Assembly: GCF_000376845.1 (NCBI RefSeq)
Contig: NZ_AQXY01000025.1
Coordinates: forward strand, 1-64,000
Reading direction: 5' to 3'
Length of the DNA stretch: 64,000 nucleotides
Source of the DNA: Thioalkalivibrio sp. ALE14
GTDB lineage: Bacteria > Pseudomonadota > Gammaproteobacteria > Ectothiorhodospirales > Ectothiorhodospiraceae
The notes beneath the pieces were generated by a model. That model saw nothing but the letters and a program-made list of their open reading frames with translations. It was not told where the DNA came from and ran no database searches. The position numbers were made by a program, and so were the translations under genes. Shown here in pieces: positions 1 to 64,000 of the stretch (position 1 is the first letter of the stretch; each line of letters begins with the position of its first letter).

Positions 1-262
1 CGCCACGCGCTACCAGGAACGGCTGGATGCGTTGGGCTTCGTGCCCTCCATGAGCCGCAAGGGCAACTGCTGGGACAACGCGGTGATGGAGCGCTTCTTC
101 GGCGCGCTGAAAAGCGAGTGGACCGACGCCCGGACCTACCGTACCCGCGAGGCCGCCCGACTGGATGTCGTGGAGTACATCGAAATGCAGTACAACAGCG
201 TCCGACCCCACACGGCCCTGGGCCAACTTACCCCCCGGGAGTGGGAAAAGGCCGTTGCTTAG
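1..262 (+). CDS. IS3-family transposase OrfB, C-terminal part (cut by window edge)
   Basis: The reading frame is open from base 2 and ends at TAG 260-262, so only the last ~86 residues are in the window. It holds the end of the rve integrase core: NCWDNAVMERFFGALKSEW, in which the E of MERFF is the last acid of the DDE triad, followed by YNSVRPHTALG and a PREW-like end typical of the IS3/IS150 group. The enzyme cuts and joins element ends during transposition. The gap 263-310 probably contains the right inverted repeat of the element, but its border cannot be fixed without the left end. The element abuts a CACGAAG-type repeat. Whether the full copy is intact cannot be judged. Confidence 0.9.
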   Translation, partial: ATRYQERLDALGFVPSMSRKGNCWDNAVMERFFGALKSEWTDARTYRTREAARLDVVEYIEMQYNSVRPHTALGQLTPREWEKAVA

Positions 263-310
263 AGGGGTGTCCGTTCTCACTTGACCAGAACAGATCAACC
301 CCCTATCGAC

Positions 311-394
311 CTTTCTCCGTGTTCTCTGTGCCCTCTGTGGTGCAACAGCTCTTGACCTTGATCTCCTTCGTGCCTTCGTGTGCTTCGTGGTGAG
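311..394. repeat. CACGAAG/CACAGAG-type intergenic repeat, single unit
   Basis: This 84-bp unit has two motif blocks, CTCTGTGCCCTCTGTGGTGC and CTTCGTGCCTTCGTGTGCTT, both internally repetitive. The same two blocks in the same order occur at 6268-6356 and, inverted, at 6073-6150; the CTTCGTG block recurs at 7160-7196. The other units occur as inverted pairs. Here only one arm is seen, next to the IS3 remnant, so the IS may have inserted into or replaced the other arm (inference). Confidence 0.75.
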
Positions 395-405
395 TATCGA
401 TTTTT

Positions 406-1623
406 CTAGCCGTAGCGGCGTTCGATGTAGGCCTCGACGCGGGCCTGGAATTCCTCGGCGATGCGCTCGCCCTTGAGCGTCACGGTCTTCTCGCCGTCCT
501 CGTAGACCGGGGCGACCGGCTGCTCGCCCGTGCCGGGCAGGGAGATGCCAATGTTGGCGTGCTTGCTCTCGCCGGGGCCATTGACCACGCAGCCCATCAC
601 TGCGACGGTCATCTCCTCCACGCCCGGATACTGCTGCTTCCAGGTCGGCATCTGGTGGCGGATGTAGGTCTGGATGTCCTGCGCCAGGTGCTGGAAGTAC
701 TCGCTGGAGGTGCGCCCGCAGCCGGGGCAGGCCACCACCGACGGCAGGAAGCTGCGCAGCCCCATGCTCTGCAGGATCTCCTGTGCGACCAGCACCTCCT
801 GGGTGCGGTCGCCGCCGGGTTCCGGGGTCAGCGAGATGCGGATGGTGTCGCCGATGCCTTGCTGCAGCAGCACGGACAGCGCGGCGGTGGAGGCGACGAT
901 GCCCTTGGCGCCCATGCCGGCCTCGGTCAGGCCCAGGTGCAGCGGGTAGTCGCAGCGCGCGGCCAGGTCCTGGTAGACCGAGATCAGCGGCTGTACCCCG
1001 CTGACCTTGGCCGACAGGATGATGCGGTCATGCGGCAGGCCGATGCGCTCGGCCTCGGCCGCGCTCTCCAGCGCCGAGGTGATCAGGGCCTCCTGCATCA
1101 CCGCCTCGGGCGAGGCCGGTTCGGCGCGCTGGCTGTTCTCGTCCATCATCCGCGCGAGCAGGGCCTGGTCCAGGCTCCCCCAGTTCACGCCGATGCGCAC
1201 CGGCTTGTCGAAGCGGATCGCGGTCTCGATCATCGCCGCGTACTGGGCGTCGCGCTTTGAGCCGCGGCCGACATTGCCCGGGTTGATGCGGAGCTTGGCC
1301 AGGGCCTCGGCGCATTCCGGGTACTTCGTCAGCAGCTTGTGGCCGTTGAAGTGGAAGTCCCCGACCAGTGGCACGTCCAGCCCCATGGCCTCCAGGCGTT
1401 CGCGGATCTCCGGCACGGCCTTCGCCGCGTCCTCGGAGTTGACCGTGATGCGCACCACCTCGGAGCCGGCGCGTGCCAGCTCCGCCACCTGTACGGCGGT
1501 GCGCAGGGCATCGGCGGTGTCGGTGTTGGTCATCGACTGCACCATCACCGGATGGTCGCCCCCGACGGTGACGTTGCCGACGCGGACGGGGACGGTCTTG
1601 TGGCGGGTAGGGATCGTGTTCAT
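406..1623 (-). CDS. ispG: 4-hydroxy-3-methylbut-2-en-1-yl diphosphate synthase (flavodoxin/ferredoxin)
   Basis: IspG (GcpE) converts 2-C-methylerythritol cyclodiphosphate to HMBPP in the MEP isoprenoid pathway; it is a cytosolic 4Fe-4S enzyme. The 405-residue product starts [16 protein letters not shown] and shows the TIM-barrel part with [10 protein letters not shown] and [10 protein letters not shown], then the C-terminal reductase-like part with cluster ligands in ACPGCGR and [11 protein letters not shown]. The start at 1623 is preferred because the frame continues upstream to 1812 only through a dispersed intergenic repeat (1741-1776) with no family similarity. Length fits the longer proteobacterial form. 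The gene appears monocistronic. Confidence 0.97.
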
Positions 1624-1740
1624 GTTGATCTGCGCGGGCGCGAGGAAACGGTGCGCGGAGTGTAACGCAGCACCGCCCGACTGCCGAGAAGCTGCAGATC
1701 CCGTAATGTCCCCGCTGGACGGCGCCGGGGTGTCGCGCGG

Positions 1741-1776
1741 CGGTCGCCACGCGCCTGCGGCGCTCGCGATGACGGG
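1741..1776. repeat. GTCATCGCGAG-type palindromic repeat, one arm
   Basis: The complement reads CCGTCATCGCGAGCGCCGCA and continues with GCGTGGCGACCG, closely matching the left arm at 46108-46145 (CCGTCATCGCGAGGCGTGCA). A more diverged copy lies near 54200-54230. It is upstream of ispG and makes a longer ispG start unlikely. Confidence 0.5.
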
Positions 1777-1905
1777 GTTTTCCTTGCGCATCCAGAAAGC
1801 CCCTCGCCGCATGGTCCCGCAGTGGAGATCCTCGTTCCGCGCTTTGCTGTGGCCGGGAGGACCGCATGGTTCGGCATCTCGGAGGGTGCGGTCGGCTGGG
1901 GGAGG

Positions 1906-3018
1906 TCAGGGCGCGAGGCTTGCCTGCCAGGGTTGGAAGGTCTTTTCGACCGAGACGCGACTGGCCGCGTGACGTGCCTCCACGCGCTCGGCGATGGATT
2001 GCTTCAGCGCCTGTCGCGTCTCCGCCTCCAGCGCGTCCAGGGCCTCGTGCAGGGCCTGTTCCAGATCCTCGCGGTGGCGCGTCTCGTCGAGGCGCAGGAG
2101 CAGCCAGTCAGTGCCAACGATGGTCGCTCCTGCGGCGGCGATGCCGCAGCCCAGCGTAAACGGGCCACTCCAGGCGCATATCCCCGCACCGATGGCCCCC
2201 GCACGGCCGGCGCGACCCAGGCTTCGGGCCAGTCCGGCCTGCGTGGCACGGGCGGCCAGGCGGGCCTGCACGGCGCGGGCAATTAGCGGGGTCGCCAGAC
2301 CGGTGCCGGCGGCCGCCGTCGCGGCCAGGCCCGTGCGTTGGTCGAAGCGCTCGAGATCGATGTCCAGTGCCGCATGCAGGGCATGGCCGCGTTCGATCTC
2401 GACGGCCGATACGACCGCCGCGCGGGGTGGGGGGTTGGGGATGCGCGCGTCCGCGAGGTGGTCGGCCAGTTCCAGCCGCCAGGCGTCGCGGACTTGGCGC
2501 TGTTGCTCGTCCAGGCCCCATTCAATGCGGGTCGCGAGTGCCTGCAGGGGCGTATCCCACAATGCCTCGGGCAGCAGGCGTTCGCGCAGCATGCGGGCGC
2601 CGGCATCCGGGTCGGACTCGCCCAGCCACTGCGCGCCGCGCTGCCACAGGCGGGTGTATTCCGCGCCGAGGGAGTAGTACCAGTCCGCAACCTCGGGGAC
2701 GCGATCGTGGAGGGCGGCGAAGCGGCCCTCCAGTTCCGCGTCCACGCGGGCCTGCCAGTGCTCCTGCGCCGCGGTGTCGCCGGCCTCCAGCCATTCCAGC
2801 GTGTAGCGCTCAAGCGCGGTGACGCGCTCGCGATCGAGCTGGTAACGCTGCTCACCCAGTTGCAGGGTCAGCGGCCCGGCCGCTTCCCAGTTGCGTGGCT
2901 CGTGCTGACTGGCGAGCCAGAGCAGGGCGAGGCTCGCCAGCAGGGTCATGGCCAGCCAGAGGCCGGCCCGGGCCTTTCCGGTTGTGGTGGCTTGAGCGGC
3001 CGGCGAGGGTGTGGCCAT
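1906..3018 (-). CDS. Membrane-anchored protein of unknown function
   Basis: I do not recognise a family. The 370-residue product has one N-terminal membrane anchor (about residues 17-37, LWLAMTLLASLALLWLAS), an alpha-helical, charged extracytoplasmic part, a Gly/Ala-rich hydrophobic stretch near residues 245-315 (RAGAIGAGICAWSGPFTLGC) that could insert in or associate with the membrane, and a helical C-terminus. The start at 3018 has GGAG 10 bases upstream and lies 22 bp after the stop of the next gene upstream on the same strand (3041-3895), also a membrane protein, so the two look co-transcribed. A start at 3072 would overlap that gene and is less likely. Confidence 0.8.
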   Translation of the reverse strand: MATPSPAAQATTTGKARAGLWLAMTLLASLALLWLASQHEPRNWEAAGPLTLQLGEQRYQLDRERVTALERYTLEWLEAGDTAAQEHWQARVDAELEGRFAALHDRVPEVADWYYSLGAEYTRLWQRGAQWLGESDPDAGARMLRERLLPEALWDTPLQALATRIEWGLDEQQRQVRDAWRLELADHLADARIPNPPPRAAVVSAVEIERGHALHAALDIDLERFDQRTGLAATAAAGTGLATPLIARAVQARLAARATQAGLARSLGRAGRAGAIGAGICAWSGPFTLGCGIAAAGATIVGTDWLLLRLDETRHREDLEQALHEALDALEAETRQALKQSIAERVEARHAASRVSVEKTFQPWQASLAP

Positions 3019-3040
3019 TCGTCGGTTTCTCCGGGCCCGC

Positions 3041-3895
3041 CTACTCGATGACGGGCGCGTTGCGCGGGTCACCCAGGCTGTCGGTTACGGGCCGCAAAGG
3101 CAGCAGGCCGTTGGCCAGCAGCAGGAACCCGGCCGCCAGGAAGGCCTGCTCCGCGAGTATCAGTAGCCAGCCGAACAGGGCCGGCAGGGATTCGACGCCC
3201 TGCGGAAACCACTGCTGGCCCAGCCACAGGCGCAGGGCATCCTGGGCCGCGGCCAGCTGCAACCCGGCCTCCAGCAGGTGGCTGCGCGCGGCCTCGTGAT
3301 GGACCAGGAACCACACCGCCTGCTCCAGTGTGGCCCCGGTCAGGTCGGGGTAACGGGCCTGCAGCGCCAGTATCAGGAGTGCGATGACCAGCAGCACGCC
3401 GGTGAAGCGCAGGGCCCCGCGCCGGGCCAGCTCCGGCGCGAACTGCGGGTGGGCATGGCCGCGCAGCAGCCGGGCGGACAGGGCCTCGCCGATCACCAGC
3501 ACGAAACCGGCGACCAGCAGGGCGGCCCAGACCTCCTGTGTCGGGATGCGCGCGAGCGTGATCAGCAGCAGGCCGCCCAGCAGGGCGCCGATGACCAGGT
3601 GGCGCAGGGCCATCAGCGGACCACCGCGCAACCGCCGGGGCCACTGGCTGGTGGGTTCGAGGTAGCCGCGCAGGAATGCCGCGCGCCGGATCCGGTGGCG
3701 GCGGAAGCCGCCGTGGGCCATCAGCAGGGTCATGGCGATCCACAGCGCCACCACGCCAGCCTCTGGCAGGACCCGCAGGTTCATGTGCATCAGCCACAGC
3801 CCGATCACCAGCAGCGTCAGGGTGAAGGCATGGCGCACGGCGATGTGCCGGGTTGGAGTCGGGCTGGATTCGGCGGACGGGGATGATGGGGACAC
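3041..3895 (-). CDS. Multi-pass membrane protein of unknown function
   Basis: The 284-residue product has about six hydrophobic segments: roughly residues 22-40, 45-60, 95-112, 120-143, 162-182 and 245-268, separated by Arg-rich loops. No catalytic motif is evident. It is the first gene of a probable two-gene unit with the downstream membrane-anchored protein (22-bp gap). Its start region lies back to back with the divergent retropepsin-like gene starting at 4023, so 3896-4022 should hold promoters for both. Function unknown. Confidence 0.8.
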   Translation of the reverse strand: MSPSSPSAESSPTPTRHIAVRHAFTLTLLVIGLWLMHMNLRVLPEAGVVALWIAMTLLMAHGGFRRHRIRRAAFLRGYLEPTSQWPRRLRGGPLMALRHLVIGALLGGLLLITLARIPTQEVWAALLVAGFVLVIGEALSARLLRGHAHPQFAPELARRGALRFTGVLLVIALLILALQARYPDLTGATLEQAVWFLVHHEAARSHLLEAGLQLAAAQDALRLWLGQQWFPQGVESLPALFGWLLILAEQAFLAAGFLLLANGLLPLRPVTDSLGDPRNAPVIE

Positions 3896-4022
3896 GGTGG
3901 CTCCACGGCGGTGTGCACGTTCTGATGGTAGCAGGCGGCGGGGCCCGGCCTTCCACGCTGTACGGTTTGGTGCTGCGCGGGGTGTTCCGGTTCCGTTCAG
4001 GCGAATGCGCTATAACGGCGGC

Positions 4023-4697
4023 ATGTTCCGATGGTCTGTTCAAAGGTGGTGGTCTGCATCCGCCGCGATGAGTCTGGCGGCGTGGCTGGTGCTGGGCTGG
4101 CCGGCCCCGCTGGCGGCGGAGGAGTTGCGCCTGCACGCGGTGTTCGGGGACCGCGCGGTGCTGTCGCTGGGGGACGAGCGGGCGGTAGTCGCCACCGGCG
4201 AGACCGGGCCGGGCGGTGTGCGGGTCCTGCGCACGCGGCCGGGGGTGGCCTGGGTGGAGATCGACGGCGAGCAGCGCGAATTGCGGGTGGAGCCGCGGCG
4301 GACGCCGGCGCGCCCGGACGCGCCCCGTGAGGGGGATGCCGAGATCCGGGTGCACCGGGACTCGCGGGGCGATCATGCGTTGACGGCAGGGCTGAATGGC
4401 GTGGCGGTGACGGTTGTGGTGGATCCGGAGGTGGATTCCGTTCTGTTGCGGGCGACCGATGCCGAACGGGCCGGGATCGACCCCGATCAGGGGCGGTCGG
4501 TGCGCTTTCGTGACGCGCGCGGCACGCGGCATGGGCAGCGGGTGCGCATCGGAGAGGTTCAGGTGGGCGGGCTGCACCGTTCGGGGGTCAGTGCGATCGT
4601 GCTTTCGGACCGCGACCTGCCGCGCTCGCGCCTGGGCCGCAGTTTCCTCGAACACTTTGTGGTCGAGACCGATGGCGACGCGCTGGTGATCCGCTAG
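4023..4697 (+). CDS. Retropepsin-like (clan AA, TIGR02281-type) protein with degenerate DTG motif
   Basis: The 224-residue product has an N-terminal signal sequence (AWLVLGWPAPLAAE, cleavage near residue 32), a short beta domain, and a C-terminal region with the pattern of the TIGR02281 aspartic-protease family: a hydrophobic strand before the active site, ATDAERAGID after it, VRIGEVQVGGL, and LGRSFLEHF near the end. In that family the active site reads D-T-G-A; here it is VVVDPEVDSV, so the Asp is kept but T-G is replaced by P-E. It is therefore probably an inactive, periplasmic homologue or a diverged enzyme. A downstream MFS gene follows after 49 bp on the same strand. Confidence 0.75.
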   Translation: MFRWSVQRWWSASAAMSLAAWLVLGWPAPLAAEELRLHAVFGDRAVLSLGDERAVVATGETGPGGVRVLRTRPGVAWVEIDGEQRELRVEPRRTPARPDAPREGDAEIRVHRDSRGDHALTAGLNGVAVTVVVDPEVDSVLLRATDAERAGIDPDQGRSVRFRDARGTRHGQRVRIGEVQVGGLHRSGVSAIVLSDRDLPRSRLGRSFLEHFVVETDGDALVIR

Positions 4698-4746
4698 CCC
4701 TGAGCTGCGTTAGCATGAGCGCCTTCTTCATCCCCGGAAACCCTGC

Positions 4747-6078
4747 ATGCCCCTGACTCGGCGTTACCCCGAGAGCGCCCCCGCCCCGCGCCGCGAGATC
4801 TTTGGCTGGGCGATGTTCGACTTCGCCAACCAGGCCTACACCCTGCTGATCATCACCGTGATCTTCGGCGATCTGTTCACGCGGGTGATCGTCGGCGACG
4901 GCCCGGATTACCGCCTGGGCAACCTGCTGTGGAGCGTGGCCCTGGCGGTCAGCTACGCGATGGTGATCGTGGCGGCCCCGTTCGCCGGGGCGGTCATGGA
5001 TGCCACGGCCTCGCGCAAGCGGTTCCTCGCCGCCTCGTGGGTGCTGACGATCATCACCACGGCCTTGCTGTATTTCGTCGAGCCGGGGCTGGTGTTCTTC
5101 GGCATGGCGCTGATCATCGCCTCCAACTTCGGCTACGCCATCGGCGAGTCCTTCATTGCCAGTTTCCTGCCGGACCTGGGCCCGCCGGAGAAGCTCGGCT
5201 GGATCTCGGGGCTGGGCTGGGGGCTGGGCTATATCGGGGGGCTGGTGGCCACCGCCTTTGCCCTGGGGCTGCTGGGCGAGGTCAGCGCGGACAATTTCGA
5301 GCGTATCCGCTGGGTCGGGCCGTTCGCGGCCGTGTTCTTCCTGATCTCGGCACTGCCGACCTTCCTGTTCCTCAAGGAGCGCGGGACCCGGCGGCGCCTG
5401 GCACGCCATATCCAGCTGGGGCTGGGTTGGAAGCGGGTGAAGGCCGCGCTGGTCACGCTCGGCGAGCGCCGCGACCTGCGCGCGCTGTTCGTCTCCATCT
5501 TCTTCGTGATGGCCGGGATCTACATCATCATCGCCTTCACCTTCATCTATGGCGCTCAGGTGATCCAGTGGGACGAACCGGTGCGGGTGATGATGTTCGT
5601 GGTGACCCAGATCACCGCGGTGATCGGCGCGGTGGGCTTCGGGTTCCTGCAGGACCGGGCGGGGCCGGTACGCATTTACCGCATCACGCTGGGACTGTGG
5701 GCCCTGGCGGTGCTGGCGATCTTCGCCACGCCCACCATTGCCCAGTGGCTGAGTGTGCTGCTGGGGCAGCCAGTGGAGCCGCAGATGGTGTTCCTTGGCG
5801 TGGGCATCCTGGCGGGGCTCTGCCTGGGTTCGGCCCAGTCCGCCGGGCGGGCGCTGGTGGCGCTGATGGTCCCGGCGCGCGAGGCCGGGCGCTGGTTCGG
5901 CTTCTGGGGCCTGTCGTCCAAGGCCGCGGCGATCTTCGGCCTGCTCGGTATCGGGCTGCTTCAGGCCTGGCTGGGGCTCGAGAACGCGATCCTGTTCTGC
6001 ATGTTCCTGTTCCTCGCCGGACTGCTGGCGTCCATCCCCATCCGCCTCGCCGACCGCCGCCGAGCCGAGCCTGTTTGA
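4747..6078 (+). CDS. MFS transporter, Atg22/UMF1-like
   Basis: The 443-residue product has about 12 transmembrane segments. FGWAMFDFANQAYTLLI at residues 18-34 is the typical start of the UMF1/Atg22 branch of the major facilitator superfamily, and the spacing of GLGWGLGYIGGL and the C-terminal half fit. Bacterial members have no well-established substrate; amino-acid export is inferred from the yeast vacuolar protein. The last codons and TGA (6076-6078) coincide with the edge of a dispersed repeat (CTGTTTGATTCACCACGAAG, shared with 6952-6971), so the repeat appears to supply the C-terminus and stop codon. Confidence 0.85.
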   Translation: MPLTRRYPESAPAPRREIFGWAMFDFANQAYTLLIITVIFGDLFTRVIVGDGPDYRLGNLLWSVALAVSYAMVIVAAPFAGAVMDATASRKRFLAASWVLTIITTALLYFVEPGLVFFGMALIIASNFGYAIGESFIASFLPDLGPPEKLGWISGLGWGLGYIGGLVATAFALGLLGEVSADNFERIRWVGPFAAVFFLISALPTFLFLKERGTRRRLARHIQLGLGWKRVKAALVTLGERRDLRALFVSIFFVMAGIYIIIAFTFIYGAQVIQWDEPVRVMMFVVTQITAVIGAVGFGFLQDRAGPVRIYRITLGLWALAVLAIFATPTIAQWLSVLLGQPVEPQMVFLGVGILAGLCLGSAQSAGRALVALMVPAREAGRWFGFWGLSSKAAAIFGLLGIGLLQAWLGLENAILFCMFLFLAGLLASIPIRLADRRRAEPV

Positions 6079-6356
6079 TTCACCACGAAGCACACGAAGA
6101 AGGGCGCTTGGACCACAGAGGGCACGGAGTACACAGAGAAAATCAAAGAAGGTTTCGAATTGGCGGGATGCCGTTGAGCGAAGCGAACCGTGTCAGTGTC
6201 CTGCGAACGGTCTGACTGGACCGCTCACCGCCCTTCTCGCCCCAGCTTTTCGGCCCTGTGGCCCGCCATCGCATTTCTCCGTGCCCTCCGTGTCCTCTGT
6301 GGTGCAATCGCCCTGGCCCTTCTTCGTGCCTTCGTGCGCTTCGTGGTGAAAACTCG
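6070..6356. repeat. Inverted pair of CACGAAG/CACAGAG units
   Basis: The left arm (about 6067-6150) reads TTCACCACGAAGCACACGAA, then CCACAGAGGGCACGGAG. The right arm (about 6268-6356) is its reverse complement with few changes, ending CTTCGTGCGCTTCGTGGTGA. The spacer is ~117 bp without a gene. The outer edges fall at the MFS stop codon and 3 bp from the toxin stop codon. A transcript from either side could form a very long imperfect hairpin. Confidence 0.85.
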
Positions 6357-6358
6357 GG

Positions 6359-6664
6359 CTACTCGTCTGGATTGCTCAGGCGCGTGGCGAGAGGGCCGGG
6401 GGCCTGGCGGCAATCGAGGATGGCGTAGACGCGGATGATTTCGTCATCGACCCGATAGTAGATCGCGAAGGGGAAGCGGCGGGAAAGCAGACGATGGAAA
6501 CCATGATGCTGCTCGTGCACGCCGGCGTACAGGAGCAGGGAGTCGATGTCGGAAAAGAGGGCATCGAGGAAATACTCGCCCAGCCCCGGTGACCGGGAGG
6601 CGTAGAACGCAGCACCTCGGGCCAGGTCCTCTTCCGCCGCGTCGAGGAGTTCGATCAAGCGCAA
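6359..6664 (-). CDS. ParE/RelE-type toxin of a toxin-antitoxin pair
   Basis: The 101-residue product has the ParE-like fold signature: N-terminal helices with AAEEDLARGAAFYASRSPGLG, then strands with RRFPFAIYYRVDDEIIRVYAILDCRQAP. The family includes gyrase inhibitors and mRNA interferases; the sequence alone does not say which. It follows its antitoxin gene by 9 bp on the same strand, the normal order for the CHP02574 antitoxin group. The stop codon is 3 bp from a long inverted repeat, and another lies upstream of the antitoxin, so the module is bracketed by repeats. Confidence 0.88.
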   Translation of the reverse strand: MRLIELLDAAEEDLARGAAFYASRSPGLGEYFLDALFSDIDSLLLYAGVHEQHHGFHRLLSRRFPFAIYYRVDDEIIRVYAILDCRQAPGPLATRLSNPDE

Positions 6665-6673
6665 GGCAGGCCG

Positions 6674-6886
6674 TTACCCGTTGCGCAGGCGTCGCTTGGC
6701 GTCGTCCCAGGGGCGAAATCGGGCCTCACCGCTGGCGGCGGTCGCCTGGCGCTGTTCCAGCACGTCGCGATGCCAATTGGGGACCGGGACATCCGCCGGA
6801 TTACGCGCCAAGTCTTCCCACAGCTCTTCCATGGCGCGGAGCTTTTCGGCTGTCGTCATCTGATCGAGCGCGAGGGATGCAGTCAC
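6674..6886 (-). CDS. Antitoxin of the CHP02574 / unstable antitoxin family
   Basis: The 70-residue product has the family pattern: a first part MTTAEKLRAMEELWEDL, an internal PVPNWHRDVLEQR and a C-terminal RFRPWDDAKRRL, which is expected to wrap the toxin. It is upstream of and probably co-transcribed with the ParE-like toxin. Such antitoxins are usually degraded by Lon or Clp proteases and repress their own promoter; no operator was resolved here. Confidence 0.85.
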   Translation of the reverse strand: MTASLALDQMTTAEKLRAMEELWEDLARNPADVPVPNWHRDVLEQRQATAASGEARFRPWDDAKRRLRNG

Positions 6887-6951
6887 GGTTTACTCCCTTC
6901 GAACATGCAGATCCAGTATAGCCCGCCGGTCGATCCCATGCCGCCGGGGCT

Positions 6952-7196
6952 GGGCTGTTTGATTCACCACGAAGCGCCCGAAGGCACGAAGAAGGGCCAG
7001 GTCAAGAGCGATAACAGGAAGTTGGGAAGACAGGAAGGATGATCGGGATGTGCGCCCTGGCGGGCGGCTCGGCACACCCCGCTGCCCGCACTGCCCGCGA
7101 CGCATCAACCCAGCCCCTCTTCCAATCTTCGCGCCTTCCTGTAGACCGCCCTTGCCCCACTTCGTGTCTTCGTGGGCTTCGTGGTGAAAATACAGC
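6952..7196. repeat. Second inverted pair of CACGAAG-type units
   Basis: The stretch 6887-7208 has no gene. The left arm (6952-7040) begins CTGTTTGATTCACCACGAAG and contains CAGGAAGTTGGGAAGACAGG. The right arm (about 7115-7196) is an imperfect reverse complement ending TTCGTGGGCTTCGTGGTGAA. The CACAGAG block of the other units is replaced by a CAGGAAG/GGAAG block, so this is a sub-family. The right arm ends 13 bp from the stop codon of the RND permease gene. Confidence 0.8.
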
Positions 7197-7208
7197 GCCG
7201 GAGGCTCG

Positions 7209-10200
7209 CTATTCGGTGGCGTGGTGGGTGGTGGTGGCGCCGCGGTCGAAGCGGCCTTCGTAGAGGCGCAGCAGGGCGGGGATCACGAACAGCACCAGCA
7301 CGGTGGCAACCGCCAGGCCGAACACGATGGAGATGGCCATCGGGATTAGGAACTGGGCCTGGACCGAGCGTTCGAACAGCAGCGGGGTGAGGCCGGCGAT
7401 GGTGGTCACCGAGGTCAGGATCACCGCGCGCAGGCGCTGGCAGGCCGCCTCCACAATGGCCTCCTGCAGGGCGAGCCCGGCCTCGCGCAGGCCCTGATAG
7501 AAGCTCACCAGGATGATCGAGTTGTTGACCACGATGCCGGTCAGGCCGAACAGGCCGAACAGCGACAGGATGGTTAGCTCCACATTCAGGATCCAGTGTC
7601 CGAGCAGGGCGCCGAGGATGCCGAACGGGATGATCGCCATCACGATCAGTGGCCAGCCCCAGGAGCCGAACACCCAGGCCAGGGTGATGTACATCAGCCC
7701 CAGCGCCAGGATCAGGCCCGTGCGCATGTCGGCGAAGGTCTCGGCCTGGTCGGCCGCACGCCCCTCGAACGAGTACTCAATGCCGTAGCGCGCCGCGAGG
7801 TCGTCCAGCGGGCCGCCCTCCAGCGCGGCGCGGATGCGTGCGGCGTTGTTCACGCTGCGGTCGACCTCGGTGGAGACCTGGATGGCCAGGCGGGTGTCGG
7901 CGTGGCGCAGGGTCTCGAAGCCCTGGCGCGAGCGCAGGTCGACCACGCTGCCCAACGGGGCGAACTCGCCGCTGGGCAGGCGCAGGTTCAGCCGCTCCAG
8001 GCTCTCGCTGGAATGGCGTTCGTGGTCCGGCAGGCGCACGCGCACCTCCACCTCCTCCAGCCCGTCCTGGTAGAGCTGGGCCAGGTAGCCGTCATAGGCG
8101 TTGCGCAGCTGGGCGCCCACCGATTCGGTGGTAAGGCCCAGGGCGCGGCCCTCCGGCTTGACCTGGAACACCAGCTGTTCGCGGCCGAACGGGGTGTCGT
8201 CGTTGGTGGCGAAGGTGCCGGCGAAGTCGTCGAAGATATCCGCAAGTTCGAGGGCGGCGTTCTTCAGCACGTGCGGGTCGTCCCCGGTCAGGCGCACCTC
8301 CAGATCGCGCCCGGGCGGCCCGGTCTGGCGCTCGTCGATACTGAAGTTCTCGATGCCCGGGGCCTGGCGCACGCGCTCCTCCCAGGCCTGGATGAATTCG
8401 CGGTTGCGCACCTCGCGCTGCTCGGGCGAGACGAGCTCCACCTGGATGTTGCCGAACTGGTCGCCGCGCGGGGCGTTGCCGTCGCCGGGGTCGATCCCGC
8501 GCCCAAGCCGAGTCACCGAGGCGCGCACCAGGTCGCCGCCGAGCTCCTGTTCGGTCTCCGCCAGGGCTTCCTCGACGTGGATCAAGAAGGCCTCCACCCG
8601 CTCCGGCGGGGTGCCGGCGACGAAGTTGACCCCGGCGTTGACGATGGTGCCCTCCGGCGACGGGAAGAAGGTGAAGCCGATGCGCCCGCTGGCGGCCAGA
8701 CCGATGGCGAGAATCAGTGCGCCGACCGCCAGTGCCAGGGTGGTACCGGAGTGGTTGACCGAGACCGTGACCGCCCGCCGGAAGGCGCCGTTGCGGAAGG
8801 TCTCGAAGCCGTTGTCGAAGCGTTCGCGCAGGCTGCCGGCGCGCGGCGGCTTGAGCCGGTGCATCACGCCTTTCAGGTGCGCGGGCAGGATCAGGAAGGC
8901 GATCAGGAGCGTGGCGACGATCACGCAGATCACCACCAGCGGGATGTCGAACAGGATGTTGCCGATGATCCCGCCGATCAGCATCAGCGGCAGGAAGGCC
9001 GCCACCGTGGTCAGCGAGGCGGCGATCACCGGGCCGACCATGCGGCGGGCGCCGTCGCGCGCGGCACGGCTGGCCGAGAGCCCGCGCTGGTGCAGGCTGT
9101 AGGCGTGCTCGGAGACCACGATCGCGTTGTCCACGATGATCCCCAGCGACATGATGAAGCCGAACAGCGAGATCATGTTGATGGATCCGCCGACCACCCA
9201 CAGCACCACGAACGCGGCGGTGAACGCGATCGGGATGCCCAGCGCCACGCGCAGGGCGATGTGGCGGTTGAGGAACAGGAACAGGATTCCCAGCACCAGC
9301 AGCAGGCCGCCCAGACCGTTCTTGAGCAGCAGGGTGATGCGTTCGGAGAGCAGCTCCCAGAAGGCGTCGGTCACCTGCAGCTCGACACCCGGGGGCAGGG
9401 CGGGACGGGTCCTCTCCAGCCAGTCTTCCAGGACCTGGGCGGCCTCCAGCGAGTCGCCGGTCTCCGAGCGCAGCAGCTGCATCTCGATGGCGCGCTGGCC
9501 GTTGGCGCGGGCGCGCACCTGGCCGTCGCGGTGACGCAGGTCGAGGGTGGCGATGTCGCCCAGGGTCAGGCGTCCCAGCTCGCCGTCGCCGCGCAGGACC
9601 ATACGCTCGAAGCTGACGATATCGCGCGCCTGTTCCAGACTGCGGATCTGGCGCGCGGTGTCGTCGCGGCCCACCGAGCCGGCCGGTAGGTCCTGCGCCA
9701 TCGCGCGGATCTGTTCGCCGATGTCGGATAGCGTCATGTCCAGGCGGTAGAGCGTTGCCGAGGGTACCTGGATGGCCATCTCGTCCGCGGTCAGGCCGGT
9801 GAACTGGATACGGGCGATGCCGGCATCCAGCAGCTCGCGTTCGAACTGGCGCGCCAGGATGCGCAGCTGCTGCGGGTCGTCGGGGCCGGTCAGCAGCAGT
9901 CGTGCCACGGGTTCGTAGCGGATCACGCGGGTGACGACCGGGGTCTCGGCGGCCTCCGGCAGGTTGCGCTGCTGGTTCACGCGGTCGTTGACCTGTTCCA
10001 GCGCCAGGGTCATGTCGGTCCCGGCCTCGAACTCCATGGTCACCACGCCGATGCCCAGTGCCGAGGTGGAGGTCATGTTGCGCAGCCCGTCCACGGTGCG
10101 CAGGTCCTGCTCCAGCGGATCGACGATGGCGCGTTCGACATCCTCCGCGCTGGCGCCGGTCCAGGGCACCTCGACGGTGATGAAGTCGAGCTCGAAGTTG

Positions 10201-10397
10201 GGGAAGAACTGGGTGTTCAGCTGGGTCAGGGCAAAGGCCCCGGCCAGCAGCATCAGCGCGATCAGCAGGTTGGCCGCCAGGCGGTGTTCCAGGAATATCT
10301 GGATCGGGCCGCGCGGCGGCCGGTCGTTATTCTGCGCGCCGCCACCGGGCATCGGCTGCCCGGATGCCGGCGCGCTGCCGGTTTCCGTTTCGCTCAT
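7209..10397 (-). CDS. RND-family efflux permease (HAE1/AcrB-like)
   Basis: The 1062-residue product is a proton-driven inner-membrane pump of the resistance-nodulation-division superfamily. The first membrane helix is at residues 36-54, a large periplasmic loop follows (PNFELDFITVEVPWTGASAEDVE), then TM2-6, a second periplasmic loop, and TM7-12. In TM4 the usual DD proton-relay pair is D-N (SLGIIVDNAIVVSEHAY), a variation also seen in other RND branches. It overlaps the upstream adaptor gene by 4 bp (ATGA), so both are one operon. No outer-membrane channel gene is adjacent. Substrate unknown. Confidence 0.94.
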   Translation of the reverse strand: MSETETGSAPASGQPMPGGGAQNNDRPPRGPIQIFLEHRLAANLLIALMLLAGAFALTQLNTQFFPNFELDFITVEVPWTGASAEDVERAIVDPLEQDLRTVDGLRNMTSTSALGIGVVTMEFEAGTDMTLALEQVNDRVNQQRNLPEAAETPVVTRVIRYEPVARLLLTGPDDPQQLRILARQFERELLDAGIARIQFTGLTADEMAIQVPSATLYRLDMTLSDIGEQIRAMAQDLPAGSVGRDDTARQIRSLEQARDIVSFERMVLRGDGELGRLTLGDIATLDLRHRDGQVRARANGQRAIEMQLLRSETGDSLEAAQVLEDWLERTRPALPPGVELQVTDAFWELLSERITLLLKNGLGGLLLVLGILFLFLNRHIALRVALGIPIAFTAAFVVLWVVGGSINMISLFGFIMSLGIIVDNAIVVSEHAYSLHQRGLSASRAARDGARRMVGPVIAASLTTVAAFLPLMLIGGIIGNILFDIPLVVICVIVATLLIAFLILPAHLKGVMHRLKPPRAGSLRERFDNGFETFRNGAFRRAVTVSVNHSGTTLALAVGALILAIGLAASGRIGFTFFPSPEGTIVNAGVNFVAGTPPERVEAFLIHVEEALAETEQELGGDLVRASVTRLGRGIDPGDGNAPRGDQFGNIQVELVSPEQREVRNREFIQAWEERVRQAPGIENFSIDERQTGPPGRDLEVRLTGDDPHVLKNAALELADIFDDFAGTFATNDDTPFGREQLVFQVKPEGRALGLTTESVGAQLRNAYDGYLAQLYQDGLEEVEVRVRLPDHERHSSESLERLNLRLPSGEFAPLGSVVDLRSRQGFETLRHADTRLAIQVSTEVDRSVNNAARIRAALEGGPLDDLAARYGIEYSFEGRAADQAETFADMRTGLILALGLMYITLAWVFGSWGWPLIVMAIIPFGILGALLGHWILNVELTILSLFGLFGLTGIVVNNSIILVSFYQGLREAGLALQEAIVEAACQRLRAVILTSVTTIAGLTPLLFERSVQAQFLIPMAISIVFGLAVATVLVLFVIPALLRLYEGRFDRGATTTHHATE

Positions 10398-11692
10398 CGA
10401 CCGGAATCCCGCTGTTCCACCTCGACCCGCAGGCCGTCGACGGCATTCGGCAGGCGCGTGGCGATCAGGGTGTCGCCGGCATCGATGGCGTCACTGCGGA
10501 TCAGCGCGAGGGTGTTGCCGTCCGAGTCGATGAAATCGCCCAGGCGCTCGACCTGGAGCGACTCCAGGCGCCCGTCGACCACCCGGAACACGCGGTCACG
10601 CCCAAACAGCGACTCGAACGGCACCGCCAGGCTGTCGGGTTCCTCCGGCAGTTCGAGGCGCAGTTCGACAAAGCGGTTCAAGGGCAGCTGCTCACCGCCG
10701 GAGCGCACCTCGAACACCCCGCGCATCCCGGCGTCGCCGGTGCGGGTCTCGCCCTCCAGGCGTGCCAGCTCCGTTTCGATTTCGTGGCCACCGACCATGG
10801 CACGTGCGGGGAGGCTCGTGCCCGCCTGCAGCAGGGCCTCGACCCGGGCGACCAGGTGTTCCGGAAGGCTGGCGCGGATCTCCAGTTCATCGACCGCGAA
10901 AAGCCGCAGCAACGGGTCCCCGGGCCGGGCGCGCTCGCCCGCGGCCACCTCGACCTCCACGATGCGCGCTGCGAAGGGCGCGCGGATGGTCGTTCGTTCC
11001 AGGTCGATCTCCGCCTGGGACTCGGCGGCGCGGGCGCGGGCCAGGCGGGCCTCGGCCTGGGCCTTGCGCATCGGGGCGTCGGCCACGGCCTGCTCGCGGC
11101 TGTCCACGGTGATGCTGACCTGCTGCAGCCGCTCGCGGGCGGCGTCGACATCGGATTCGGAGCCAAGATTGCGCGCGCGCAGGTCGCGGGCGCGCTGCAG
11201 GCCGCGCTCGGCGATCGCCAGTAGTTCGCGTTCGCGCTGCAGGGCCTCGCGGTCGAAGCGGGCACGCAGCTCTTCACTCTCGACCGCGCCCTCCAGTTCG
11301 CGCCGCTCCGCCTCGCGCTGGTCCAGCAGCAGCTGCGCCTCGCGCGGGTCGATGCGGACGAGCGGGTCGCCGGCCGCCACGCGCTGGCCGGCGCGCGCCG
11401 GAACCGTCTCGATCTCGCCCTCCACCGCGGCGCGCAGCAGCGCATCCTGAGCCGAGCGGCTGCGGCCGTTAAGGATGACTCCCGGGCGGTGCGTCCCGGG
11501 TTCGGCGGTCAGGCCCTGGACCGGCCAGGTGCGTTCGCTGGCCTCCGGCGGTGGGGCCTCGGGGCCGGTCGCGCGCAGGACCATGAAGCCGACCACCGCG
11601 ACGGCGAGGATCAGGACAGGAAGAATGGCTCGGCGAAGGGCGCGCGGCATGGGCGTCTCGATTGTGGTTCGGTAGTGTTGCGGGGCGGACAT
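10394..11692 (-). CDS. RND periplasmic adaptor (membrane fusion protein)
   Basis: The 432-residue product links the RND permease to an outer-membrane channel. It has an N-terminal anchor (LPVLILAVAVVGFMVL, about residues 24-39), a lipoyl half-motif VEGEIETVPARAGQRVAAGD, an Arg/Glu-rich coiled-coil hairpin (about 115-215), the second lipoyl half (IRAPFAARIVEVEVAAGERA), and C-terminal beta-barrel and membrane-proximal domains. A start at 11650 (MPRALRRAILPVL) is also possible; neither start has a strong ribosome site. Transcribed with the permease (4-bp overlap). Confidence 0.92.
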   Translation of the reverse strand: MSAPQHYRTTIETPMPRALRRAILPVLILAVAVVGFMVLRATGPEAPPPEASERTWPVQGLTAEPGTHRPGVILNGRSRSAQDALLRAAVEGEIETVPARAGQRVAAGDPLVRIDPREAQLLLDQREAERRELEGAVESEELRARFDREALQRERELLAIAERGLQRARDLRARNLGSESDVDAARERLQQVSITVDSREQAVADAPMRKAQAEARLARARAAESQAEIDLERTTIRAPFAARIVEVEVAAGERARPGDPLLRLFAVDELEIRASLPEHLVARVEALLQAGTSLPARAMVGGHEIETELARLEGETRTGDAGMRGVFEVRSGGEQLPLNRFVELRLELPEEPDSLAVPFESLFGRDRVFRVVDGRLESLQVERLGDFIDSDGNTLALIRSDAIDAGDTLIATRLPNAVDGLRVEVEQRDSGR

Positions 11693-11836
11693 GACCCGAC
11701 GCTTGGAGGCGCGTGCGGGGCGGAGGTTCCCGCCGCGGGCGTTATCTTACCACTGGGATTTGTAAGGGAACCGCGGTGGTTGCGGTGGGTCTCTATTGTG
11801 CCAATATTACGTTTTGCTTAAATGAGGATAAAGGTG

Positions 11837-12391
11837 ATGACGCGATCCACGCGCTTTCTGGGCGGTCTTCTGGTTTCCGGTCTGCTGGCCGGAGGTCTCG
11901 CGGCCCCGGCGGTGGCCGACGAGCCGCGGCTCTGCGATTGCCGCGAGGGGCTGGAGATGGAGTCCACGCCGTGGGTCCGCCTGATGCCGGGCGACATGAC
12001 GGGCGGCTACTTCGTGCTGCGCAACGATGGCGAGCAGGACTACCGGATCGTGGCGGCGCAGGCGCCGATCTCCGAGGTGGTGGAACTCCACGAGCATGCC
12101 CACGTGGACGGGGTGATGCGCATGCGCCAGGTCGAGGGACTGGACCTCCCGGCGGGCGAGACCCTGGTGCTGGAGCCGGGCGGCCTGCACCTGATGTTCA
12201 TCGGCTTGCACGAGCCGCTGACGGCCGGTGACTGGATCCCGGTGATCCTGGAATTCGACGATGGCGGGACCATGGAGATCCACGCCCGGGTGCAGCGTGG
12301 CGAGGGGACCCGTGGCGGTCATTCGGGTGGCCACATGATGGAGGGTGACGCCCCCGGCATGGACTCCGAAGGCGGACACCACGGGCACTGA
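11837..12391 (+). CDS. Periplasmic copper chaperone PCu(A)C family
   Basis: The 184-residue product has a signal peptide ending near AAPAVADE and the PCu(A)C/DUF461 core: GGYFVLRN, then the copper site with HEHAHVDGVMRMR and GGLHLMFIGL, matching the family's H..M..H.M ligand set. A His/Met-rich tail (GGHSGGHMMEGD, GGHHGH) may hold more copper. The family delivers Cu(I) to the CuA site of cytochrome oxidase. The second ATG (11837) is chosen because GAGG lies 9 bases upstream; ATG 11822 is the alternative. No terminal-oxidase genes are in the window. It is divergent from the RND operon. Confidence 0.85.
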   Translation: MTRSTRFLGGLLVSGLLAGGLAAPAVADEPRLCDCREGLEMESTPWVRLMPGDMTGGYFVLRNDGEQDYRIVAAQAPISEVVELHEHAHVDGVMRMRQVEGLDLPAGETLVLEPGGLHLMFIGLHEPLTAGDWIPVILEFDDGGTMEIHARVQRGEGTRGGHSGGHMMEGDAPGMDSEGGHHGH

Positions 12392-12418
12392 GCCCCGGGG
12401 CTTCCGGGTCTTGCCCGA

Positions 12419-13294
12419 CTACTGATTGGCGGGCCGGGTCGGGATCTGGATGTCGGCATCCGCGCGCAGCGTCTCCAGGAATTCCTGGATGGCGCGGCTC
12501 TCGAGGATCTCGATCAGTTCGGCGCGCACGGCATTCAGTTCCGGCACCTCGATATCGCGGGTCTCCTCCAGGCGAATGATGTGCCAGCCGAACCGGCTTT
12601 CGACCGGCTCCGCGGTGGTTTCACCCGGCTCCAGGGCCACGGTGGCATCGCTGAACGCGGGGACCATCTGTTCCGGGCTGAACCAGCCCAGTTCGCCGCC
12701 TCGGGCGCCGGAGCCGGGGTCGGTGGAGTGGGTCTCGGCGAGCGATGCAAAGTCCGCGCCGTCCTCCAGTTCCGCGATCAGTTCGCGAGCCTCGTCTGCC
12801 TGCTGGACCAGGATGTGACGGGCGCGGTACTCGGTGCCGCGCATTTGTTCGACCTGGCGTTCGTACTCCGCCTCCAGATCCTCCCGGGTGATCTCCAGCT
12901 CCGCGGTGATGCGTTCCATCAATTGCGAGGCCAGCAGGTTGGTCTCCACCATGCGCAGGATGCGTCGGGTTTCGGCATCGGTATCCAGGCCGCGGTTGAC
13001 CGCCTCCTGGCGCAGCAGCTCCAGGCTGATCAGCTCTTCCAGCGTGCCATCCCCCTCGGCCAGGCCCGGGTCGTCGTCCATGCCGGAGTAGGTGAACAGG
13101 TCCGCACGGGTGATCGGCTCGCCATTGACGACGGCGACGGTATCGACGTCCCCGGTATCCGTGGCGATCGCGTCCGTTTCGGCGTCCGGTGCGGACGCCT
13201 CCTGCGCGTCGCAGGCGGCCAGCAGGCCGGCGAGGGCGAGGGCGAGAACAACGGCGGGGGCGGCGAGAGGGGTGGTCAGTGGAGGAAGTCGCAT
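12419..13294 (-). CDS. Lipoprotein peptidyl-prolyl isomerase, parvulin type
   Basis: The 291-residue product has a lipoprotein signal with lipobox LAAC (Cys28), a SurA-N-like helical region (VAVVNGEPITRADLF onward), and a parvulin domain at about residues 155-250: YRARHILVQ, FASLAETHSTDPGSGARGGE, LGWFSPEQMVPAF, FGWHIIRLEE. It should help fold exported proteins at the outer face of the inner membrane or the inner face of the outer membrane. The start at 13294 overlaps the stop of the YciI gene by one base (TGATG), giving translational coupling. Confidence 0.92.
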   Translation of the reverse strand: MRLPPLTTPLAAPAVVLALALAGLLAACDAQEASAPDAETDAIATDTGDVDTVAVVNGEPITRADLFTYSGMDDDPGLAEGDGTLEELISLELLRQEAVNRGLDTDAETRRILRMVETNLLASQLMERITAELEITREDLEAEYERQVEQMRGTEYRARHILVQQADEARELIAELEDGADFASLAETHSTDPGSGARGGELGWFSPEQMVPAFSDATVALEPGETTAEPVESRFGWHIIRLEETRDIEVPELNAVRAELIEILESRAIQEFLETLRADADIQIPTRPANQ

Positions 13295-13590
13295 CAGAAC
13301 ACCTGCTTGAACGGACGCACGTCGACCGCGGTATACACGCCGGCCGCCACGTAGGGATCGGCATCGGCCCATTCGCGCGCGGCCTCCAGCGACGGGAATT
13401 CGGCCACGATCAGGCTGCCGGTGAAGCCGGCCGGACCGGGGTCGTTGCTGTCGATGGCGGGAAACGGGCCGGCCAGGATCAACCGGCCGTCGTCGCGCAG
13501 GGCTTGCAGCCGGGCGACGTGTTCGGGCCGCGCGGCGAGGCGGGCATCCAGCGAGTCGGGGGCGTCCTGGCCCTGGATCATGTACAGCAT
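13294..13590 (-). CDS. YciI-like protein
   Basis: The 98-residue product has the ferredoxin-like fold signature of the YciI/YCII family: [40 protein letters not shown], and [19 protein letters not shown]. The His of RPEH and the Asp of DGRL correspond to the conserved putative active-site pair. The physiological role is not established. The start at 13590 is chosen over the in-frame 13617 because similarity begins there. It is the first gene of a unit with the parvulin lipoprotein. Confidence 0.88.
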
Positions 13591-13771
13591 CGGCGTTCTC
13601 CTTGAGTAGAGGGGCATGCTAACCGATCAATGGCCCGTCCCGCGTTCAGAGGTTCGCAGTTTTCCGCTTCCCGCGGGGGGGGCGGCGCAGGTGGCGATCC
13701 ACCGCGTGTTCTTATGGGTGCGCCGGTGGATGCGCTACACTGCGCAGCCGATCACCGCGTCGATTCGTTCC

Positions 13772-14386
13772 ATGATCTCGATCCACCCCGACAATCCCCA
13801 GCCCCGGCTGATCCGGCAGGTCCTGGAACGGCTCCAGGAAGGGGCCGTGATCGCCCTGCCGACGGATGCCTGCTACGCGCTGGCCTGTCTGCCCGGGGAC
13901 AAGACCGGGGCGGATCGGATTCGCCGCATCCGCCAGGTGGACGAGACCCATCATCTGACCCTGCTGTGTCGCGATCTCTCCGAGCTGGGGGTCTACGCGA
14001 AGGTGGACAACACTGCCTTTCGCCTGATGAAGGCCCTCACGCCGGGCGCCTATACCTTTATCCTGCCGGCGACCCGCGAGGTCCCGCGGCGCCTGCAGCA
14101 CCCGAAGCGCCGCACCATCGGCCTGCGAGTGCCGGCGAGCCCGATTGTGTCGGCCCTGCTGGAAGAGCTCGGCTCGCCCCTGATGTCCGCAACGTTGCAG
14201 CTCCCGGGGGACGAGAACCCGCTGAGCGACCCCTGGGAGATCGAGGATCGCCTGGGCAAGGTCGTGGATCTGGTGATCGACGGCGGTGCCGGGACCCTGG
14301 AGGCGACCAGTGTGCTGGACCTGACCGGCGATGTGCCCGAGGTGATCCGTCACGGGCTGGGCGACGTGGGATTTCTGGATGAATAG
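13772..14386 (+). CDS. Sua5/YciO/YrdC-family protein (YciO-like)
   Basis: The 204-residue product is one YrdC domain: AVIALPTDACYALACLPGD, RIRRIRQVDETHHLTLLCRD, GAYTFILPATREVPRRL, TIGLRVPASPIV and SPLMSATLQLPGDENPL. Family members make threonylcarbamoyl-AMP for tRNA t6A37. The conserved K-x-R of true TsaC/Sua5 is not clear here (RQVDETHHLTLL in its place), so this is more likely the YciO branch, whose role is uncertain. The start at 13772 (MISIHPDN) is where similarity begins. A DUF945 gene follows. Confidence 0.85.
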   Translation: MISIHPDNPQPRLIRQVLERLQEGAVIALPTDACYALACLPGDKTGADRIRRIRQVDETHHLTLLCRDLSELGVYAKVDNTAFRLMKALTPGAYTFILPATREVPRRLQHPKRRTIGLRVPASPIVSALLEELGSPLMSATLQLPGDENPLSDPWEIEDRLGKVVDLVIDGGAGTLEATSVLDLTGDVPEVIRHGLGDVGFLDE

Positions 14387-14436
14387 CCCCGGCCTCGGGC
14401 GGGGCGCACGGCGCGGCACAGCCGCAGGGAGGCGCA

Positions 14437-15804
14437 ATGCGTAAGTGGGTGGTTCTGGCAGTGGTCGTGCTGGCGGTGGCCGCCGTGTGGCCGGTGGTGG
14501 TCGGCAAGCAGGTGGAAGGCACCGTCGCCGGGATGCACGAGGCCCAGCTGGGCGAGGTGCATCTGCGCCACGAGATGCTCGAATACGAGCGCGGCTACCT
14601 GGGGGCCAGTGGCCGCAGCCGGCTGACCCTCGAGGACGCCGACGGCCGTTTCGAGATCCCCCTGGTGCACGAGGTTCGCCATGGCCTGCTGGGGGCGCGT
14701 GGCGACTCGTTCGTGGATCTGGACACCCTGGCGGCACCGGCCGATTCGCTGATTGGGCACCTGCTGCGCTCGCTGGATCTGCAGGTGCATTCGCGCTCGG
14801 GGATCGGCGGTGGCGTGACCACGCGCGTCGCGTTCGACGACCTGCGCATGGACCTGATGAGTGTGCCCGAAGTGGCCGAACAGGCCGCTGCGGTGGACGG
14901 CCCGGTGTGGCTCGATCTGGCCGCGGGCCAGGGGCGTTTCGCCTGGTCGGCCGAGCAGATCCTGGTCAGCCTGGACCTGCCCGAGCTGCGGCTGTCCGAC
15001 GACGAATTCACCTGGGACGCGCGTGATGCCCGCTATGCCACCGTCTTCGAGGCCGACGCCGACGGGGTCTTCGGACGCTTGCCGGACTACGAGGGTGGCC
15101 TGGCGGCCTCCGTGGTCGAACTGCGCGAAGGCGAGGCCACGCGACTGCGGGTCGAGCGCCCGCGTCTGGATGCCTTCCAGCAAACGAACAACGACCGCAT
15201 GGATTCGCGCGTGCGCCTGCAGATCGACCACGCGCGCATGGATGACGGCGCCGGGGATGCCCTGACGCTGACGGCCCTGGACCTGCAGGCCGGCATCCTG
15301 CGCTGGGACCGCCCCAGCCTGTTGCGGCTGATTGGCGAACTGGAGTCGATGGAGGCGCGCGGCATCGAGGGCGAGCAGCGCAACGCCCTGATCGGTTCGG
15401 CGATGATCGATGCGCTGGGCGGGATGATCGAACACCGCCCGGCGATCGAGCTCAAGGCCTCGCTCAACGAGGAGCCGCCGCGCCAGTTCGCGCTGGATGC
15501 CGAGCTGGGCCTGCACGGGACGCAGCAGACCTTCGCCACCCGACCGCTGGAGACCCTGCGGCTGGACAGCGAGTTGCGTCTCGGGCTGGAATGGGTGGCC
15601 GAGTTCGACGCCGCCTATCCCGATATCGACCTGGATGCGCAGCTGCATGCCCTGGCCGCGGATGGCTGGGTCCGTCGCGATGCCGAGGCCGGATACTGGC
15701 ACGGCACCCTGGCGATGGCGGATGGCCGGGTGCGCGTCAACGACGTGGATCGCACAGCGATGCTGCTGGCCATGCTGTTCGCCTTCTCCGGCGGCATGTT
15801 CTGA
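14437..15804 (+). CDS. DUF945 family (YdgA-like) protein
   Basis: The 455-residue product has one N-terminal membrane segment (VVLAVVVLAVAAVWPVVVG) and a long, beta-rich, presumably periplasmic region with EYERGYLGASGRSRLTLED near residue 50, a hallmark of the DUF945/YdgA family. The family's function is not established; distant similarity to AsmA-like proteins has been noted. Spacing to trpS is about 54 bp with a Shine-Dalgarno site for trpS between, so they may share a transcript. Confidence 0.85.
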   Translation: MRKWVVLAVVVLAVAAVWPVVVGKQVEGTVAGMHEAQLGEVHLRHEMLEYERGYLGASGRSRLTLEDADGRFEIPLVHEVRHGLLGARGDSFVDLDTLAAPADSLIGHLLRSLDLQVHSRSGIGGGVTTRVAFDDLRMDLMSVPEVAEQAAAVDGPVWLDLAAGQGRFAWSAEQILVSLDLPELRLSDDEFTWDARDARYATVFEADADGVFGRLPDYEGGLAASVVELREGEATRLRVERPRLDAFQQTNNDRMDSRVRLQIDHARMDDGAGDALTLTALDLQAGILRWDRPSLLRLIGELESMEARGIEGEQRNALIGSAMIDALGGMIEHRPAIELKASLNEEPPRQFALDAELGLHGTQQTFATRPLETLRLDSELRLGLEWVAEFDAAYPDIDLDAQLHALAADGWVRRDAEAGYWHGTLAMADGRVRVNDVDRTAMLLAMLFAFSGGMF

Positions 15805-15858
15805 GACGACTGACCGGGCGTGGCTGCGCCCGTATTTGCGAAGGAAGGGATTGATTCC

Positions 15859-17079
15859 GTGAGCAGTAATCAGGGTAGCAACCAGCGTGTCCTCTCCGGC
15901 ATGCGTCCCACCGGGCGCCTGCATCTGGGCCATTACCACGGCGTGCTGAAGAACTGGATCGAGCTGCAGCACAATTACGAGTGCTTCTTCTTCGTCGCTG
16001 ACTGGCATGCGCTGACCACCCATTACGATGATCCCGGCGATCTCCAGCACTATGTTACGGAGATGGTGATCGACTGGCTGGCCGCGGGCGTGAGTCCAGG
16101 CTCGGCCACGCTGTTCGTCCAGTCACGGGTGCCGGAACATGCGGAGTTGCACCTGTTGCTGTCGATGATCACGCCGCTCGGCTGGCTGGAGCGCGTGCCG
16201 ACCTGGAAGGACCAGCAGGAGCAGCTGCGCGAGAAGGACCTGGCGACCTACGGCTTCCTCGGCTATCCGGTACTGCAAAGCGCCGACGTGCTGGCCTACC
16301 GCGCTGGTCTCGTCCCGGTGGGCGAGGATCAGGTGTCGCATCTCGAGGTCACGCGCGAGATCGCGCGACGCTTCAACCACCTCTATGGGCGCGAGCCGGG
16401 CTTCGCCGAGAAGGCCGAGGCGGCCGCCGACAAGATGGGCAAGAAGGCCGCCAAGCGTTATCGCGACCTGCGCAAGCGTTTCCAGGAGCAGGGCGAGGAT
16501 GAGGCCCTGGAGGTCGCCCGGGCTATGCTCGAGTCGCAGCAGAACATCTCCCTGGGCGATCGCGAACGCCTGTTCGGCTACCTCGAGGGGGGTGGCAAGA
16601 TCATCCTGCCGGAGCCGCAGGCGCGCCTGACGCCGGCCTCGAAGATGCCCGGGCTGGACGGGCGCAAGATGTCCAAGAGCTACGGCAACACCATCAGCCT
16701 GCGCACCGAGCCGGCCGAGGTGGAGAGCCTGATCCGAACCATGCCCACGGACCCGGCGCGGGTGCGGCGTACCGATCCGGGCGATCCGGACAAGTGCCCG
16801 GTCTGGGACCTGCACAAGGTCTACACCAGCGAGAGCCAGCGCGAAGAACTCTACGCCGGATGCACCACGGCCGGCATCGGCTGCCTCGACTGCAAGCGTC
16901 CGCTGATCGAGGCGGTGCAGGCGGAACTGGAGCCGATCCAGCAGCGGGCGAAGGAATACGCCGAGGATCCGGCGCTGGTGCGCTCCATCATCGTCGAGGG
17001 GTCCGAGGCGGCCCGCGAGGAGGCCCGCGAGACGCTGGAGGAAGTGCGCCGGGCGATGGGACTGGACTACCTGCGATGA
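15859..17079 (+). CDS. trpS: Tryptophanyl-tRNA synthetase with a four-cysteine motif
   Basis: TrpRS charges tRNA-Trp in the cytosol. The 406-residue class I enzyme has HLGHYHG (HIGH motif) near residue 22 and GRKMSKSYGNT (KMSKS) near 272. GTG 15859 is chosen because AAGGAAGGG lies 9 bases upstream and the product then begins just before the Rossmann core (RVLSGMRPTGRLHLG). Near the C-terminus four cysteines form C-x21-C-x6-C-x2-C (KCPVW ... AGCTTAGIGCLDCK), close to the C-x22-C-x6-C-x2-C motif known to bind a 4Fe-4S cluster in Thermotoga TrpRS. It is longer than E. coli TrpRS (334). scpA follows after 3 bp. Confidence 0.95.
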   Translation: MSSNQGSNQRVLSGMRPTGRLHLGHYHGVLKNWIELQHNYECFFFVADWHALTTHYDDPGDLQHYVTEMVIDWLAAGVSPGSATLFVQSRVPEHAELHLLLSMITPLGWLERVPTWKDQQEQLREKDLATYGFLGYPVLQSADVLAYRAGLVPVGEDQVSHLEVTREIARRFNHLYGREPGFAEKAEAAADKMGKKAAKRYRDLRKRFQEQGEDEALEVARAMLESQQNISLGDRERLFGYLEGGGKIILPEPQARLTPASKMPGLDGRKMSKSYGNTISLRTEPAEVESLIRTMPTDPARVRRTDPGDPDKCPVWDLHKVYTSESQREELYAGCTTAGIGCLDCKRPLIEAVQAELEPIQQRAKEYAEDPALVRSIIVEGSEAAREEARETLEEVRRAMGLDYLR

Positions 17080-17082
17080 GTC

Positions 17083-17952
17083 ATGGACACGCGCGATGAA
17101 CTGAACGCCGTCTCCGACCCGCCCGCGACCGCGGAGACCGGCGCGGACGGGGAGGTGCTCTATCGCGTGCATGGCGAGCCGGTGGCCGAACTGCCCGCCG
17201 ACCTCTACATCCCGCCCGATGCCCTGGAGGTCTTCCTCGACTCCTTCGAGGGGCCCCTGGACCTGCTGCTGTACCTGATCCGGCGGCAGAACCTCGACAT
17301 CCTGGCGATCCCCATCGCCGAGATCACCCGCCAGTACATGGCCTACATCGAGGTAATGCGGGCCCTTCGCCTGGAGTTGGCTGGCGAGTACCTGGTGATG
17401 GCCGCGCTGCTGGCCGAGATCAAGTCGCGCATGCTGCTGCCGCGGCCGAAGGAGGCCGAGACGGACGAGGACGCCGACCCGCGCATGGCCCTGATCCGCC
17501 AGTTACAGGAGTACGAGCAGTTCAAGACCGCGGCCGAGCGCCTGGACGCCCTGCCGCGCATGGATCGCGACGTGTTCGCCGCCGGTGCCAGCGTCGAGGC
17601 CCTTGAGGGGCCGCCGCCCCCGGGGCCGACGATGGACGAGCTGATGGAGGCCCTGGCCGCGGTGATGCACCGCGCCAGCCTGATGGCGCACCACCATGTC
17701 TCCACCGAGCAGTTGTCGGTGCGCGAGCGCATGTCCAGCATCCTCGACAGCCTGCACCCGGAGCGCTTCACCGACTTCGTGGCCCTGCTGCTGGCGGCCG
17801 AGGGGCGCCAGGGGGTGGTGGTATCGTTCCTCGCGGTGCTGGAGTTGACCAAGGCGGGCCTGATCGAGTGGGGGCAGAGCGAACCCTACAGCCCGATCCG
17901 GCTGCGCCGGCGCGGGACACCTGTGGACGACGAAGGGGGAGAATCGGCGTGA
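17083..17952 (+). CDS. scpA: Segregation and condensation protein A
   Basis: ScpA is the kleisin of the SMC-ScpAB complex that compacts and segregates the chromosome. The 289-residue product shows the N-terminal kleisin region LDSFEGPLDLLLYLIRRQNLDILAIP, then LAGEYLVMAALLAEIKSRMLLPRP, and a C-terminal winged-helix part (FVALLLAAEGRQGVVVSFLAVLELTKAGLI). It starts 3 bp after trpS and overlaps scpB by 4 bp (GTGA), so trpS-scpA-scpB form one unit, an arrangement common in gammaproteobacteria. No smc gene is in the window. Confidence 0.95.
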   Translation: MDTRDELNAVSDPPATAETGADGEVLYRVHGEPVAELPADLYIPPDALEVFLDSFEGPLDLLLYLIRRQNLDILAIPIAEITRQYMAYIEVMRALRLELAGEYLVMAALLAEIKSRMLLPRPKEAETDEDADPRMALIRQLQEYEQFKTAAERLDALPRMDRDVFAAGASVEALEGPPPPGPTMDELMEALAAVMHRASLMAHHHVSTEQLSVRERMSSILDSLHPERFTDFVALLLAAEGRQGVVVSFLAVLELTKAGLIEWGQSEPYSPIRLRRRGTPVDDEGGESA

Positions 17953-18662
17953 GCGAATCGACGGGTTCCGGGGTCCAGGCACCCTCCGCGGCCACGGATG
18001 ACGACCAGGTACGGGCCGTCGAGCTGGCGGTCGAGGCGGTACTGTTCGCGGCGGCCGAACCGGTGGAACCCCGTGACCTGAAGGCGGCCTGCGAGGACAT
18101 GGGTGAGGTCGACCAGGCGTTGCTCGAGCAGGCACTGGGCCGGTTGCAGGAACGCTACCAGGATCGTGCCATCGAGCTGGTGCGCTCCGCGGGTGGCTAC
18201 CGCTTCCGCGTACGCTCGCGCTTCTCCGCGACGGTGCAGGCCGCGCAGCCGGAACGCCCGGCGCGCCTGTCGCGGGCGCTGCTGGAGACCCTCGCCATCA
18301 TTGCCTACCGCCAGCCGGTTACGCGTGCCGAGATCGAGGCGGTGCGCGGCGTCGCCGTCAGCTCGGGGATCATGCGCACGCTGCAGGAGCGGGAATGGGT
18401 GCGTGTGGTGGGGCACAAGGAGGTGCCGGGCCGACCCGCGCTGTACGCGACCACCCGCGGTTTTCTCGACGACCTGGGCCTCAAGCGCCTGGAGGACCTG
18501 CCGCCGCTGGACCAGATCCGCGACCTGGCGGACGTGGCCTCGGATGCCGGGCTGAGCCTGACGCCGCCGGAGACCGACGAAGACGCCGGTCCGGGCACGA
18601 ACCAGCGGCTGGAGCTCGACGTCGCCGGCCCGGAGCCGGCACCCCCTACGCGGTCAAGCTGA
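17949..18662 (+). CDS. scpB: Segregation and condensation protein B
   Basis: ScpB dimers bind ScpA in the SMC complex. The 237-residue product has two winged-helix domains: VEAVLFAAAEPVEPRDLKAA at the start and ARLSRALLETLAIIAYRQPV with SSGIMRTLQEREWVRVVGHKE in the second, ending at GFLDDLGLKRLEDLPPL, then an acidic tail. The GTG start overlaps the scpA stop. The stop at 18662 is 2 bp from the stop of the convergent FKBP-rhodanese gene, with no terminator between. Confidence 0.95.
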   Translation: MSESTGSGVQAPSAATDDDQVRAVELAVEAVLFAAAEPVEPRDLKAACEDMGEVDQALLEQALGRLQERYQDRAIELVRSAGGYRFRVRSRFSATVQAAQPERPARLSRALLETLAIIAYRQPVTRAEIEAVRGVAVSSGIMRTLQEREWVRVVGHKEVPGRPALYATTRGFLDDLGLKRLEDLPPLDQIRDLADVASDAGLSLTPPETDEDAGPGTNQRLELDVAGPEPAPPTRSS

Positions 18663-18664
18663 GT

Positions 18665-19474
18665 TCAGCACTGGGCCGTTTCGGCCGTCTCCGGGCAGTC
18701 ATGCTGCACCAGGCGGTCGTCCGCCAGCCATTCCATGATGCCGTCGGTCACGTTGTAGATGTTCTCGTAGCCGAGGCCGTCCGCCAGGGCGCGGGCGAGG
18801 GCGCCGGTGCGGTTGCCGACCCGGCAGATCAGCACGACTTCCTCATCGGGCTTGACCAGTTCCGTGAACTGCCGGCCGAAATCCGGATGGAGCTCGCCGT
18901 TCTCGTCGAAGGCGGTGATTCGATGGCTGCCCTCGATCACGCCGGTCTCGGCCCACTCGTCCGGGCGGCGGATATCCACGATGGTCGCGCCCTCGGCAAT
19001 CTTCTCGGCCAGGCCCTCGTTGTCCAGGCCACTGAACGGCGCGCGTTCGACGTCGAGGATCTCCACCTCGAAGCGCAGGGTCGCGTTGGACGGGATGATG
19101 TTGCCGGCCCCACGCTCGCCATAGCCCAGTTCGGGCGGAATGACGATCTCCCGCTTGCCGCCCTCGCGCATGCCCATCACGCCCTGCTCGAAGCCGGGGA
19201 TGACCTGGCCCGTGCCGATGGTCAGCGCGAACGGGGCGCCGGATTCGCGGCTCGAGTCGAACACGGTGCCATCCTCCTCCAGACGGCCGGTGTAATGGAG
19301 GATCGCCGTGTCGTGGCGAACGATCTCTGGACCCTCGCCACGTTCAACCTCGTGAATCTCGATGGAAGCGGCCGATTCCGCGCTGGCCGTTCCTGCTGTC
19401 ATTAGCGCCCCACCCAGGGCGGTCGAGAATATAACAACGGCGGCATATGCGAAACGATGAATATCGGTTTTCAT
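18665..19474 (-). CDS. Exported FKBP-type prolyl isomerase fused to a rhodanese domain
   Basis: The 269-residue product has a signal peptide ending near TAGTASAES, an FKBP domain at about residues 38-145 (ILHYTGRLEEDGTVFDSS, VIPGFEQGVMGMREGGKRE, PPELGYGERGAG, LRFEVEILDVE) and a rhodanese domain at about 150-260 with loop CRVGNRTGAL, so the catalytic Cys is present. FKBPs isomerise X-Pro bonds; rhodaneses move sulfane sulfur. The fusion is unusual and sits divergently from the sulfite dehydrogenase operon, which suggests a role in periplasmic sulfur handling or in maturing those proteins (inference). Confidence 0.9.
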   Translation of the reverse strand: MKTDIHRFAYAAVVIFSTALGGALMTAGTASAESAASIEIHEVERGEGPEIVRHDTAILHYTGRLEEDGTVFDSSRESGAPFALTIGTGQVIPGFEQGVMGMREGGKREIVIPPELGYGERGAGNIIPSNATLRFEVEILDVERAPFSGLDNEGLAEKIAEGATIVDIRRPDEWAETGVIEGSHRITAFDENGELHPDFGRQFTELVKPDEEVVLICRVGNRTGALARALADGLGYENIYNVTDGIMEWLADDRLVQHDCPETAETAQC

Positions 19475-19734
19475 TATGTAGCGTCCTCTAATATTAAAGG
19501 ATTTCGATAACCCTTTAATGTCAGCCGGTTGGGGGTTCTTTTGATGGCGGCATTCTACACCGTATTACCCGGTCCGAATACAGGCGTTAGAAGCGGTATT
19601 CTGGATTGTGTAAAAAAATACCGAACTTTTATTGCAGGCTTTTAGGGGATGTACTAAAACCATATTCAGCTGTCCCAGGGAGAGAGGGACAGCACATGCA
19701 ATTTTGTTCCGAAGAACAACCCGGAGGCTGGCCA

Positions 19735-21066
19735 ATGACTGACCAAAAGAACGATCGTTCCGAGATGAACGACAAGTCCGAAGAAGAGCTCAAGGAAACC
19801 GGGGAGCTGACCGATACGGGTGCCGCCCGCCGGAGTTTCCTGGGCAAACTGGGCAAGGGCGGCGCCGCCCTCGCCGTGTTCGGCATGGGCGCGGAAACCG
19901 CCATGCAGACCATGTTCAACCGCAGCACGCTGTCCAGCGCCGTGGCCGCCGGCATCGAGGGCTTCAGCGTTCCGGGCAAGGTGGATGGCTTCATCTATCT
20001 CAATGACCGCCCGATCAACGGCGAACTGCCGCCGCACCTGCTGCACGACGAGGTGACCCCGTTCCCCAATATGTTCATCCGCAACAACGGCGTTCCGCCG
20101 GCGAAGGATGGCATTGATCCCTCGCAGTGGACGCTGACCGTGAGCGGCGAGGCGGCCAACCGCGAGGTGACCTACTCGATCGACGATCTGAAGAACAAGT
20201 TCGAAAACGTCGAAATGCAGATCTGGATCGAGTGCGGCGGCAACGGTCGTGCCGCGTTCGAGCCGTCCCCGCGTGGCAACCAGTGGGACCTCGGCGCGAT
20301 CGGCTGCCCGACCTGGACCGGCGTGCGCCTGCGTGACGTACTGGAAGATGTCGGTTACGACAAGGACAAGGCCGTCTACATCGGCTACAAGGCGGGTGAT
20401 GCCCACCTGAGCGGCCGCGACGACCTGGATGCGATCTCCCGCGGTTGCCCGATGCGCAAGGCGGTGGAAGACGAGACCCTGATTGTCTGGGCGATGAACG
20501 GCGAGGATATCCCCGAGCAGCACGGCTATCCGCTGCGCCTGATCACCCCGGGATTCCCGGGCTCCGCGAGCGGCAAGTGGCTGCAGGGCATCCTGATCCG
20601 TGACCGCGAGCACGACGGGGCCAAGATGACGGGCCAGAGCTACCGCGTCCCGGCCTATCCGGTCGAAGCCGGAGCCGACGTGCCGGAAGAGGATATGGTG
20701 GTCCTCGAGGAGATGCCGGTGAAATCGCTCATCACCTCGCCGCAGACCGGGGTCCGTGTGTCGCAGGGCGACGGTCTGAAGGTCGAGGGCAAGGCCTGGG
20801 ACGGCTGGGGTGATGTCGAGGAGCTGCACGTGTCCATCGACCATGGCCAGACTTGGCAGAAGGCCGATCTCCAGCGGCCGGTCAACAAGTTTGCCTGGCA
20901 GCTCTGGGAGGCCAACATCGAGTTCCCGACCACCGGTTTCTACCAGGTCTGGGCGGTGGCGACCAACAGCAAGGGCGAGCGCCAGCCGATGGTGCTGCCG
21001 GGCTGGAACCCGCGTGGTTACGGCAACAACAAGGCCCACCACATCGATGTCCACGTAGAAGCCTAA
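19735..21066 (+). CDS. Sulfite dehydrogenase-type molybdopterin oxidoreductase (SoxC/SorA-like), Tat-exported
   Basis: The enzyme would oxidise sulfite to sulfate in the periplasm. The 443-residue product has a twin-arginine signal (ARRSFLGKLGKGGAAL, residues ~31-46), the Moco domain with the cofactor-binding Cys in IWIECGGNGRAAF, PLRLITPGFPGSASGKWL, and a C-terminal Mo-co dimerisation domain (GKAWDGWGDVEELHVSIDHG). ATG 19735 has GGAGG 8 bases upstream; ATG 19696 also has a purine-rich site and is the alternative. A one-heme cytochrome gene follows after 9 bp, as in SorAB-type systems. Molybdate uptake genes lie at 51.5-54.7 kb. I cannot separate SoxC from SorA by eye. Confidence 0.9.
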   Translation: MTDQKNDRSEMNDKSEEELKETGELTDTGAARRSFLGKLGKGGAALAVFGMGAETAMQTMFNRSTLSSAVAAGIEGFSVPGKVDGFIYLNDRPINGELPPHLLHDEVTPFPNMFIRNNGVPPAKDGIDPSQWTLTVSGEAANREVTYSIDDLKNKFENVEMQIWIECGGNGRAAFEPSPRGNQWDLGAIGCPTWTGVRLRDVLEDVGYDKDKAVYIGYKAGDAHLSGRDDLDAISRGCPMRKAVEDETLIVWAMNGEDIPEQHGYPLRLITPGFPGSASGKWLQGILIRDREHDGAKMTGQSYRVPAYPVEAGADVPEEDMVVLEEMPVKSLITSPQTGVRVSQGDGLKVEGKAWDGWGDVEELHVSIDHGQTWQKADLQRPVNKFAWQLWEANIEFPTTGFYQVWAVATNSKGERQPMVLPGWNPRGYGNNKAHHIDVHVEA

Positions 21067-21075
21067 GGAGCTGTA

Positions 21076-21402
21076 ATGAAGTCGAAGAGGGTCCTGCTGC
21101 TGCCGGCCATCCTCGGCCTCCTCTGGGTGGCGCCCGCGACTGCGGGCGACCACGTCGAGGCCGCCGAGGAATACGAGACCGATCCGGAAACCAGCCTGAT
21201 CAAAGCGCCGGGTTTCGAGACGGTCAAGAACAATTGCACCGTGTGCCATTCCGCCCGTTTGTTTACGGGGCGAGGTTACACGCGCAAGGTCTGGCTGGAA
21301 CAGATTCGCTGGATGCAGGACAGCCAGGGGCTCTGGGAGTTTCCACCAGAAATGGAGGAAGAGATCCTGGACTACCTGGAGACCTACTACCCACCGCGCT
21401 GA
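21076..21402 (+). CDS. Small monoheme cytochrome c, probable sulfite dehydrogenase subunit
   Basis: The 108-residue product has a signal peptide ending near APATAGDH, one heme-binding motif NCTVCHS (about residue 54-58) and a late Met (RWMQD) that could be the sixth ligand. It should accept electrons from the adjacent molybdoenzyme and pass them to the respiratory chain. A strong ribosome site (AAGGAG) precedes it, it lies 9 bp after the dehydrogenase gene, and a terminator follows at 21424. Confidence 0.9.
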   Translation: MKSKRVLLLPAILGLLWVAPATAGDHVEAAEEYETDPETSLIKAPGFETVKNNCTVCHSARLFTGRGYTRKVWLEQIRWMQDSQGLWEFPPEMEEEILDYLETYYPPR

Positions 21403-21423
21403 TCGCTGCACGGTGATGACGAA

Positions 21424-21453
21424 ACGCCCCGGCTGGTCCGGGGCGTTTTTTTT
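21424..21453 (+). terminator. Rho-independent terminator after the sulfite dehydrogenase operon
   Basis: A 9-bp perfect stem, ACGCCCCGG / CCGGGGCGT, with a 5-nt loop is followed by a run of eight T. It ends the two-gene operon 22 bp after the cytochrome stop. Confidence 0.95.
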
Positions 21454-21489
21454 GGTTTGCGGGTTGGCCGACCCGCGCCGTTGAAACCG

Positions 21490-23712
21490 CTATCCGCCGT
21501 GGGTGGGTGTGAGGGCCCAGCAGCGGTGGGGGGGTGGCGGGCGGCGGAAGTCTTCGTCGAGGGTCTCGCGGGTGATGTCGCGGGCATCGAGACCGGTCAG
21601 CGCGGCGTGGTCCAGCTCGAAGCGGCGGCGATTGGTGGAGAAGTAGAGCACGCCGTCCGGGGTGAGCAAGCGCGCCGCGGCCAGGATCAACTGGACATGG
21701 TCGCGCTGCACCTCGAAGTCGTCCTCGGTGCGCTTGGAGTTGGAGAAGGTTGGCGGGTCGAGGAAGATCCGCTCGAAGACCATGCCCGGGGTCTCCGCGG
21801 CCCCTTCCAGCCAGCGAACCACGTCCTCGCGCAGCAGGGCGTGGGTGCCGGGCAGGCGGCGGCTGCGGCCATCGCGGATCTCGGCCTCCAGGCCGTTGGC
21901 GCGGAAATTGGCCTCGGCCCATTCCAGGTAGGTGTTGGACAGGTCCACGGACACGGTCTGGCGTGCCCCGCCGACCGCCGCATGCACGCTGACCGCGGCG
22001 GTGTAGCAGAACAGGTTCAGCAGGCGCAGGCCGCGGCATTCCTGCTGCAGCCGCAGCCGCATCGGGCGGTGGTCGAGGAACAGCCCGGAGTCCAGGTAGG
22101 CGTCCAGGTCCACCCGCAGGCGGCAGCCGTGTTCGACCACGGTGAAGGGTGCGGCCTCGGCGGTTTCGGCGCGCTGGTACTGCGAGCGTCCCTTTTGTGC
22201 CCGGCGCTGCTTGTAGTGCAGGTGCGCGGGTTCGACGCCGGTGACCTCCAGGGTGGCGGCCAGCGCGCCGCGCAGGCGGGCCTCGGCCCGGGCGGGCTCG
22301 ACGCTGGCGGGGGCGGCGAACTCCTGCACGTGCAGGTGCACGGTGCCGTCTTCCGCCTCGTAGCGGTCGATCTGCAGGGGGTATTCCGCCAGATCCGAGT
22401 CGTACAGGCGATAGCAGGTGATGCCCTGACGCCGCGCCCAGCGGGTCAGGTGGCGCAGGTTCTTCTGCAGCCGGTTGGCGAAGTCCGGCGCCGGTGCGGC
22501 CGCCGGCGCGTCGCGCTGATGGATCTCGAACTGGAGCAGGTGGCAGGCGAGGGTGCCGTTGTAGAAGCGGTGCTTGTGGCTGGCACGCAGGCCCAGGCGC
22601 TGCGAGTCGGTCGTGTCCGCCACCAGCAGGGCGATATGCCAGCCGCCAAAGGTGCTGCGTAGACGCTCGCCCAGCAGGCTGTAGAGCTTGATCAGTTCCG
22701 GGGTGTTGCCGATGCGCTCGCCGTAGGGCGGGTTGCTGACCAGCATGCCGTGGTCGGCCGGGGGCGCCAGGGTCAGGGCATCGGCCTGCTCGAAGCGCGT
22801 GCAGTCGCGCACGCCGGCGGCCTGGGCCGCCTTGCGGGCGGCGGCCACCGCCCCCCGGTCGCGGTCGCTGCCCAGCAGCGGCGGGCCCTCCCAGGGGCGC
22901 ACCGCGTCACGCGCCTCGGCCACGCAGCGGTCCCAGAGCCCGGCATCGTGGCCGGACCAGCCGTGGGGGCGAAAACCCTCGCGCAGCAGGCCGGGGGCGG
23001 TATGAGTGGCCATCAGGGCGGCCTCGATCACCAGGGTGCCGCTGCCGCAGAAGGGGTCGAGGAACTGCGCGTCGGGATGGGTCTCCAGGTGTTCCGGCCA
23101 GCCGGCACGCATCAGCAGCGCGGCGGCGAGGTTTTCGCGCAGCGGGGCCTCGCCGCCGCTGCCGCGATAGCCGCGACGGTGCAGGCCACCATTGCCGAGG
23201 TCCAGGCTGATCTGGGCCTGTCGGCCCTGCAGTTGCAGCAGCACGCGCACGTCCGGATCGGCGGCGTCCACGTCGGGGCGTTCCCCGGTGGCGTCGCGGA
23301 AGGCATCGGCGATGCCGTCCTTTACGCGCACCCCGGCGAAATGGGTATGCCCGATGTGCGAACTCTTGCCGGTCACATCCACCGCAAAGGTGGCGTCGAG
23401 GTCGAACAGGGCGGGCCAGTCCAGCGCCCGGCTGGCGACGTAGCAGGCATCGCCGTCGGGTTCGTCGAAGCGCGCCAGCGGCAGCAGGATGCGGCTGGCC
23501 ACGCGGCTGCCGAGCAGGCAGCGGTACAGCGTGGTCAGGTCCGCACGGAAATGGACGCCGGCGCGGTCCTCGAGCAGGTCGGTTGCGCCGATGCCCTCCA
23601 ACTCGCGCGCGACCAGCGGCGCCAGCCCCCCGGCGGCGGTCGCCAGATACTCGCGGGTGTCGGCCGTCGCGTCATACGGGGCGATCGGGGCGCCGGGGGC
23701 GGGTTCGGTCAT
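21490..23712 (-). CDS. rlmL: Bifunctional 23S rRNA (guanine2445-N2)/(guanine2069-N7)-methyltransferase
   Basis: RlmKL methylates two guanines in helices 74 and 80 of 23S rRNA. The 740-residue product has an N-terminal THUMP region, the RlmL methyltransferase with LDPFCGSGTLVIEAAL and the catalytic motif MLVSNPPYGERIG, and the RlmK methyltransferase with LLNLFCYTAAVSVHAA and IFLDPPTFSNSK. This is the full two-domain E. coli-type fusion. The start at 23712 (MTEPAPG) is chosen; an in-frame ATG at 23754 is less likely. It is convergent with the sulfite dehydrogenase operon. Confidence 0.96.
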   Translation of the reverse strand: MTEPAPGAPIAPYDATADTREYLATAAGGLAPLVARELEGIGATDLLEDRAGVHFRADLTTLYRCLLGSRVASRILLPLARFDEPDGDACYVASRALDWPALFDLDATFAVDVTGKSSHIGHTHFAGVRVKDGIADAFRDATGERPDVDAADPDVRVLLQLQGRQAQISLDLGNGGLHRRGYRGSGGEAPLRENLAAALLMRAGWPEHLETHPDAQFLDPFCGSGTLVIEAALMATHTAPGLLREGFRPHGWSGHDAGLWDRCVAEARDAVRPWEGPPLLGSDRDRGAVAAARKAAQAAGVRDCTRFEQADALTLAPPADHGMLVSNPPYGERIGNTPELIKLYSLLGERLRSTFGGWHIALLVADTTDSQRLGLRASHKHRFYNGTLACHLLQFEIHQRDAPAAAPAPDFANRLQKNLRHLTRWARRQGITCYRLYDSDLAEYPLQIDRYEAEDGTVHLHVQEFAAPASVEPARAEARLRGALAATLEVTGVEPAHLHYKQRRAQKGRSQYQRAETAEAAPFTVVEHGCRLRVDLDAYLDSGLFLDHRPMRLRLQQECRGLRLLNLFCYTAAVSVHAAVGGARQTVSVDLSNTYLEWAEANFRANGLEAEIRDGRSRRLPGTHALLREDVVRWLEGAAETPGMVFERIFLDPPTFSNSKRTEDDFEVQRDHVQLILAAARLLTPDGVLYFSTNRRRFELDHAALTGLDARDITRETLDEDFRRPPPPHRCWALTPTHGG

Positions 23713-23775
23713 GACGGGCTCGGGCAGACTGGAAGGCCGGTTATTCTGGCACAACCGGGTGCCGGAGCGACGGCC

Positions 23776-24561
23776 TCAGCGCAGCAGGCGGCGGCGGATC
23801 AGCCAGGTGGCCAGCACGATGGCACCGAGGCCATAGGCGGTGATCACGGCCAGATGCGGGAGCCAGGCGTCCGGCCAGGCGCCGGTCATCAGCGGGCGCA
23901 CGATCTCCAGCACATGCGCCAGCGGCAGGGCCAGTGCGAGGCCCTGCACCCAGCCGGGCAGCTCGGTGAGCGGGAAGAACACGCCCGAGAGCAGCAGCAT
24001 CGGTGTCACCGCCAGGGTGAAGTAGTAGAGGAAGAAGTCATAGCTGCGCGCCAGCGCGGTGATCACCAGGGCCAGCGCGCCGAAGGTGAACGCGGCGAGG
24101 AAGATTACCGGCAGTGCGAGCAGCGCCCGGGCATCGCTGACCAGCCCCAGCAGGCTGGCGACGACCAGGATGGTAATGGCACTGATCAGGCCCTTGGTCG
24201 CCGCCCAGACGGCCTCGGCGAAGACGATGTCGTCCAGGGTCAGGGGCGTGGCCAGCATGCCCAGCCAGGTGTTCTGCTCCGCCATGCGGGTGTAGGCGGA
24301 ATACATGCCCTCGAAGCTCGCGGTAAACATCGCGGAGGAGCAGATGATGCCGGAGGCGATGAACACCATGTAGCGCATGCCGTCGAGATCGCCCACCAGG
24401 CTGCCGAAGCCGTAGCCAAAGGCCAGCAGGTACAGGATCGGCTCGCCGAAGTTGCCGAGCATCGACGGCACGATCAGCTTGCGCCAGACCAGCAGGTTGC
24501 GCCGCCAGACCGCAACGAAGCGCAGGCTGGGGCGGGGCAGGACGGGATGGTCGCCGGGCAT
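23776..24561 (-). CDS. ABC-2 type exporter permease (NodJ-like)
   Basis: The 261-residue product has six membrane segments in the ABC-2 pattern, beginning VWRRNLLVWRKLIVPSMLGN and containing LYLLAFGYGFGSLVGDLDG, typical of the NodJ/DrrB group. It pairs with the ATPase gene 4 bp upstream. NodIJ itself exports lipo-oligosaccharides in rhizobia; in free-living bacteria the substrate of such pairs is unknown. No nodulation genes are nearby, so only ABC exporter is supported. Confidence 0.9.
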   Translation of the reverse strand: MPGDHPVLPRPSLRFVAVWRRNLLVWRKLIVPSMLGNFGEPILYLLAFGYGFGSLVGDLDGMRYMVFIASGIICSSAMFTASFEGMYSAYTRMAEQNTWLGMLATPLTLDDIVFAEAVWAATKGLISAITILVVASLLGLVSDARALLALPVIFLAAFTFGALALVITALARSYDFFLYYFTLAVTPMLLLSGVFFPLTELPGWVQGLALALPLAHVLEIVRPLMTGAWPDAWLPHLAVITAYGLGAIVLATWLIRRRLLR

Positions 24562-24565
24562 GGGC

Positions 24566-25501
24566 TCAGTCCCTCAGCTCGTGGCCGGTGAGTTTCAGGA
24601 AGACGTCTTCCAGATCCGCCTCACGCAGGGTGGACTCGCGACCCAGGGCGCGCAGGCGTTCGCGCAGCCGCTCGGGCTCCGCGGTGTAGACCAGCCAGGT
24701 GTCGGCGACCTGGTGGGCGCGATCCTTCGGGCCCAGTTCGCGCTCCAGCAGCTGGCCCGCGTCGGCGCCGCCCACGGTCAGCACCCAGGGCTCGATGTGC
24801 TCGGCAATCAGGCGGCTGGGGGCATCGCAGGCAATGATTCGGCCGTGGTCAATGATCGCGATGCGGTCGCACAGTTCCTCGGCCTCTTCCATGTAGTGCG
24901 TGGTGAGTACCAGGGTCACACCGGATGCGCGCAACTGACGCAGTTGCCGCCACAGGTGGTGGCGCGCCTGCGGGTCGAGGCCGGTGGTGGGTTCGTCCAG
25001 GACGACGACCTCCGGCTCGTTGATCAGGGCGCGCGCCAGGGTCAGACGCCGCTTCATGCCCCCGGACAGGGCATCGATACGGGCGCCGCGCTTGTCGTTC
25101 AGGTTGACCTGCTCCAGCAGCCGGTCGATGCGCGCCTCCACCGTCGGCCCGGACAGGCCGAAGTAGGCGGCGTAGGTGCGCATGTTCTCGATCACCGTGA
25201 AGTCGGGGTCGAGGGTGTCGAACTGGGGCACGATGCCCAGGCGTTCCCGGACCGCGCGCTCGCCCTCGGGCATCGGCAGGCCGAGGACCTCGACCTGTCC
25301 GCCGTCGATCGGGGTCATGCCCAGCAGCATGCGCAGGGTGGTGGTCTTGCCGGCCCCGTTGGGCCCCAGCAGGCCGAAGAACTCGCCCGGCGCGATTTCG
25401 AGGTCCACGCCGTCGACGACCGCCAGGCCGTCGTATGCCTTGTACAGTTGCTGGATGGAGATGGCGGACACGGCAGGACCCGGGGCGGATGGCGAGTGCA
25501 T
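24566..25501 (-). CDS. ABC exporter ATPase (NodI-like)
   Basis: The 311-residue product has Walker A GPNGAGKTTT, signature LSGGMKRRLTLARAL, Walker B VVVLDEPTTGLDP and H-loop TTHYMEEAEELCDR. The order and the C-terminal extension fit the NodI/DrrA group. ATG 25501 is used; a GTG 11 codons further in (VSAISIQQLYKAYDG) could be the true start. It is co-transcribed with the permease. Confidence 0.92.
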   Translation of the reverse strand: MHSPSAPGPAVSAISIQQLYKAYDGLAVVDGVDLEIAPGEFFGLLGPNGAGKTTTLRMLLGMTPIDGGQVEVLGLPMPEGERAVRERLGIVPQFDTLDPDFTVIENMRTYAAYFGLSGPTVEARIDRLLEQVNLNDKRGARIDALSGGMKRRLTLARALINEPEVVVLDEPTTGLDPQARHHLWRQLRQLRASGVTLVLTTHYMEEAEELCDRIAIIDHGRIIACDAPSRLIAEHIEPWVLTVGGADAGQLLERELGPKDRAHQVADTWLVYTAEPERLRERLRALGRESTLREADLEDVFLKLTGHELRD

Positions 25502-25550
25502 ACCATACCGGTTCGTGGCAGTGCCCCCAATGTCCCGATCCGGTGCCATG

Positions 25551-25580
25551 AAAAAGGCCCGGATCGCGAGATCCGGGCCT
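25551..25580 (-). terminator. Rho-independent terminator after the first DsrE-like gene
   Basis: An 11-bp perfect stem (AGGCCCGGATC / GATCCGGGCCT) with a 4-nt loop is followed on the minus strand by five T. It ends the DsrE-like gene at 25607 and separates it from the ABC exporter genes. Confidence 0.93.
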
Positions 25581-25606
25581 CCCTGGGGATGGATGGCGCG
25601 TCGCGG

Positions 25607-26053
25607 TTACGGCTTGCTGTAGGTGTAGCCCTGGTGCTGCAGCCAGGAGATGTGGGCCACGCCGCTGGGGATCACGTCGTCCTCGGAGGCATCGAACAGC
25701 TCCTCCAGGGCGATATTGCGTCCGCGCAGGGTGTTCGCGCAGATCTGGAACTCCACGTTCTGCATCTTCAGGTTTTCGATGCGACCACGCAGGTTCTCGT
25801 TGGTGTTGGCGGTGCGCAGCAGGCCGAGACCGTCGCCGTGCATCACGACCTTGATCTCCATGTTCTCGGCGCCGACGGCGTTGATGTGATTCTGGATATT
25901 GCCCATGGCACCCATGTAGCGCCGCTCGTCGTCATAATTCACGTGGTAGACGACCTTGTGGGTGCCGTAGTCGAAATCGCTCGCGGCGACCAGACCGGGG
26001 AGGCTCAGTACCATTGCGAGCAGGACGGGAAGGATCAGTTTCATTGCGTTCAT
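25607..26053 (-). CDS. Exported DsrE-like protein, copy 1
   Basis: The 148-residue product has a signal peptide (LPVLLAMVLSLPGLVAAS) and a DsrE/DsrF-like fold: HKVVYHVNYDDE, NIQNHINAVGAENMEIKVVM, LKMQNVEFQICANTLRG with one Cys in the position where the sulfur-carrying Cys lies in DsrE/TusD, then IPSGVAHISWLQHQGYTYSKP. The best-known DsrE proteins are cytosolic sulfur relays; this form is exported. AGGAGG lies 10 bases before ATG 26053. It is a close paralogue of the next gene upstream on the same strand, but each has its own terminator. Confidence 0.88.
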   Translation of the reverse strand: MNAMKLILPVLLAMVLSLPGLVAASDFDYGTHKVVYHVNYDDERRYMGAMGNIQNHINAVGAENMEIKVVMHGDGLGLLRTANTNENLRGRIENLKMQNVEFQICANTLRGRNIALEELFDASEDDVIPSGVAHISWLQHQGYTYSKP

Positions 26054-26221
26054 TGCACAGGTTCCTCCTGACACAATAACGAACCCGGGCGGGTTTGCAG
26101 TACGCCTCGGGGCCTTGCGCCGGGGTTGGCGCGCTGCGATCGGGGACTTCTCGGGGAAGGCGATCGGCAGTTATCTATAAGACGCGTTGCGTATGCGTCT
26201 ATTCCCGCCGGGAGGCACGAT

Positions 26222-26262
26222 AAAAAGAAAAGGGCCCGGGAAATCCCGGGCCCAAAAAGACC
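26222..26262 (-). terminator. Rho-independent terminator after the second DsrE-like gene
   Basis: A 10-bp perfect stem, GGGCCCGGGA / TCCCGGGCCC (26232-26241 with 26244-26253), is followed on the minus strand by TTTTCTTTTTA; the other side is also T-rich in reverse, so it could work both ways. Confidence 0.93.
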
Positions 26263-26283
26263 ACCAAAGGAGGAAGGGGTGGT

Positions 26284-26730
26284 TTACGGCTTGCTGTAGG
26301 TGTAGCCCTGCTGCTGCAGGTAGGAGATATGGGCCACGCCGCTCGGGATGATGTCGGCCTCGGTGGCATCGTAAAGGTCGTTTTCGATGTCATAGCCACG
26401 GCCGCGAACGGTGTTCGCGCAGACCTGGAAGTCGACGTTCTGCATCTTCAGGTTGTCGATCGAACCCTTCAGGTTCTCGTTCTCCAGCGCGTGAGCCAGA
26501 AGCGACAGGCCATTGCCGTGCATCACGACCTTGATGTCCATGTTGTCGGCGCCGACGGCGTTGATGTGATTCTGGATGTTGCGCAGCATGCCGGTCTGGC
26601 GGTTTTCGTTGTCATAGTTCACGTGATAGACGACCTTGTGGTGGCCGTAGTCGAAATCACTGGCGGACACAGCGCCCGGAAGGACGAAAGCGGCCGCCAT
26701 GGCCAGCGAAAGAAGGAAGCGCTTTTTCAT
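26284..26730 (-). CDS. Exported DsrE-like protein, copy 2
   Basis: The 148-residue product has a signal peptide (KKRFLLSLAMAAAFVLPGAV) and is a close paralogue of copy 1, sharing HKVVYHVNYD, NIQNHINAVGA, IKVVMHG, LKMQNV, IPSGVAHIS and the C-terminal QGYTYSKP. The single Cys is in FQVCANTVRG. ATG 26730 has GGAG 8 bases upstream. Single-gene unit with its own terminator. A role in periplasmic sulfur transfer is inferred from the fold and the sulfur-oxidation genes in the window. Confidence 0.88.
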   Translation of the reverse strand: MKKRFLLSLAMAAAFVLPGAVSASDFDYGHHKVVYHVNYDNENRQTGMLRNIQNHINAVGADNMDIKVVMHGNGLSLLAHALENENLKGSIDNLKMQNVDFQVCANTVRGRGYDIENDLYDATEADIIPSGVAHISYLQQQGYTYSKP

Positions 26731-26927
26731 GGTCGAACTCCTGCATTGGTTCCCGTGTGTTTGATTTCGATATGCCCGGGGCATATGTCGCGCTGCTAGC
26801 AGCGACCGGATCCGGTGACGGGCATCCGTGCCTGCGGTATCCGGTTACAGGGTAGGACGGGAACCCTGTGTGATTATTCCGCTCGAATGGACAATAAGCG
26901 TTTGATCATAAGTAGGAAATCAGAATA

Positions 26928-27800
26928 TTAGGGAGTGGTGGTTCGTGCGCTCCTTGTGGCGTGCGCGGCCAGGGTGAGCAGTACCAGGCCACCAGCGAAC
27001 AATGTGAGCATGCCGGGGGCCTCGGCCAGGAACAGCCAGACCCAGAGGGTGCCGAATACTGCTTCCAGCACCAGGAACAGGGCCACCTCCCCGGCGGCCA
27101 GGAAGCGGGTCGACAGGGCGATCAGGGTCAGTGCCAGCGGAAGCTGGATCAGGCCCATGATGGCGAGGATCGCAAGGCTGTCGAGCCCGACCGCGAGGGG
27201 CGTTGCCAGGGGCCAGGCGATGACCGCGGCCATGAATCCGCCGGCCGCGATCACGGCCAGTCGGTCTACCCGGGGCGAGCGGCGCAGCAGGGTCAGGTTG
27301 ATGCCCACCACCAGCGCCGCCAACAGGGCGAGGCCGTCACCCAGCCAGCCACCGCCCTCCAGCGACCCGGCAAATACGCCGATGATCCCGCCGAGACAGA
27401 TCAGCATGGCGATCCAGGTCCGCGGGGGGACCCACTCCTTCAGCAGCAGACCCGAAAACGCGGCCGCGAACAGTGGCGAGGCGGCCAGGATGACCACCAC
27501 ATTGGCGACCGTGGTGTGCAGGATAGCGAGCACAAACAGGATGGTGGTCGCCGCGAACCCGGCCGCGACCCAGCCGGCATCACGCCCGCCCAGCCGCAGG
27601 TGAGTCCAGGCCCAGCGGCCGTCGAGGATGCGCAGCAGCAGGGTCAGCGCCAGGGCCATCAGCAGCCCGCGCCAGAAGACGATGTCCATGCCCTGGGTGT
27701 CGGCCAGCCGCACCAGCAGTCCGTCGAAGCTGAGCGCCATCACGCCGGTAAAGGCGAGTAGCGAGCCGGTCAGGTGTTCGCGTTGCATGATCCGGTTCAC
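26928..27800 (-). CDS. EamA-family (DMT superfamily) transporter
   Basis: The 290-residue product has ten predicted membrane helices in two EamA repeats, starting LLAFTGVMALSFDGLLVRLA and ending LFAGGLVLLTLAAHA. Family members export amino acids, sugars or other metabolites; the substrate here is unknown. A start at 27788 (MQREHLTG) is an alternative. It is divergent from the dehydrogenase gene at 27865, so the 64 bp between hold both promoters. Confidence 0.9.
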   Translation of the reverse strand: MNRIMQREHLTGSLLAFTGVMALSFDGLLVRLADTQGMDIVFWRGLLMALALTLLLRILDGRWAWTHLRLGGRDAGWVAAGFAATTILFVLAILHTTVANVVVILAASPLFAAAFSGLLLKEWVPPRTWIAMLICLGGIIGVFAGSLEGGGWLGDGLALLAALVVGINLTLLRRSPRVDRLAVIAAGGFMAAVIAWPLATPLAVGLDSLAILAIMGLIQLPLALTLIALSTRFLAAGEVALFLVLEAVFGTLWVWLFLAEAPGMLTLFAGGLVLLTLAAHATRSARTTTP

Positions 27801-27864
27801 CCTCCATGTGCCGCTTTTGCAGCGGGGTTGTTACAGTGCATGGGTACCGTTTTCGGAGTGCCGT

Positions 27865-28773
27865 ATGTCCGCATCCCAGATCCCGCCCGAACTGCAGCCG
27901 ATCGGGGCCATTGGCATCGGTATCATGGGGGCACCCATGAACCGCAACCTCCTCGCCGCCGGGGCCGATGTCCAGGTCTGGGCGCGACGGCCGGAGACGG
28001 CGGAAGCACTCGCGCAGGATGGCGCGCAGCCGTGCGCGAGCCTCCCGGAGCTGGTTCGCGGCGTGCGGGTGCTGGTGCTGAATGTCTCCGATACGCCGGA
28101 CGTGGAGGCGCTGATGCTGGGCCCGGATGGCATCCTGGAGCACGCCCGTCCCGGCCTGATCGTGATCGACCACAGCACCATCGACCCGATGCGTACCCGT
28201 GCCATTGCCCGCGCGGCTGCCGAGCGCGAGGTGACCTTCGTGGACGCCCCGGTGTCCGGTGGCGAGCCGGGCGCCCGGACCGGGACGCTGAGCCTGATGG
28301 TAGGCGGACCGGCCGCGGTGGTCGAGTCGCTGCGGCCGATCTTCGACGTGGTGGGGTCGACCCTGACCCACGTCGGCGAAAGCGGGGCGGGCCAGATCGC
28401 CAAGGCCTGCAATCAATTGGTGGTGGGCGAGACCCTGGTGGCGGTGGGCGAGGCCTTCGCCCTGGCCGAGCAGTCCGGCGTCGACCCGGCGCGGGTGCGC
28501 GAGGCGCTAATGGGGGGCTTTGCCAGTTCGCGCATCCTGGAGGTGCACGGGCAGCGGCTGCTGGACGGCGACTTCGAGCCGGGTTTTCAGATCGGCTTGT
28601 ATCACAAGGATCTGGGCATCATCGCCGACCTGAGCCGCGACCTCGGGCTGGCGACGGAGGGCCTGAAGCCGGTTCGGCAGGCCGTGGATGCCGCGCTGGA
28701 GGCCGGACAGGCCCGGCATGATGTGTCGATTCTGGCCCGCTTTTGCGTGCGCGCCGGCGAATCATCCTCCTGA
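27865..28773 (+). CDS. NAD-dependent beta-hydroxyacid dehydrogenase (tartronate semialdehyde reductase/HIBADH family)
   Basis: The 302-residue product has the Rossmann motif IGAIGIGIMGAPMNRNLLAA, the substrate motif DAPVSGGEPGARTGTLSLMV, and the catalytic Lys in GAGQIAKACNQLVVG. The family includes 2-hydroxy-3-oxopropionate reductase and 3-hydroxyisobutyrate dehydrogenase; the sequence alone does not fix the substrate. GGAG 7 bases before ATG 27865 supports the start. It is convergent with the NRAMP gene, with 6 bp between stops. Confidence 0.9.
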   Translation: MSASQIPPELQPIGAIGIGIMGAPMNRNLLAAGADVQVWARRPETAEALAQDGAQPCASLPELVRGVRVLVLNVSDTPDVEALMLGPDGILEHARPGLIVIDHSTIDPMRTRAIARAAAEREVTFVDAPVSGGEPGARTGTLSLMVGGPAAVVESLRPIFDVVGSTLTHVGESGAGQIAKACNQLVVGETLVAVGEAFALAEQSGVDPARVREALMGGFASSRILEVHGQRLLDGDFEPGFQIGLYHKDLGIIADLSRDLGLATEGLKPVRQAVDAALEAGQARHDVSILARFCVRAGESSS

Positions 28774-28779
28774 GACCGG

Positions 28780-30081
28780 TCAGAGCACGAAGCGCCAGAC
28801 CAGCCAGGCGATCGAGAACCCCGCCAGGAACACGATCCCGGCCCACGCCAGGGCGCGCAGGCCGGGGCCCGGCTTCGCGGCGTCCGGCACGTCGGGCGAC
28901 ATCACCGCGCGGAAGGTCAGCCAGGCGAGGATCGGCGCCGACAGGAACGACAGCGTGGTCGCGATATCGACAAAGCGCGTGAACTGGTCCCCGGCGAGCC
29001 AGATCAGGGTCAGCGCCCCGGCCGCGACGACCAGAAGGGCGACGCGATAGCCCCACCAGTCCAGTCCGCGCTCGGCCCTGGCGGGGGCCTCCATGTCCTG
29101 CATCGAGTGGCCGTTCTCCCGCAGGGCGCGGATGATGGCCATGATCACCCGGGGGTAGGCGTCGGTCACGGCCAGCGTTGTGGAGAACATGGTCGTCAGT
29201 GCCGCGATGGCGATGAGCGTCCGGCTCCACTCGCCCAGGCTCTGGGCATAGAGATCCACCAGTTGGGCCGAGAACGCGGCCGCCCCCGGTGCAAAGCCGA
29301 TACCCGTGCCGTACATCAGCAACGCCCCCAGCAGCATAAACGCGAGCGCCAGCAGGGTGGCCCCGAGGTAGCCCAGGCGGAAATCGAACACGGCCTCGCG
29401 CACGCTCGGGTGGTGGCCGGTCAGGCGGGCGCGTTCCTGGGTCCAGACCGAGTGCCAGGCCGCGACGTCCAGCGGGATCGGCATCCAGCCGAGCAGGGCC
29501 AGCACGAAGGCGAAGCCGGCCAGGGTCCACAGGCTCGACCACTCCGGCGCGCCGGAGAGGGTCTGCCAGTCCGGGGCCTCCTGGAAGGCCAGGGCCACCG
29601 CGACCACGGTCGACACGCTGAGGGCGGCCATGATGATCTTCATGCCCAGATCCAGGCCCTTGTAGGCCTCGACCATCAGGAAGACGATGCAGGCCGCCAG
29701 GATCAGGGCGGAGAGCACGACCATGGACAGGTCCAGCCCGAACACCAGCGCGAACAGGCCCGCGGTGGTCAGGGTCACCACGGCCTGGATGATGAACAGG
29801 GTGCCCAGGGTCACGGCGATGTAGAGCCCCAGGGCCCAGTTGCCGAGGCGGTGGTAGCCAGTGAGCAGGTTATGCCCGGTGGCCGCCGCATAGCGCGGAC
29901 CGAACTCCAGGAAGGGGTACTTGAACAGGCAGGCCAGCAGCACGATCGGGATCAGCAGCAGCCCGTATTCGGCACCGCCGCGGGTGGCCTGGACCAGGTG
30001 TGAGACCCCGACGGCCGCCCCGGCCATCAGCAGGCCGGGGCCGATCGCAGCGCGCAGCGAGGCAAGGGTGGATGCGGTCAT
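28780..30081 (-). CDS. NRAMP-superfamily transporter lacking the DPGN motif
   Basis: The 433-residue product has about 11 membrane helices in the NRAMP/LeuT pattern. In metal-carrying NRAMP proteins TM1 has DPGN and TM6 has MPH. Here TM1 reads GPGLLMAGAAVGVSHLV and TM6 reads LLGWMPIPLDVAAWHSVW, so the Asp and Asn metal ligands are missing. It may carry another ion or solute. Its ATG overlaps the stop of the diguanylate cyclase gene by 4 bp (ATGA), so the two are translated together. Confidence 0.85.
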   Translation of the reverse strand: MTASTLASLRAAIGPGLLMAGAAVGVSHLVQATRGGAEYGLLLIPIVLLACLFKYPFLEFGPRYAAATGHNLLTGYHRLGNWALGLYIAVTLGTLFIIQAVVTLTTAGLFALVFGLDLSMVVLSALILAACIVFLMVEAYKGLDLGMKIIMAALSVSTVVAVALAFQEAPDWQTLSGAPEWSSLWTLAGFAFVLALLGWMPIPLDVAAWHSVWTQERARLTGHHPSVREAVFDFRLGYLGATLLALAFMLLGALLMYGTGIGFAPGAAAFSAQLVDLYAQSLGEWSRTLIAIAALTTMFSTTLAVTDAYPRVIMAIIRALRENGHSMQDMEAPARAERGLDWWGYRVALLVVAAGALTLIWLAGDQFTRFVDIATTLSFLSAPILAWLTFRAVMSPDVPDAAKPGPGLRALAWAGIVFLAGFSIAWLVWRFVL

Positions 30082-31613
30082 GAATCAGTGTTTCCTTGAC
30101 GGGTTGTGGTGCTCCCGGAGTCCGGCAGGGCGCGAGTGCTGGCGATTATGACCCGGTTGCGACCGCTGTTCTTGGCGGCATAGAGGGCCTGATCGGCTCG
30201 CCCCAGCAACGAGTCCATGGAGTCACCCGGGCGGAAGCGGGCAATGCCGGCCGAGCAGGTCTGGCCGTGAGGCATCGCGCTGCGCAGGCGTTCCAGCACG
30301 CCGCGGGCGTCCTCGGCATCAACGTCGGGGAACACGACGACGAACTCCTCGCCGCCGAAGCGTGCCAGCAGATCGGTGGGGCGCAGGATGGCGCGCCAGG
30401 CCTGCACCATATCGCGGAGCAGGGCATCGCCGGCGGCATGGCCATGGGTGTCGTTGTACCGCTTGAAATGGTCGACATCCAGGAAGGCCAGGCTGAGCGG
30501 CCCCTCGTTGCGTTCAGCCCTGGCGATTTCGCGGTCCAGCTGTTCTTCCAGATGGCGGCGATTGCCGGCCCCGGTCAGGGGATCGCTGCGCGACAGGCGT
30601 TCCAGTCGCCGGGTCAGGGTGTGGGTTTCGCGGAGCAGTCCGGCCATGCGGTACATCACCAGCAGGAACAGGAGAATGGAGGCGATGGCCGCGATGCGGA
30701 TCACTTCGGTTTCGCTCCCGGCGGTCACCAGGATCACCATGGGTACCAGGATCGATGCCGCCCCCAGGACCAGGAGGCGACGCCCGGAGAGTTCGGCGTG
30801 GGTGGCGTGTGTCTGTGGCTCCACCCTTCCGGACGGGTGCCAGACGGCCGCGACGATCAGGGAGTAGGAAAGGAGCCAGATGGCATCCGTCAGCCCGCCC
30901 GGGCTGTACCACCCGGTGGAGTTGCCGTGCGCGTACAGCAGATCGGCGGCCAGGTAGGCCAGCATGCCCAGCAGCAGGAAGCTGTGGCTCGTGATGCCGG
31001 TCCGGTGCAGGAACACCAGGCGCAGGACGAGCGGCAGCAGGAGCAGGTCCGCGACCGGATATCCGGCAGACACCAGCAATTGCAGGCGGGTCAGATCGGG
31101 GTCGTCGGTGTACGGGGCGATCAGCAGGGCCCAGCCGAGTACCGCGGCCGAGATGCCTACGATCAGGGCATCCACCAGGGCGCCGTCGTCGCGTGCGGTG
31201 CGGCCTCCCAGTTGCCAGAGGGCTACGGCAAAAAGCGGGTACACGGACAGGTAAAAGATGTCTGCGACCGACGGGAAGGGTTCCAGGCCCTGCAGGTCCA
31301 GCCAGTACCAGATGCCGTGGCCGATGGCCGCCAGCGCCAGGGCGATGGCGATCAGGGCCCAGGCGGTCGTGGCGAAGGGGCGTGGCGGACGCAGGATGGC
31401 GATGGTGGTAACCGCCGCGGCGCCTGCGGTAATGAGTACGTACAGGCTGCTGGCAAGCAGGCCATAGGGCAGCGCGACATAGGCCATGGCCAGCACCAGG
31501 CCGAGGCCCAGGAGTGCCAGCCAGCGATTCGACTGCGACAAGAGTGCGCCTCGCCGTGTGCTGCCGGCCGCGGCAGGCGCGTCCTCACGCTGGATTTCGT
31601 CCCATTCCCCCAT
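30078..31613 (-). CDS. Membrane-bound diguanylate cyclase (GGDEF)
   Basis: The 511-residue product makes cyclic di-GMP. The N-terminal ~320 residues hold nine or ten membrane helices that form an unrecognised sensor; the rest is a GGDEF domain with SRSDPLTGAGNRRHLEEQL, DVDHFKRYNDTHGHAAGD, and the active site FGGEEFVVVFP. RPTD lies five residues before it, the position of the product-inhibition I-site (RxxD). The start at 31613 has no strong ribosome site; an in-frame ATG at 31679 is possible. Overlap with the NRAMP gene suggests the transporter and signalling enzyme act together (inference). Confidence 0.92.
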   Translation of the reverse strand: MGEWDEIQREDAPAAAGSTRRGALLSQSNRWLALLGLGLVLAMAYVALPYGLLASSLYVLITAGAAAVTTIAILRPPRPFATTAWALIAIALALAAIGHGIWYWLDLQGLEPFPSVADIFYLSVYPLFAVALWQLGGRTARDDGALVDALIVGISAAVLGWALLIAPYTDDPDLTRLQLLVSAGYPVADLLLLPLVLRLVFLHRTGITSHSFLLLGMLAYLAADLLYAHGNSTGWYSPGGLTDAIWLLSYSLIVAAVWHPSGRVEPQTHATHAELSGRRLLVLGAASILVPMVILVTAGSETEVIRIAAIASILLFLLVMYRMAGLLRETHTLTRRLERLSRSDPLTGAGNRRHLEEQLDREIARAERNEGPLSLAFLDVDHFKRYNDTHGHAAGDALLRDMVQAWRAILRPTDLLARFGGEEFVVVFPDVDAEDARGVLERLRSAMPHGQTCSAGIARFRPGDSMDSLLGRADQALYAAKNSGRNRVIIASTRALPDSGSTTTRQGNTDS

Positions 31614-31722
31614 TGGCCGAATGGTGGCAGACCAATGGCGGGTTGTCTCGCTTGTCGGATGGCGAGCACGCGGGCCCACACGGGCGGGGCTGCCCGTGTG
31701 AGTCGGTTCTGTCAGAAGACCC

Positions 31723-31956
31723 CTACAGGCCGATCAGTTCCGCGTGTACGCCGGAAGCGGTCACGGTGTCCAGCAGCTTGCGGCTGGACACCCGCTCGGG
31801 GTCGTATTCCACCACCATCAGGTGCGGCCGTTCGTCATGACTGGAGGCGGCCATCACGCCGGGCAGGCCGCGCAGGGTGTCCTGGATGCGTTCGCGGGCC
31901 GCGTGATCGGTGTTTTCATCGATGTGGATGGTGACATCCGCCATATGAGTGCTCAT
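31723..31956 (-). CDS. Small HMA-fold (heavy-metal-associated-like) protein without CxxC
   Basis: The 77-residue product has the beta-alpha-beta-beta-alpha-beta pattern of HMA domains: DVTIHIDENTDHAARERIQDTLRGLPGVMAA, LMVVEYDPERVSSRKLLDTVTASGVHAEL. The metal-binding CxxC is replaced by a His-containing loop, so copper binding of the usual kind is not expected. AAGGAG lies 8 bases before ATG 31956. Stands alone, divergent from the rhodanese-MBL gene. Confidence 0.75.
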   Translation of the reverse strand: MSTHMADVTIHIDENTDHAARERIQDTLRGLPGVMAASSHDERPHLMVVEYDPERVSSRKLLDTVTASGVHAELIGL

Positions 31957-32097
31957 CAGGGGCTCCTTCGGCCGTCATTGGGCCGTGTGCCTTCACCCTG
32001 AATATAGACGCTGCAGGAACGGTCTCAAGCCACCCGCCTGGCCGCCGCCGTTGTGGGGGACTATGGTGGGGGGATGGAGTCAAACCGGAGAATCACC

Positions 32098-33417
32098 ATG
32101 CGAGCGATCTGGCTGGGGCTGGCCCTTGCCGCGTTGGGCACCAACGCCGTGCAGGCCGACGAACTGACGGGCGATGCGCTGCTGGAGGCGGCGAACGCCG
32201 AGATCCGCAATATCGACAAGGAAGGGTTGCAGGCGCTGATCGCCAACGAGCCGGATCATGTGGTGATCGACGTGCGTACCCGCAACGAGATCGACCACAC
32301 CGGCGGGCAGATCCGCTCCAGCGAGACGCTGAACATCCCGCGGGGCTGGATCGAGTTCGAGGTGCCCGGCGAGATCCCGGACAAGGACACGCCGATCGTC
32401 GTCTACTGCGGCCAGAACCTGCGCAGCGTGGCCGCCGCGCAGACCCTGCAGCAGATGGGCTACACCAACGTGCAGAACTACCCCGGCGGTTTCTTCGAGT
32501 GGAAAGACGCGGGTCTGCCGCTGTATGTACTGGACAAGGCGCGCGACTCGTTCCTCTACGACCGCCCGCAGGAGGTAACCGAAGGTGTGTGGTCCGCGAT
32601 TGGCGCAACCCAGCCCTCCACCTACGAGAACTCCGGCCACAACAACAACCTGTCATTCATTATCACGGATGACGGCGTGGTGGTGATGAATGCCAGCGAC
32701 AACTACCTGCTGGCCCAGTCGCTGCATCAGGAGATCAGGAAGATCACCGATCAGCCGGTGAAGTATGTGGTGCTCGAGAATGCCCAGGGTCACGCGATGC
32801 TGGGCATGACCTACTGGCAGGAGCAGGGCGCCACGGTCATCGCGCACCAGGACGCCTGGCGCGAGATCGAGGCGAATGGCCAGGCCAGCCTGGAGGGGGC
32901 CGCGAACCGCACCCGCGACAAGGCGTTCATGACCGAGCTGGGGACGCCGGATGTCACCTTCGCCACGCGCCTGGACCTGGAGTTGGGCGGCGAGATCATC
33001 CAGATCCGCTATCTCGGGCCGGGCCACGCGCCGGGTGATATCGCGATCTGGGCGCCCGAGCGCAAGGCCCTGATTACCGGGGACCTGGCCTTCCATCAGC
33101 GCATGCTGCCGATCTTCGAGTACACCGATACCGCCGGGTGGATCGAGACCTGGCACGAACTGGAGGCCTTGGAGGCCGAGTACATCATCCCCGGGCACGG
33201 CGAGCCGGTGAACGACTTCGACGTGCTGCGCCGCTACACCCACGATTATCTCGTGTACCTGCGCGAGGAGGTCCAGCGCATCCTCGACGAGGGCGGCACG
33301 CTGAACGATGCCTACAACATCGACCAGACCGCCTACCGCCACCTGGACACCTACGGCGAGCTGCATCGCCAGAACGCCGGCCGCGTGTTCCGCGCCATGG
33401 AGTTCGAGGACTTCTGA
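32098..33417 (+). CDS. Exported rhodanese fused to a metallo-beta-lactamase-fold domain
   Basis: The 439-residue product has a signal peptide ending near TNAVQADE, a rhodanese domain (about residues 30-140) with VIDVRTRNEIDHTGG and the catalytic Cys in VVYCGQNLRS, and an MBL-fold domain from about 165 on. In the MBL part the metal motif HxHxDH is degenerate (VVLENAQGHAMLGM), while later ligands look kept: LGPGHAPGDIAIW, ITGDLAF and IPGHGEPV. Such fusions handle sulfur in persulfide dioxygenases and SoxH-like proteins. The start at 32098 has GGAG 8 bases upstream and puts the signal peptide at the N-terminus. Confidence 0.85.
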   Translation: MRAIWLGLALAALGTNAVQADELTGDALLEAANAEIRNIDKEGLQALIANEPDHVVIDVRTRNEIDHTGGQIRSSETLNIPRGWIEFEVPGEIPDKDTPIVVYCGQNLRSVAAAQTLQQMGYTNVQNYPGGFFEWKDAGLPLYVLDKARDSFLYDRPQEVTEGVWSAIGATQPSTYENSGHNNNLSFIITDDGVVVMNASDNYLLAQSLHQEIRKITDQPVKYVVLENAQGHAMLGMTYWQEQGATVIAHQDAWREIEANGQASLEGAANRTRDKAFMTELGTPDVTFATRLDLELGGEIIQIRYLGPGHAPGDIAIWAPERKALITGDLAFHQRMLPIFEYTDTAGWIETWHELEALEAEYIIPGHGEPVNDFDVLRRYTHDYLVYLREEVQRILDEGGTLNDAYNIDQTAYRHLDTYGELHRQNAGRVFRAMEFEDF

Positions 33418-33448
33418 ATCCCAATGCGGAGCGTCCGGGTCCCTCGCC

Positions 33449-33612
33449 TGTGGGAAGCCAGCCCCTGCCGACAGGGCGCTGGCAAGGCCTCAATCGCCGA
33501 GAGGGCTCGGCTCCTACGGGTCTGGAGCCAGCGTTTGTAGGAGGCCAGCCCCCTGGCCGATGCGGCGCTTGCACAACCGCAATCGGCCGGAAGCCCGGGC
33601 TCTTGTAAGGGC
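33449..33612. repeat. Two REP-like palindromes (TGTAGGAG family)
   Basis: The 371-bp gap 33418-33788 holds no gene. Two imperfect palindromes lie in it: 33449-33519 (GTGGGAAGCCAGCCCCTG ... GGCTCGGCTCCTACGGG) and 33535-33610 (TGTAGGAGGCCAGCCCCCTG ... CAATCGGCCGGAAGCCCGGG). Both share TGTAGGAG-CCAGCC with the perfect palindrome at 54784-54850. They resemble REP/BIME elements mobilised by RAYT transposases; no such transposase is in the window. Confidence 0.75.
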
Positions 33613-33639
33613 GAGGGTGTACGTTGATCGGCATTTCCC

Positions 33640-33667
33640 TGGGAAGTACACCGCGGGAAGTACACCG
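33640..33667. repeat. Two-copy 14-bp tandem repeat
   Basis: GGGAAGTACACCGC occurs twice in direct succession. No third copy, no gene and no other structure accompanies it. Confidence 0.6.
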
Positions 33668-33761
33668 CGTACGTGAAGGTCGGTTGTGCGGCAAATGGGT
33701 CCTGGCGAGAAGCCAGTGCCGGGTCGCGTATGGCATTTCCCGTATCTTCGCGCTAAATTAG

Positions 33762-33775
33762 AACGAACGTTCGGT
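33762..33775. promoter_or_regulatory. Palindromic operator candidate upstream of the TetR gene
   Basis: CGAACGTTCG (33764-33773) is a perfect palindrome within GAACGAACGTTCGGTTC, a form usual for TetR-family operators. It lies 15 bp before the TetR start codon and just after an AT-rich stretch (CTAAATTAG) that may be a -10 region. Autoregulation is the likely function (inference). Confidence 0.6.
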
Positions 33776-33788
33776 TCGGTTTTGGGCC

Positions 33789-34400
33789 ATGACAGAAAAC
33801 CCTGGGCAATCCGTGCGCGGCGCCGCGCTGCGCAAACTGGTACTGGATACCGCGCTCGAGCGGTTCAGCCGGGATGGCTATTTCAATACCTCCATCCATG
33901 ACATCCGTCGCCAGGCCGGGGTCTCCATCGGCTCGATCTATCACCACTTCGGCAACAAGGAGGCGCTGGCCAAGGCGCTGTACGACGAACTGCTGCAACG
34001 CATGGATGCCGGCCTGGCCGAGGTGATGGAGCGCGAGAGCGATTGCCGCGCGCGCTGCGACGGGATCATCGCGTTCATGTTCCGGGCCGCCGCCGAGGCC
34101 CCGCAGACGATGCGTTTCGTGCTCGAGGCGCGCCACCGCGAGTTCCTGCCGGATGAGCCGCCCGTGTGTTCCTCGCAGCCGTTCCAGCGCATGCGCGAGT
34201 GCATCGAGCAGGGCATTCAGAACGGCGAAGTTCGCCCGATGGAGGTACCCGTGGCCGCCACCGCCGCGTTCGGCGGCGCGATCCGCCTGTTGCACCTGCA
34301 CCTCGACGGTGTCCTGGAGCAACCGCTGGCGCACTACCTGGCCGAGACGCAGGAGGCCGCCTGGCGCGCCATTGTCATGACCCCCGCGGACAACCCGTAA
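33789..34400 (+). CDS. TetR-family transcriptional regulator
   Basis: The 203-residue product has a TetR N-terminal HTH at residues ~15-60: LVLDTALERFSRDGYFNTSI, HDIRRQAGVSIGSIYHHFGN, KEALAKALYDE. The C-terminal ligand domain contains Cys residues (SDCRARCDG, PPVCSSQ, RECIEQG) that might sense redox or sulfur species (inference). It is 30 bp upstream of two DsrE-like genes on the same strand and has a palindrome in its own promoter, so it probably controls all three. Confidence 0.92.
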   Translation: MTENPGQSVRGAALRKLVLDTALERFSRDGYFNTSIHDIRRQAGVSIGSIYHHFGNKEALAKALYDELLQRMDAGLAEVMERESDCRARCDGIIAFMFRAAAEAPQTMRFVLEARHREFLPDEPPVCSSQPFQRMRECIEQGIQNGEVRPMEVPVAATAAFGGAIRLLHLHLDGVLEQPLAHYLAETQEAAWRAIVMTPADNP

Positions 34401-34430
34401 CCCCGCTTCCACCACGAAGGAGAGCCCCCC

Positions 34431-34922
34431 ATGAAGATCGTTGCATCCCTGTTCCTGCTGCTGGCCCTGTCCCTGACCACCCTGAGTGTCCACGCCGACG
34501 CCCCCACCGATGCGCTTGCCCTGGAGGGCGTCGAGCAGGGCCGGGTCGTGTTCGACCTCAACAACACCGACCCGGAGATGCTCGCCCTGTACCTGATGGT
34601 GATCCGCGAGACGCATGAAGACCTGACCGATCAGGGTGTGGAGCCGGACATGATCCTCGCCTTTCGCGGCCGGGCGGTGACCATGGTCAGCGAGGATCGC
34701 GATCGCTTCGAGCTGACCGAATTCGACCACCTGGACACGATCGAAGACCACATCGCCGCGCTCAGGGAGAAGGGCGTGCGCATGGAATCCTGTTCCGTGG
34801 CCACCCGCCTGTTCGGCGTCGAGCACGGCGATCTGCTGCCCGGCATCGAGCCGGTGCGCAACACCTTCGTCTCCCTGACCGGCTATCAGGCCCAGGGCTA
34901 CGCAGTCATTCCGATCTACTGA
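34431..34922 (+). CDS. Exported DsrE-like protein, copy 3
   Basis: The 163-residue product has a signal peptide (LFLLLALSLTTLSVHADA) and a DsrE-like fold: EQGRVVFDLNNTDPEMLALY, VEPDMILAFRGRAVTM, EKGVRMESCSVATRLFGV with one Cys in the DsrE sulfur-carrier position, and GYQAQGYAVIPIY at the end. AAGGAG precedes the ATG. It is paralogous to the next gene (shared GYQ-QGYA-P-Y end and VEPD, C-ATR motifs) and more distantly to the pair at 25.6-26.7 kb. Confidence 0.82.
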   Translation: MKIVASLFLLLALSLTTLSVHADAPTDALALEGVEQGRVVFDLNNTDPEMLALYLMVIRETHEDLTDQGVEPDMILAFRGRAVTMVSEDRDRFELTEFDHLDTIEDHIAALREKGVRMESCSVATRLFGVEHGDLLPGIEPVRNTFVSLTGYQAQGYAVIPIY

Positions 34923-34991
34923 GTCCGCTTGATTCGGACACCGAGTCCGGGACCCGAACAACCGGACCTTTATCACCCAAGGAGATTACCC

Positions 34992-35492
34992 ATGCGAAAT
35001 CGAATGCTGATCCTGTTGCTCGCCCTGCTGCTTCCGTTCGGCCTGGCCTCCACGGCGAGCGCCGAGGGCCTGGACAACCGCGAGGCGACCCAGGGCATCG
35101 AGACGATGCGGGCGGTGTACGACATGCGCAAGTCCGATCCCAACGTGATGCTGGCCTACCTGCGCGGCATCGCCACCAACCACGAGAATCTGATCAAGGA
35201 GGGCGTGGAGCCGGACCTGCGCATGGTCTTCATCGCCGAGGCGGTGAAGTTCATCACCACCGACCCCGAGCCGGAGATCGCCATCGACCACGGCGACACC
35301 CTCGAGGAGATCGCGAAGGCGGTGGACCGGCTCGACGAGCTGGGCGTGAAAATGGAAGTCTGTGCGGCCGCGACCCGCGCCTACGGGGTCGATAACGACA
35401 CGGTACTGGACCCGATCCAGCCAGTACGCAGCGGCTTTATCGCAGTGATGGGCTATCAGAACCAGGGCTACGCGCTGGTACCGGTCTACTGA
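34992..35492 (+). CDS. Exported DsrE-like protein, copy 4
   Basis: The 166-residue product has a signal peptide (MLILLLALLLPFGLASTASA), NREATQGIETMRAVYDMRKS, EPDLRMVFIAEAVKFITTD, ELGVKMEVCAAATRAYGVDN with a single conserved Cys, and GYQNQGYALVPVY. ATG 34992 has AAGGAG 8 bases upstream. Third gene of the TetR-DsrE-DsrE unit, closed by a terminator at 35523. The two paralogues could form a DsrEF-like heteromer (inference). Confidence 0.85.
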   Translation: MRNRMLILLLALLLPFGLASTASAEGLDNREATQGIETMRAVYDMRKSDPNVMLAYLRGIATNHENLIKEGVEPDLRMVFIAEAVKFITTDPEPEIAIDHGDTLEEIAKAVDRLDELGVKMEVCAAATRAYGVDNDTVLDPIQPVRSGFIAVMGYQNQGYALVPVY

Positions 35493-35522
35493 CCGCGGAA
35501 TCGCCTGATACGGGGCCTGCCG

Positions 35523-35551
35523 GGCCGTCGCGCAAAGCGGCGGCCTTTTTT
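35523..35551 (+). terminator. Rho-independent terminator after the TetR-DsrE-DsrE unit
   Basis: Stem GGCCGTCGC / GCGGCGGCC (one G-T pair) with a 5-nt loop, followed by six T. It lies 31 bp after the last stop codon. Confidence 0.88.
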
Positions 35552-35573
35552 GTGTTAGGGCCCCGGCAAAGGC

Positions 35574-36341
35574 TCAGCCGCGCGCCAGCCGGCGGTTGAG
35601 TGCGTAGACCGACAACGGCGCGAAGACCAGGGCGATGCCGAGCGCCCAGGCCAGCGACCACAGGGCCGGCTCCAGGGCCGGTCCGTCGGCATTCATCAGG
35701 GCGCGGGCGGCATCTGCCAGCAGCGAGACCGGGTTGGCCCGCACAAAGCCCTGCAACCAGGTCGGCATTGTGTCCACCGGCACGAAGGCGGAGCTGACGA
35801 AGGTGACCGGGAACAGCGCGGTGAAGCCGAAAAGCTGCACATGCTCCGGGTCGCGCGCGATCACGCCCACCAGCACCATCACCCAGGAAAAGGCCACCGC
35901 GAACGTCAGCACCAGCGCCACCATTGCCAGCAGATGGACCCAGGATGTCTCCAGACGAAAGCCCAGCAGAAAGCCGACGAACAGCAGCAGGGCGATGCAC
36001 AGGAGCTGCTTCACCACGTCCGCCAGGATGCGTCCGGCCAGCGGGGCCCAGCGCGGGATGGGCAGGGCGCGGAAGCGGTCGAACACGCCGCGGGTCAGGT
36101 CGGTGTTCAGGCCGTGGCCAACGTACACCGTGACGAACAGCATGTTCATCACGATCACGCCCGGCAGCACGAACGCCAGGTAGTTCTCCGGCGAGCCGGC
36201 AATGGCCCCGCCGAACACGAACAGGAACAGCACCAGGAACAGGATCGGCTGGATGCTGTAATCGCCCAGTTCCCACGGGTTGCGGCGCACCTGTACCAGG
36301 CTGCGCCAGGCCAGTGCGAGGGTCTGGTCGAGGGCGTTCAT
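35574..36341 (-). CDS. ABC-2 type exporter permease (DrrB-like)
   Basis: The 255-residue product has six membrane segments: LFLVLFLFVFGGAIAGSPENYLAF, then FDRFRALPIPRWAPLAGRILAD (the conserved cytoplasmic loop of DrrB permeases) and FVSSAFVPVDTMPTWLQGFVRANPVS. It overlaps the ATPase gene by 4 bp. DrrAB exports daunorubicin in Streptomyces; relatives carry varied lipophilic compounds, and the substrate here is unknown. Confidence 0.92.
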   Translation of the reverse strand: MNALDQTLALAWRSLVQVRRNPWELGDYSIQPILFLVLFLFVFGGAIAGSPENYLAFVLPGVIVMNMLFVTVYVGHGLNTDLTRGVFDRFRALPIPRWAPLAGRILADVVKQLLCIALLLFVGFLLGFRLETSWVHLLAMVALVLTFAVAFSWVMVLVGVIARDPEHVQLFGFTALFPVTFVSSAFVPVDTMPTWLQGFVRANPVSLLADAARALMNADGPALEPALWSLAWALGIALVFAPLSVYALNRRLARG

Positions 36342-37306
36342 GCGGCGTCCTCCTCCTCTCCTGGCTCTGCGCGGCTGGCGCCGCTGCGCCCGGTTAGGGA
36401 CAGGAAGACATCGTCCAGGCTGGCCCCGCGCAGCCCCAGTTCCGCGACTTCGATCCCGGCGCTGTCCAGGTCACGCAGCACCGCGGGCAGCAGGGACGGG
36501 TCGGACACCGGAACGCTGATGGAATCGCCGTCCACCTGGGGCTGCGTGCCCACGATCCCGGCCACCCGGTTGCCGGCCGCAACGGCCTGTTCGGTGCGGG
36601 CCACCACCAGGAACAATGTGCGGCCTCCGACCCGTGCCTTCAGTTCCGCCGCTGTGCCCTCGGCGATCACATGGCCCTGATCCAGCACCACGATGGCATC
36701 GGCCAGGGCGTCAGCCTCCTCCAGGTACTGGGTGGTCAGCAGTACGGTGGTGCCGCCGGCCTGCAGTTGCCGCACGCGCTCCCACAGGTCGCGGCGGGCC
36801 CGTGGGTCGAGGCCGGTGGAGGGTTCGTCGAGAAACAGGATGCGCGGGCGCCCGACCAGGCTGGCGGCCAGGTCCAGCCGGCGCCGCATGCCCCCGGAGT
36901 AGGTCTGCGCGGGGCGCTGAGCGGCCTCGCGCAGGTCGAAATCCCTCAGCAACGCATCGGCGCGTGCCCGGGCGTAGCGGCGTTTCAGCCCCAGCAGGCG
37001 ACCGATCAGAATCAGATTCTCGCGCCCGGTCAGCTTCTCGTCCACCGAGGCGTACTGGCCCGTCAGGCCGATGATTTCGCGTACCCGCGCGGCTTCGCGG
37101 ACCACATCCAGGCCGCCTACACGGGCCATACCGGCCGTCGGGGCGAGCAGCGTGGCCAGCATGCGCACCACGGTGGTCTTGCCGGCCCCGTTCGGGCCGA
37201 GCAGGCCCAGGACCTGCCCGGAGGGTACCCGAAGGTCCACCCCATCCACGGCCCGGGTGGCGCCAAAGGCGCGAACCAGGCCTTCCACTTCAATGGCGTT
37301 GTCCAA
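36338..37306 (-). CDS. ABC exporter ATPase (DrrA-like)
   Basis: The 322-residue product has Walker A GPNGAGKTTV, signature YSGGMRRRLDLAASL, Walker B ILFLDEPSTGLDP and LTTQYLEEADALAD (H-loop His replaced by Gln, as is usual in the DrrA group). The C-terminal regulatory part follows (LGLRGASLDDVFLSLTG). It is translationally coupled to the permease. Confidence 0.93.
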   Translation of the reverse strand: MDNAIEVEGLVRAFGATRAVDGVDLRVPSGQVLGLLGPNGAGKTTVVRMLATLLAPTAGMARVGGLDVVREAARVREIIGLTGQYASVDEKLTGRENLILIGRLLGLKRRYARARADALLRDFDLREAAQRPAQTYSGGMRRRLDLAASLVGRPRILFLDEPSTGLDPRARRDLWERVRQLQAGGTTVLLTTQYLEEADALADAIVVLDQGHVIAEGTAAELKARVGGRTLFLVVARTEQAVAAGNRVAGIVGTQPQVDGDSISVPVSDPSLLPAVLRDLDSAGIEVAELGLRGASLDDVFLSLTGRSGASRAEPGEEEDAA

Positions 37307-37374
37307 ACTCGTCTCCGGTTTGTATTCCCTTGCTAGGACGGTGTGTCGGGTCGCGCCGGTTCCGGGGGCGCCCC

Positions 37375-37785
37375 TCAGCTCTCCCGGCGCGTCTTTAGGA
37401 GGTCGCGGATCTCGGCCAGCAGCTTTTCCTCGTTGCTGGGGGCCGGGGGTTCCGCAGGCTTGGCCTCCTCCTTGCGCTGGAGGCGGGCAATCATCTTGAT
37501 CGCGGCAAACACCACGGCGGCAATGATCAGGAAGTCCACCACGCGCTTGATAAACGTACCGTAATTGATCGTGACCGCCGCCACCCCGTTCTCCGCCTCG
37601 CGCAGCACGATCATCAGGTCGGAGAAATCGACCCCTCCGATCAGCAGCCCGATCGGCGGCATCACCACGTCCGATACCAGCGACGACACAATCTGACCAA
37701 ACGCCAGCCCGATGATCACGCCGACGGCCATATCCACGACGTTACCGCGCGCCACAAACTGCTTGAACTCGTTCACGATGCCCAT
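37375..37785 (-). CDS. mscL: Large-conductance mechanosensitive channel
   Basis: MscL releases solutes on hypo-osmotic shock and matters in saline habitats. The 136-residue product has [22 protein letters not shown]1 with [22 protein letters not shown]2 with [18 protein letters not shown] and a C-terminal helix ([12 protein letters not shown]). Length and both helices are normal. Confidence 0.97.
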
Positions 37786-37864
37786 GCCCCGTCTCCATTC
37801 AGTGGGTAGCCCTGAAGCTATAGTCCAGCGCGGGGCCGTTGCGCGAAGAGCAGGGCGGGGAGCG

Positions 37865-38212
37865 TCAGTTTCCGTGTGTGCGGCGCGAGTCGTCCGGCGC
37901 CTGGGCGCGCTCGTGCATCCCGTAGTCGCGGACCACCTCGGCCACGCGCAGGCGGTAGTCGGCAAAGATGCCACCGCGCCCGGCGGCCTGTACCTGGCGG
38001 TGTTCCTCGAGGTTGCGCCATTCCCGCACGGCGGCCTCGTCCCGCCAGAAGGACAGCGACAGCACTTTGCCCGGCTGGCTGAGACTTTCAAAACGCTCGA
38101 TGGAGATGAATCCGTCGACATCCTTCAGATGTTCGCGCAGGCTCGCGGCCGCATCCAGGTAGTCCTGCTTGCGTTCGGCGTGGGGCTCGACTTCAAAGAT
38201 CACGGCAATCAT
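37865..38212 (-). CDS. Antibiotic biosynthesis monooxygenase (ABM)-fold protein
   Basis: The 115-residue product begins [20 protein letters not shown] and contains [35 protein letters not shown], the pattern of the ABM dimeric alpha-beta barrel family, followed by a charged tail. Members include small quinone-type monooxygenases and heme-degrading enzymes; no substrate can be assigned. Confidence 0.88.
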
Positions 38213-38289
38213 GGCGGGCCTGCTAGCGGTGGCGTGGGTACGGATTAAACCACTTTTGCGGAGCCTTTCGGGGGGCGCGTGGCCGGACG

Positions 38290-38592
38290 TCAGGTGACCG
38301 CGGTGGCGCGCGACATGGTGGTTTCGCGGCGGATCAGGTGATCGACGTAGAGGAAGCCGAAGGGGACCACACCGAGAAACAGCACCAGCAGCCACTTCCA
38401 CACCGGCCAGCCGCTTAGGTGGCTGGCGATCAGCGAGGCCGTGCCATAGAGGATGAACAGGATGCCGTGCACCCAACCGACATAGGTTACGGCCAGGGGC
38501 ATGTCCGCGTAGGTGCGAAGCGGCATGGCGACGAACAGGAGGGTGATGAGCGACAGGCCCTCGAGGATGCTGATCAGGCGGAAGGGTTTCAT
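38290..38592 (-). CDS. DUF3817 membrane protein
   Basis: The 100-residue product has three membrane segments: LISILEGLSLITLLFVAMPL, VGWVHGILFILYGTASLIA and KWLLVLFLGVVPFGFLYVDH, which match the DUF3817 family. Function is not known. The start at 38592 (MKPFRLI) is where the family similarity begins. Confidence 0.88.
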   Translation of the reverse strand: MKPFRLISILEGLSLITLLFVAMPLRTYADMPLAVTYVGWVHGILFILYGTASLIASHLSGWPVWKWLLVLFLGVVPFGFLYVDHLIRRETTMSRATAVT

Positions 38593-38699
38593 GGGGAGAG
38601 GCCGCGAGACGGGGTAACGGCGCGCAGGGTAGCACGCGGCAGCGCCCGCGGCTGGTAAGCTGCGGCGGCCATCGAGATACGCCTTCAAAGGGAGCCTGC

Positions 38700-39317
38700 A
38701 TGAGCGCCAAACCGCATTGGGAACATGTCTATCAGACCCGCGCCACCGACGCGGTGGGCTGGTATCAGGCCGAAGCGCGGACATCGCGGGCACTGATCGA
38801 GGCCATTGCGCCGGATCACGATGCGGCTATTGTGGATGTCGGGGGCGGTGCCTCGGTCCTGGTGGACGAGCTGCTGGAGGACGGGTATTGCAACCTGACG
38901 GTGCTCGATTGGTCCGCGGCGGCCCTGGCGAGGGCACGGGAGCGAGTCGGCGCGAACGCCGGGACCGTCGTCTGGCAGGAAGCGGACGTGCTGGAGCACG
39001 CGTTCCCGGAGGCCGGGTTCGATGTGTGGCACGACCGGGCGGTCTTCCACTTTCTGATCGACGCGGATGCGCGCGCCCGGTACGTGCGGCAGATGCGGCA
39101 TGCCCTGTGCCCGGGTGGGCATGTGGTGATCGGCACTTTCGCGCCCGACGGCCCGGAAACGTGTTCCGGCCTGCCGGTCCAGCGCCACTCACCGGATACG
39201 CTCCAGGACGCGTTTGGCCCGGAGTTTGTGGGGGTCCAGTCGCAGCGGGAGGTGCACGTGACCCCGGGGGAGACCGAGCAGCCGTTCAACTGGTGCGTGT
39301 TCCGCAAGGACGCCTGA
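38700..39317 (+). CDS. Class I SAM-dependent methyltransferase
   Basis: The 205-residue product has motif I AAIVDVGGGASVLVDELL, motif II LTVLDWSAAALARAR, and a post-I region QEADVLEHAF; HWEHVYQTRATDAVGWYQ at the start fits a group of small thiopurine-methyltransferase-like or thiol methyltransferases. Substrate unknown. A purine-rich AAAGGGAG precedes the ATG. It is convergent with a small hypothetical gene. Confidence 0.88.
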   Translation: MSAKPHWEHVYQTRATDAVGWYQAEARTSRALIEAIAPDHDAAIVDVGGGASVLVDELLEDGYCNLTVLDWSAAALARARERVGANAGTVVWQEADVLEHAFPEAGFDVWHDRAVFHFLIDADARARYVRQMRHALCPGGHVVIGTFAPDGPETCSGLPVQRHSPDTLQDAFGPEFVGVQSQREVHVTPGETEQPFNWCVFRKDA

Positions 39318-39347
39318 CTCGGCGTTCGGCGCATTGGCGCGCGCCGC

Positions 39348-39620
39348 TCAGCGGCCTTTGGCCTCCGCGGCGTACGCTCTGGCCCGGGTCCGGATCTCCT
39401 CGAAGAACAGTGCCTCCCACCGGGTGTTGCGTTCATCCCGTGACAGTGTCCCAGTGTCCTGTTGCTCGCGCTCGAGGCGCGCGTCCGCCGCGGCCTCGGC
39501 CTCATCCAGAATCTGCTTGAAGCCCTCCCGCGCCGCGGCCGCCTTCGGATCGATCCCTTGGCGCTGCAGGACATCGGCCAGCAACGCCCCGCCTTTTTTC
39601 CATTTCGACCACAGCCTCAT
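39348..39620 (-). CDS. Small hypothetical protein
   Basis: I do not recognise this 90-residue product (MRLWSKWKKGGALLADVLQR onward). It is soluble, helical and rich in Ala, Glu and Arg (about residues 25-60 could be coiled coil). The start 39620 is the first ATG with a plausible start region. Codon use is like its neighbours. The 3' end faces the methyltransferase gene. Confidence 0.6.
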   Translation of the reverse strand: MRLWSKWKKGGALLADVLQRQGIDPKAAAAREGFKQILDEAEAAADARLEREQQDTGTLSRDERNTRWEALFFEEIRTRARAYAAEAKGR

Positions 39621-39742
39621 GCGATCCCTCTCCCGCAAACACGAATCGACGTACCCGCGCGGCCCCGCCTGCGAGCAAGACCCGTACCCGTGATGATGTC
39701 GTTCTGCCAAGGGAGTCGAACCACTCTCCACGAGCGAAAGCC

Positions 39743-39775
39743 GCCGGGGTCGGCCGGGTTGGGGCCGGTCCCGGC
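39743..39775. terminator. GC-rich hairpin downstream of the chemoreceptor gene
   Basis: GCCGGGGTCGGCC and GGCCGGTCCCGGC pair over 13 positions with two mismatches and a 7-nt loop. It lies 27 bp after the chemoreceptor stop codon, but no T run follows on either strand, so termination by it alone is uncertain. Confidence 0.5.
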
Positions 39776-39801
39776 AGTTTCTGGCAGCCTTTATGTCGGG
39801 C

Positions 39802-41436
39802 TCAGCCGATGCGGTAGGTGGAGGCCAGGTCGCGTACCCGCGAGGCGATGTCGGCGACCTCCTGGCTGGCGGTCGCGGTCTGGCGGGAGCCATTGGCGGT
39901 ATCGCCGGTGATGTCGTTGATCGCGTAGATGTTGCGGTTGATCTCCTCGGCCACCGCGTTCTGCTCTTCCGCCGCGCTGGCGATCTGCGTGGTCATGTCG
40001 CTGATCCGGCCGACGGCCTGGACAATGGATTCCAGCGCCTGGCCGGCGCGTTCGGCGTCGTTGCTGGTGGCCTCGGCCATCTCGCGCCCGCGGCCCATCG
40101 CGGTGACGGCGTCGCGGGTGCCTGCCTGCAGCGCCTCGATCATCGCCTGGATATCGGCGGTGGAGTCCTGGGTGCGCGAGGCGAGGGTGCGCACCTCGTC
40201 CGCCACCACGGCAAAGCCACGGCCCTGTTCGCCGGCGCGGGCGGCCTCGATCGCCGCGTTCAGGGCGAGCAGGTTGGTCTGCTCGGCGATCCCGCGGATC
40301 ACGTCCAGCACGGTGCCGATCTGCTGGCCTTTCTCGTCCAGTTTGCGCACGGTCTCCTCGATGGTGGCGACCTCGCCCGACAGGCGCCCGATGTCGCTGA
40401 CCACCGTGCGCACGACTTCGCCACCGGCGCGGGATTCCTGGTCGGCTTCCTGGCTGGAGGAGGCGGCATCGGAGGCATTGCGCGCGACCTCCTGCACCGT
40501 TGCCGCCATCTCGTTCATCGCGGTCGAGACCTGTTCGGTCTGCGAGCGCTGCTGGTCGATGTTGCCGTCGGTCTGGGCGCTTACAGCCGACAGCTGTTCG
40601 GCGGCCGAGGCCATCTGGTCCGTGAGGGTGCGCAGCTCGCGGATGGAGTCCTGGAACTGGTCGAGCATGCCGTTCAGCGCATTCGCGGTCGCACCGATCT
40701 CGTCGTTGCCGCTGACCTTTACCCGGCGCGACAGATCGTGGTTTTCGGCGATCTGGCCGAGGGTCTCGCGCATGTGTGCGATCGGGAGCGCCACGGAGCG
40801 GTACGTCCATACCCCGGTGATCACAACCCCGATCAGGACGAGCAGCATCAGGGCACCGCTGCGCACCAGGACCTGGGTGTAGAACTCCGACACCCGTTCC
40901 GCTTCGGCGCCGGCAACGTTGATCTGCAGGTCGACCAGCTCGGTGATCTGGTCGCTGATCGGGTCGATGCTGTCATACAGCGGGCCGTTGAACGCATCGA
41001 GTTCGCCCTGCACATCGCCGGACATCCCGCTTAGCGCCGCCTCCAGACGGTCCAGGTCCTGATTGGCCGCGCGGAACAGGGAGCGGGCTCCATCGGCGAG
41101 CTCCTGCTCGCGGGGCGTCAACGTGGTGGCCAGGTAGGCGTCCCAGATCTCGGCAATCTCCGCGCGCGCCTCGCGCACGTTGGCCAGCGCGTCTTCGGCC
41201 GTCATCCGTCCGGCATCCGCCTTGTTCACCGCATCAATGACCAGTACCGCGTAGTTGTCCGCGATGGTCTTCAGCTGCTGCAGGGGCACGACCCGGTCGT
41301 GATAGATGTTCTGCACGCCGTCCTCGATATTGGCCGTACCACGGGCGGCCAGGGCCGCGAGCAGCAACAGGGCAGCCACCGGCACCACGATGGTGATGAC
41401 CAGTTTGGATCGAACGGAGAGCGAGCGGATATTCAT
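39802..41436 (-). CDS. Methyl-accepting chemotaxis protein
   Basis: The 544-residue product has TM1 ([20 protein letters not shown]), a four-helix-bundle sensor at about residues 30-185, TM2 ([16 protein letters not shown]), a HAMP region, and the cytoplasmic signalling hairpin with tip [20 protein letters not shown]. Ligand unknown. No other chemotaxis gene is adjacent. A lone receptor gene is common in motile gammaproteobacteria. Confidence 0.95.
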
Positions 41437-41597
41437 GGGCAGTCCTTTTGTTGCCGCGAATGGGCGAGCCTGATGGATCCGGCTGGTGGCACTTTAAACG
41501 GCCTGGCGCGGAAAACCTTGAGGCACATCAACCGTCCCGAGGCCGTTCGGGGTGGGGTCCCCCCGTCCGTCGGGCGTCCACGGGTGCCTGGTGCGCG

Positions 41598-42215
41598 CTA
41601 CTTTGCGCTGCGGGAGGCGAGGGTTTCGCGAATGCGCCGAACGTCGCGCACATACTCCAGCATCGCCGTCATGGCATCCGCGAAGAGATAGGCCCCGAGC
41701 AGGGCCATCCCGGCCGCGAACAGCCCGGCAAGGGGCCAGAGGATGGCCAGTAGCACGGCCAGTGTCCAGCTCGCTGGTTCGATCAGTTCGCTGTCCAGGT
41801 CCAGCGCCGCCACGGCATTGCTCGCGAGGGGCTCGACACTCGCCAGGGAGATGACCGCCAGCGCCAGCGAGGACAGCACGAAGCCGATGGCCAGCACCTC
41901 GCCAATGAGCCGGGTACAGACCACCACGCAGGTAATGGCCGGGTAGTCCCGTGTTTCCAGCGCCCCCAGAGCCCGGCCCCTTCGCCACAGCAGCACGGTC
42001 CAGGCCACGATCGCAATGGCGAAGAGGCCCTGCAGCAACAGCAGGGCAAGGGTCGGCCACGGCACTTCTGGCGTCTCCAGCGCCAGCACCCAGAAGGCCA
42101 CTGATGCCAGCAAGCCGCCCAGAGCCGTCAGGAAGGCGAATGCGCGCAGCCCCCATGCTGCCAGCCGTTGCAGAGGCAGTACCCCCGCGCTCCCGCCGGT
42201 TCGTTCGTCGCTCAC
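41598..42215 (-). CDS. Four-helix membrane protein of unknown function
   Basis: The 205-residue product has membrane segments at about residues 20-45 (WGLRAFAFLTALGGLLASVA), 55-75, 98-125 and 150-180, with Arg-rich ends. No catalytic motif was seen and I do not recognise the family. Upstream, 42216-42649 is non-coding. Confidence 0.75.
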   Translation of the reverse strand: MSDERTGGSAGVLPLQRLAAWGLRAFAFLTALGGLLASVAFWVLALETPEVPWPTLALLLLQGLFAIAIVAWTVLLWRRGRALGALETRDYPAITCVVVCTRLIGEVLAIGFVLSSLALAVISLASVEPLASNAVAALDLDSELIEPASWTLAVLLAILWPLAGLFAAGMALLGAYLFADAMTAMLEYVRDVRRIRETLASRSAK

Positions 42216-42649
42216 GCCCGCCTCCCTGTCGTCCGCCTGTGCCGACGATAGTGCCCGAAATCAGGCCTTGTCGGGTTGCGCAGGGCCGCCGGAAGGGCAA
42301 ACGGGACGCCATCGTGCCTGAATGGCGTGGCTGCACCGCTCCACTCGGATCTTTCTGTCTGTGGGAGGGGACGCCGTAGATGCACGCCGCGGCGCCCGTA
42401 GTGCTTGCCCCCGAAGTAACGTACCGCACAGGACCCCAACAGCGCGGGTGGCACCGTGGAGTTCGCTGGCCGAAGGTGAAGACCCGTGGCATCGCTCCAG
42501 GCCCGCCGCCACCTGGAGTGGCGGTTCCCTGACCAGCCCGCTGGCCAATTGTCTGGCGCGGGGCCAGTGGCTACCGTGATGCCCTACGGACAAGAACCCG
42601 GCGCCCGGATGCCTGGCCACGGGGAAAGACTCGACGCAAAGGAGCGCTC
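42216..42649. other. Non-coding stretch of 434 bp
   Basis: No convincing gene on either strand: the open frames present are short, lack ribosome sites and have no recognisable motif. No strong palindrome or repeat was seen. AAAGGAG at 42638-42644 is the ribosome site of the rhodanese gene. Confidence 0.5.
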
Positions 42650-43072
42650 ATGGCAGATGATGCGAACACCCCGCAGCTGGAGATCAGCGTGAACTCGGCG
42701 CGGGAACTGGTGGATATCGGCCTGGCCGTGCTGCTGGATATCCGTCAGCCCTTCGAGCTGGAGCTGGAAGGGCAGGTAGAAGGCGCCATCCCCGTCCCCC
42801 TGTTTCGCCTGAAACAGTTGCTGGGGCGGGGCCTGTCGGAGGAAGAGCAGGAATTGCTGGATGCCGACGAGCCGGATGACCGGGATTTCCAGCACTTCAT
42901 CTCCCTGATCAATCGCTACCACGTCACCCAGGACCAGATCCTGCTGTGCCTGTGCAACAGCGGCCGCCGCAGCCTGCGCGCCGCCGAACTCCTGCGGGAT
43001 CTCGGGTATACCCGCTGCCTTTCCGTCCGCGAGGGATTCCGCGAGTGGCCCCGCAATGCAGACGCCGATTAG
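42650..43072 (+). CDS. Cytosolic rhodanese-domain protein
   Basis: The 140-residue product is a single rhodanese domain: VNSARELVDIGLAVLLDIRQ, LEGQVEGAIPVPL, and the active-site loop CLCNSGRRSLRAAELL with the catalytic Cys, then LGYTRCLSVREGFREWPRN. A 20-30-residue acidic insertion (GLSEEEQELLDADEPDDRD) sits before the loop. There is no signal peptide. It should transfer sulfane sulfur in the cytosol; the partner is unknown. Confidence 0.9.
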   Translation: MADDANTPQLEISVNSARELVDIGLAVLLDIRQPFELELEGQVEGAIPVPLFRLKQLLGRGLSEEEQELLDADEPDDRDFQHFISLINRYHVTQDQILLCLCNSGRRSLRAAELLRDLGYTRCLSVREGFREWPRNADAD

Positions 43073-43095
43073 GGCACGTACTCGCCTCGCTGACG

Positions 43096-43122
43096 GCAAT
43101 GCGCCGAGACCCGGCGCATTGC
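43096..43122. terminator. Palindromic hairpin after the rhodanese gene
   Basis: CAATGCGCC and GGCGCATTG form a 9-bp perfect stem (10 bp with the flanking G-C) around a 7-nt loop, 24 bp after the stop codon. There is no T run. Confidence 0.5.
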
Positions 43123-43207
43123 GCAAAGGCTTGCCATTCTGCCCGCCCGTGGGGACGAGCCCGGAGCGTCAAGCCCGGGTGCCAGGGAAAGAAGGGATCG
43201 GCTGCCT

Positions 43208-43687
43208 TCAGTGACCGTGTGTCTCGTGTGCGTCCACCGGTTCTTCGAACGCGATGAACAGGATGCAGTCCTCGTCCGAGATGCAGTGGGTGGTGTGCGC
43301 CAGGCGTGGCGGGCCGTAGGCGTAGGTCCCCGGCCGGAGCACCACCGGTTCCTGGTCGTCGTAGTCCACCTGCATCTCGCCCTGAACCAGCACCATGCGT
43401 TCGGCGCTGGTGTGCCAGTGGTGGGGCGCGGTGCTGTTGCCGGGCAGCCGGAAGAACACATCGGCGTTGGGTTCGGCCGGGTCGCCCTGGAGGATGGCCA
43501 GGCGGCAGTCGTCGGGCATGAAGGCCGGGCAGGGGTTCCATTCAAGATCCGGGGCGTCCGGCTCCCATATGAAGGCCTGGCCGTCGTCGGCCGCCATGCC
43601 CGCCAGGGGGATAGCCAGGGCAAGTGCGGCGGCGGTCGTGGCCAGGTGGCGAAGCGCTCCCGTGGGCCGGATCGAGTGGTCGTACAT
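43208..43687 (-). CDS. Exported cupin-domain protein
   Basis: The 159-residue product has a signal peptide (TTAAALALAIPLAGMAADD) and a cupin barrel with metal-binding HHWHTSAERMVLVQGEMQ and the second motif PGTYAYGPPRLAHTTHC. Two Cys pairs (NPCPAF, DDCRL and HCISDEDC) could form disulfides. The function is unknown. ATG 43687 has GGAGGTG 7 bases upstream, a strong site that fixes the start. Confidence 0.85.
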   Translation of the reverse strand: MYDHSIRPTGALRHLATTAAALALAIPLAGMAADDGQAFIWEPDAPDLEWNPCPAFMPDDCRLAILQGDPAEPNADVFFRLPGNSTAPHHWHTSAERMVLVQGEMQVDYDDQEPVVLRPGTYAYGPPRLAHTTHCISDEDCILFIAFEEPVDAHETHGH

Positions 43688-44293
43688 GATGCACCTCCGG
43701 TGGTCCATGGCTTGCGCGGCCGCCGGCCGGGCGTAGCCTTTTCTCTGGCATGGACCCCGCCACAGAGATTCGTGCGCGAGGCCTTTATCCAGGATTCTGG
43801 CTTGGCCCGGTCGGGGTCGCTTCCACAATCTTGCGGCGGGGGAGCGGATGTTGCGGTTACCACGTTGCCCCTTCGCTACTGCGGCAGTGGTTCCGTACGC
43901 GCGCACCGAAGGGGGCCGTACCGAAGGAGTCGGGCCATGCCTTTTGCCCGTCCCGTGTTGCGGGCACAAGAGCCAAGGTCTGCCCCCCGGCTGCCCGTGG
44001 GAGCCTGCTTGCAGGCGAAGCCCCTGCCCGTGCTGGACTGTAGCAGGGGCCAGGGCCTCAATGGGTTGGCATCAAGCGAAAGGCAAGGTTGGACCCGTTG
44101 ATTCTGCGGATCGCGCCAGCCTCGAATAACGGTGGGGAATGAAGATGGGTGTCCCGTTCGCGCCTTCGCTTTAGCGCTGGACCCTCCCTGGTCCAGCCTC
44201 TGCCTTCGAGCAGACGGCGGCGTGTACCGCGGGCGCCGCCGTCGTATCACAACCGGGTCGCTTGCAAGGGGCGCGTTCACCCAGGCGCTGACG
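43688..44293. other. Non-coding stretch of 606 bp with repeat fragments
   Basis: No gene is supported. A REP-like piece lies at about 43988-44052 (GTGGGAGCCTGCTTGCAGGC, later TGTAGCAGGGGCCAGGGCC). AAAGGCAAGGTTGGACCC (44080-44097) recurs near 48690, and GAAGATGGGTGTCCCGTTCG (44141-44160) recurs in variants at 46081, 47650, 48330, 48645 and 49160. These look like remnants of small dispersed elements. Confidence 0.6.
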
Positions 44294-44875
44294 TCAGGCC
44301 GCCGACCGTCCGGCATGAGATACCCGCTCGATCCGGACGGGTACCGGTCGGCAAACCGTGTTGCAGACCGGCGAATGTTCCTGCGCAAACCCGAGCAGGT
44401 CGTCCAGTTCGTCCTCGCTGCAGTCCGCGTCGATCTGCATCTGGATGGTGATGTCCTGGTAGCCAGCAGGGACCTCGTCATTGAGCGCCAGGAGACCTTC
44501 CAGATTGATCATTCCTTTCAGCTCAGTCGAAAGCGAACGGATACGGATACCCCGGGCGGTGGCATGCAGCACGGTCGTCGTGGTGACGCATCCCGCCAGT
44601 GCATGGAGCAGGTATTCAACCGGGTTGGCGCCCTCGTTGTTGCCGAGTAGTACCGGCGGTTCGCCGTTGGTGAATTCCCACCCGGTACTCCGTGAGGTGT
44701 CTTCGGCACCTCCGCCATAGAAGTCCTTGATGGTCGATCGGTTCTCACCTCCGCTGATCCAGGTGTTGCGGGCGCGGAACTCGAACTGCGCGAGCTCGCG
44801 GTTGTCCTGCAGGGCCTGCACGGTCGTGGTCATCTGATCCACGTTCAGGCCGTTCATCGTGTTTTGCGTGTTCAT
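44294..44875 (-). CDS. OsmC/Ohr-family protein
   Basis: The 193-residue product has the family pattern GANPVEYLLHALAGCVTTTT and EHSPVCNTVCRPVPV, with both peroxidatic and resolving Cys in place. OsmC/Ohr proteins reduce organic hydroperoxides and some act on persulfides. The N-terminal part (ARNTWISGGENRSTIKDFYG) is typical of the YhfA-like branch. It is divergent from an AraC/GATase1 regulator, with 134 bp between, which suggests the regulator controls it. Confidence 0.92.
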   Translation of the reverse strand: MNTQNTMNGLNVDQMTTTVQALQDNRELAQFEFRARNTWISGGENRSTIKDFYGGGAEDTSRSTGWEFTNGEPPVLLGNNEGANPVEYLLHALAGCVTTTTVLHATARGIRIRSLSTELKGMINLEGLLALNDEVPAGYQDITIQMQIDADCSEDELDDLLGFAQEHSPVCNTVCRPVPVRIERVSHAGRSAA

Positions 44876-45009
44876 GGCTGTGCTCCGCTTAAGAAGGGAC
44901 CATTTCGCGCCATCGGATGGTGACGCAGCTTTAGGCTATAACCGGGGAATCGACCGCATAAGCGGCAGACGAGCCAGAAGCGTGGCGTTCGTGCCACCGG
45001 AGGACGCAG

Positions 45010-46065
45010 ATGAGCCGCGCGGACATGCCTGTCGAGGTGCTGATCGTTGCCGTCCCCGAAACCGCTGGTTCCGCGCTGTACGGCATGGTGGACGTGCTGT
45101 CGGCGGCCGGGAATCTCTGGCAACGCCTTCGCCATGAGCCCGTCAGCCAGGCCGGGTTTCGGGTGCGCATCGTCGCCCGCGAACGCAAGCCTTTTCTGTG
45201 CGGAAACGACATTCCGGTACAGCCGCATTGCGCGATTCGCGACCAGCCGGAGGCCTCCATCGTGATCCTGCCCGAGCTATGGCTCGGCCCGGACGAATCC
45301 TTCCATGGTCGGTACCCGGAACTGATGCGCTGGGTTCGGGATTGTTACGAGGGCGGGAAATCCATCTACTCGGCCTGCTCCGGAACCATCATGCTGGCGG
45401 AAACGGGCCTCTTGGCCGGGTGTGCCGCCACCTCGCACTGGGGTTATCAGGACTTGTTCCGGCGCGACTATCCGGACGTACGATTCCTGCCCGAACCCAA
45501 TCTGGTCCTGGCGGAGCCGTCAGGGCGGATCGTCAGCGCCGGGGGTACCACGTCCTGGCACGACCTGGCCTTGCATATCATCGCGCGCCATCTGGGCCCG
45601 GTGGAGGCCAATCGCATCGCCAAGGTGTATCTGCTCAAGTGGCACGATGAAGGCCAGGGGCCGTACACACCGCTGGTGCTGAAGTCCGACCATACCGACG
45701 CCCGAATGCGGCAGTGCGAGGACTGGCTGGGCCAGCATTTTGCCAAGCACTCCGCGATCCGCTTGCTGACCGAGGAATCGGGCCTTGCCGAACGCACCCT
45801 GAAGCGGCGTTTCAAGCAGGCCACCGGCGTATCCCTGGTGCATTACCTGCAGAACCTGCGTATCGAAAGGGCCAAACACCTGCTCGAGACTACGACGATG
45901 TCCATCGAGGAGATCAGCTTTGCTGTCGGATACGAGGATGTATCGTTTTTCCGTGAGCTGTTCCGGCGGCTGACGGGCACGACCCCGGGGCGTTATCGCA
46001 GGCTCTTCTTTGCCGGCACGGACCTGGATGCCCGGCAGGCCCATCCGGACAAGGCCGCGAGCTGA
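45010..46065 (+). CDS. AraC-family regulator with DJ-1/PfpI (GATase1-like) sensor domain
   Basis: The 351-residue product has an N-terminal GATase1-like domain (about 5-190) with SIVILPELWLGPD, SACSGTIMLAETGLLAGCAA (a nucleophile-elbow Cys), SHWGYQDLF, and a C-terminal AraC HTH pair: LTEESGLAERTLKRRFKQAT and TTMSIEEISFAVGYEDVSFF. This is the GlxA/FtrA-type arrangement. The likely target is the divergent OsmC gene (inference). Confidence 0.93.
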   Translation: MSRADMPVEVLIVAVPETAGSALYGMVDVLSAAGNLWQRLRHEPVSQAGFRVRIVARERKPFLCGNDIPVQPHCAIRDQPEASIVILPELWLGPDESFHGRYPELMRWVRDCYEGGKSIYSACSGTIMLAETGLLAGCAATSHWGYQDLFRRDYPDVRFLPEPNLVLAEPSGRIVSAGGTTSWHDLALHIIARHLGPVEANRIAKVYLLKWHDEGQGPYTPLVLKSDHTDARMRQCEDWLGQHFAKHSAIRLLTEESGLAERTLKRRFKQATGVSLVHYLQNLRIERAKHLLETTTMSIEEISFAVGYEDVSFFRELFRRLTGTTPGRYRRLFFAGTDLDARQAHPDKAAS

Positions 46066-46107
46066 AGACTGGATAGGGTCAAGGCGGGTGTCCCCTTCAC
46101 AGGCCGG

Positions 46108-46238
46108 CACCGTCATCGCGAGGCGTGCAACGCCGTGGCGATCGCTGACGGGATGGCCGGGCGCTGATCGAGGCGGACGTCCGGGGCGGCGTTTGGAGAT
46201 GGCCACGGCCCCTGTGGGGCCTCGCCATGACGGGGCAG
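46108..46238. repeat. GTCATCGCGAG-type inverted repeat element
   Basis: Left arm 46108-46145 (CACCGTCATCGCGAGGCGTG then CAACGCCGTGGCGATC) and right arm about 46195-46238 (GATGGCCACGGCCCC ... CCTCGCCATGACGGGG) form an imperfect palindrome. The left arm matches 1741-1776. It lies between the AraC-type gene and the Sel1 gene and is preceded by a GGCGGGTGTCCCCTTCAC motif. Confidence 0.7.
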
Positions 46239-46292
46239 GGGGCGAGCTGGTCGGCCTCTGCTTGCTGCGCTTCGGCTGCCCGCGCTGGTGGA

Positions 46293-47384
46293 CTAGCGCG
46301 AGCCCTCGGCCTTGCGCGCCTCGGCCTCGCGGCGTTGCTCCGGGGTGAGCTGCTGGTGGACGTAGTCGCGGGCCTCTGCGGCCGGCTTGTGGCCCTGATC
46401 GGCGGCGCGCGCGAACCAGACCCAGGCGCCGGGCAGGTCGGCCTCCACGCCACGGCCCTCGGCGAGCACGATGCCCATGTTGTACTGCGCCGGGGCCAGC
46501 CCCTGCCGCGCCGAGGCCAGGTACCAGGCGGCCGCGGCCGACTCGTCCTGAGCCACCCCAAGCCCCCGTTCCAGGAGGACGCCCAGGTTCGCCTGGGCCT
46601 GGGGATGGCCGGCTTCGGCCGCGGCGCGATACCAGTGGGCCGACGCCGTCAGGTCTTCCTGCGTGCCGTTGCCGTCGCGGCAGAGGTTGCCCAGGCGGGC
46701 GGCGGCGTCCGGGTCACCGGCCTCGGCGGCTTGCCGATACCAGTGGGCGGCCTTGGACATGTCCGTTGCTACGCCGTCGCCCTGTTCCAGGGCCAGGGCG
46801 AGGTTGAAGGCCGCGTCGCGGTGTCCCGCCTCGGCGGCCCGGGCGTAGTACTCGGCTGCCGCAGCCCGGTCGCGCGCGCACCCGCTGCCTTGCTGGTGCG
46901 CGACGCCGAGACTGTTCAGGGCGTCGGGGTCGCCGTGCTCCGCGGCGCGTTTCCACCACTGGATCGCCTCTTTGGCGGCCGCTTCACCGCCCCGGTTCAG
47001 CAGCAGCACTGCCAGATTGTTCTGCGCCACCACGTGCCCGGCCTCGGCCGCGCGGCCATACCAGTGTCGCGCCGTATCCGTATCCGCCGGGTCCGCCTTC
47101 TCGGCCATCACGCCCATGTTGAAGCTGGCATCGATCAGCCCCTGCTCCGCGGCCTGTGACCAGTACTCGCGCGCACGCCCCGCGTCCGCCTCCACCCCCA
47201 GTCCCTCGGCATAGAGGATGCCCATACCCAGCTGCGCCCAGGCCCATCCGGCCTCCGCGCGGGCCTCCCAGATCTCCCGGGCCGCCTGGTAGTCGCCCCG
47301 TTCGAAAGCGGCAAAACCGTCCTGGTCGGCGCCGCTCGGGCATTTTGGGTTCGCGGGGTTGTCGGGCTGGGTAGACGCGTTCAT
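46293..47384 (-). CDS. Sel1-like repeat (TPR-type) protein
   Basis: The 363-residue product has eight complete Sel1-like repeats and a partial ninth, for example GWAWAQLGMGILYAEGLGV, GHVVAQNNLAVLLLNRGG and GLAPAQYNMGIVLAEGRGV. Such solenoids bind partner proteins. There is no signal peptide. The first ~68 codons and 200 bp upstream are duplicated at 48720-49126. The start at 47384 (MNASTQPDN) is conserved in both copies. Confidence 0.9.
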   Translation of the reverse strand: MNASTQPDNPANPKCPSGADQDGFAAFERGDYQAAREIWEARAEAGWAWAQLGMGILYAEGLGVEADAGRAREYWSQAAEQGLIDASFNMGVMAEKADPADTDTARHWYGRAAEAGHVVAQNNLAVLLLNRGGEAAAKEAIQWWKRAAEHGDPDALNSLGVAHQQGSGCARDRAAAAEYYARAAEAGHRDAAFNLALALEQGDGVATDMSKAAHWYRQAAEAGDPDAAARLGNLCRDGNGTQEDLTASAHWYRAAAEAGHPQAQANLGVLLERGLGVAQDESAAAAWYLASARQGLAPAQYNMGIVLAEGRGVEADLPGAWVWFARAADQGHKPAAEARDYVHQQLTPEQRREAEARKAEGSR

Positions 47385-47588
47385 GAAAGCAGCACTCGGT
47401 GGGGGACACCGCCCGAGGATACAACCCCGGAAGCCCATCGCAAGGCTTACGCAGGACCATCCGTCAGGTTGGCCGTAAAAGTCCTTGGCGGCCCATTTTT
47501 AGCCCAAAAATGGCTGTTTAAGGCCGTATGAGGCGCTTGGTGTGGCTCTTACCGCACTATGTTCAGTGGTTTACCGAGGTCCGACCCC
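47181..47588. repeat. ~408-bp direct repeat, copy 1 (5' end of the Sel1 gene plus upstream)
   Basis: Bases 47181-47588 and 48720-49126 are near-identical over the coding part (one substitution, T to G, was noted) and more diverged upstream. The repeat covers the first 68 codons of the Sel1 gene, its promoter region and a ~100-bp tail that ends in GGTCCGACCCC. Between the copies lies a HigBA module. The tail itself recurs in diverged form at 49186-49300. Confidence 0.9.
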
Positions 47589-47677
47589 GTAACGCCCGCA
47601 CGAATCAGTGTAGTCCTCACAGCCCAGGGTAGCCGTCGAAATCGAGACGGAAGATGGGTGTCCCCTTCGCTTGCCCG

Positions 47678-47995
47678 CTACGCGGCTGGCTGCCCGTTTT
47701 CTCTGTGCCCATCGAACCGCATCTTTTGCACGGCGTCCAGCTTCACGCTCTTCCGTGCGCACCAGAGGTCGTGCTGGTCCTGCATGGCCAGCCAGCTTTC
47801 CGGCGAACGGCCGAGCGTTTTGGAAAGACGCAGTGCCATCTCGGGGCTGACTCCGCTTCGTCCGTGCAGGACGCGCCCCAGGGTGGAAGGCGACACATCG
47901 AGCTTGCTGGCAAGCTGGCGGGCACTCAGTCCAAACGGCTCCAGGTAGACCTCGCGAATGAACTCGCCCGGGTGCGGAGGGTTGTGCATGGTCAT
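47678..47995 (-). CDS. higA: HigA-family antitoxin (XRE type)
   Basis: The 105-residue product starts MTMHNPPHPGEFIREVYLEP, then LSARQLASKLDVSPSTLGRV and GVSPEMALRLSKTLGRSPES, the HigA/VapI HTH family pattern. It binds the toxin and represses the operon. The gene order toxin then antitoxin is typical for higBA. The start overlaps the toxin stop by one base (TGATG). Confidence 0.93.
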   Translation of the reverse strand: MTMHNPPHPGEFIREVYLEPFGLSARQLASKLDVSPSTLGRVLHGRSGVSPEMALRLSKTLGRSPESWLAMQDQHDLWCARKSVKLDAVQKMRFDGHRENGQPAA

Positions 47996-48273
47996 CAGTG
48001 GTAATCCTCGTAGTCCAGGATATGGACATTCCCGTCATGGAATTCGAAGGTCAGGCGCCAGTTGCCGCTGACCCGGATGCTCCAGCGATCCTGTGCGGTG
48101 CCCTTGAGTCGGTGCAGGTGGAACCCGGGGATATCCATGTCTTCGATCGTGGACGCGGTATCCAGGGCGGCCAGTTGCATCCTCAGACGTCCTGCATGTC
48201 GAGGTTGGATGCCACTAACGCTGCCCGACTCGTAGAAGCGGCGCAGTCCCTTGTGCCGAAACGACTTGATCAT
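47995..48273 (-). CDS. higB: HigB-family toxin (RelE-like mRNA interferase)
   Basis: The 92-residue product has MIKSFRHKGLRRFYESGS, then RLRMQLAALDTAST, HRLKGTAQDRWSIRVSGNWRLTF and DYEDYH at the end, the HigB signature. HigB cleaves mRNA on the ribosome. The start at 48273 is 17 bp from a TTGCG/CGCAA palindrome. The whole module lies between two long direct repeats. Confidence 0.93.
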   Translation of the reverse strand: MIKSFRHKGLRRFYESGSVSGIQPRHAGRLRMQLAALDTASTIEDMDIPGFHLHRLKGTAQDRWSIRVSGNWRLTFEFHDGNVHILDYEDYH

Positions 48274-48290
48274 GTCTTGAGTGTAGCGGA

Positions 48291-48305
48291 TTGCGCAATA
48301 CGCAA
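48291..48305. promoter_or_regulatory. Inverted repeat at the higBA promoter
   Basis: On the minus strand TTGCG-TATTG-CGCAA lies 17 bp upstream of the higB start codon, a sensible place for HigA autoregulation. The binding specificity of this HigA is not known. Confidence 0.45.
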
Positions 48306-48359
48306 CACCTGGCGCACGAACCCAGCATCGAAGAAAGTGGGTGTCCACTACTCGAGGAG

Positions 48360-48578
48360 CCCCTGGAGCCATCTTCGGCCAGCACCTGCTACGGTCTGAT
48401 CACGCCGGACTACGGCGTCAGCATCGCCGCCGTGTACCAGTACCAAGACGGCGCCCAGGCGGCCGTCGAAGGCTCCGGTGACGTCAGTCCGCTGGGCCAG
48501 TCCTCGACCTTCCGCCGCCAGGAGGCCGAACACACCCGCGCCTGGTACGCCGGCATCACTCAGGACATTTGGGGCTAG
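48360..48578 (+). pseudogene. Possible gene remnant
   Basis: A frame ending at 48578 reads CYGLITPDYGVSIAAVYQYQ, then RRQEAEHTRAWYAGITQDIWG. The composition looks protein-like, but there is no start codon with a ribosome site, and the frame upstream runs through the higBA promoter. I do not recognise the family. It could be the 3' remnant of a gene broken when this region was rearranged. Confidence 0.25.
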
Positions 48579-48719
48579 GCCCCGGCCTTCTCCCTGCCAC
48601 TTCGATCGGCGCCTCCGGGCGCCGAGTTCGTTTCCGGGCAGGTCCGAAGAAAGTGGGTGTCCCGTACTAATGCAGTGGTACGGAGGCAAAAGGCAAGGTT
48701 TGACCCCCGTGACCTGTCT

Positions 48720-48923
48720 CGCGTCCGCCTCCACCCCCAGTCCCTCGGCATAGAGGATGCCCATACCCAGCTGCGCCCAGGCCCATCCGGCCTCCGCGCG
48801 GGCCTCCCAGATCTCCCGGGCCGCCTGGTAGTCGCCCCGTTCGAAAGCGGCAAAACCGTCCTGGTCGGCGCCGCTCGGGCATTTGGGGTTCGCGGGGTTG
48901 TCGGGCTGGGTAGACGCGTTCAT
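48720..48923 (-). pseudogene. Truncated second copy of the Sel1 gene (5' end only)
   Basis: From ATG 48923 the first 68 codons match the intact Sel1 gene at 47384 except for one substitution noted, then similarity stops at 48720 and the frame runs into unrelated sequence (reading to a stop at 48348). The remaining repeats are missing, so it cannot make a working solenoid. Its upstream region is also duplicated. Confidence 0.85.
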
Positions 48924-49126
48924 GAAAGCAGCACTCGGTGGGGGACACCGCCCGAGGATACAACCCCGGAAGCCCATCGCAAGGCTTACGCAGGACCATC
49001 CGTCAGGCTAGCCGCGAAAATCCTTGGCGGCCCGTTTTTCCCGAAAATTGGCTGTTTAGGGCCGTATGAGGCGCTTGGTTTGGCTCTTACCGCCCTATGT
49101 TCAGTGCCTTACCGGGGTCCGACCCC
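48720..49126. repeat. ~407-bp direct repeat, copy 2
   Basis: See 47181-47588 for the extent. The left edge (48720) is directly preceded by AAAGGCAAGGTTTGACCCCC (from 48691), a dispersed motif also at 44080. The right edge ends in GGTCCGACCCC, also a dispersed motif. The repeat borders thus coincide with short dispersed motifs. Confidence 0.9.
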
Positions 49127-49185
49127 TTCAAGGCCTACCTGCGGCAGTCGTCGTCACCGGAAAGGGAGATGGCTGCCCCCTTCGT

Positions 49186-49300
49186 CCCGAAATCTTGGAG
49201 GCCCTTTTCCGTCCAAAAATGGGCCGTATAAGCCCCTCTAGAGGCCCGAACGACGAAACTAGACCTTAGCGTTCAACGGCGGCGTATCAAGGTCCGACCC
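49186..49300. repeat. Third, diverged copy of the ~100-bp tail element
   Basis: CTTGGAGGCCC at 49193 and GGTCCGACCCCGTAA at 49290 have the same spacing (about 97 bp) as CTTGGCGGCCC and GGTCCGACCCCGTAA at 47483-47592. Each copy has a hairpin of the form GGCCC-TTTT / AAAA-GGGCC near its left end, with different bases in each arm. AATAAATCTGTCCCC follows at 49320. The rest of 49127-49389 has no gene. Confidence 0.55.
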
Positions 49301-49389
49301 CGTAATGCTCCGGGCGCAAAAATAAATCTGTCCCCTTTTTGGTTTCTCTACTCGACGTTAGCATGATTAGGGCGCGGACCCAGACGAAC

Positions 49390-49614
49390 CTAGGAGCGCG
49401 GAGCCCCGACTTTTCTAACTCGTCGGGCCTTGGGGCCCTTTGGTGCGTGTTCTACTAAAAATTCGACTTGGTCTCCAGGTGATACGAGCTTGTCATCTCC
49501 TTCGATATCTGCGTAAAACACAAATACGTCCTTTCCTTTTTCGCGCCTAATAAAGCCAAACCCCTTAAGTGGGTCAAAGGTTTTGATCTCTCCGAACTCT
49601 GACTGATCGCCCAT
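49390..49614 (-). CDS. Cold-shock-domain protein next to a reverse transcriptase
   Basis: The 74-residue product is one cold-shock domain: FGEIKTFDPLKGFGFIRRE with RNP1 (KGFGFI), KDVFVFYADIEG with RNP2 (DVFVFY), and a basic tail KGPKARRVRKVG. Such domains bind single-stranded RNA or DNA. It starts 2 bp after the stop codon of the reverse transcriptase gene, so it is part of the same unit. Its GC content is low like the reverse transcriptase, unlike chromosomal csp genes of a high-GC genome. It may bind the RNA or cDNA made by the reverse transcriptase (inference). Confidence 0.9.
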   Translation of the reverse strand: MGDQSEFGEIKTFDPLKGFGFIRREKGKDVFVFYADIEGDDKLVSPGDQVEFLVEHAPKGPKARRVRKVGAPRS

Positions 49615-49616
49615 AT

Positions 49617-50813
49617 CTATTTTATTTCCCAGTAGTCTTTTATCGTGGGTTTATTCGGGTAAGCGGCGACAACTTGACGCCGGAGTGATCGCGCAAGCCG
49701 CTTGTCAGTTCTGGATAAAAGGCCCACCTTGTGGATAGCTCTGTTTACCCTCAGGATATGCCCAATGCGGTCCGTGTTTCTTCTGCTCTTGTTTGCGAGC
49801 TTTTTGCACTCAAGGATCAGATTATCTTTTTCTTGGTCGCCGATCTGGGGGAGTATTTTTCGCATTCGGGCGCGAAGTGGTTGGGCTTGGCTGTGTCCAA
49901 GTCGTTTAAGCTTGGCGATCTTTCCTGATGCTTGGTTCCACATTGAATGGTATTCAGGTGACGCGGGGTCAGTTGTGAATCGATTCTCACAGTCGTGCAC
50001 CATTTTTCGGATCGCTCTCCGTTCGTGGCGGGGGACTTTTGGAACGGAGTGTTTAGCCCACAGTCCTGTGACGATGTAATCAGAGTCTCTCTGGTGGACT
50101 CTGTCGACACGTGTCTTTTTGTTGTTGAGTTTCAATCCATGTTTTTTGCACATCGCTGCAACCGACCGAATGATTTCGGTGGTCTTGGCGGGCGTCAGCT
50201 GTTTTGGGCTTGAAATAGTTATGTCGTCCAGCAGCCGTGTGTACGCGATCGCCTGCCGCTCAAATGAGGCCGCGAGTTGATATTCGGCGTTAAAAAATAT
50301 GAGATTCGCTAAGTAAGATGAGGTGCACGCCCCTTGTGGCAGGCGGTGATGCCGTACGCAAAGCGTGGTAAGGAGGTCGGAGACGGGTTCGGGAAACCGC
50401 AGTAGGTAGCGGAAAATATCATATACGTTCTGGCGCCGTATGTTCGGGTAGAAGTTCTTTATGTCGAGCTTAATGATGGTGGACGCACCCGCATGTGCGG
50501 ACGCGTTCGAGACATAGTCTCGGGGCTCTTCGAGGTCGCGAATGCCGCCCATAAGGTAAAGTGGGTACTCCACTTTCTCCAAAATGGTACGATTGATTCG
50601 TTTTTGTATTTTCTTGAGTGTGAACTTGGGTTCAGAAACGTTTCGTTCTTTCCCGGAAGGTGTGGTGATGGTGAAGTCTGTGTAAGAATCATCTGTCCGG
50701 TTGGCGATGTCGGTCAGAATCTTAGGGTGAACGCCGAGCATCCTGGCGAGCGTTTCTACCGAGCCGATGGGCTTGTAAGGGTAATGCGGTTTTTTCGCGG
50801 ATTTCTGAGGCAT
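49617..50813 (-). CDS. Retron-like reverse transcriptase
   Basis: The 398-residue product has an N-terminal region like retron reverse transcriptases (LARMLGVHPKILTDIA, FTLKKIQKRINRTILE), the first catalytic Asp at about 117 in STIIKLDIKNFYPNIRRQ, then HHRLPQGACTSSYLANL, the catalytic pair at about 196-197 in IAYTRLLDDITIS, HGLKLNNKKTR and IVTGLW (VTG motif of retron enzymes). The usual Y-x-D-D is L-L-D-D here. There is no maturase or endonuclease domain, so it is not a group II intron protein. The C-terminus is basic and helical. GC is clearly lower than flanking genes, which suggests transfer. It is preceded by a small membrane-protein gene (28 bp) and followed by a cold-shock gene (2 bp). 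Confidence 0.92.
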   Translation of the reverse strand: MPQKSAKKPHYPYKPIGSVETLARMLGVHPKILTDIANRTDDSYTDFTITTPSGKERNVSEPKFTLKKIQKRINRTILEKVEYPLYLMGGIRDLEEPRDYVSNASAHAGASTIIKLDIKNFYPNIRRQNVYDIFRYLLRFPEPVSDLLTTLCVRHHRLPQGACTSSYLANLIFFNAEYQLAASFERQAIAYTRLLDDITISSPKQLTPAKTTEIIRSVAAMCKKHGLKLNNKKTRVDRVHQRDSDYIVTGLWAKHSVPKVPRHERRAIRKMVHDCENRFTTDPASPEYHSMWNQASGKIAKLKRLGHSQAQPLRARMRKILPQIGDQEKDNLILECKKLANKSRRNTDRIGHILRVNRAIHKVGLLSRTDKRLARSLRRQVVAAYPNKPTIKDYWEIK

Positions 50814-50841
50814 GAAAAATAAAAAAGCTAGGAGTCGATCA

Positions 50842-51042
50842 TTACAATAGCAGGTGCGAAGACCATACTGTAAGTTTTATGATCAGAAGTAGGAAAGCCG
50901 TAATACCGGTCAATCCGCCCTTCTTGCCTGATCCAACCTGCGTTTCGGAATCGTGGCTCTCTCGAGCGGTACGTTCCGCGCTATCTGTGTCCTCTTGTCG
51001 AAAAAGGACGGTCACTGACACATGCACGATTGCTCGTTTCAT
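50842..51042 (-). CDS. Small single-pass membrane protein, first gene of the reverse transcriptase unit
   Basis: The 66-residue product has an N-terminal beta-like part (MKRAIVHVSVTVLFRQEDTD), a charged middle and one membrane segment near the C-terminus (GLTGITAFLLLIIKLTVWSS). AAGGAG lies 8 bases before the ATG, a strong site that supports translation. It is 28 bp upstream of the reverse transcriptase and shares its low GC. I do not recognise a family. It could be a membrane effector, as small membrane proteins are in some retrons, but a non-coding role for this DNA is also possible because one arm of a long inverted repeat lies inside it (51013-51025). Confidence 0.55.
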   Translation of the reverse strand: MKRAIVHVSVTVLFRQEDTDSAERTARESHDSETQVGSGKKGGLTGITAFLLLIIKLTVWSSHLLL

Positions 51043-51289
51043 TTGTTACTCCTTATGTTTTTGGCTAAACGACGGATTTCGTTTAGCGCCAGACCAAACA
51101 TTCAGAGCATCGGGAATTGGTGTATTGGAATCAGGCAGACTCCGTAGCATGTGCGCCAGACAAGAGTCGCCCCTCATTGCGTAGCACGGCGTGCGGCGCG
51201 GGTGGGGGGTCCTGTTGGCCGGTCATGATCCCGCAAGGGGATCGCCTAGGGCGTCGTTTTCCCGAGGGTCGAAACGGCATGTGTCAGTG
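51013..51289 (-). ncRNA. Candidate structured RNA (msr-msd-like) of the reverse transcriptase unit
   Basis: On the minus strand CACTGACACATGC (51289-51277) and GCATGTGTCAGTG (51025-51013) are a 13-bp perfect inverted repeat enclosing 251 nt, the layout of the a1/a2 arms of retron RNAs. Between them lie hairpins: CGTTT..CCCTCGGG..AAACG (51256-51276), GATCCC-CTTGC-GGGATC (51227-51243), GCAC-GCC-GTGC (near 51185), GACTC...GAGTC (51138-51168), and CTAAACGA/TCGTTTAG extended by GGC/GCC (51064-51089). The second arm is inside the small membrane-protein gene, which is unusual for retrons. No YYAGC-like priming site was identified. Confidence 0.35.
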
Positions 51290-51491
51290 TTGTCAAAGAG
51301 CGAAGCAGCTTGGCGGTGTCACCAAGTGTGGTCATCTTCGCACAGGATCCCCTGCAATGGGAAGGGGTGCTTGCGGATTAGTGAGGGCGTGGTGTTCAGC
51401 TGGGCTGACTGGTCGCTCCCGCTGAAGGGTTGGAAGGGCATGGGATTCCTGTACGGTTTCGAAGCGTAGCTCGCGTCATTGTCATGCGGCG
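51043..51491. other. 449-bp leader between modC and the reverse transcriptase unit
   Basis: No gene is supported here. Besides the hairpins listed for the candidate RNA, CTTGG-CGGTGTCA-CCAAG lies at 51309-51326. A TTGACA box on the minus strand (51291-51296) could be a -35 element; the matching -10 is weak (TTCGAC). The 3' end of modC borders it at 51492. Confidence 0.5.
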
Positions 51492-52586
51492 TTAATCGAG
51501 AAGGGCTATAGATTTGACGAGCGCATGCACACGAATGCCGGGGCGGAGACCGAGGCGCTCGGTAGATAACTGCGTCAACTCCGCCATTAACGTCTGCCCA
51601 TCGTCCTGCCGGCAAACGGCGAGCACACGAGCGGGTCCGTGATGCCCAGGCGCCTCATCCAGCGACTCAATGGTGACGGGGATGATATTGAGGATGGAGA
51701 CGTCCTGGGGCGGGGACAGGGCGATGGAGACGTCGCGGGCGTCGATGCGCAGGCGGGCCGGGCGGCCGGCGCCGTTGGCGGCGCCGGGGGTGGACGGTAC
51801 GCGGTAGCGGGCCTCGGGCGGGCCGAACGGGTGCAGGCCGTGGGCGTCGGCCGGGCCCAGTTCGCCTTGCAGGACGGAGACGGCGCCTTCGTCGCGGAAC
51901 AGCGGGGAGTCGGCGCGGGCGAGGGCGTCGCGCAGGGGTTCCAGGCGTTCGAGCTGGCCGTCGTGCATGAAGGCGACGCGGTGGGCCAGGCGTTCGACTT
52001 CTTCCGGGGCGTGGGTCACCAGCAGCGTGGGGATGCCGGTTTTGTCCGACAGGCGGGCGAGGAAGGGCATGATCTCGCGCTTGGTCTGGGTGTCCAGGGC
52101 GTTCAGGGGTTCGTCGAGCAGCAGCTGGTCGGGGCTGGTGAGCAGGGCGCGGCCGAGGGCGACGCGCTGGCGCTGGCCGCCGGAGAGCTGGTCGGCGCGG
52201 CGCCCCAGCAGTTCGGTGATGCCGAGCAGGTCGGCGACCTCGTCCAGGTGCAGGCGGCGCAGGGGTTCCGGCGTGCGTTTGTAACCATAGAGCAGGTTGC
52301 CGCGCACGGAGAGGTGCGGGAGCAGGGTGGATTCCTGGAACACCAGGCCGACGCGGCGGCGGTGCAGCGGGACGAAGGTCTTGCCGGACTGCCAGGCGGT
52401 GTCGCCGAAGTGCAGCTCGGCGCCGGGTGGGTGTTCCAGGCCGGCGATGATGCGCAACAGCGTGGTCTTGCCGCAGCCGGAGCGGCCGAACAGGGCGGTC
52501 ACGCCGTCCAGCGGGAAGGCGGTGTCCACGTCCAGGGTGAAGCCTGCGCGCTCCAGCCGCGCCTTGATCCGCAGGGTCTCGGTCAT
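51492..52586 (-). CDS. modC: Molybdate ABC transporter ATP-binding protein
   Basis: The 364-residue product has Walker A LFGRSGCGKTTLLR, signature LSGGQRQRVALGRAL, Walker B QLLLDEPLNALD and H-loop LVTHAPEEVERLA, with the C-terminal TOBE/MOP domain (ISILNIIP-like VSILNIIPVTIESLDE). It powers molybdate import. The start at 52586 overlaps no other gene; modB ends 8 bp upstream. Third gene of modABC. Confidence 0.96.
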   Translation of the reverse strand: MTETLRIKARLERAGFTLDVDTAFPLDGVTALFGRSGCGKTTLLRIIAGLEHPPGAELHFGDTAWQSGKTFVPLHRRRVGLVFQESTLLPHLSVRGNLLYGYKRTPEPLRRLHLDEVADLLGITELLGRRADQLSGGQRQRVALGRALLTSPDQLLLDEPLNALDTQTKREIMPFLARLSDKTGIPTLLVTHAPEEVERLAHRVAFMHDGQLERLEPLRDALARADSPLFRDEGAVSVLQGELGPADAHGLHPFGPPEARYRVPSTPGAANGAGRPARLRIDARDVSIALSPPQDVSILNIIPVTIESLDEAPGHHGPARVLAVCRQDDGQTLMAELTQLSTERLGLRPGIRVHALVKSIALLD

Positions 52587-52594
52587 GGGGCCTG

Positions 52595-53287
52595 TCACAG
52601 GCGCACCGTGTCGAAGCGGCGGTTGATCGCGTAGACGATGAACAGGACGGCGAAGGCGAAGATCAGCAGGCCCAGCGACAGGCGGTGGGCGGAGGCGAAG
52701 TCCATCGCCTCGGCGTGGTCGTAGATCAGGATGGATAGTACCTGGGTCTCGCCGGGGATGGCGCCGCCGAGCATCAGGATCACGCCGAACTCGCCGAGGG
52801 TGTGGGCGAAGGCGAGCGTGGCGGCGACGATGAAGCCGCCGCGCGACATCGGCAGGATCACGGTGAAGAAGCGGTCCATGCGCCCCGCGCCCAGCGAGCC
52901 GGCGATCTCGGTCGGCCGGCGGCCGAGGTTGGCGAAGGCCTGCTGCAGCGGCTGCACCGCGAACGGCAGCGAGTAGATCACCGAGGCGATCAGGATGCCC
53001 TCGAAGGTGAAGGCCAGGTGGTGGAGCCCCAGGTTTTCCAGGGTGGCGCCCACCGGACCCGCCGGGCCCAGCAGCACCAGCAGGTAGAAGCCGAGCACGG
53101 TGGGGGGCAGCACCAGCGGCAGGGCGACCAGTGCCTGCACCGCGGTGCGTACGCCGCCGGGGGCACGGCCATTGGCCAGCCACCAGGCAATGGGCGTGGC
53201 GATCACCAGCAGGATCAGCGTGGTGTACAGCGCGAGCTTGAGGGTAACCTCGATCGCCATCCAGTCCGTGGGGCTCAGCTCAAACAT
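52595..53287 (-). CDS. modB: Molybdate ABC transporter permease
   Basis: The 230-residue product has five or six membrane helices: VTLKLALYTTLILLVIATPI, LPLVLPPTVLGFYLLVLLG, and the EAA-like loop FANLGRRPTEIAGSLGAGRM. It lies 6 bp after modA. Confidence 0.96.
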   Translation of the reverse strand: MFELSPTDWMAIEVTLKLALYTTLILLVIATPIAWWLANGRAPGGVRTAVQALVALPLVLPPTVLGFYLLVLLGPAGPVGATLENLGLHHLAFTFEGILIASVIYSLPFAVQPLQQAFANLGRRPTEIAGSLGAGRMDRFFTVILPMSRGGFIVAATLAFAHTLGEFGVILMLGGAIPGETQVLSILIYDHAEAMDFASAHRLSLGLLIFAFAVLFIVYAINRRFDTVRL

Positions 53288-53293
53288 GTCGGG

Positions 53294-54073
53294 TTACGGG
53301 GTGGCGTTGTCGGGCAGCTCTTCGCCGGGCATCACGAAGCCGTAGCGGCGCATGATGTCGCGGGCGGTGTCGCCGTTCATGTAGTCGGCGAAGCGGTGTG
53401 CGGTCGCGTTGTGCTCGCCACGTCGGGTGATGATGAAGCCCTGGGTCAGCGGTTCGTGCAAGGCGTCGTCGATCAGGTGGTGCGGGTGCTCGGCGAGATC
53501 GGGGAACTCGGCCAGCGACAGCGCGATGATGCCGATCTCGGCACCGCCGGCCTGCACCATCCGTGCGGTCTGGGCGATGTTGTCGCCGTTGACGATCTTC
53601 GGCTGCAGGTCGTCCCAGACGCCCACGGACTGGAGCGCCTCCATCGCGCGCACGCCGTAGGGCGCGTGGGTGGGCGAGGCGATGGCGACGCGGCGGATGT
53701 CGTCGCGCAGCAGGTCTTCCAGCGTCATCGTGGAGGCATCCATGCGGTTGCTCCACAGCACGATGCGGCCGATGGCGTAGACCTCCGGTTCGGTGGCCGC
53801 GTGGCCCTCGGCACGCAGCTTCTGCGGGTAGGCGATGTCGGCGGAGAAGAAGACGTCGTAGGGAGCGCCGTTCATGATCTGCGTGGTCATGCGGCCGGAG
53901 GAGCCGTAGGTGACGCGTACCGCGTCGTCCGGGTGTACCTCGCGGTAGGCGTCCAGGATCTCGTCCAGTGCGAAGCGCAGGTCCGAGGCGGCGGCAATGG
54001 TCAGCGGGCCGTTGGCGGCGGCCAGGCCGGGCAGCAGGAGGAGCAGGATCAGGAGGAGGGCGCGCAGGTGCAT
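53294..54073 (-). CDS. modA: Molybdate-binding periplasmic protein
   Basis: The 259-residue product has a signal peptide (LRALLLILLLLLPGLAAANG) and the ModA pattern LTIAAASDLRFALDEILDAY, VTYGSSGRMTTQIMNGAPYD, VFFSADIAYPQKL and GAEIGIIALSLA. It captures molybdate (and tungstate) for the permease. First gene of modABC, with a ModE-like box 174 bp upstream. Confidence 0.95.
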   Translation of the reverse strand: MHLRALLLILLLLLPGLAAANGPLTIAAASDLRFALDEILDAYREVHPDDAVRVTYGSSGRMTTQIMNGAPYDVFFSADIAYPQKLRAEGHAATEPEVYAIGRIVLWSNRMDASTMTLEDLLRDDIRRVAIASPTHAPYGVRAMEALQSVGVWDDLQPKIVNGDNIAQTARMVQAGGAEIGIIALSLAEFPDLAEHPHHLIDDALHEPLTQGFIITRRGEHNATAHRFADYMNGDTARDIMRRYGFVMPGEELPDNATP

Positions 54074-54159
54074 CGTTTGGGGTGTTCCCTGTGGCTGGGT
54101 TTTGGTGGGCTCGGGTGGTTCCGTTGGGGATTACTCGCTGCGCTCGCCCTTCGGGCCGG

Positions 54160-54230
54160 CCTTTGGCCGTTCAACGCAGCTTCGCTGCTTTTGTGCTTCG
54201 TCGCGGTGCTCCTCGCAGTGACGAGCACTT
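54160..54230. repeat. Diverged palindromic repeat upstream of modA
   Basis: CAACGCAGCTTCGCTGC (a small hairpin) and CGGTGCTCCTCGCAGTGACG (complement CGTCACTGCGAGGAGCACCG) resemble the GTCATCGCGAG-type repeat at 46108 and 1741. It lies in the 250-bp gap between modA and modE. Confidence 0.4.
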
Positions 54231-54246
54231 TTTTGCGCTGTGCGAT

Positions 54247-54272
54247 TCGTTATATTTCAGTTTGCATATCGA
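54247..54272. promoter_or_regulatory. ModE-box-like site upstream of modA
   Basis: The sequence TCGTTATAT-N10-ATATCGA has the half-sites of the ModE operator (TCG-TATAT ... ATATA-CGA) in an AT-rich pocket between modA and modE. In E. coli ModE-molybdate represses modABC from such a site. The spacing and right half-site differ somewhat from the consensus, so this is a candidate only. Confidence 0.6.
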
Positions 54273-54323
54273 CTGGCGCAATGATGCGGGGCCGGGGGAT
54301 GGCCGTCAAGGCTCGGGTGGTGG

Positions 54324-54710
54324 TTACGGCTTGTGGTCTTCGGCGAGGAAGTCGGCGAAGGCGTGCAGTTCGTCGCGCAGGGCCTCGCAGGCCTGGCGTT
54401 CCATGTCGCGGTAGCGGGCCAGGACCGTCTCGCCGAATTCGGTGACCTGTGCGCCCCCGCCGCCGGAGCCGCCCTTGGCCGTGGCCACCACCGGTTCGCG
54501 GAAGCTCTGGTTCATGGTCTCGACCAGGTCCCAGGCGCGGCGGTAGGACATGCCCACACTGCGCGCGGCCGCGGAGATCGAGCCTTTGTCGCGGATCGCC
54601 TCTAGCAGCATGGCCTTGCCCGGGCCCATGGCCGTGACCTCGCCCAGCAACACGCGCAGGCGCGGGGCCTGGGGCGGGTCCTTGGGATTGTCGGAATGGT
54701 GGGTGCTCAT
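54324..54710 (-). CDS. modE: ModE-type transcriptional regulator, DNA-binding domain only
   Basis: The 128-residue product has the ModE/LysR-type winged HTH: GPGKAMLLEAIRDKGSISAA, ARSVGMSYRRAWDLVETMNQ, VVATAKGGSGGGGAQVTEFG. E. coli ModE (262 residues) has two C-terminal molybdate-binding MOP domains; they are missing here, so sensing must be by another route or the protein binds without molybdate. It is upstream of modABC on the same strand. Confidence 0.92.
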   Translation of the reverse strand: MSTHHSDNPKDPPQAPRLRVLLGEVTAMGPGKAMLLEAIRDKGSISAAARSVGMSYRRAWDLVETMNQSFREPVVATAKGGSGGGGAQVTEFGETVLARYRDMERQACEALRDELHAFADFLAEDHKP

Positions 54711-54783
54711 GCGTGGGATGGCCTGGGGTTTACGTATAGTGGTGCGAGGAAGGGCACGTGATGACGAATGATACCCCCGAATT

Positions 54784-54850
54784 GTAGGAGCCCAGCCTCT
54801 GGGCGATGGGGTGCTGGACAGGCCCGATCGCCCAGAGGCTGGGCTCCTAC
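54784..54850. repeat. Perfect 24-bp REP-like palindrome
   Basis: A 24-bp perfect inverted repeat starting GTAGGAGCCCAGCCTCTGGG (arms 54784-54807 and 54827-54850) encloses a 19-nt loop. It shares TGTAGGAG-CCAGCC with 33535-33610. Located between modE and acs. Confidence 0.9.
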
Positions 54851-54864
54851 GGTGGGGACGAGGA

Positions 54865-54889
54865 AGGCCGGGGTGCGATACCCCGGCCT
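54865..54889 (-). terminator. Hairpin terminator candidate after acs
   Basis: AGGCCGGGGT / ACCCCGGCCT is a 10-bp perfect stem with a 5-nt loop, 6 bp after the acs stop codon. Only two T follow on the minus strand, so it may need help. Confidence 0.7.
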
Positions 54890-54894
54890 CCGGT

Positions 54895-56853
<1,959 letters not shown>

Positions 56854-56966
56854 CAGGGCCTCCAGATCGATTGTTTATACAGAGTTCGGGAGTGGCCAAC
56901 CGCCAGCCCCATCCGGGTTTGTTTGGTGGGTGCGAGGATAGCATGCGAACCGCCCGCTGGCCGCGC

Positions 56967-57704
56967 TTACCAGAGCCACGCGGGGCGGAACAGCACCCGC
57001 CCCAGGGGCAGTTGTCCGTCCGGCGATTGCCGGCTCAGCAGGGCGGCGAACAGCTCGCCCGCGGCGATGGCATCGAACAGCGCGTCGTGCGCGCGATACG
57101 CCGGCAGGTTGTAGCGCGCCCGCAGGGTGTGCAGGCGCAGTCCGTGGGCCGGGATCGGCTGTCCGGCGCGCCGCAGGGCCGTTTCCGCCAGGCGCAGGGT
57201 GTCCACGATCGCCAGCGGGGGGCGGATGCCGTAGAGCCGCTGGCAGGCCTGTTCCAGGAAGCCGATCTCCAGCGCCGCGTGGTGCGCGACCATCACGCGC
57301 CCGGCGAGCGCCCGGAACAGGGCGTCCAGGGCCTCGTCAAGCGGTACCCCAGTGGCAGCGTGCTGATCGGTGATGCGGTGGATCACGGCGCTGGCCTCTG
57401 GTACCGGCCCTTCGGCGCGCACCAGGCGGTGGTCCGCGGTGGCCAGGTCGATCCGCGTCCCGTCCATCGCGACCCAGCCCATGCTCAGGATGCGGTCCTG
57501 CTCCGGATCGAGCCCGGTGGTCTCCAGGTCCACCGCGAGAAAGCGACTGGCGGCCACCGGCTGACCGGCCGGCGCCATGGGGGCTTCGAGGAACGCGCGC
57601 AACGCGCCCGGCGGGGCGCTGCGCGCGGCGCGCCGCCGGGCGTGGCAGAAGCGCCAGTGGCCGGGCGGGCGGAGCCATTCGGCAGCAGGCACGGGGCAGA
57701 CCAT
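56967..57704 (-). CDS. DEDDh 3'-5' exonuclease (DnaQ/PolC-like)
   Basis: The 245-residue product has ExoI FLAVDLETTGLDPEQDRILS, ExoII VMVAHHAALEIGFLEQAC and ExoIII YRAHDALFDAIAAGELF, so the acid residues and His are in place. Similar genes often sit next to DUF294 and actP genes. Its exact role is unknown. The ATG overlaps the DUF294 stop by one base (TGATG). Confidence 0.92.
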   Translation of the reverse strand: MVCPVPAAEWLRPPGHWRFCHARRRAARSAPPGALRAFLEAPMAPAGQPVAASRFLAVDLETTGLDPEQDRILSMGWVAMDGTRIDLATADHRLVRAEGPVPEASAVIHRITDQHAATGVPLDEALDALFRALAGRVMVAHHAALEIGFLEQACQRLYGIRPPLAIVDTLRLAETALRRAGQPIPAHGLRLHTLRARYNLPAYRAHDALFDAIAAGELFAALLSRQSPDGQLPLGRVLFRPAWLW

Positions 57705-59530
57705 CAGAGGGCCGTCTTGCGGGCGTCGTTCACCAGGCGGAAGGCCGTTTTCAGGTGACTGCGCTCCAGGGTGGACAGGCCGGCCGGGTCCAGCGCGTTG
57801 TCCGGGGACTGGCCCTTGCGGATCTGGCGGGCCTGGTGGCGGGCGCGCAGGTTCGCGATGTACAGCCAGGCATCGACCAGGTTGTCGGCCGTGGTGTCGT
57901 TGATGACGCCGGATCGGGCTGCCGCGCGCAGCCGTTCCACCGTGCCGCGCGCCTCGCTGCCGGCGTGCAGGGCAAAGACCCGGGCCATGGCCACGATCGG
58001 CAGCAGGCCGCGCATTTTCAGGTCCAGGGTGTCGGCGTGCTCGCCGCTGTCCTCCAGTACGAACTGGCGGAAGAAGCCGAGCGGCGCCGGGAGGTCGCGC
58101 GCCTGGCCCGCCAGGGCGTTCAGCAGGGCTTCGTGCCGGGCCCCGGTCTCCAGCGCGCGCTGGCGCAGCGGTTCGAACAACGCGGCATCCCCGTGGATCA
58201 CGCGCATGTCGAGGTAGTGGGTGGCCAGCATGGCATCGCGCGGGGCGGGGTGCTGCAGTACGCGGTCCATCTCGCGCGCCCAGTCGGCGGCGGGGCGGCG
58301 CCAGTCCGGATGGGTGGGATCGACATCGCCGGGGCAGGCGCGGATGCCGCAGGCGTCGAGGCCGGCCGTCACTTTTTGCGCCAGCGCCGCGAACCAGTCG
58401 TCGGCGCCTTCCGGCGCGTCGTCGGCAATGATGAGTGCGGTGTCCTGGTCGGTGAACACGGTCTGTTCGTGGCGCCCCTGACTGCCGCTGGCCAGCCAGG
58501 CGTAGGCGCAGGGTGGCGAACCCTGGTCGCGTTCGCAGATTTCGATCAGGCGCTGGGTAAGGGTGTCGATCACGGTGGTGATGGTCTGCGTGATCTGCAT
58601 GGCGTCGGCGCCGGAGTCCACGAGCTGGACTTGCAGTCGCGGCAGGGCCTGCATGATGTCCTTGAGGTCGGCGAGATCGTCGGCCCGACGCAGGTCGCGC
58701 ACCAGGTAGATCGCGCTGGTGCCCTGATGCCGGATCAGATCGGTGCTGGAGAGGATACCGGCCAGGCTCCCGTCGGCCTCGTGGACCACCGGGAGGTGGT
58801 GGATGTCGTGGCGCGCCATGCGCAGCAACGCCTCGAAGGCGGGTGTGCCGCGGTGCACGGTGGTCAGCGGATGGGCCATGGACCGGGACGCGGGCTGCTC
58901 GGGGTCGACCCCGTTCGCGATCGCGCGGCGCAGGTCGGTGTCGGTGAGGATCCCGCAGGGTTCGCCCGGCCGGTCCGGGGTGTGCAGCAGCAGCGCGGAG
59001 ATATCCGACCGGTCCATCAGGCGCGCGGCCTCGCGCAGGCTGAGGGTGCTCGCGGCCAGCACCGGGTTGGAGGTCATCAGGGCGCGCACCGGCGTGGTCA
59101 GCAGCCGGTTGTGGTCCGGGGCTTCGTGTGCCCCGTGTTCGCTAGCCAGAGGCCTTGGGGCATCATCGGCCAGGAACTGGGCAATGGCCCCGTCGCGGGC
59201 GGCGAGTTCCCGCACGCGGTCCAGGGGCAGGTGGTAGACCAGGGCGTCTTCCGTGACCGGCCCGAGGGACTGTTCCGGGGCGGCGGGGATGTGCACCAGA
59301 TCGCCTTCGCCCAGCCGGTCGCGCAGGGTGTCGTGTACGTCGCGGATCTCCAGCGTGCCGGTGCGCACGATCCACAGTCCGGGTTCGGTATCCGGCGGAA
59401 AACGGCTGCCCTCGCGCAGGTAGCGCAGGGTGAGCTGGCGCACGAAGGCGTCCCGGCTGGCCGCGGGCAGCGGGGCCAGATCGGGGCAGCGATCGAGAAA
59501 CTCGCGGATCTCTTCGAGTTCGCCGTTCAT
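57704..59530 (-). CDS. Cyclic-nucleotide-binding/CBS/DUF294 nucleotidyltransferase-like protein, copy 1
   Basis: The 608-residue product has a cNMP-binding domain (about 20-130), two CBS domains (PVRALMTSNPVLAASTLSLR onward), a DUF294 nucleotidyltransferase-like domain with WLASGSQGRHEQTVFTDQD, and a C-terminal DUF294 substrate domain. It looks like GlnD-type signal proteins. Its place in the acetate cluster suggests control of acetate use (inference). The start at 59530 (MNGELEEIREFLDR) has only a weak ribosome site. Confidence 0.92.
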   Translation of the reverse strand: MNGELEEIREFLDRCPDLAPLPAASRDAFVRQLTLRYLREGSRFPPDTEPGLWIVRTGTLEIRDVHDTLRDRLGEGDLVHIPAAPEQSLGPVTEDALVYHLPLDRVRELAARDGAIAQFLADDAPRPLASEHGAHEAPDHNRLLTTPVRALMTSNPVLAASTLSLREAARLMDRSDISALLLHTPDRPGEPCGILTDTDLRRAIANGVDPEQPASRSMAHPLTTVHRGTPAFEALLRMARHDIHHLPVVHEADGSLAGILSSTDLIRHQGTSAIYLVRDLRRADDLADLKDIMQALPRLQVQLVDSGADAMQITQTITTVIDTLTQRLIEICERDQGSPPCAYAWLASGSQGRHEQTVFTDQDTALIIADDAPEGADDWFAALAQKVTAGLDACGIRACPGDVDPTHPDWRRPAADWAREMDRVLQHPAPRDAMLATHYLDMRVIHGDAALFEPLRQRALETGARHEALLNALAGQARDLPAPLGFFRQFVLEDSGEHADTLDLKMRGLLPIVAMARVFALHAGSEARGTVERLRAAARSGVINDTTADNLVDAWLYIANLRARHQARQIRKGQSPDNALDPAGLSTLERSHLKTAFRLVNDARKTAL

Positions 59531-59672
59531 GCCGGGGTCCGTGCGAGTGTGCAGGGTCTCCAGGAGAGACGTGGAGTCATGTACGCGTTCGTGTTCGAAG
59601 GGTGGGGCAACCGGCAATCGACCGGTACGGGGGCGATTGCCGCTTGGCCCGAAGACCGTATAACAGATAAAA

Positions 59673-59710
59673 GGGGCCGACCCGGTGTATCCGAGCCGAC
59701 CCCGTCTTTT
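59673..59710. terminator. Bidirectional terminator after actP
   Basis: GGGGCCGACCCGG (59673-59685) and CCGAGCCGACCCC (59691-59703) pair over most positions with a 5-nt loop. The minus strand then has TTTTATC and the plus strand TCTTTTTT, so both directions could terminate. It lies 79 bp after the actP stop codon. Confidence 0.8.
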
Positions 59711-59788
59711 TTACAGCAGAATGAACATCCAGTCATGGTGACGGGGACCCCGCCAGGCCGATGAAGCTTGGCATGACGGGGCCGTCCA

Positions 59789-61558
59789 TCAGGTTTCGGT
59801 ACGCGGTACGCGCACGCTTTCCACCAGGTCCTGGATGTCCTTCGGCGGCTCGGCCGTCAGCTTCATCACGATGTAGGCGGTGACGAAGTTGAAGACCGCA
59901 CCGATGGCGCCGAAGCCGGTCGGGTTCACGCCCAGCAGCCAGCCTTCCGGGGTGTCCGGAAGCATGGCGGTGGCGGGGAAGAAGAACCAGCCCTTGTACA
60001 TGAAGATGTACACGAGGGTGGTCCCCAGACCGACCAGCATGCCGGCGATGGCGCCTTCCTTGTTCATCTTCTTCATGAAGATGCCCATCATCAGGGTCGG
60101 GAACAGCGAGGCCGCGGCCAGACCGAACGCCAGCGCTACCACCTCGGCCGCGAAGCCGGGTGGATTGAGCCCCAGATACCCTGCGAAGAGGATGGCGACC
60201 GCCATGGCGATACGTCCGGCCAGTAGCTCCCTCTTCTCGCTGATCCTCGGCATGAACACGCCCTTCAGCAAGTCATGCGAGATGGCCGAGGATATGGCGA
60301 GCAGCAGCCCCGCCGCGGTCGACAGTGCGGCGGCGATACCACCCGCTGCGACCAGTGCGATCACCCAGCCCGGAAGCCCGGCGATCTCGGGGTTGGCCAG
60401 CACCATGATGTCGCGGTCGAGGGTCACGATCTCGGAGCCTTCCCAGCCGTATTCCTCTTCCGCCATCGCGGCGAACTCTTCGTTGCCATCGTTGTAGTAC
60501 TGGATGACGCCGTCGTTGTTCTTGTCCTCGAACGCCAGCAGTCCAGTCTGTTCCCAGCGCTCCATCCAGGCCGGCTTGTCCGCGTGGGCCAGGTGACCCT
60601 CCTCGGTGCCGATCTCGCCCGGGTGGACGGTGTTCACCAGGTTCCAGATGGCCATCGCACCGACCGCCGGGGCGGTGGTGTAGAGGATGCCGATGAACAC
60701 CAGCGCCCAGCCGGCGGACTTGCGGGCATCCCGCACGCGCGGAACGGTGAAGAAGCGGATGATCACGTGCGGCAGACCCGCGGTACCGATCATCAGCGCC
60801 AGGGTCAGCAGGAACATGTTCATCAGGCTCATGCCGCCCACTGCGGTGTAGGCATGGAAACCCAGATCGATCATGGTCTGATCCAGTGCATCCAGCAGGT
60901 AGGTGTCCGTCCCCTGGAGGGTCGAACCCAGGCCCAGCTGGGGCAGCGGGTTGCCGGTCAGGGTGATGGCAATGAAGACCGCCGGCACCGTGTAGGCAAA
61001 GATCATGATCACGTACTGTGCGATCTGGGTGTAGGTGATGCCTTTCATCCCGCCGAGCACGGCGTAGATGAACACCACCGCCATCCCGGCGAACAGTCCG
61101 GTGGCCAGCGGGACCTCCAGGATGTTGGAGAAGGCGATGCCAACCCCGCGCATCTGCCCGATCACGTAGGTCACGGAAATCACGATCAGGGCGATCACGG
61201 CGATGACGCGCGCGAGCTTCGAGTAATAGCGATCCCCGATGAACTCGGGCACCGTGAACTTACCGAACTTGCGCAGGTACGGGGCCAGCAGCAGGGCCAT
61301 CAGCACATAGCCGCCGGTCCAGCCCATCAGGAATGCACCCCCGGTAAAGCCGAGGAATGCGATCAGGCCGGCCATGGAGATGAACGATGCGGCGGACATC
61401 CAGTCCGCGGCGGTGGCCATCCCGTTGGCGATCGGGTTGATGCCGCGCCCGGCGACATAGAACTCGCTGGTCGAACCGGCACGCGCCCAGATGGCGATGC
61501 CGATGTACAGGACGAAGGTCGCCCCGACCACGAGCAGGCTTAGAGTCTGTTGATCCAT
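59789..61558 (-). CDS. actP: Sodium/acetate symporter (SSS family)
   Basis: The 589-residue product has 13 or more membrane helices in the SSS/LeuT pattern: FYVAGRGINPIANGMATAAD, WMSAASFISMAGLIAFLGFT and PHVIIRFFTVPRVRDARKSA. An extra ~85-residue loop at about residues 315-395 holds EDKNNDGVIQYYNDG, which looks like an EF-hand loop (D-x-N-x-D-G-x-I). It starts after the DUF4212 gene by 7 bp. The pair matches ActP-like acetate transporters of the VC_2705 group. Confidence 0.94.
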   Translation of the reverse strand: MDQQTLSLLVVGATFVLYIGIAIWARAGSTSEFYVAGRGINPIANGMATAADWMSAASFISMAGLIAFLGFTGGAFLMGWTGGYVLMALLLAPYLRKFGKFTVPEFIGDRYYSKLARVIAVIALIVISVTYVIGQMRGVGIAFSNILEVPLATGLFAGMAVVFIYAVLGGMKGITYTQIAQYVIMIFAYTVPAVFIAITLTGNPLPQLGLGSTLQGTDTYLLDALDQTMIDLGFHAYTAVGGMSLMNMFLLTLALMIGTAGLPHVIIRFFTVPRVRDARKSAGWALVFIGILYTTAPAVGAMAIWNLVNTVHPGEIGTEEGHLAHADKPAWMERWEQTGLLAFEDKNNDGVIQYYNDGNEEFAAMAEEEYGWEGSEIVTLDRDIMVLANPEIAGLPGWVIALVAAGGIAAALSTAAGLLLAISSAISHDLLKGVFMPRISEKRELLAGRIAMAVAILFAGYLGLNPPGFAAEVVALAFGLAAASLFPTLMMGIFMKKMNKEGAIAGMLVGLGTTLVYIFMYKGWFFFPATAMLPDTPEGWLLGVNPTGFGAIGAVFNFVTAYIVMKLTAEPPKDIQDLVESVRVPRTET

Positions 61559-61565
61559 GACAGGC

Positions 61566-61829
<264 letters not shown>

Positions 61830-61872
61830 GACGATGCTCCTCTCGTAAGGTTTTGTTGTTTGCCGTGATCCC

Positions 61873-63750
61873 TCACAGCTGGTACTGCACCTCAAGCTGT
61901 CCCTGCAGCTTGCGGGCCTGCCGGAAACTCTCCTTGAGCACCCGTCCCTCCAGGGCACCCAGCTCTTCCGGCCGGATTCGGTTGTCGTCGTCGCGGTTTT
62001 CACGCAAGGCCTTCTGCTGGGCCCTCAGGCGCAGCATCTGGAGATACCGCAGCGCCGCGTGGTAGTCGCGGGCGTCGGTGCCGCGCATCACGTCCGCGGT
62101 GACCGCCTGGTCCAGGCGGTCGTGGGTGCGCGTCGCCGGCAGTTCGGCGGCCAGCGCGATGATCCGCGCCCCGTCGACAAACGGGGTCAGCCCCTGCTTC
62201 TTGATGTCGATGCCCTCGGCGCCGCTCTTGATCTCGCCGAACAGGCCGAGCGGCGGGCGGAACATCTGCTGGTTGGCCGCCATCTGGCGGCGGAAACGAC
62301 TGTTGAACGCGGTCTGCTGCAACAGGCGGGTGCGCAGGGCCTCGACCGGGCCGGCCTCGCCGTCCACCGCGCGCAGGTCGAAGAAGATGGCGCTCTTGAG
62401 CAGGTGCTCGGGCGTGCCCTGCTCGATCCAGCGGGTGAAGCGCTGATCCCACTCCGGACCGCTCAGGCAGCACTCCGGGTTGCCGGCCATGATGTTGCCG
62501 GGGCACAGCATGAAGCCGCATTCGGCCAGGGCCTGGTTCACGGCCTTTGCGTAGGGCAGCAGGCGTTCGCGGATCGCGTCCGTGTCGCCGGCCTCGGCAT
62601 CGAACAGGATGCCGTTGTCCTGGTCGGTCACCAGCGCCTGCTCTTCGCGGGCCTGCGAGCCGAACGCGAGCCAGGTGAAGTCGATGCCCTCGATGGCCGG
62701 GTGTTCGCTGCGCAGCAGGGCCAGCACACGGCGCGTGGCGTGTTCGTTGAGGCGGGTGATCAGGCGCAGGACCTGATCGGCCTCCGCTCCCTGGCCGACC
62801 ACGGCCTCGATCAGCTGCGGTACCTGGCGCAGGCGCTCGGCGATGGCTGCAACCGAGTCCGCGCGGCGGATCTCGCGCACCAGGCCATCCAGGGTCAGCG
62901 GCTGGCTGGTCAGCAGATCACGCTCGCCCAGCACGCCGACCAGCCGCCCGTCGCGCACCACGCACAGGTGGGTCATGCCGTGCTCGGTCATGGCCTCGAT
63001 CCCCTCGAAGCCCGGGGCGCTTTCCGCCAGCGCGACCGGATCACGGGTCATTACGGCCTCGACCGGCGTGTCCAGGTCCACATCCGCCAGCGCCACGCGC
63101 GCGAGCAGGTCATGCAGGGTGAAGATCCCCACCGGCCGCTGGTCGCCGTCGATGGCCACGACGGAGCCCACGCGTTCGTCCCGCATGGAGGTCAGGACAT
63201 CGCGCAGGTGCGAGTCAGGCCGGCAGGTGACCGGCTCGCGGGCGATACGCAGGGCCAGCGGCGTGTTCAGCTGACCCGCGGATCCGCCGTCACGGGCGGA
63301 CAGGGTATCCAGGCCCTGTTGCAGGCGGTCCAGCAGATTGGCCAGTCGGCGGGTGCAGAAGTCGTTGAACACCTTCGAGCGCGCCCGCAGTCGGTCGAAG
63401 TCCTCCAGGCTCAGTTCGAGGCAGACGGTGTCCTCGGCCGCGCGATGCACGGTGTGTACGGCACGGCGGCCGAGCAGAGCGCCGATAGGGAAGCATTCGC
63501 CGGGGATCAGCTCCCAGGCCTTGCCGGAGAGCTGCTCGTCCTCGCTGGGCGTCTCGCCCCGGATGCGGCCCTGGCGAATGATGTGGAAGCGCTGCGCCGG
63601 CCCGCCCTCGGGATCGGTGATGCGTGCACCGCGGGCGTAGAACCGACTCTCCAGACGCGGCAGCAGGAACTCCAGCGCATCCGCCTCGAGCTGGTCGAAC
63701 GGCGCGTGGGCGCCGAGGAACTCCCGGGTGCTGTCGAGCGCGTCGGACAT
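61873..63750 (-). CDS. Cyclic-nucleotide-binding/CBS/DUF294 nucleotidyltransferase-like protein, copy 2
   Basis: The 625-residue product has the same order as copy 1: cNMP-binding (about 15-135), two CBS domains (ALRIAREPVTCRPDSHLRDV and VEAVMTRDPVALAESA), DUF294 domain with WLAFGSQAREEQALVTDQDN, and a C-terminal domain. It is paralogous to copy 1 but clearly diverged. It is 43 bp upstream of the DUF4212-actP pair, so it is a likely regulator of acetate uptake (inference). The start has no strong ribosome site. Confidence 0.93.
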   Translation of the reverse strand: MSDALDSTREFLGAHAPFDQLEADALEFLLPRLESRFYARGARITDPEGGPAQRFHIIRQGRIRGETPSEDEQLSGKAWELIPGECFPIGALLGRRAVHTVHRAAEDTVCLELSLEDFDRLRARSKVFNDFCTRRLANLLDRLQQGLDTLSARDGGSAGQLNTPLALRIAREPVTCRPDSHLRDVLTSMRDERVGSVVAIDGDQRPVGIFTLHDLLARVALADVDLDTPVEAVMTRDPVALAESAPGFEGIEAMTEHGMTHLCVVRDGRLVGVLGERDLLTSQPLTLDGLVREIRRADSVAAIAERLRQVPQLIEAVVGQGAEADQVLRLITRLNEHATRRVLALLRSEHPAIEGIDFTWLAFGSQAREEQALVTDQDNGILFDAEAGDTDAIRERLLPYAKAVNQALAECGFMLCPGNIMAGNPECCLSGPEWDQRFTRWIEQGTPEHLLKSAIFFDLRAVDGEAGPVEALRTRLLQQTAFNSRFRRQMAANQQMFRPPLGLFGEIKSGAEGIDIKKQGLTPFVDGARIIALAAELPATRTHDRLDQAVTADVMRGTDARDYHAALRYLQMLRLRAQQKALRENRDDDNRIRPEELGALEGRVLKESFRQARKLQGQLEVQYQL

Positions 63751-64000
63751 GGCGGTGGCGGTGCCCCCAGAGTGATGGTGTTCACGATTTCGGGGGTTAA
63801 TGCAAATTGCGCGCCAAACACCTGTCCTACGCGAAACAGGGGGTTGCGGCCGTGGCGAGGGTTTGGGTGTTACGTTGCGTAACAAGCGTGTTTCTAGGCG
63901 TTACATCCCTCCACAGCCCCGCCTCGCCCAGGCGGGGCCTGTATTACGCCAAGCGCCGGGGGACGTGGATTCAGCCGCGTGAGTGAGATTCAACCCGCGT
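63751..64000. promoter_or_regulatory. Upstream region of the acetate cluster with a palindromic site
   Basis: GTTACGTTGCGTAAC (63869-63883) is an inverted repeat with a 3-nt centre, placed 119 bp before the DUF294 start, a reasonable operator position; the protein that binds it is unknown. GCCCCGCCT/AGGCGGGGC (63916-63938) is a 9-bp hairpin without a T run, perhaps ending a gene beyond the window. No gene is seen here. Confidence 0.45.

Follow-up and report, generated by a model that had tools for sequence, protein, structure and literature searches.

The window, a stretch of 64,000 nucleotides from Thioalkalivibrio sp. ALE14, carries a reverse transcriptase (RT) gene with a cold-shock-domain gene downstream. 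Upstream of the RT gene are a small open reading frame (ORF), flanked by an inverted repeat, and further conserved RNA elements. The coordinates are given in Table 1.

Table 1. Features of the retron locus, in order of transcription; positions are those of the window.
Feature	Position	Strand	Basis
Two adjacent hairpins then ATGACCGG, likely msr	51219..51253	-	Second hairpin in 24/27 loci vs 7.4 expected
Conserved element CGACnnTTGTCTGGC, likely 3′ end of the msd stem	51155..51169	-	GACnnTTGTC[TA]GG in 20/27 type V loci
5′ arm of inverted repeat around small ORF, GCTAcGGAGTC	51138..51148	-	Weak by itself in the window
Conserved GGTCTGGC, between 5′ repeat arm and Shine-Dalgarno (SD) sequence	51088..51095	-	19 loci aligned; GGTC and GG invariant
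SD sequence of small ORF, AAGGAG	51049..51054	-	Sequence
Small ORF (66 aa), without annotation in relatives; predicted hydrophobic helix at the C-terminal end (residues 43-65); candidate membrane toxin	50842..51042	-	27/27 + 3/3 loci; dN/dS; model
3′ arm of inverted repeat, GACTCCTAGC, just past small-ORF stop	50827..50836	-	Pairs with 5′ arm
Type V retron reverse transcriptase, 398 aa	49617..50813	-	PADLOC RT_V 7e-158; tree and alignment with 26 type V relatives; model pLDDT 91.6
Codons of LLDD, residues 194-197	50223..50234	-	Leu194 in every one of 26 aligned type V RTs
Cold-shock-domain protein of type V retrons (NCBIfam Se72 family 'effector'), 74 aa	49390..49614	-	PADLOC CSD_V 1.9e-28; NCBIfam NF038236

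The RT frame contains 398 codons and no internal stop. Within it, the peptide IAYTRLLDDITIS (residues 189-201; window positions 50211-50249) carries LLDD. In excerpts of the review PMC6868368, YADD is presented as the norm for retron RTs, with YCDD, not LLDD, named as a variant. The initial annotation, which placed the motif at 50213-50245 and so was right to within a few bases, read LLDD as standing in place of the usual Tyr. The intact frame and a local alignment with Ec86 bear this out. The segment ytrYADDltls of Ec86 aligned without gaps to ytrLLDDitis, with the first Leu at the Tyr position. In an AlphaFold2 model of the window RT, built from 22 type V sequences (mean pLDDT 91.6), the DD turn is flanked by two strands (residues 190-194 and 197-202). 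Hence, the register of the motif is secure. Chance or a frame error was also considered as the source of LLDD and ruled out, because the motif lies in frame within a conserved, intact protein.

We compared the RT model with solved folds. The best match was Eco2 (Z 25.6, rmsd 2.9 over 292), followed by Ec86 (Z 24.8, rmsd 3.2 over 292) and Ec78 (Z 24.4, rmsd 2.8 over 290). Eco2 and Ec86 resemble the window RT in fold and in motif order. They differ in their YADD tetrad, with Tyr at the Leu194 position, and in their effectors. Group II intron, DGR and DRT enzymes also matched the model, which we attribute to the common RT fold. The retron hallmarks NAxxH (N103, H107) and VTG (V248, T249, G250), defined as such in excerpts of PMC6868368, are both present and are invariant in 26 aligned type V RTs.

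The regions of the catalytic Asp residues are retained as originally described, with LDIKNFYPN upstream of LLDD. Given their retention and a predicted fold normal for a retron RT, the enzyme is likely to be active, as the initial annotation had thought possible. Leu at the motif would leave the metal-binding residues in place, and the palm of the modelled enzyme gives no sign of breakage. Any departure from YxDD, the usual retron tetrad, might also be a relic in a decaying, inactive RT. This is highly improbable; the frame is full length, the catalytic and retron motifs are invariant and common to 26 relatives, and both the predicted fold and the partner cold-shock gene are intact.

Among PADLOC profiles, the window RT matched RT_V best (7e-158), followed by RT_IV (1.3e-72) and RT_VI (1.8e-70). 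The genome contains no further RT_V match. The cold-shock gene begins 2 nt downstream of the RT gene. Its 74-aa product matched PADLOC CSD_V (1.9e-28) and scored 89.9 bits, against a cut-off of 82, with NCBIfam NF038236, 'retron Se72 family effector protein'. A cold-shock ORF lies downstream of the RT in all 26 type V loci with sequence there; the remaining locus, L006, stops at the record end. In 14 control genomes the RT_V profile also fired in Methanosarcina acetivorans, at E 0.001. Hence, a weak RT_V match alone does not denote a type V retron. An Rfam scan returned no retron family, and its single match fell below the gathering score. Taken together, the RT and cold-shock pair is very probably a type V (Se72-family) retron, with LLDD as a marker of its clade.

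To place the motif, RTs were collected from plasmids, one scan of GTDB genome contigs, viral contigs, 274 class genomes and genus genomes. On viral contigs, no relatives were found with a single-protein query and two type V loci were found with alignment A1. The genus search covered 30 genomes. Four had a match, including that of the window; the others were L081, L082 and L083. PADLOC classes L082 as type IV (RT_IV 6.1e-165) and L083 is a near-copy of it. The resulting motif table has 79 rows, 29 of which exceed 340 bits, a cut placed after the gap between 343.1 and 262.8 bits was known. Less L007 and L080 (the window again), this leaves 27 type V loci, window included. The near-copies L003 and L006 are both among them. 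Counts of 26 exclude L006, which was omitted from alignments A3 and A4; alignment A2 comprises 19 loci only.

The first motif residue is Leu in 27/27 type V loci (25 LLDD, 2 LIDD) and Tyr or Phe in none. In the 26 aligned type V RTs, all of which match RT_V, L194 never varies and L195 falls among the positions conserved in at least 90%. The 50 rows below 340 bits include L031 and L032, both double listings. The corresponding residue is Tyr in 26 of these rows, Phe in 14, Leu in 2 and Trp in 1, and 7 have no recognised motif. The two Leu rows are the type IV RTs L082 and L083, both with LVDD. Thus, these enzymes of the same genus share a Leu-first motif with the window RT. They differ in being of type IV, and neither an SD-bearing small ORF nor a cold-shock ORF was found in the stretches shown.

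A tree was built of 63 RTs; it omits 9 named rows, 6 rows without a recognised motif and one by a length rule. The Leu label requires 2 changes on this tree, compared with 20.9 when labels are shuffled, and the starred branches force only 1; long branches may falsely join L082/L083 and L053. The RT of L081 groups with type VI-like RTs linked to HTH genes.

A draw of 398 phylum genomes gave six matches besides the window at E 1e-60 or better. The three with a cold-shock ORF downstream, which are also the three top scores, serve as held-out loci. Two of these, L104 and L105, have LLDD, and L106 has LVDD. The others are L107 (LIDD), L108 (FVDD) and L109 (FIDD), for which a downstream cold-shock ORF was not found in the stretches shown. 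Leu is therefore fixed in the type V sample (27/27 and 3/3 held-out loci), yet not wholly confined to type V.

The initial annotation had presented LLDD as a peculiarity of one enzyme, allowing that it would be only a marker if common in a known active clade. The survey does not support a peculiarity. A unique substitution is ruled out, as Leu is common to all type V RTs sampled, and its fixation in the sampled clade makes LLDD an ordinary clade marker. Others are thereby spared the pursuit of a single-enzyme oddity. The collection also provides a comparative set for the role of the YxDD aromatic residue in retrons, with Leu in type V and Tyr or Phe in the type VI-like neighbours.

Separately, we observed an HTH gene directly upstream of the Tyr- or Phe-motif RTs L008, L054, L081, L108 and L109 (by eye for L054 and L081). 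The RT_V profile scores slightly above RT_VI on L008, L054 and L081. Hence, typing by profile alone may misfile these three.

A more specific proposal is that the Leu of type V RTs is adaptive; it would alter fidelity, nucleotide choice or priming, and so be both marker and mechanism. It is retained in all 27 loci and the three held-out loci although adjacent positions vary. In a passage of PMC12405507, Tyr199 of Eco2 touches two DNA bases, the newest ones, near the active site; an effect of Leu is therefore conceivable. Excerpts of PMC6868368 describe Se72 (Retron-Sen1) as a DNA-making, self-priming retron with an unusual double-stranded product, for which no 2′-5′ linkage was observed; Leu may enable these properties. 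According to the same excerpts, Se72 has no apparent conserved priming guanosine beside the 5′ repeat. However, plain ancestry can explain fixation in the clade (2 label changes on the tree), and Leu also occurs in type IV L082 and L083 and in L107, for which a cold-shock neighbour was not found in the stretches shown. We regard an adaptive change as rather unlikely.

Leu-first motifs have been reported. The title of a 1996 paper describes an E. coli RT with LVDD, so a Leu-first retron RT motif has been in print for decades. To judge from that title, the enzyme resembles the window RT in having Leu for Tyr in the YxDD box. Its retron is of a different type. A literature search on LLDD in retrons found nothing relevant. 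Telomerase, with LVDD, is another comparison case, for which a literature search found nothing usable. The E. coli enzyme with LVDD is reportedly that of retron Ec78. To look for a Leu-first motif in solved structures of Ec78, we searched with the L082 fragment that spans the motif; its only matches were to Ec86 chains, and PMC11555353 did not contain the relevant terms.

The window RT has kin among small-plasmid systems whose cold-shock gene is named 'retron Se72 family effector' by NCBI. Se72 itself, a type V retron of small enterobacterial plasmids, is placed in the Leu clade by family name and plasmid context. It shares with the window an RT of the RT_V family, a cold-shock gene directly downstream and a repeat-flanked upstream ORF. 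Plasmid relatives of the Se72 kind, from E. coli, Klebsiella, Hafnia and Pectobacterium, also have Leu in the motif. The window RT is about 41% identical to these plasmid copies. The window copy is on a chromosomal contig.

LLDD is thus real and ordinary for its clade; the part of the locus that merits attention is the unannotated small ORF. An ORF of 52-74 codons, ending 19-60 nt before the RT, is present in 27/27 type V loci and in 3/3 held-out loci (62 aa in L104, 67 aa in L105 and 67 aa in L106). A strict rule (ATG with SD, a minimum of 50 codons and no more than 65 nt between its end and the RT) recovers it in 26/27 loci, against 0.17 expected from dinucleotide shuffles. The exception is L006, where the small ORF is present and its SD is unrecognised. 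In L107 a small ORF was not found in the stretch shown, and L108 and L109 have HTH genes at that place.

The peptides diverge strongly (mean column identity 18%). They share a layout, with a polar or basic start and a more hydrophobic C-terminal end. Their highest 15-residue hydropathy is 0.75-2.57 across 26 loci; the window peptide reaches 2.07 and the L046/L048/L051 group is lowest. The model of the window peptide is poor (pLDDT 60.9), with one predicted helix at residues 43-65. Searches of the peptides against PADLOC, Pfam and NCBIfam (four peptides for NCBIfam) gave only chance-level single matches. In RefSeq E. coli records with the enterobacterial version, 28/28 have no annotated feature at the small ORF. 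An upstream small ORF with a hydrophobic C-terminal end was also seen at about 1076-1402 of L010, an RT with FIDD outside the type V cut. ORFs of this kind may not be limited to type V.

The RNA of the stretch containing the small ORF has strong secondary structure (z -5.06 across window 50820-51170 and -3.93 in L004). Excerpts of PMC6868368 already note the repeat-flanked ORF of Se72 and suggest an alternative msr. Rather than a gene, the small ORF could be a reading frame that a conserved structured RNA happens to leave open, with the cold-shock protein as the effector, the role given to it by its database name. The divergence of the peptide, the strength of the folding, the lack of annotation in the 28 E. 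coli records and of any family match would all fit. So would dN/dS values in five more distant pairs, which rise to 1.03 (0.82, 1.03, 0.63, 0.43 and 0.55; L003 and L006 are identical). By contrast, dN/dS is low in the close pairs L004/L005 (0.49), L039/L040 (0.31), L048/L052 (0.52) and L078/L079 (0.21). Pooled substitutions in these four pairs are 33, 35 and 56 by codon position (p 0.02). ORF length is unchanged within them, compared with 14 gap columns in their 200-nt leaders. The recurrence of the ORF under the strict rule, and in all three held-out loci, also argues for a gene. Constraint from RNA structure can by itself slow change across this stretch. We consider it unlikely, if far from negligible, that the small ORF is not a gene.

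The arms of the inverted repeat vary in sequence between loci and keep their complementarity. For 14 representatives, true arms gave a pairing score of 344, compared with a mean of 245 and a maximum of 314 when arms were permuted, and 0/5000 permutations reached 344; the kin groups and representatives were chosen by eye. The own 3′ arm was unmatched by any unrelated arm in 16/27 loci. Loci where it was not unbeaten include the window, L003, L006, L034, L037, L038, L041, L048, L049, L051 and L052. The window repeat consists of GGAGTC/GACTCC plus a bulged GCTA. Alone it is no better than shuffled sequence; in the folded window it is the closing stem. Pairing of the SD averaged 0.82 over 26 loci, compared with 0.68 with shuffled flanks. 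The window (0.67 compared with 0.65) and several other loci show no such excess.

Upstream of the repeat are the two adjacent hairpins and ACCGG. The stems of the second hairpin differ in sequence between loci. From this arrangement, the hairpins and ACCGG are probably the msr, and the variable stretch that follows is probably the msd. Folding of the proposed msr-msd stretch in the window was no better than shuffled (z -0.16 and -0.18). Further upstream, at 51290-51302 (minus strand), is CGCTCTTTGACAA. The related GCTCTTT occurs 40-140 nt before ACCGG in 12/27 type V loci, and GTTCTTT in 4 more. We take CGCTCTTTGACAA to resemble a boxA antitermination element; transcription of the retron RNA may be under antitermination.

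How might these parts act together? The RT would use the structured RNA from just upstream as the template for multicopy DNA. This branch of RTs would have inherited LLDD as its normal motif, with Leu replacing Tyr on the palm strand ahead of the two Asp residues. In the reading we favour, the product of the small ORF would be a membrane-acting toxin, restrained by RNA structure, by reverse transcription or by both. The restraint may come from reverse transcription of the toxin's own message, or from binding of RT-DNA to it. The cold-shock protein would be an RNA- or single-stranded DNA-binding regulator. Phage proteins that disturb RecBCD would release the toxic output, as reported for Se72, which is activated by phage RecBCD inhibitors according to a passage of PMC12409349.

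We tentatively propose that three proteins make up a type V retron. Its RNA would double as the message of a small membrane toxin, shut by the inverted repeat and with an SD that tends to be folded. The RT or RT-DNA, with the cold-shock protein, would block translation, and interference with RecBCD or msDNA would free it; the cold-shock 'effector' would then be a regulator. To the narrower claim, that the small ORF encodes a membrane toxin, we likewise give somewhat less than even odds. We know of no catalytic activity of the type V effector. A lone cold-shock domain would be a strange toxin, and the conserved, unannotated peptide ORF offers a concrete candidate effector. Its place within the retron RNA is a possible route for reverse transcription to gate translation directly.

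Type I toxin-antitoxin systems encode small hydrophobic toxins. The small ORF resembles these in its short peptide, predicted hydrophobic C-terminal helix and structured message. It differs in having no family match and in sitting within a retron. The titles and abstract openings searched, a set to which the primary Se72 papers did not belong, describe no small toxin or ORF in type V retrons, so a description may be in print. PMC12548924 makes no mention of type V, cold shock, small ORF or transmembrane.

The genomic site was compared within the genus. The end of modC is conserved in five same-genus genomes, and window 49304-51489 is unmatched in the 8.2 kb beyond it. By eye, ORFs at the same site in L098 resemble a type I restriction-modification system and, in addition, a DNA methyltransferase. 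A site whose cargo changes in this way is consistent with a defence element, and by analogy with Se72 the locus is probably an anti-phage element.

Other features lie nearby. A direct duplication of ~281 bp (47181-47461 and 48720-49000) is near-identical, 100% when rounded and not letter for letter. It corresponds to the 5′ end of a Sel1-repeat-like gene and flanks a HigB/HigA-like pair (47678-47995 and 47995-48372, minus strand; named by eye). Near the same site, L098, L099, L100 and L102 also contain parts of this pair. Finally, ~22-28 nt within window 48680-48707 recur six more times elsewhere in the genome (once each on contigs C3 and C9, and twice each on C28 and C31), and constitute a small dispersed repeat.
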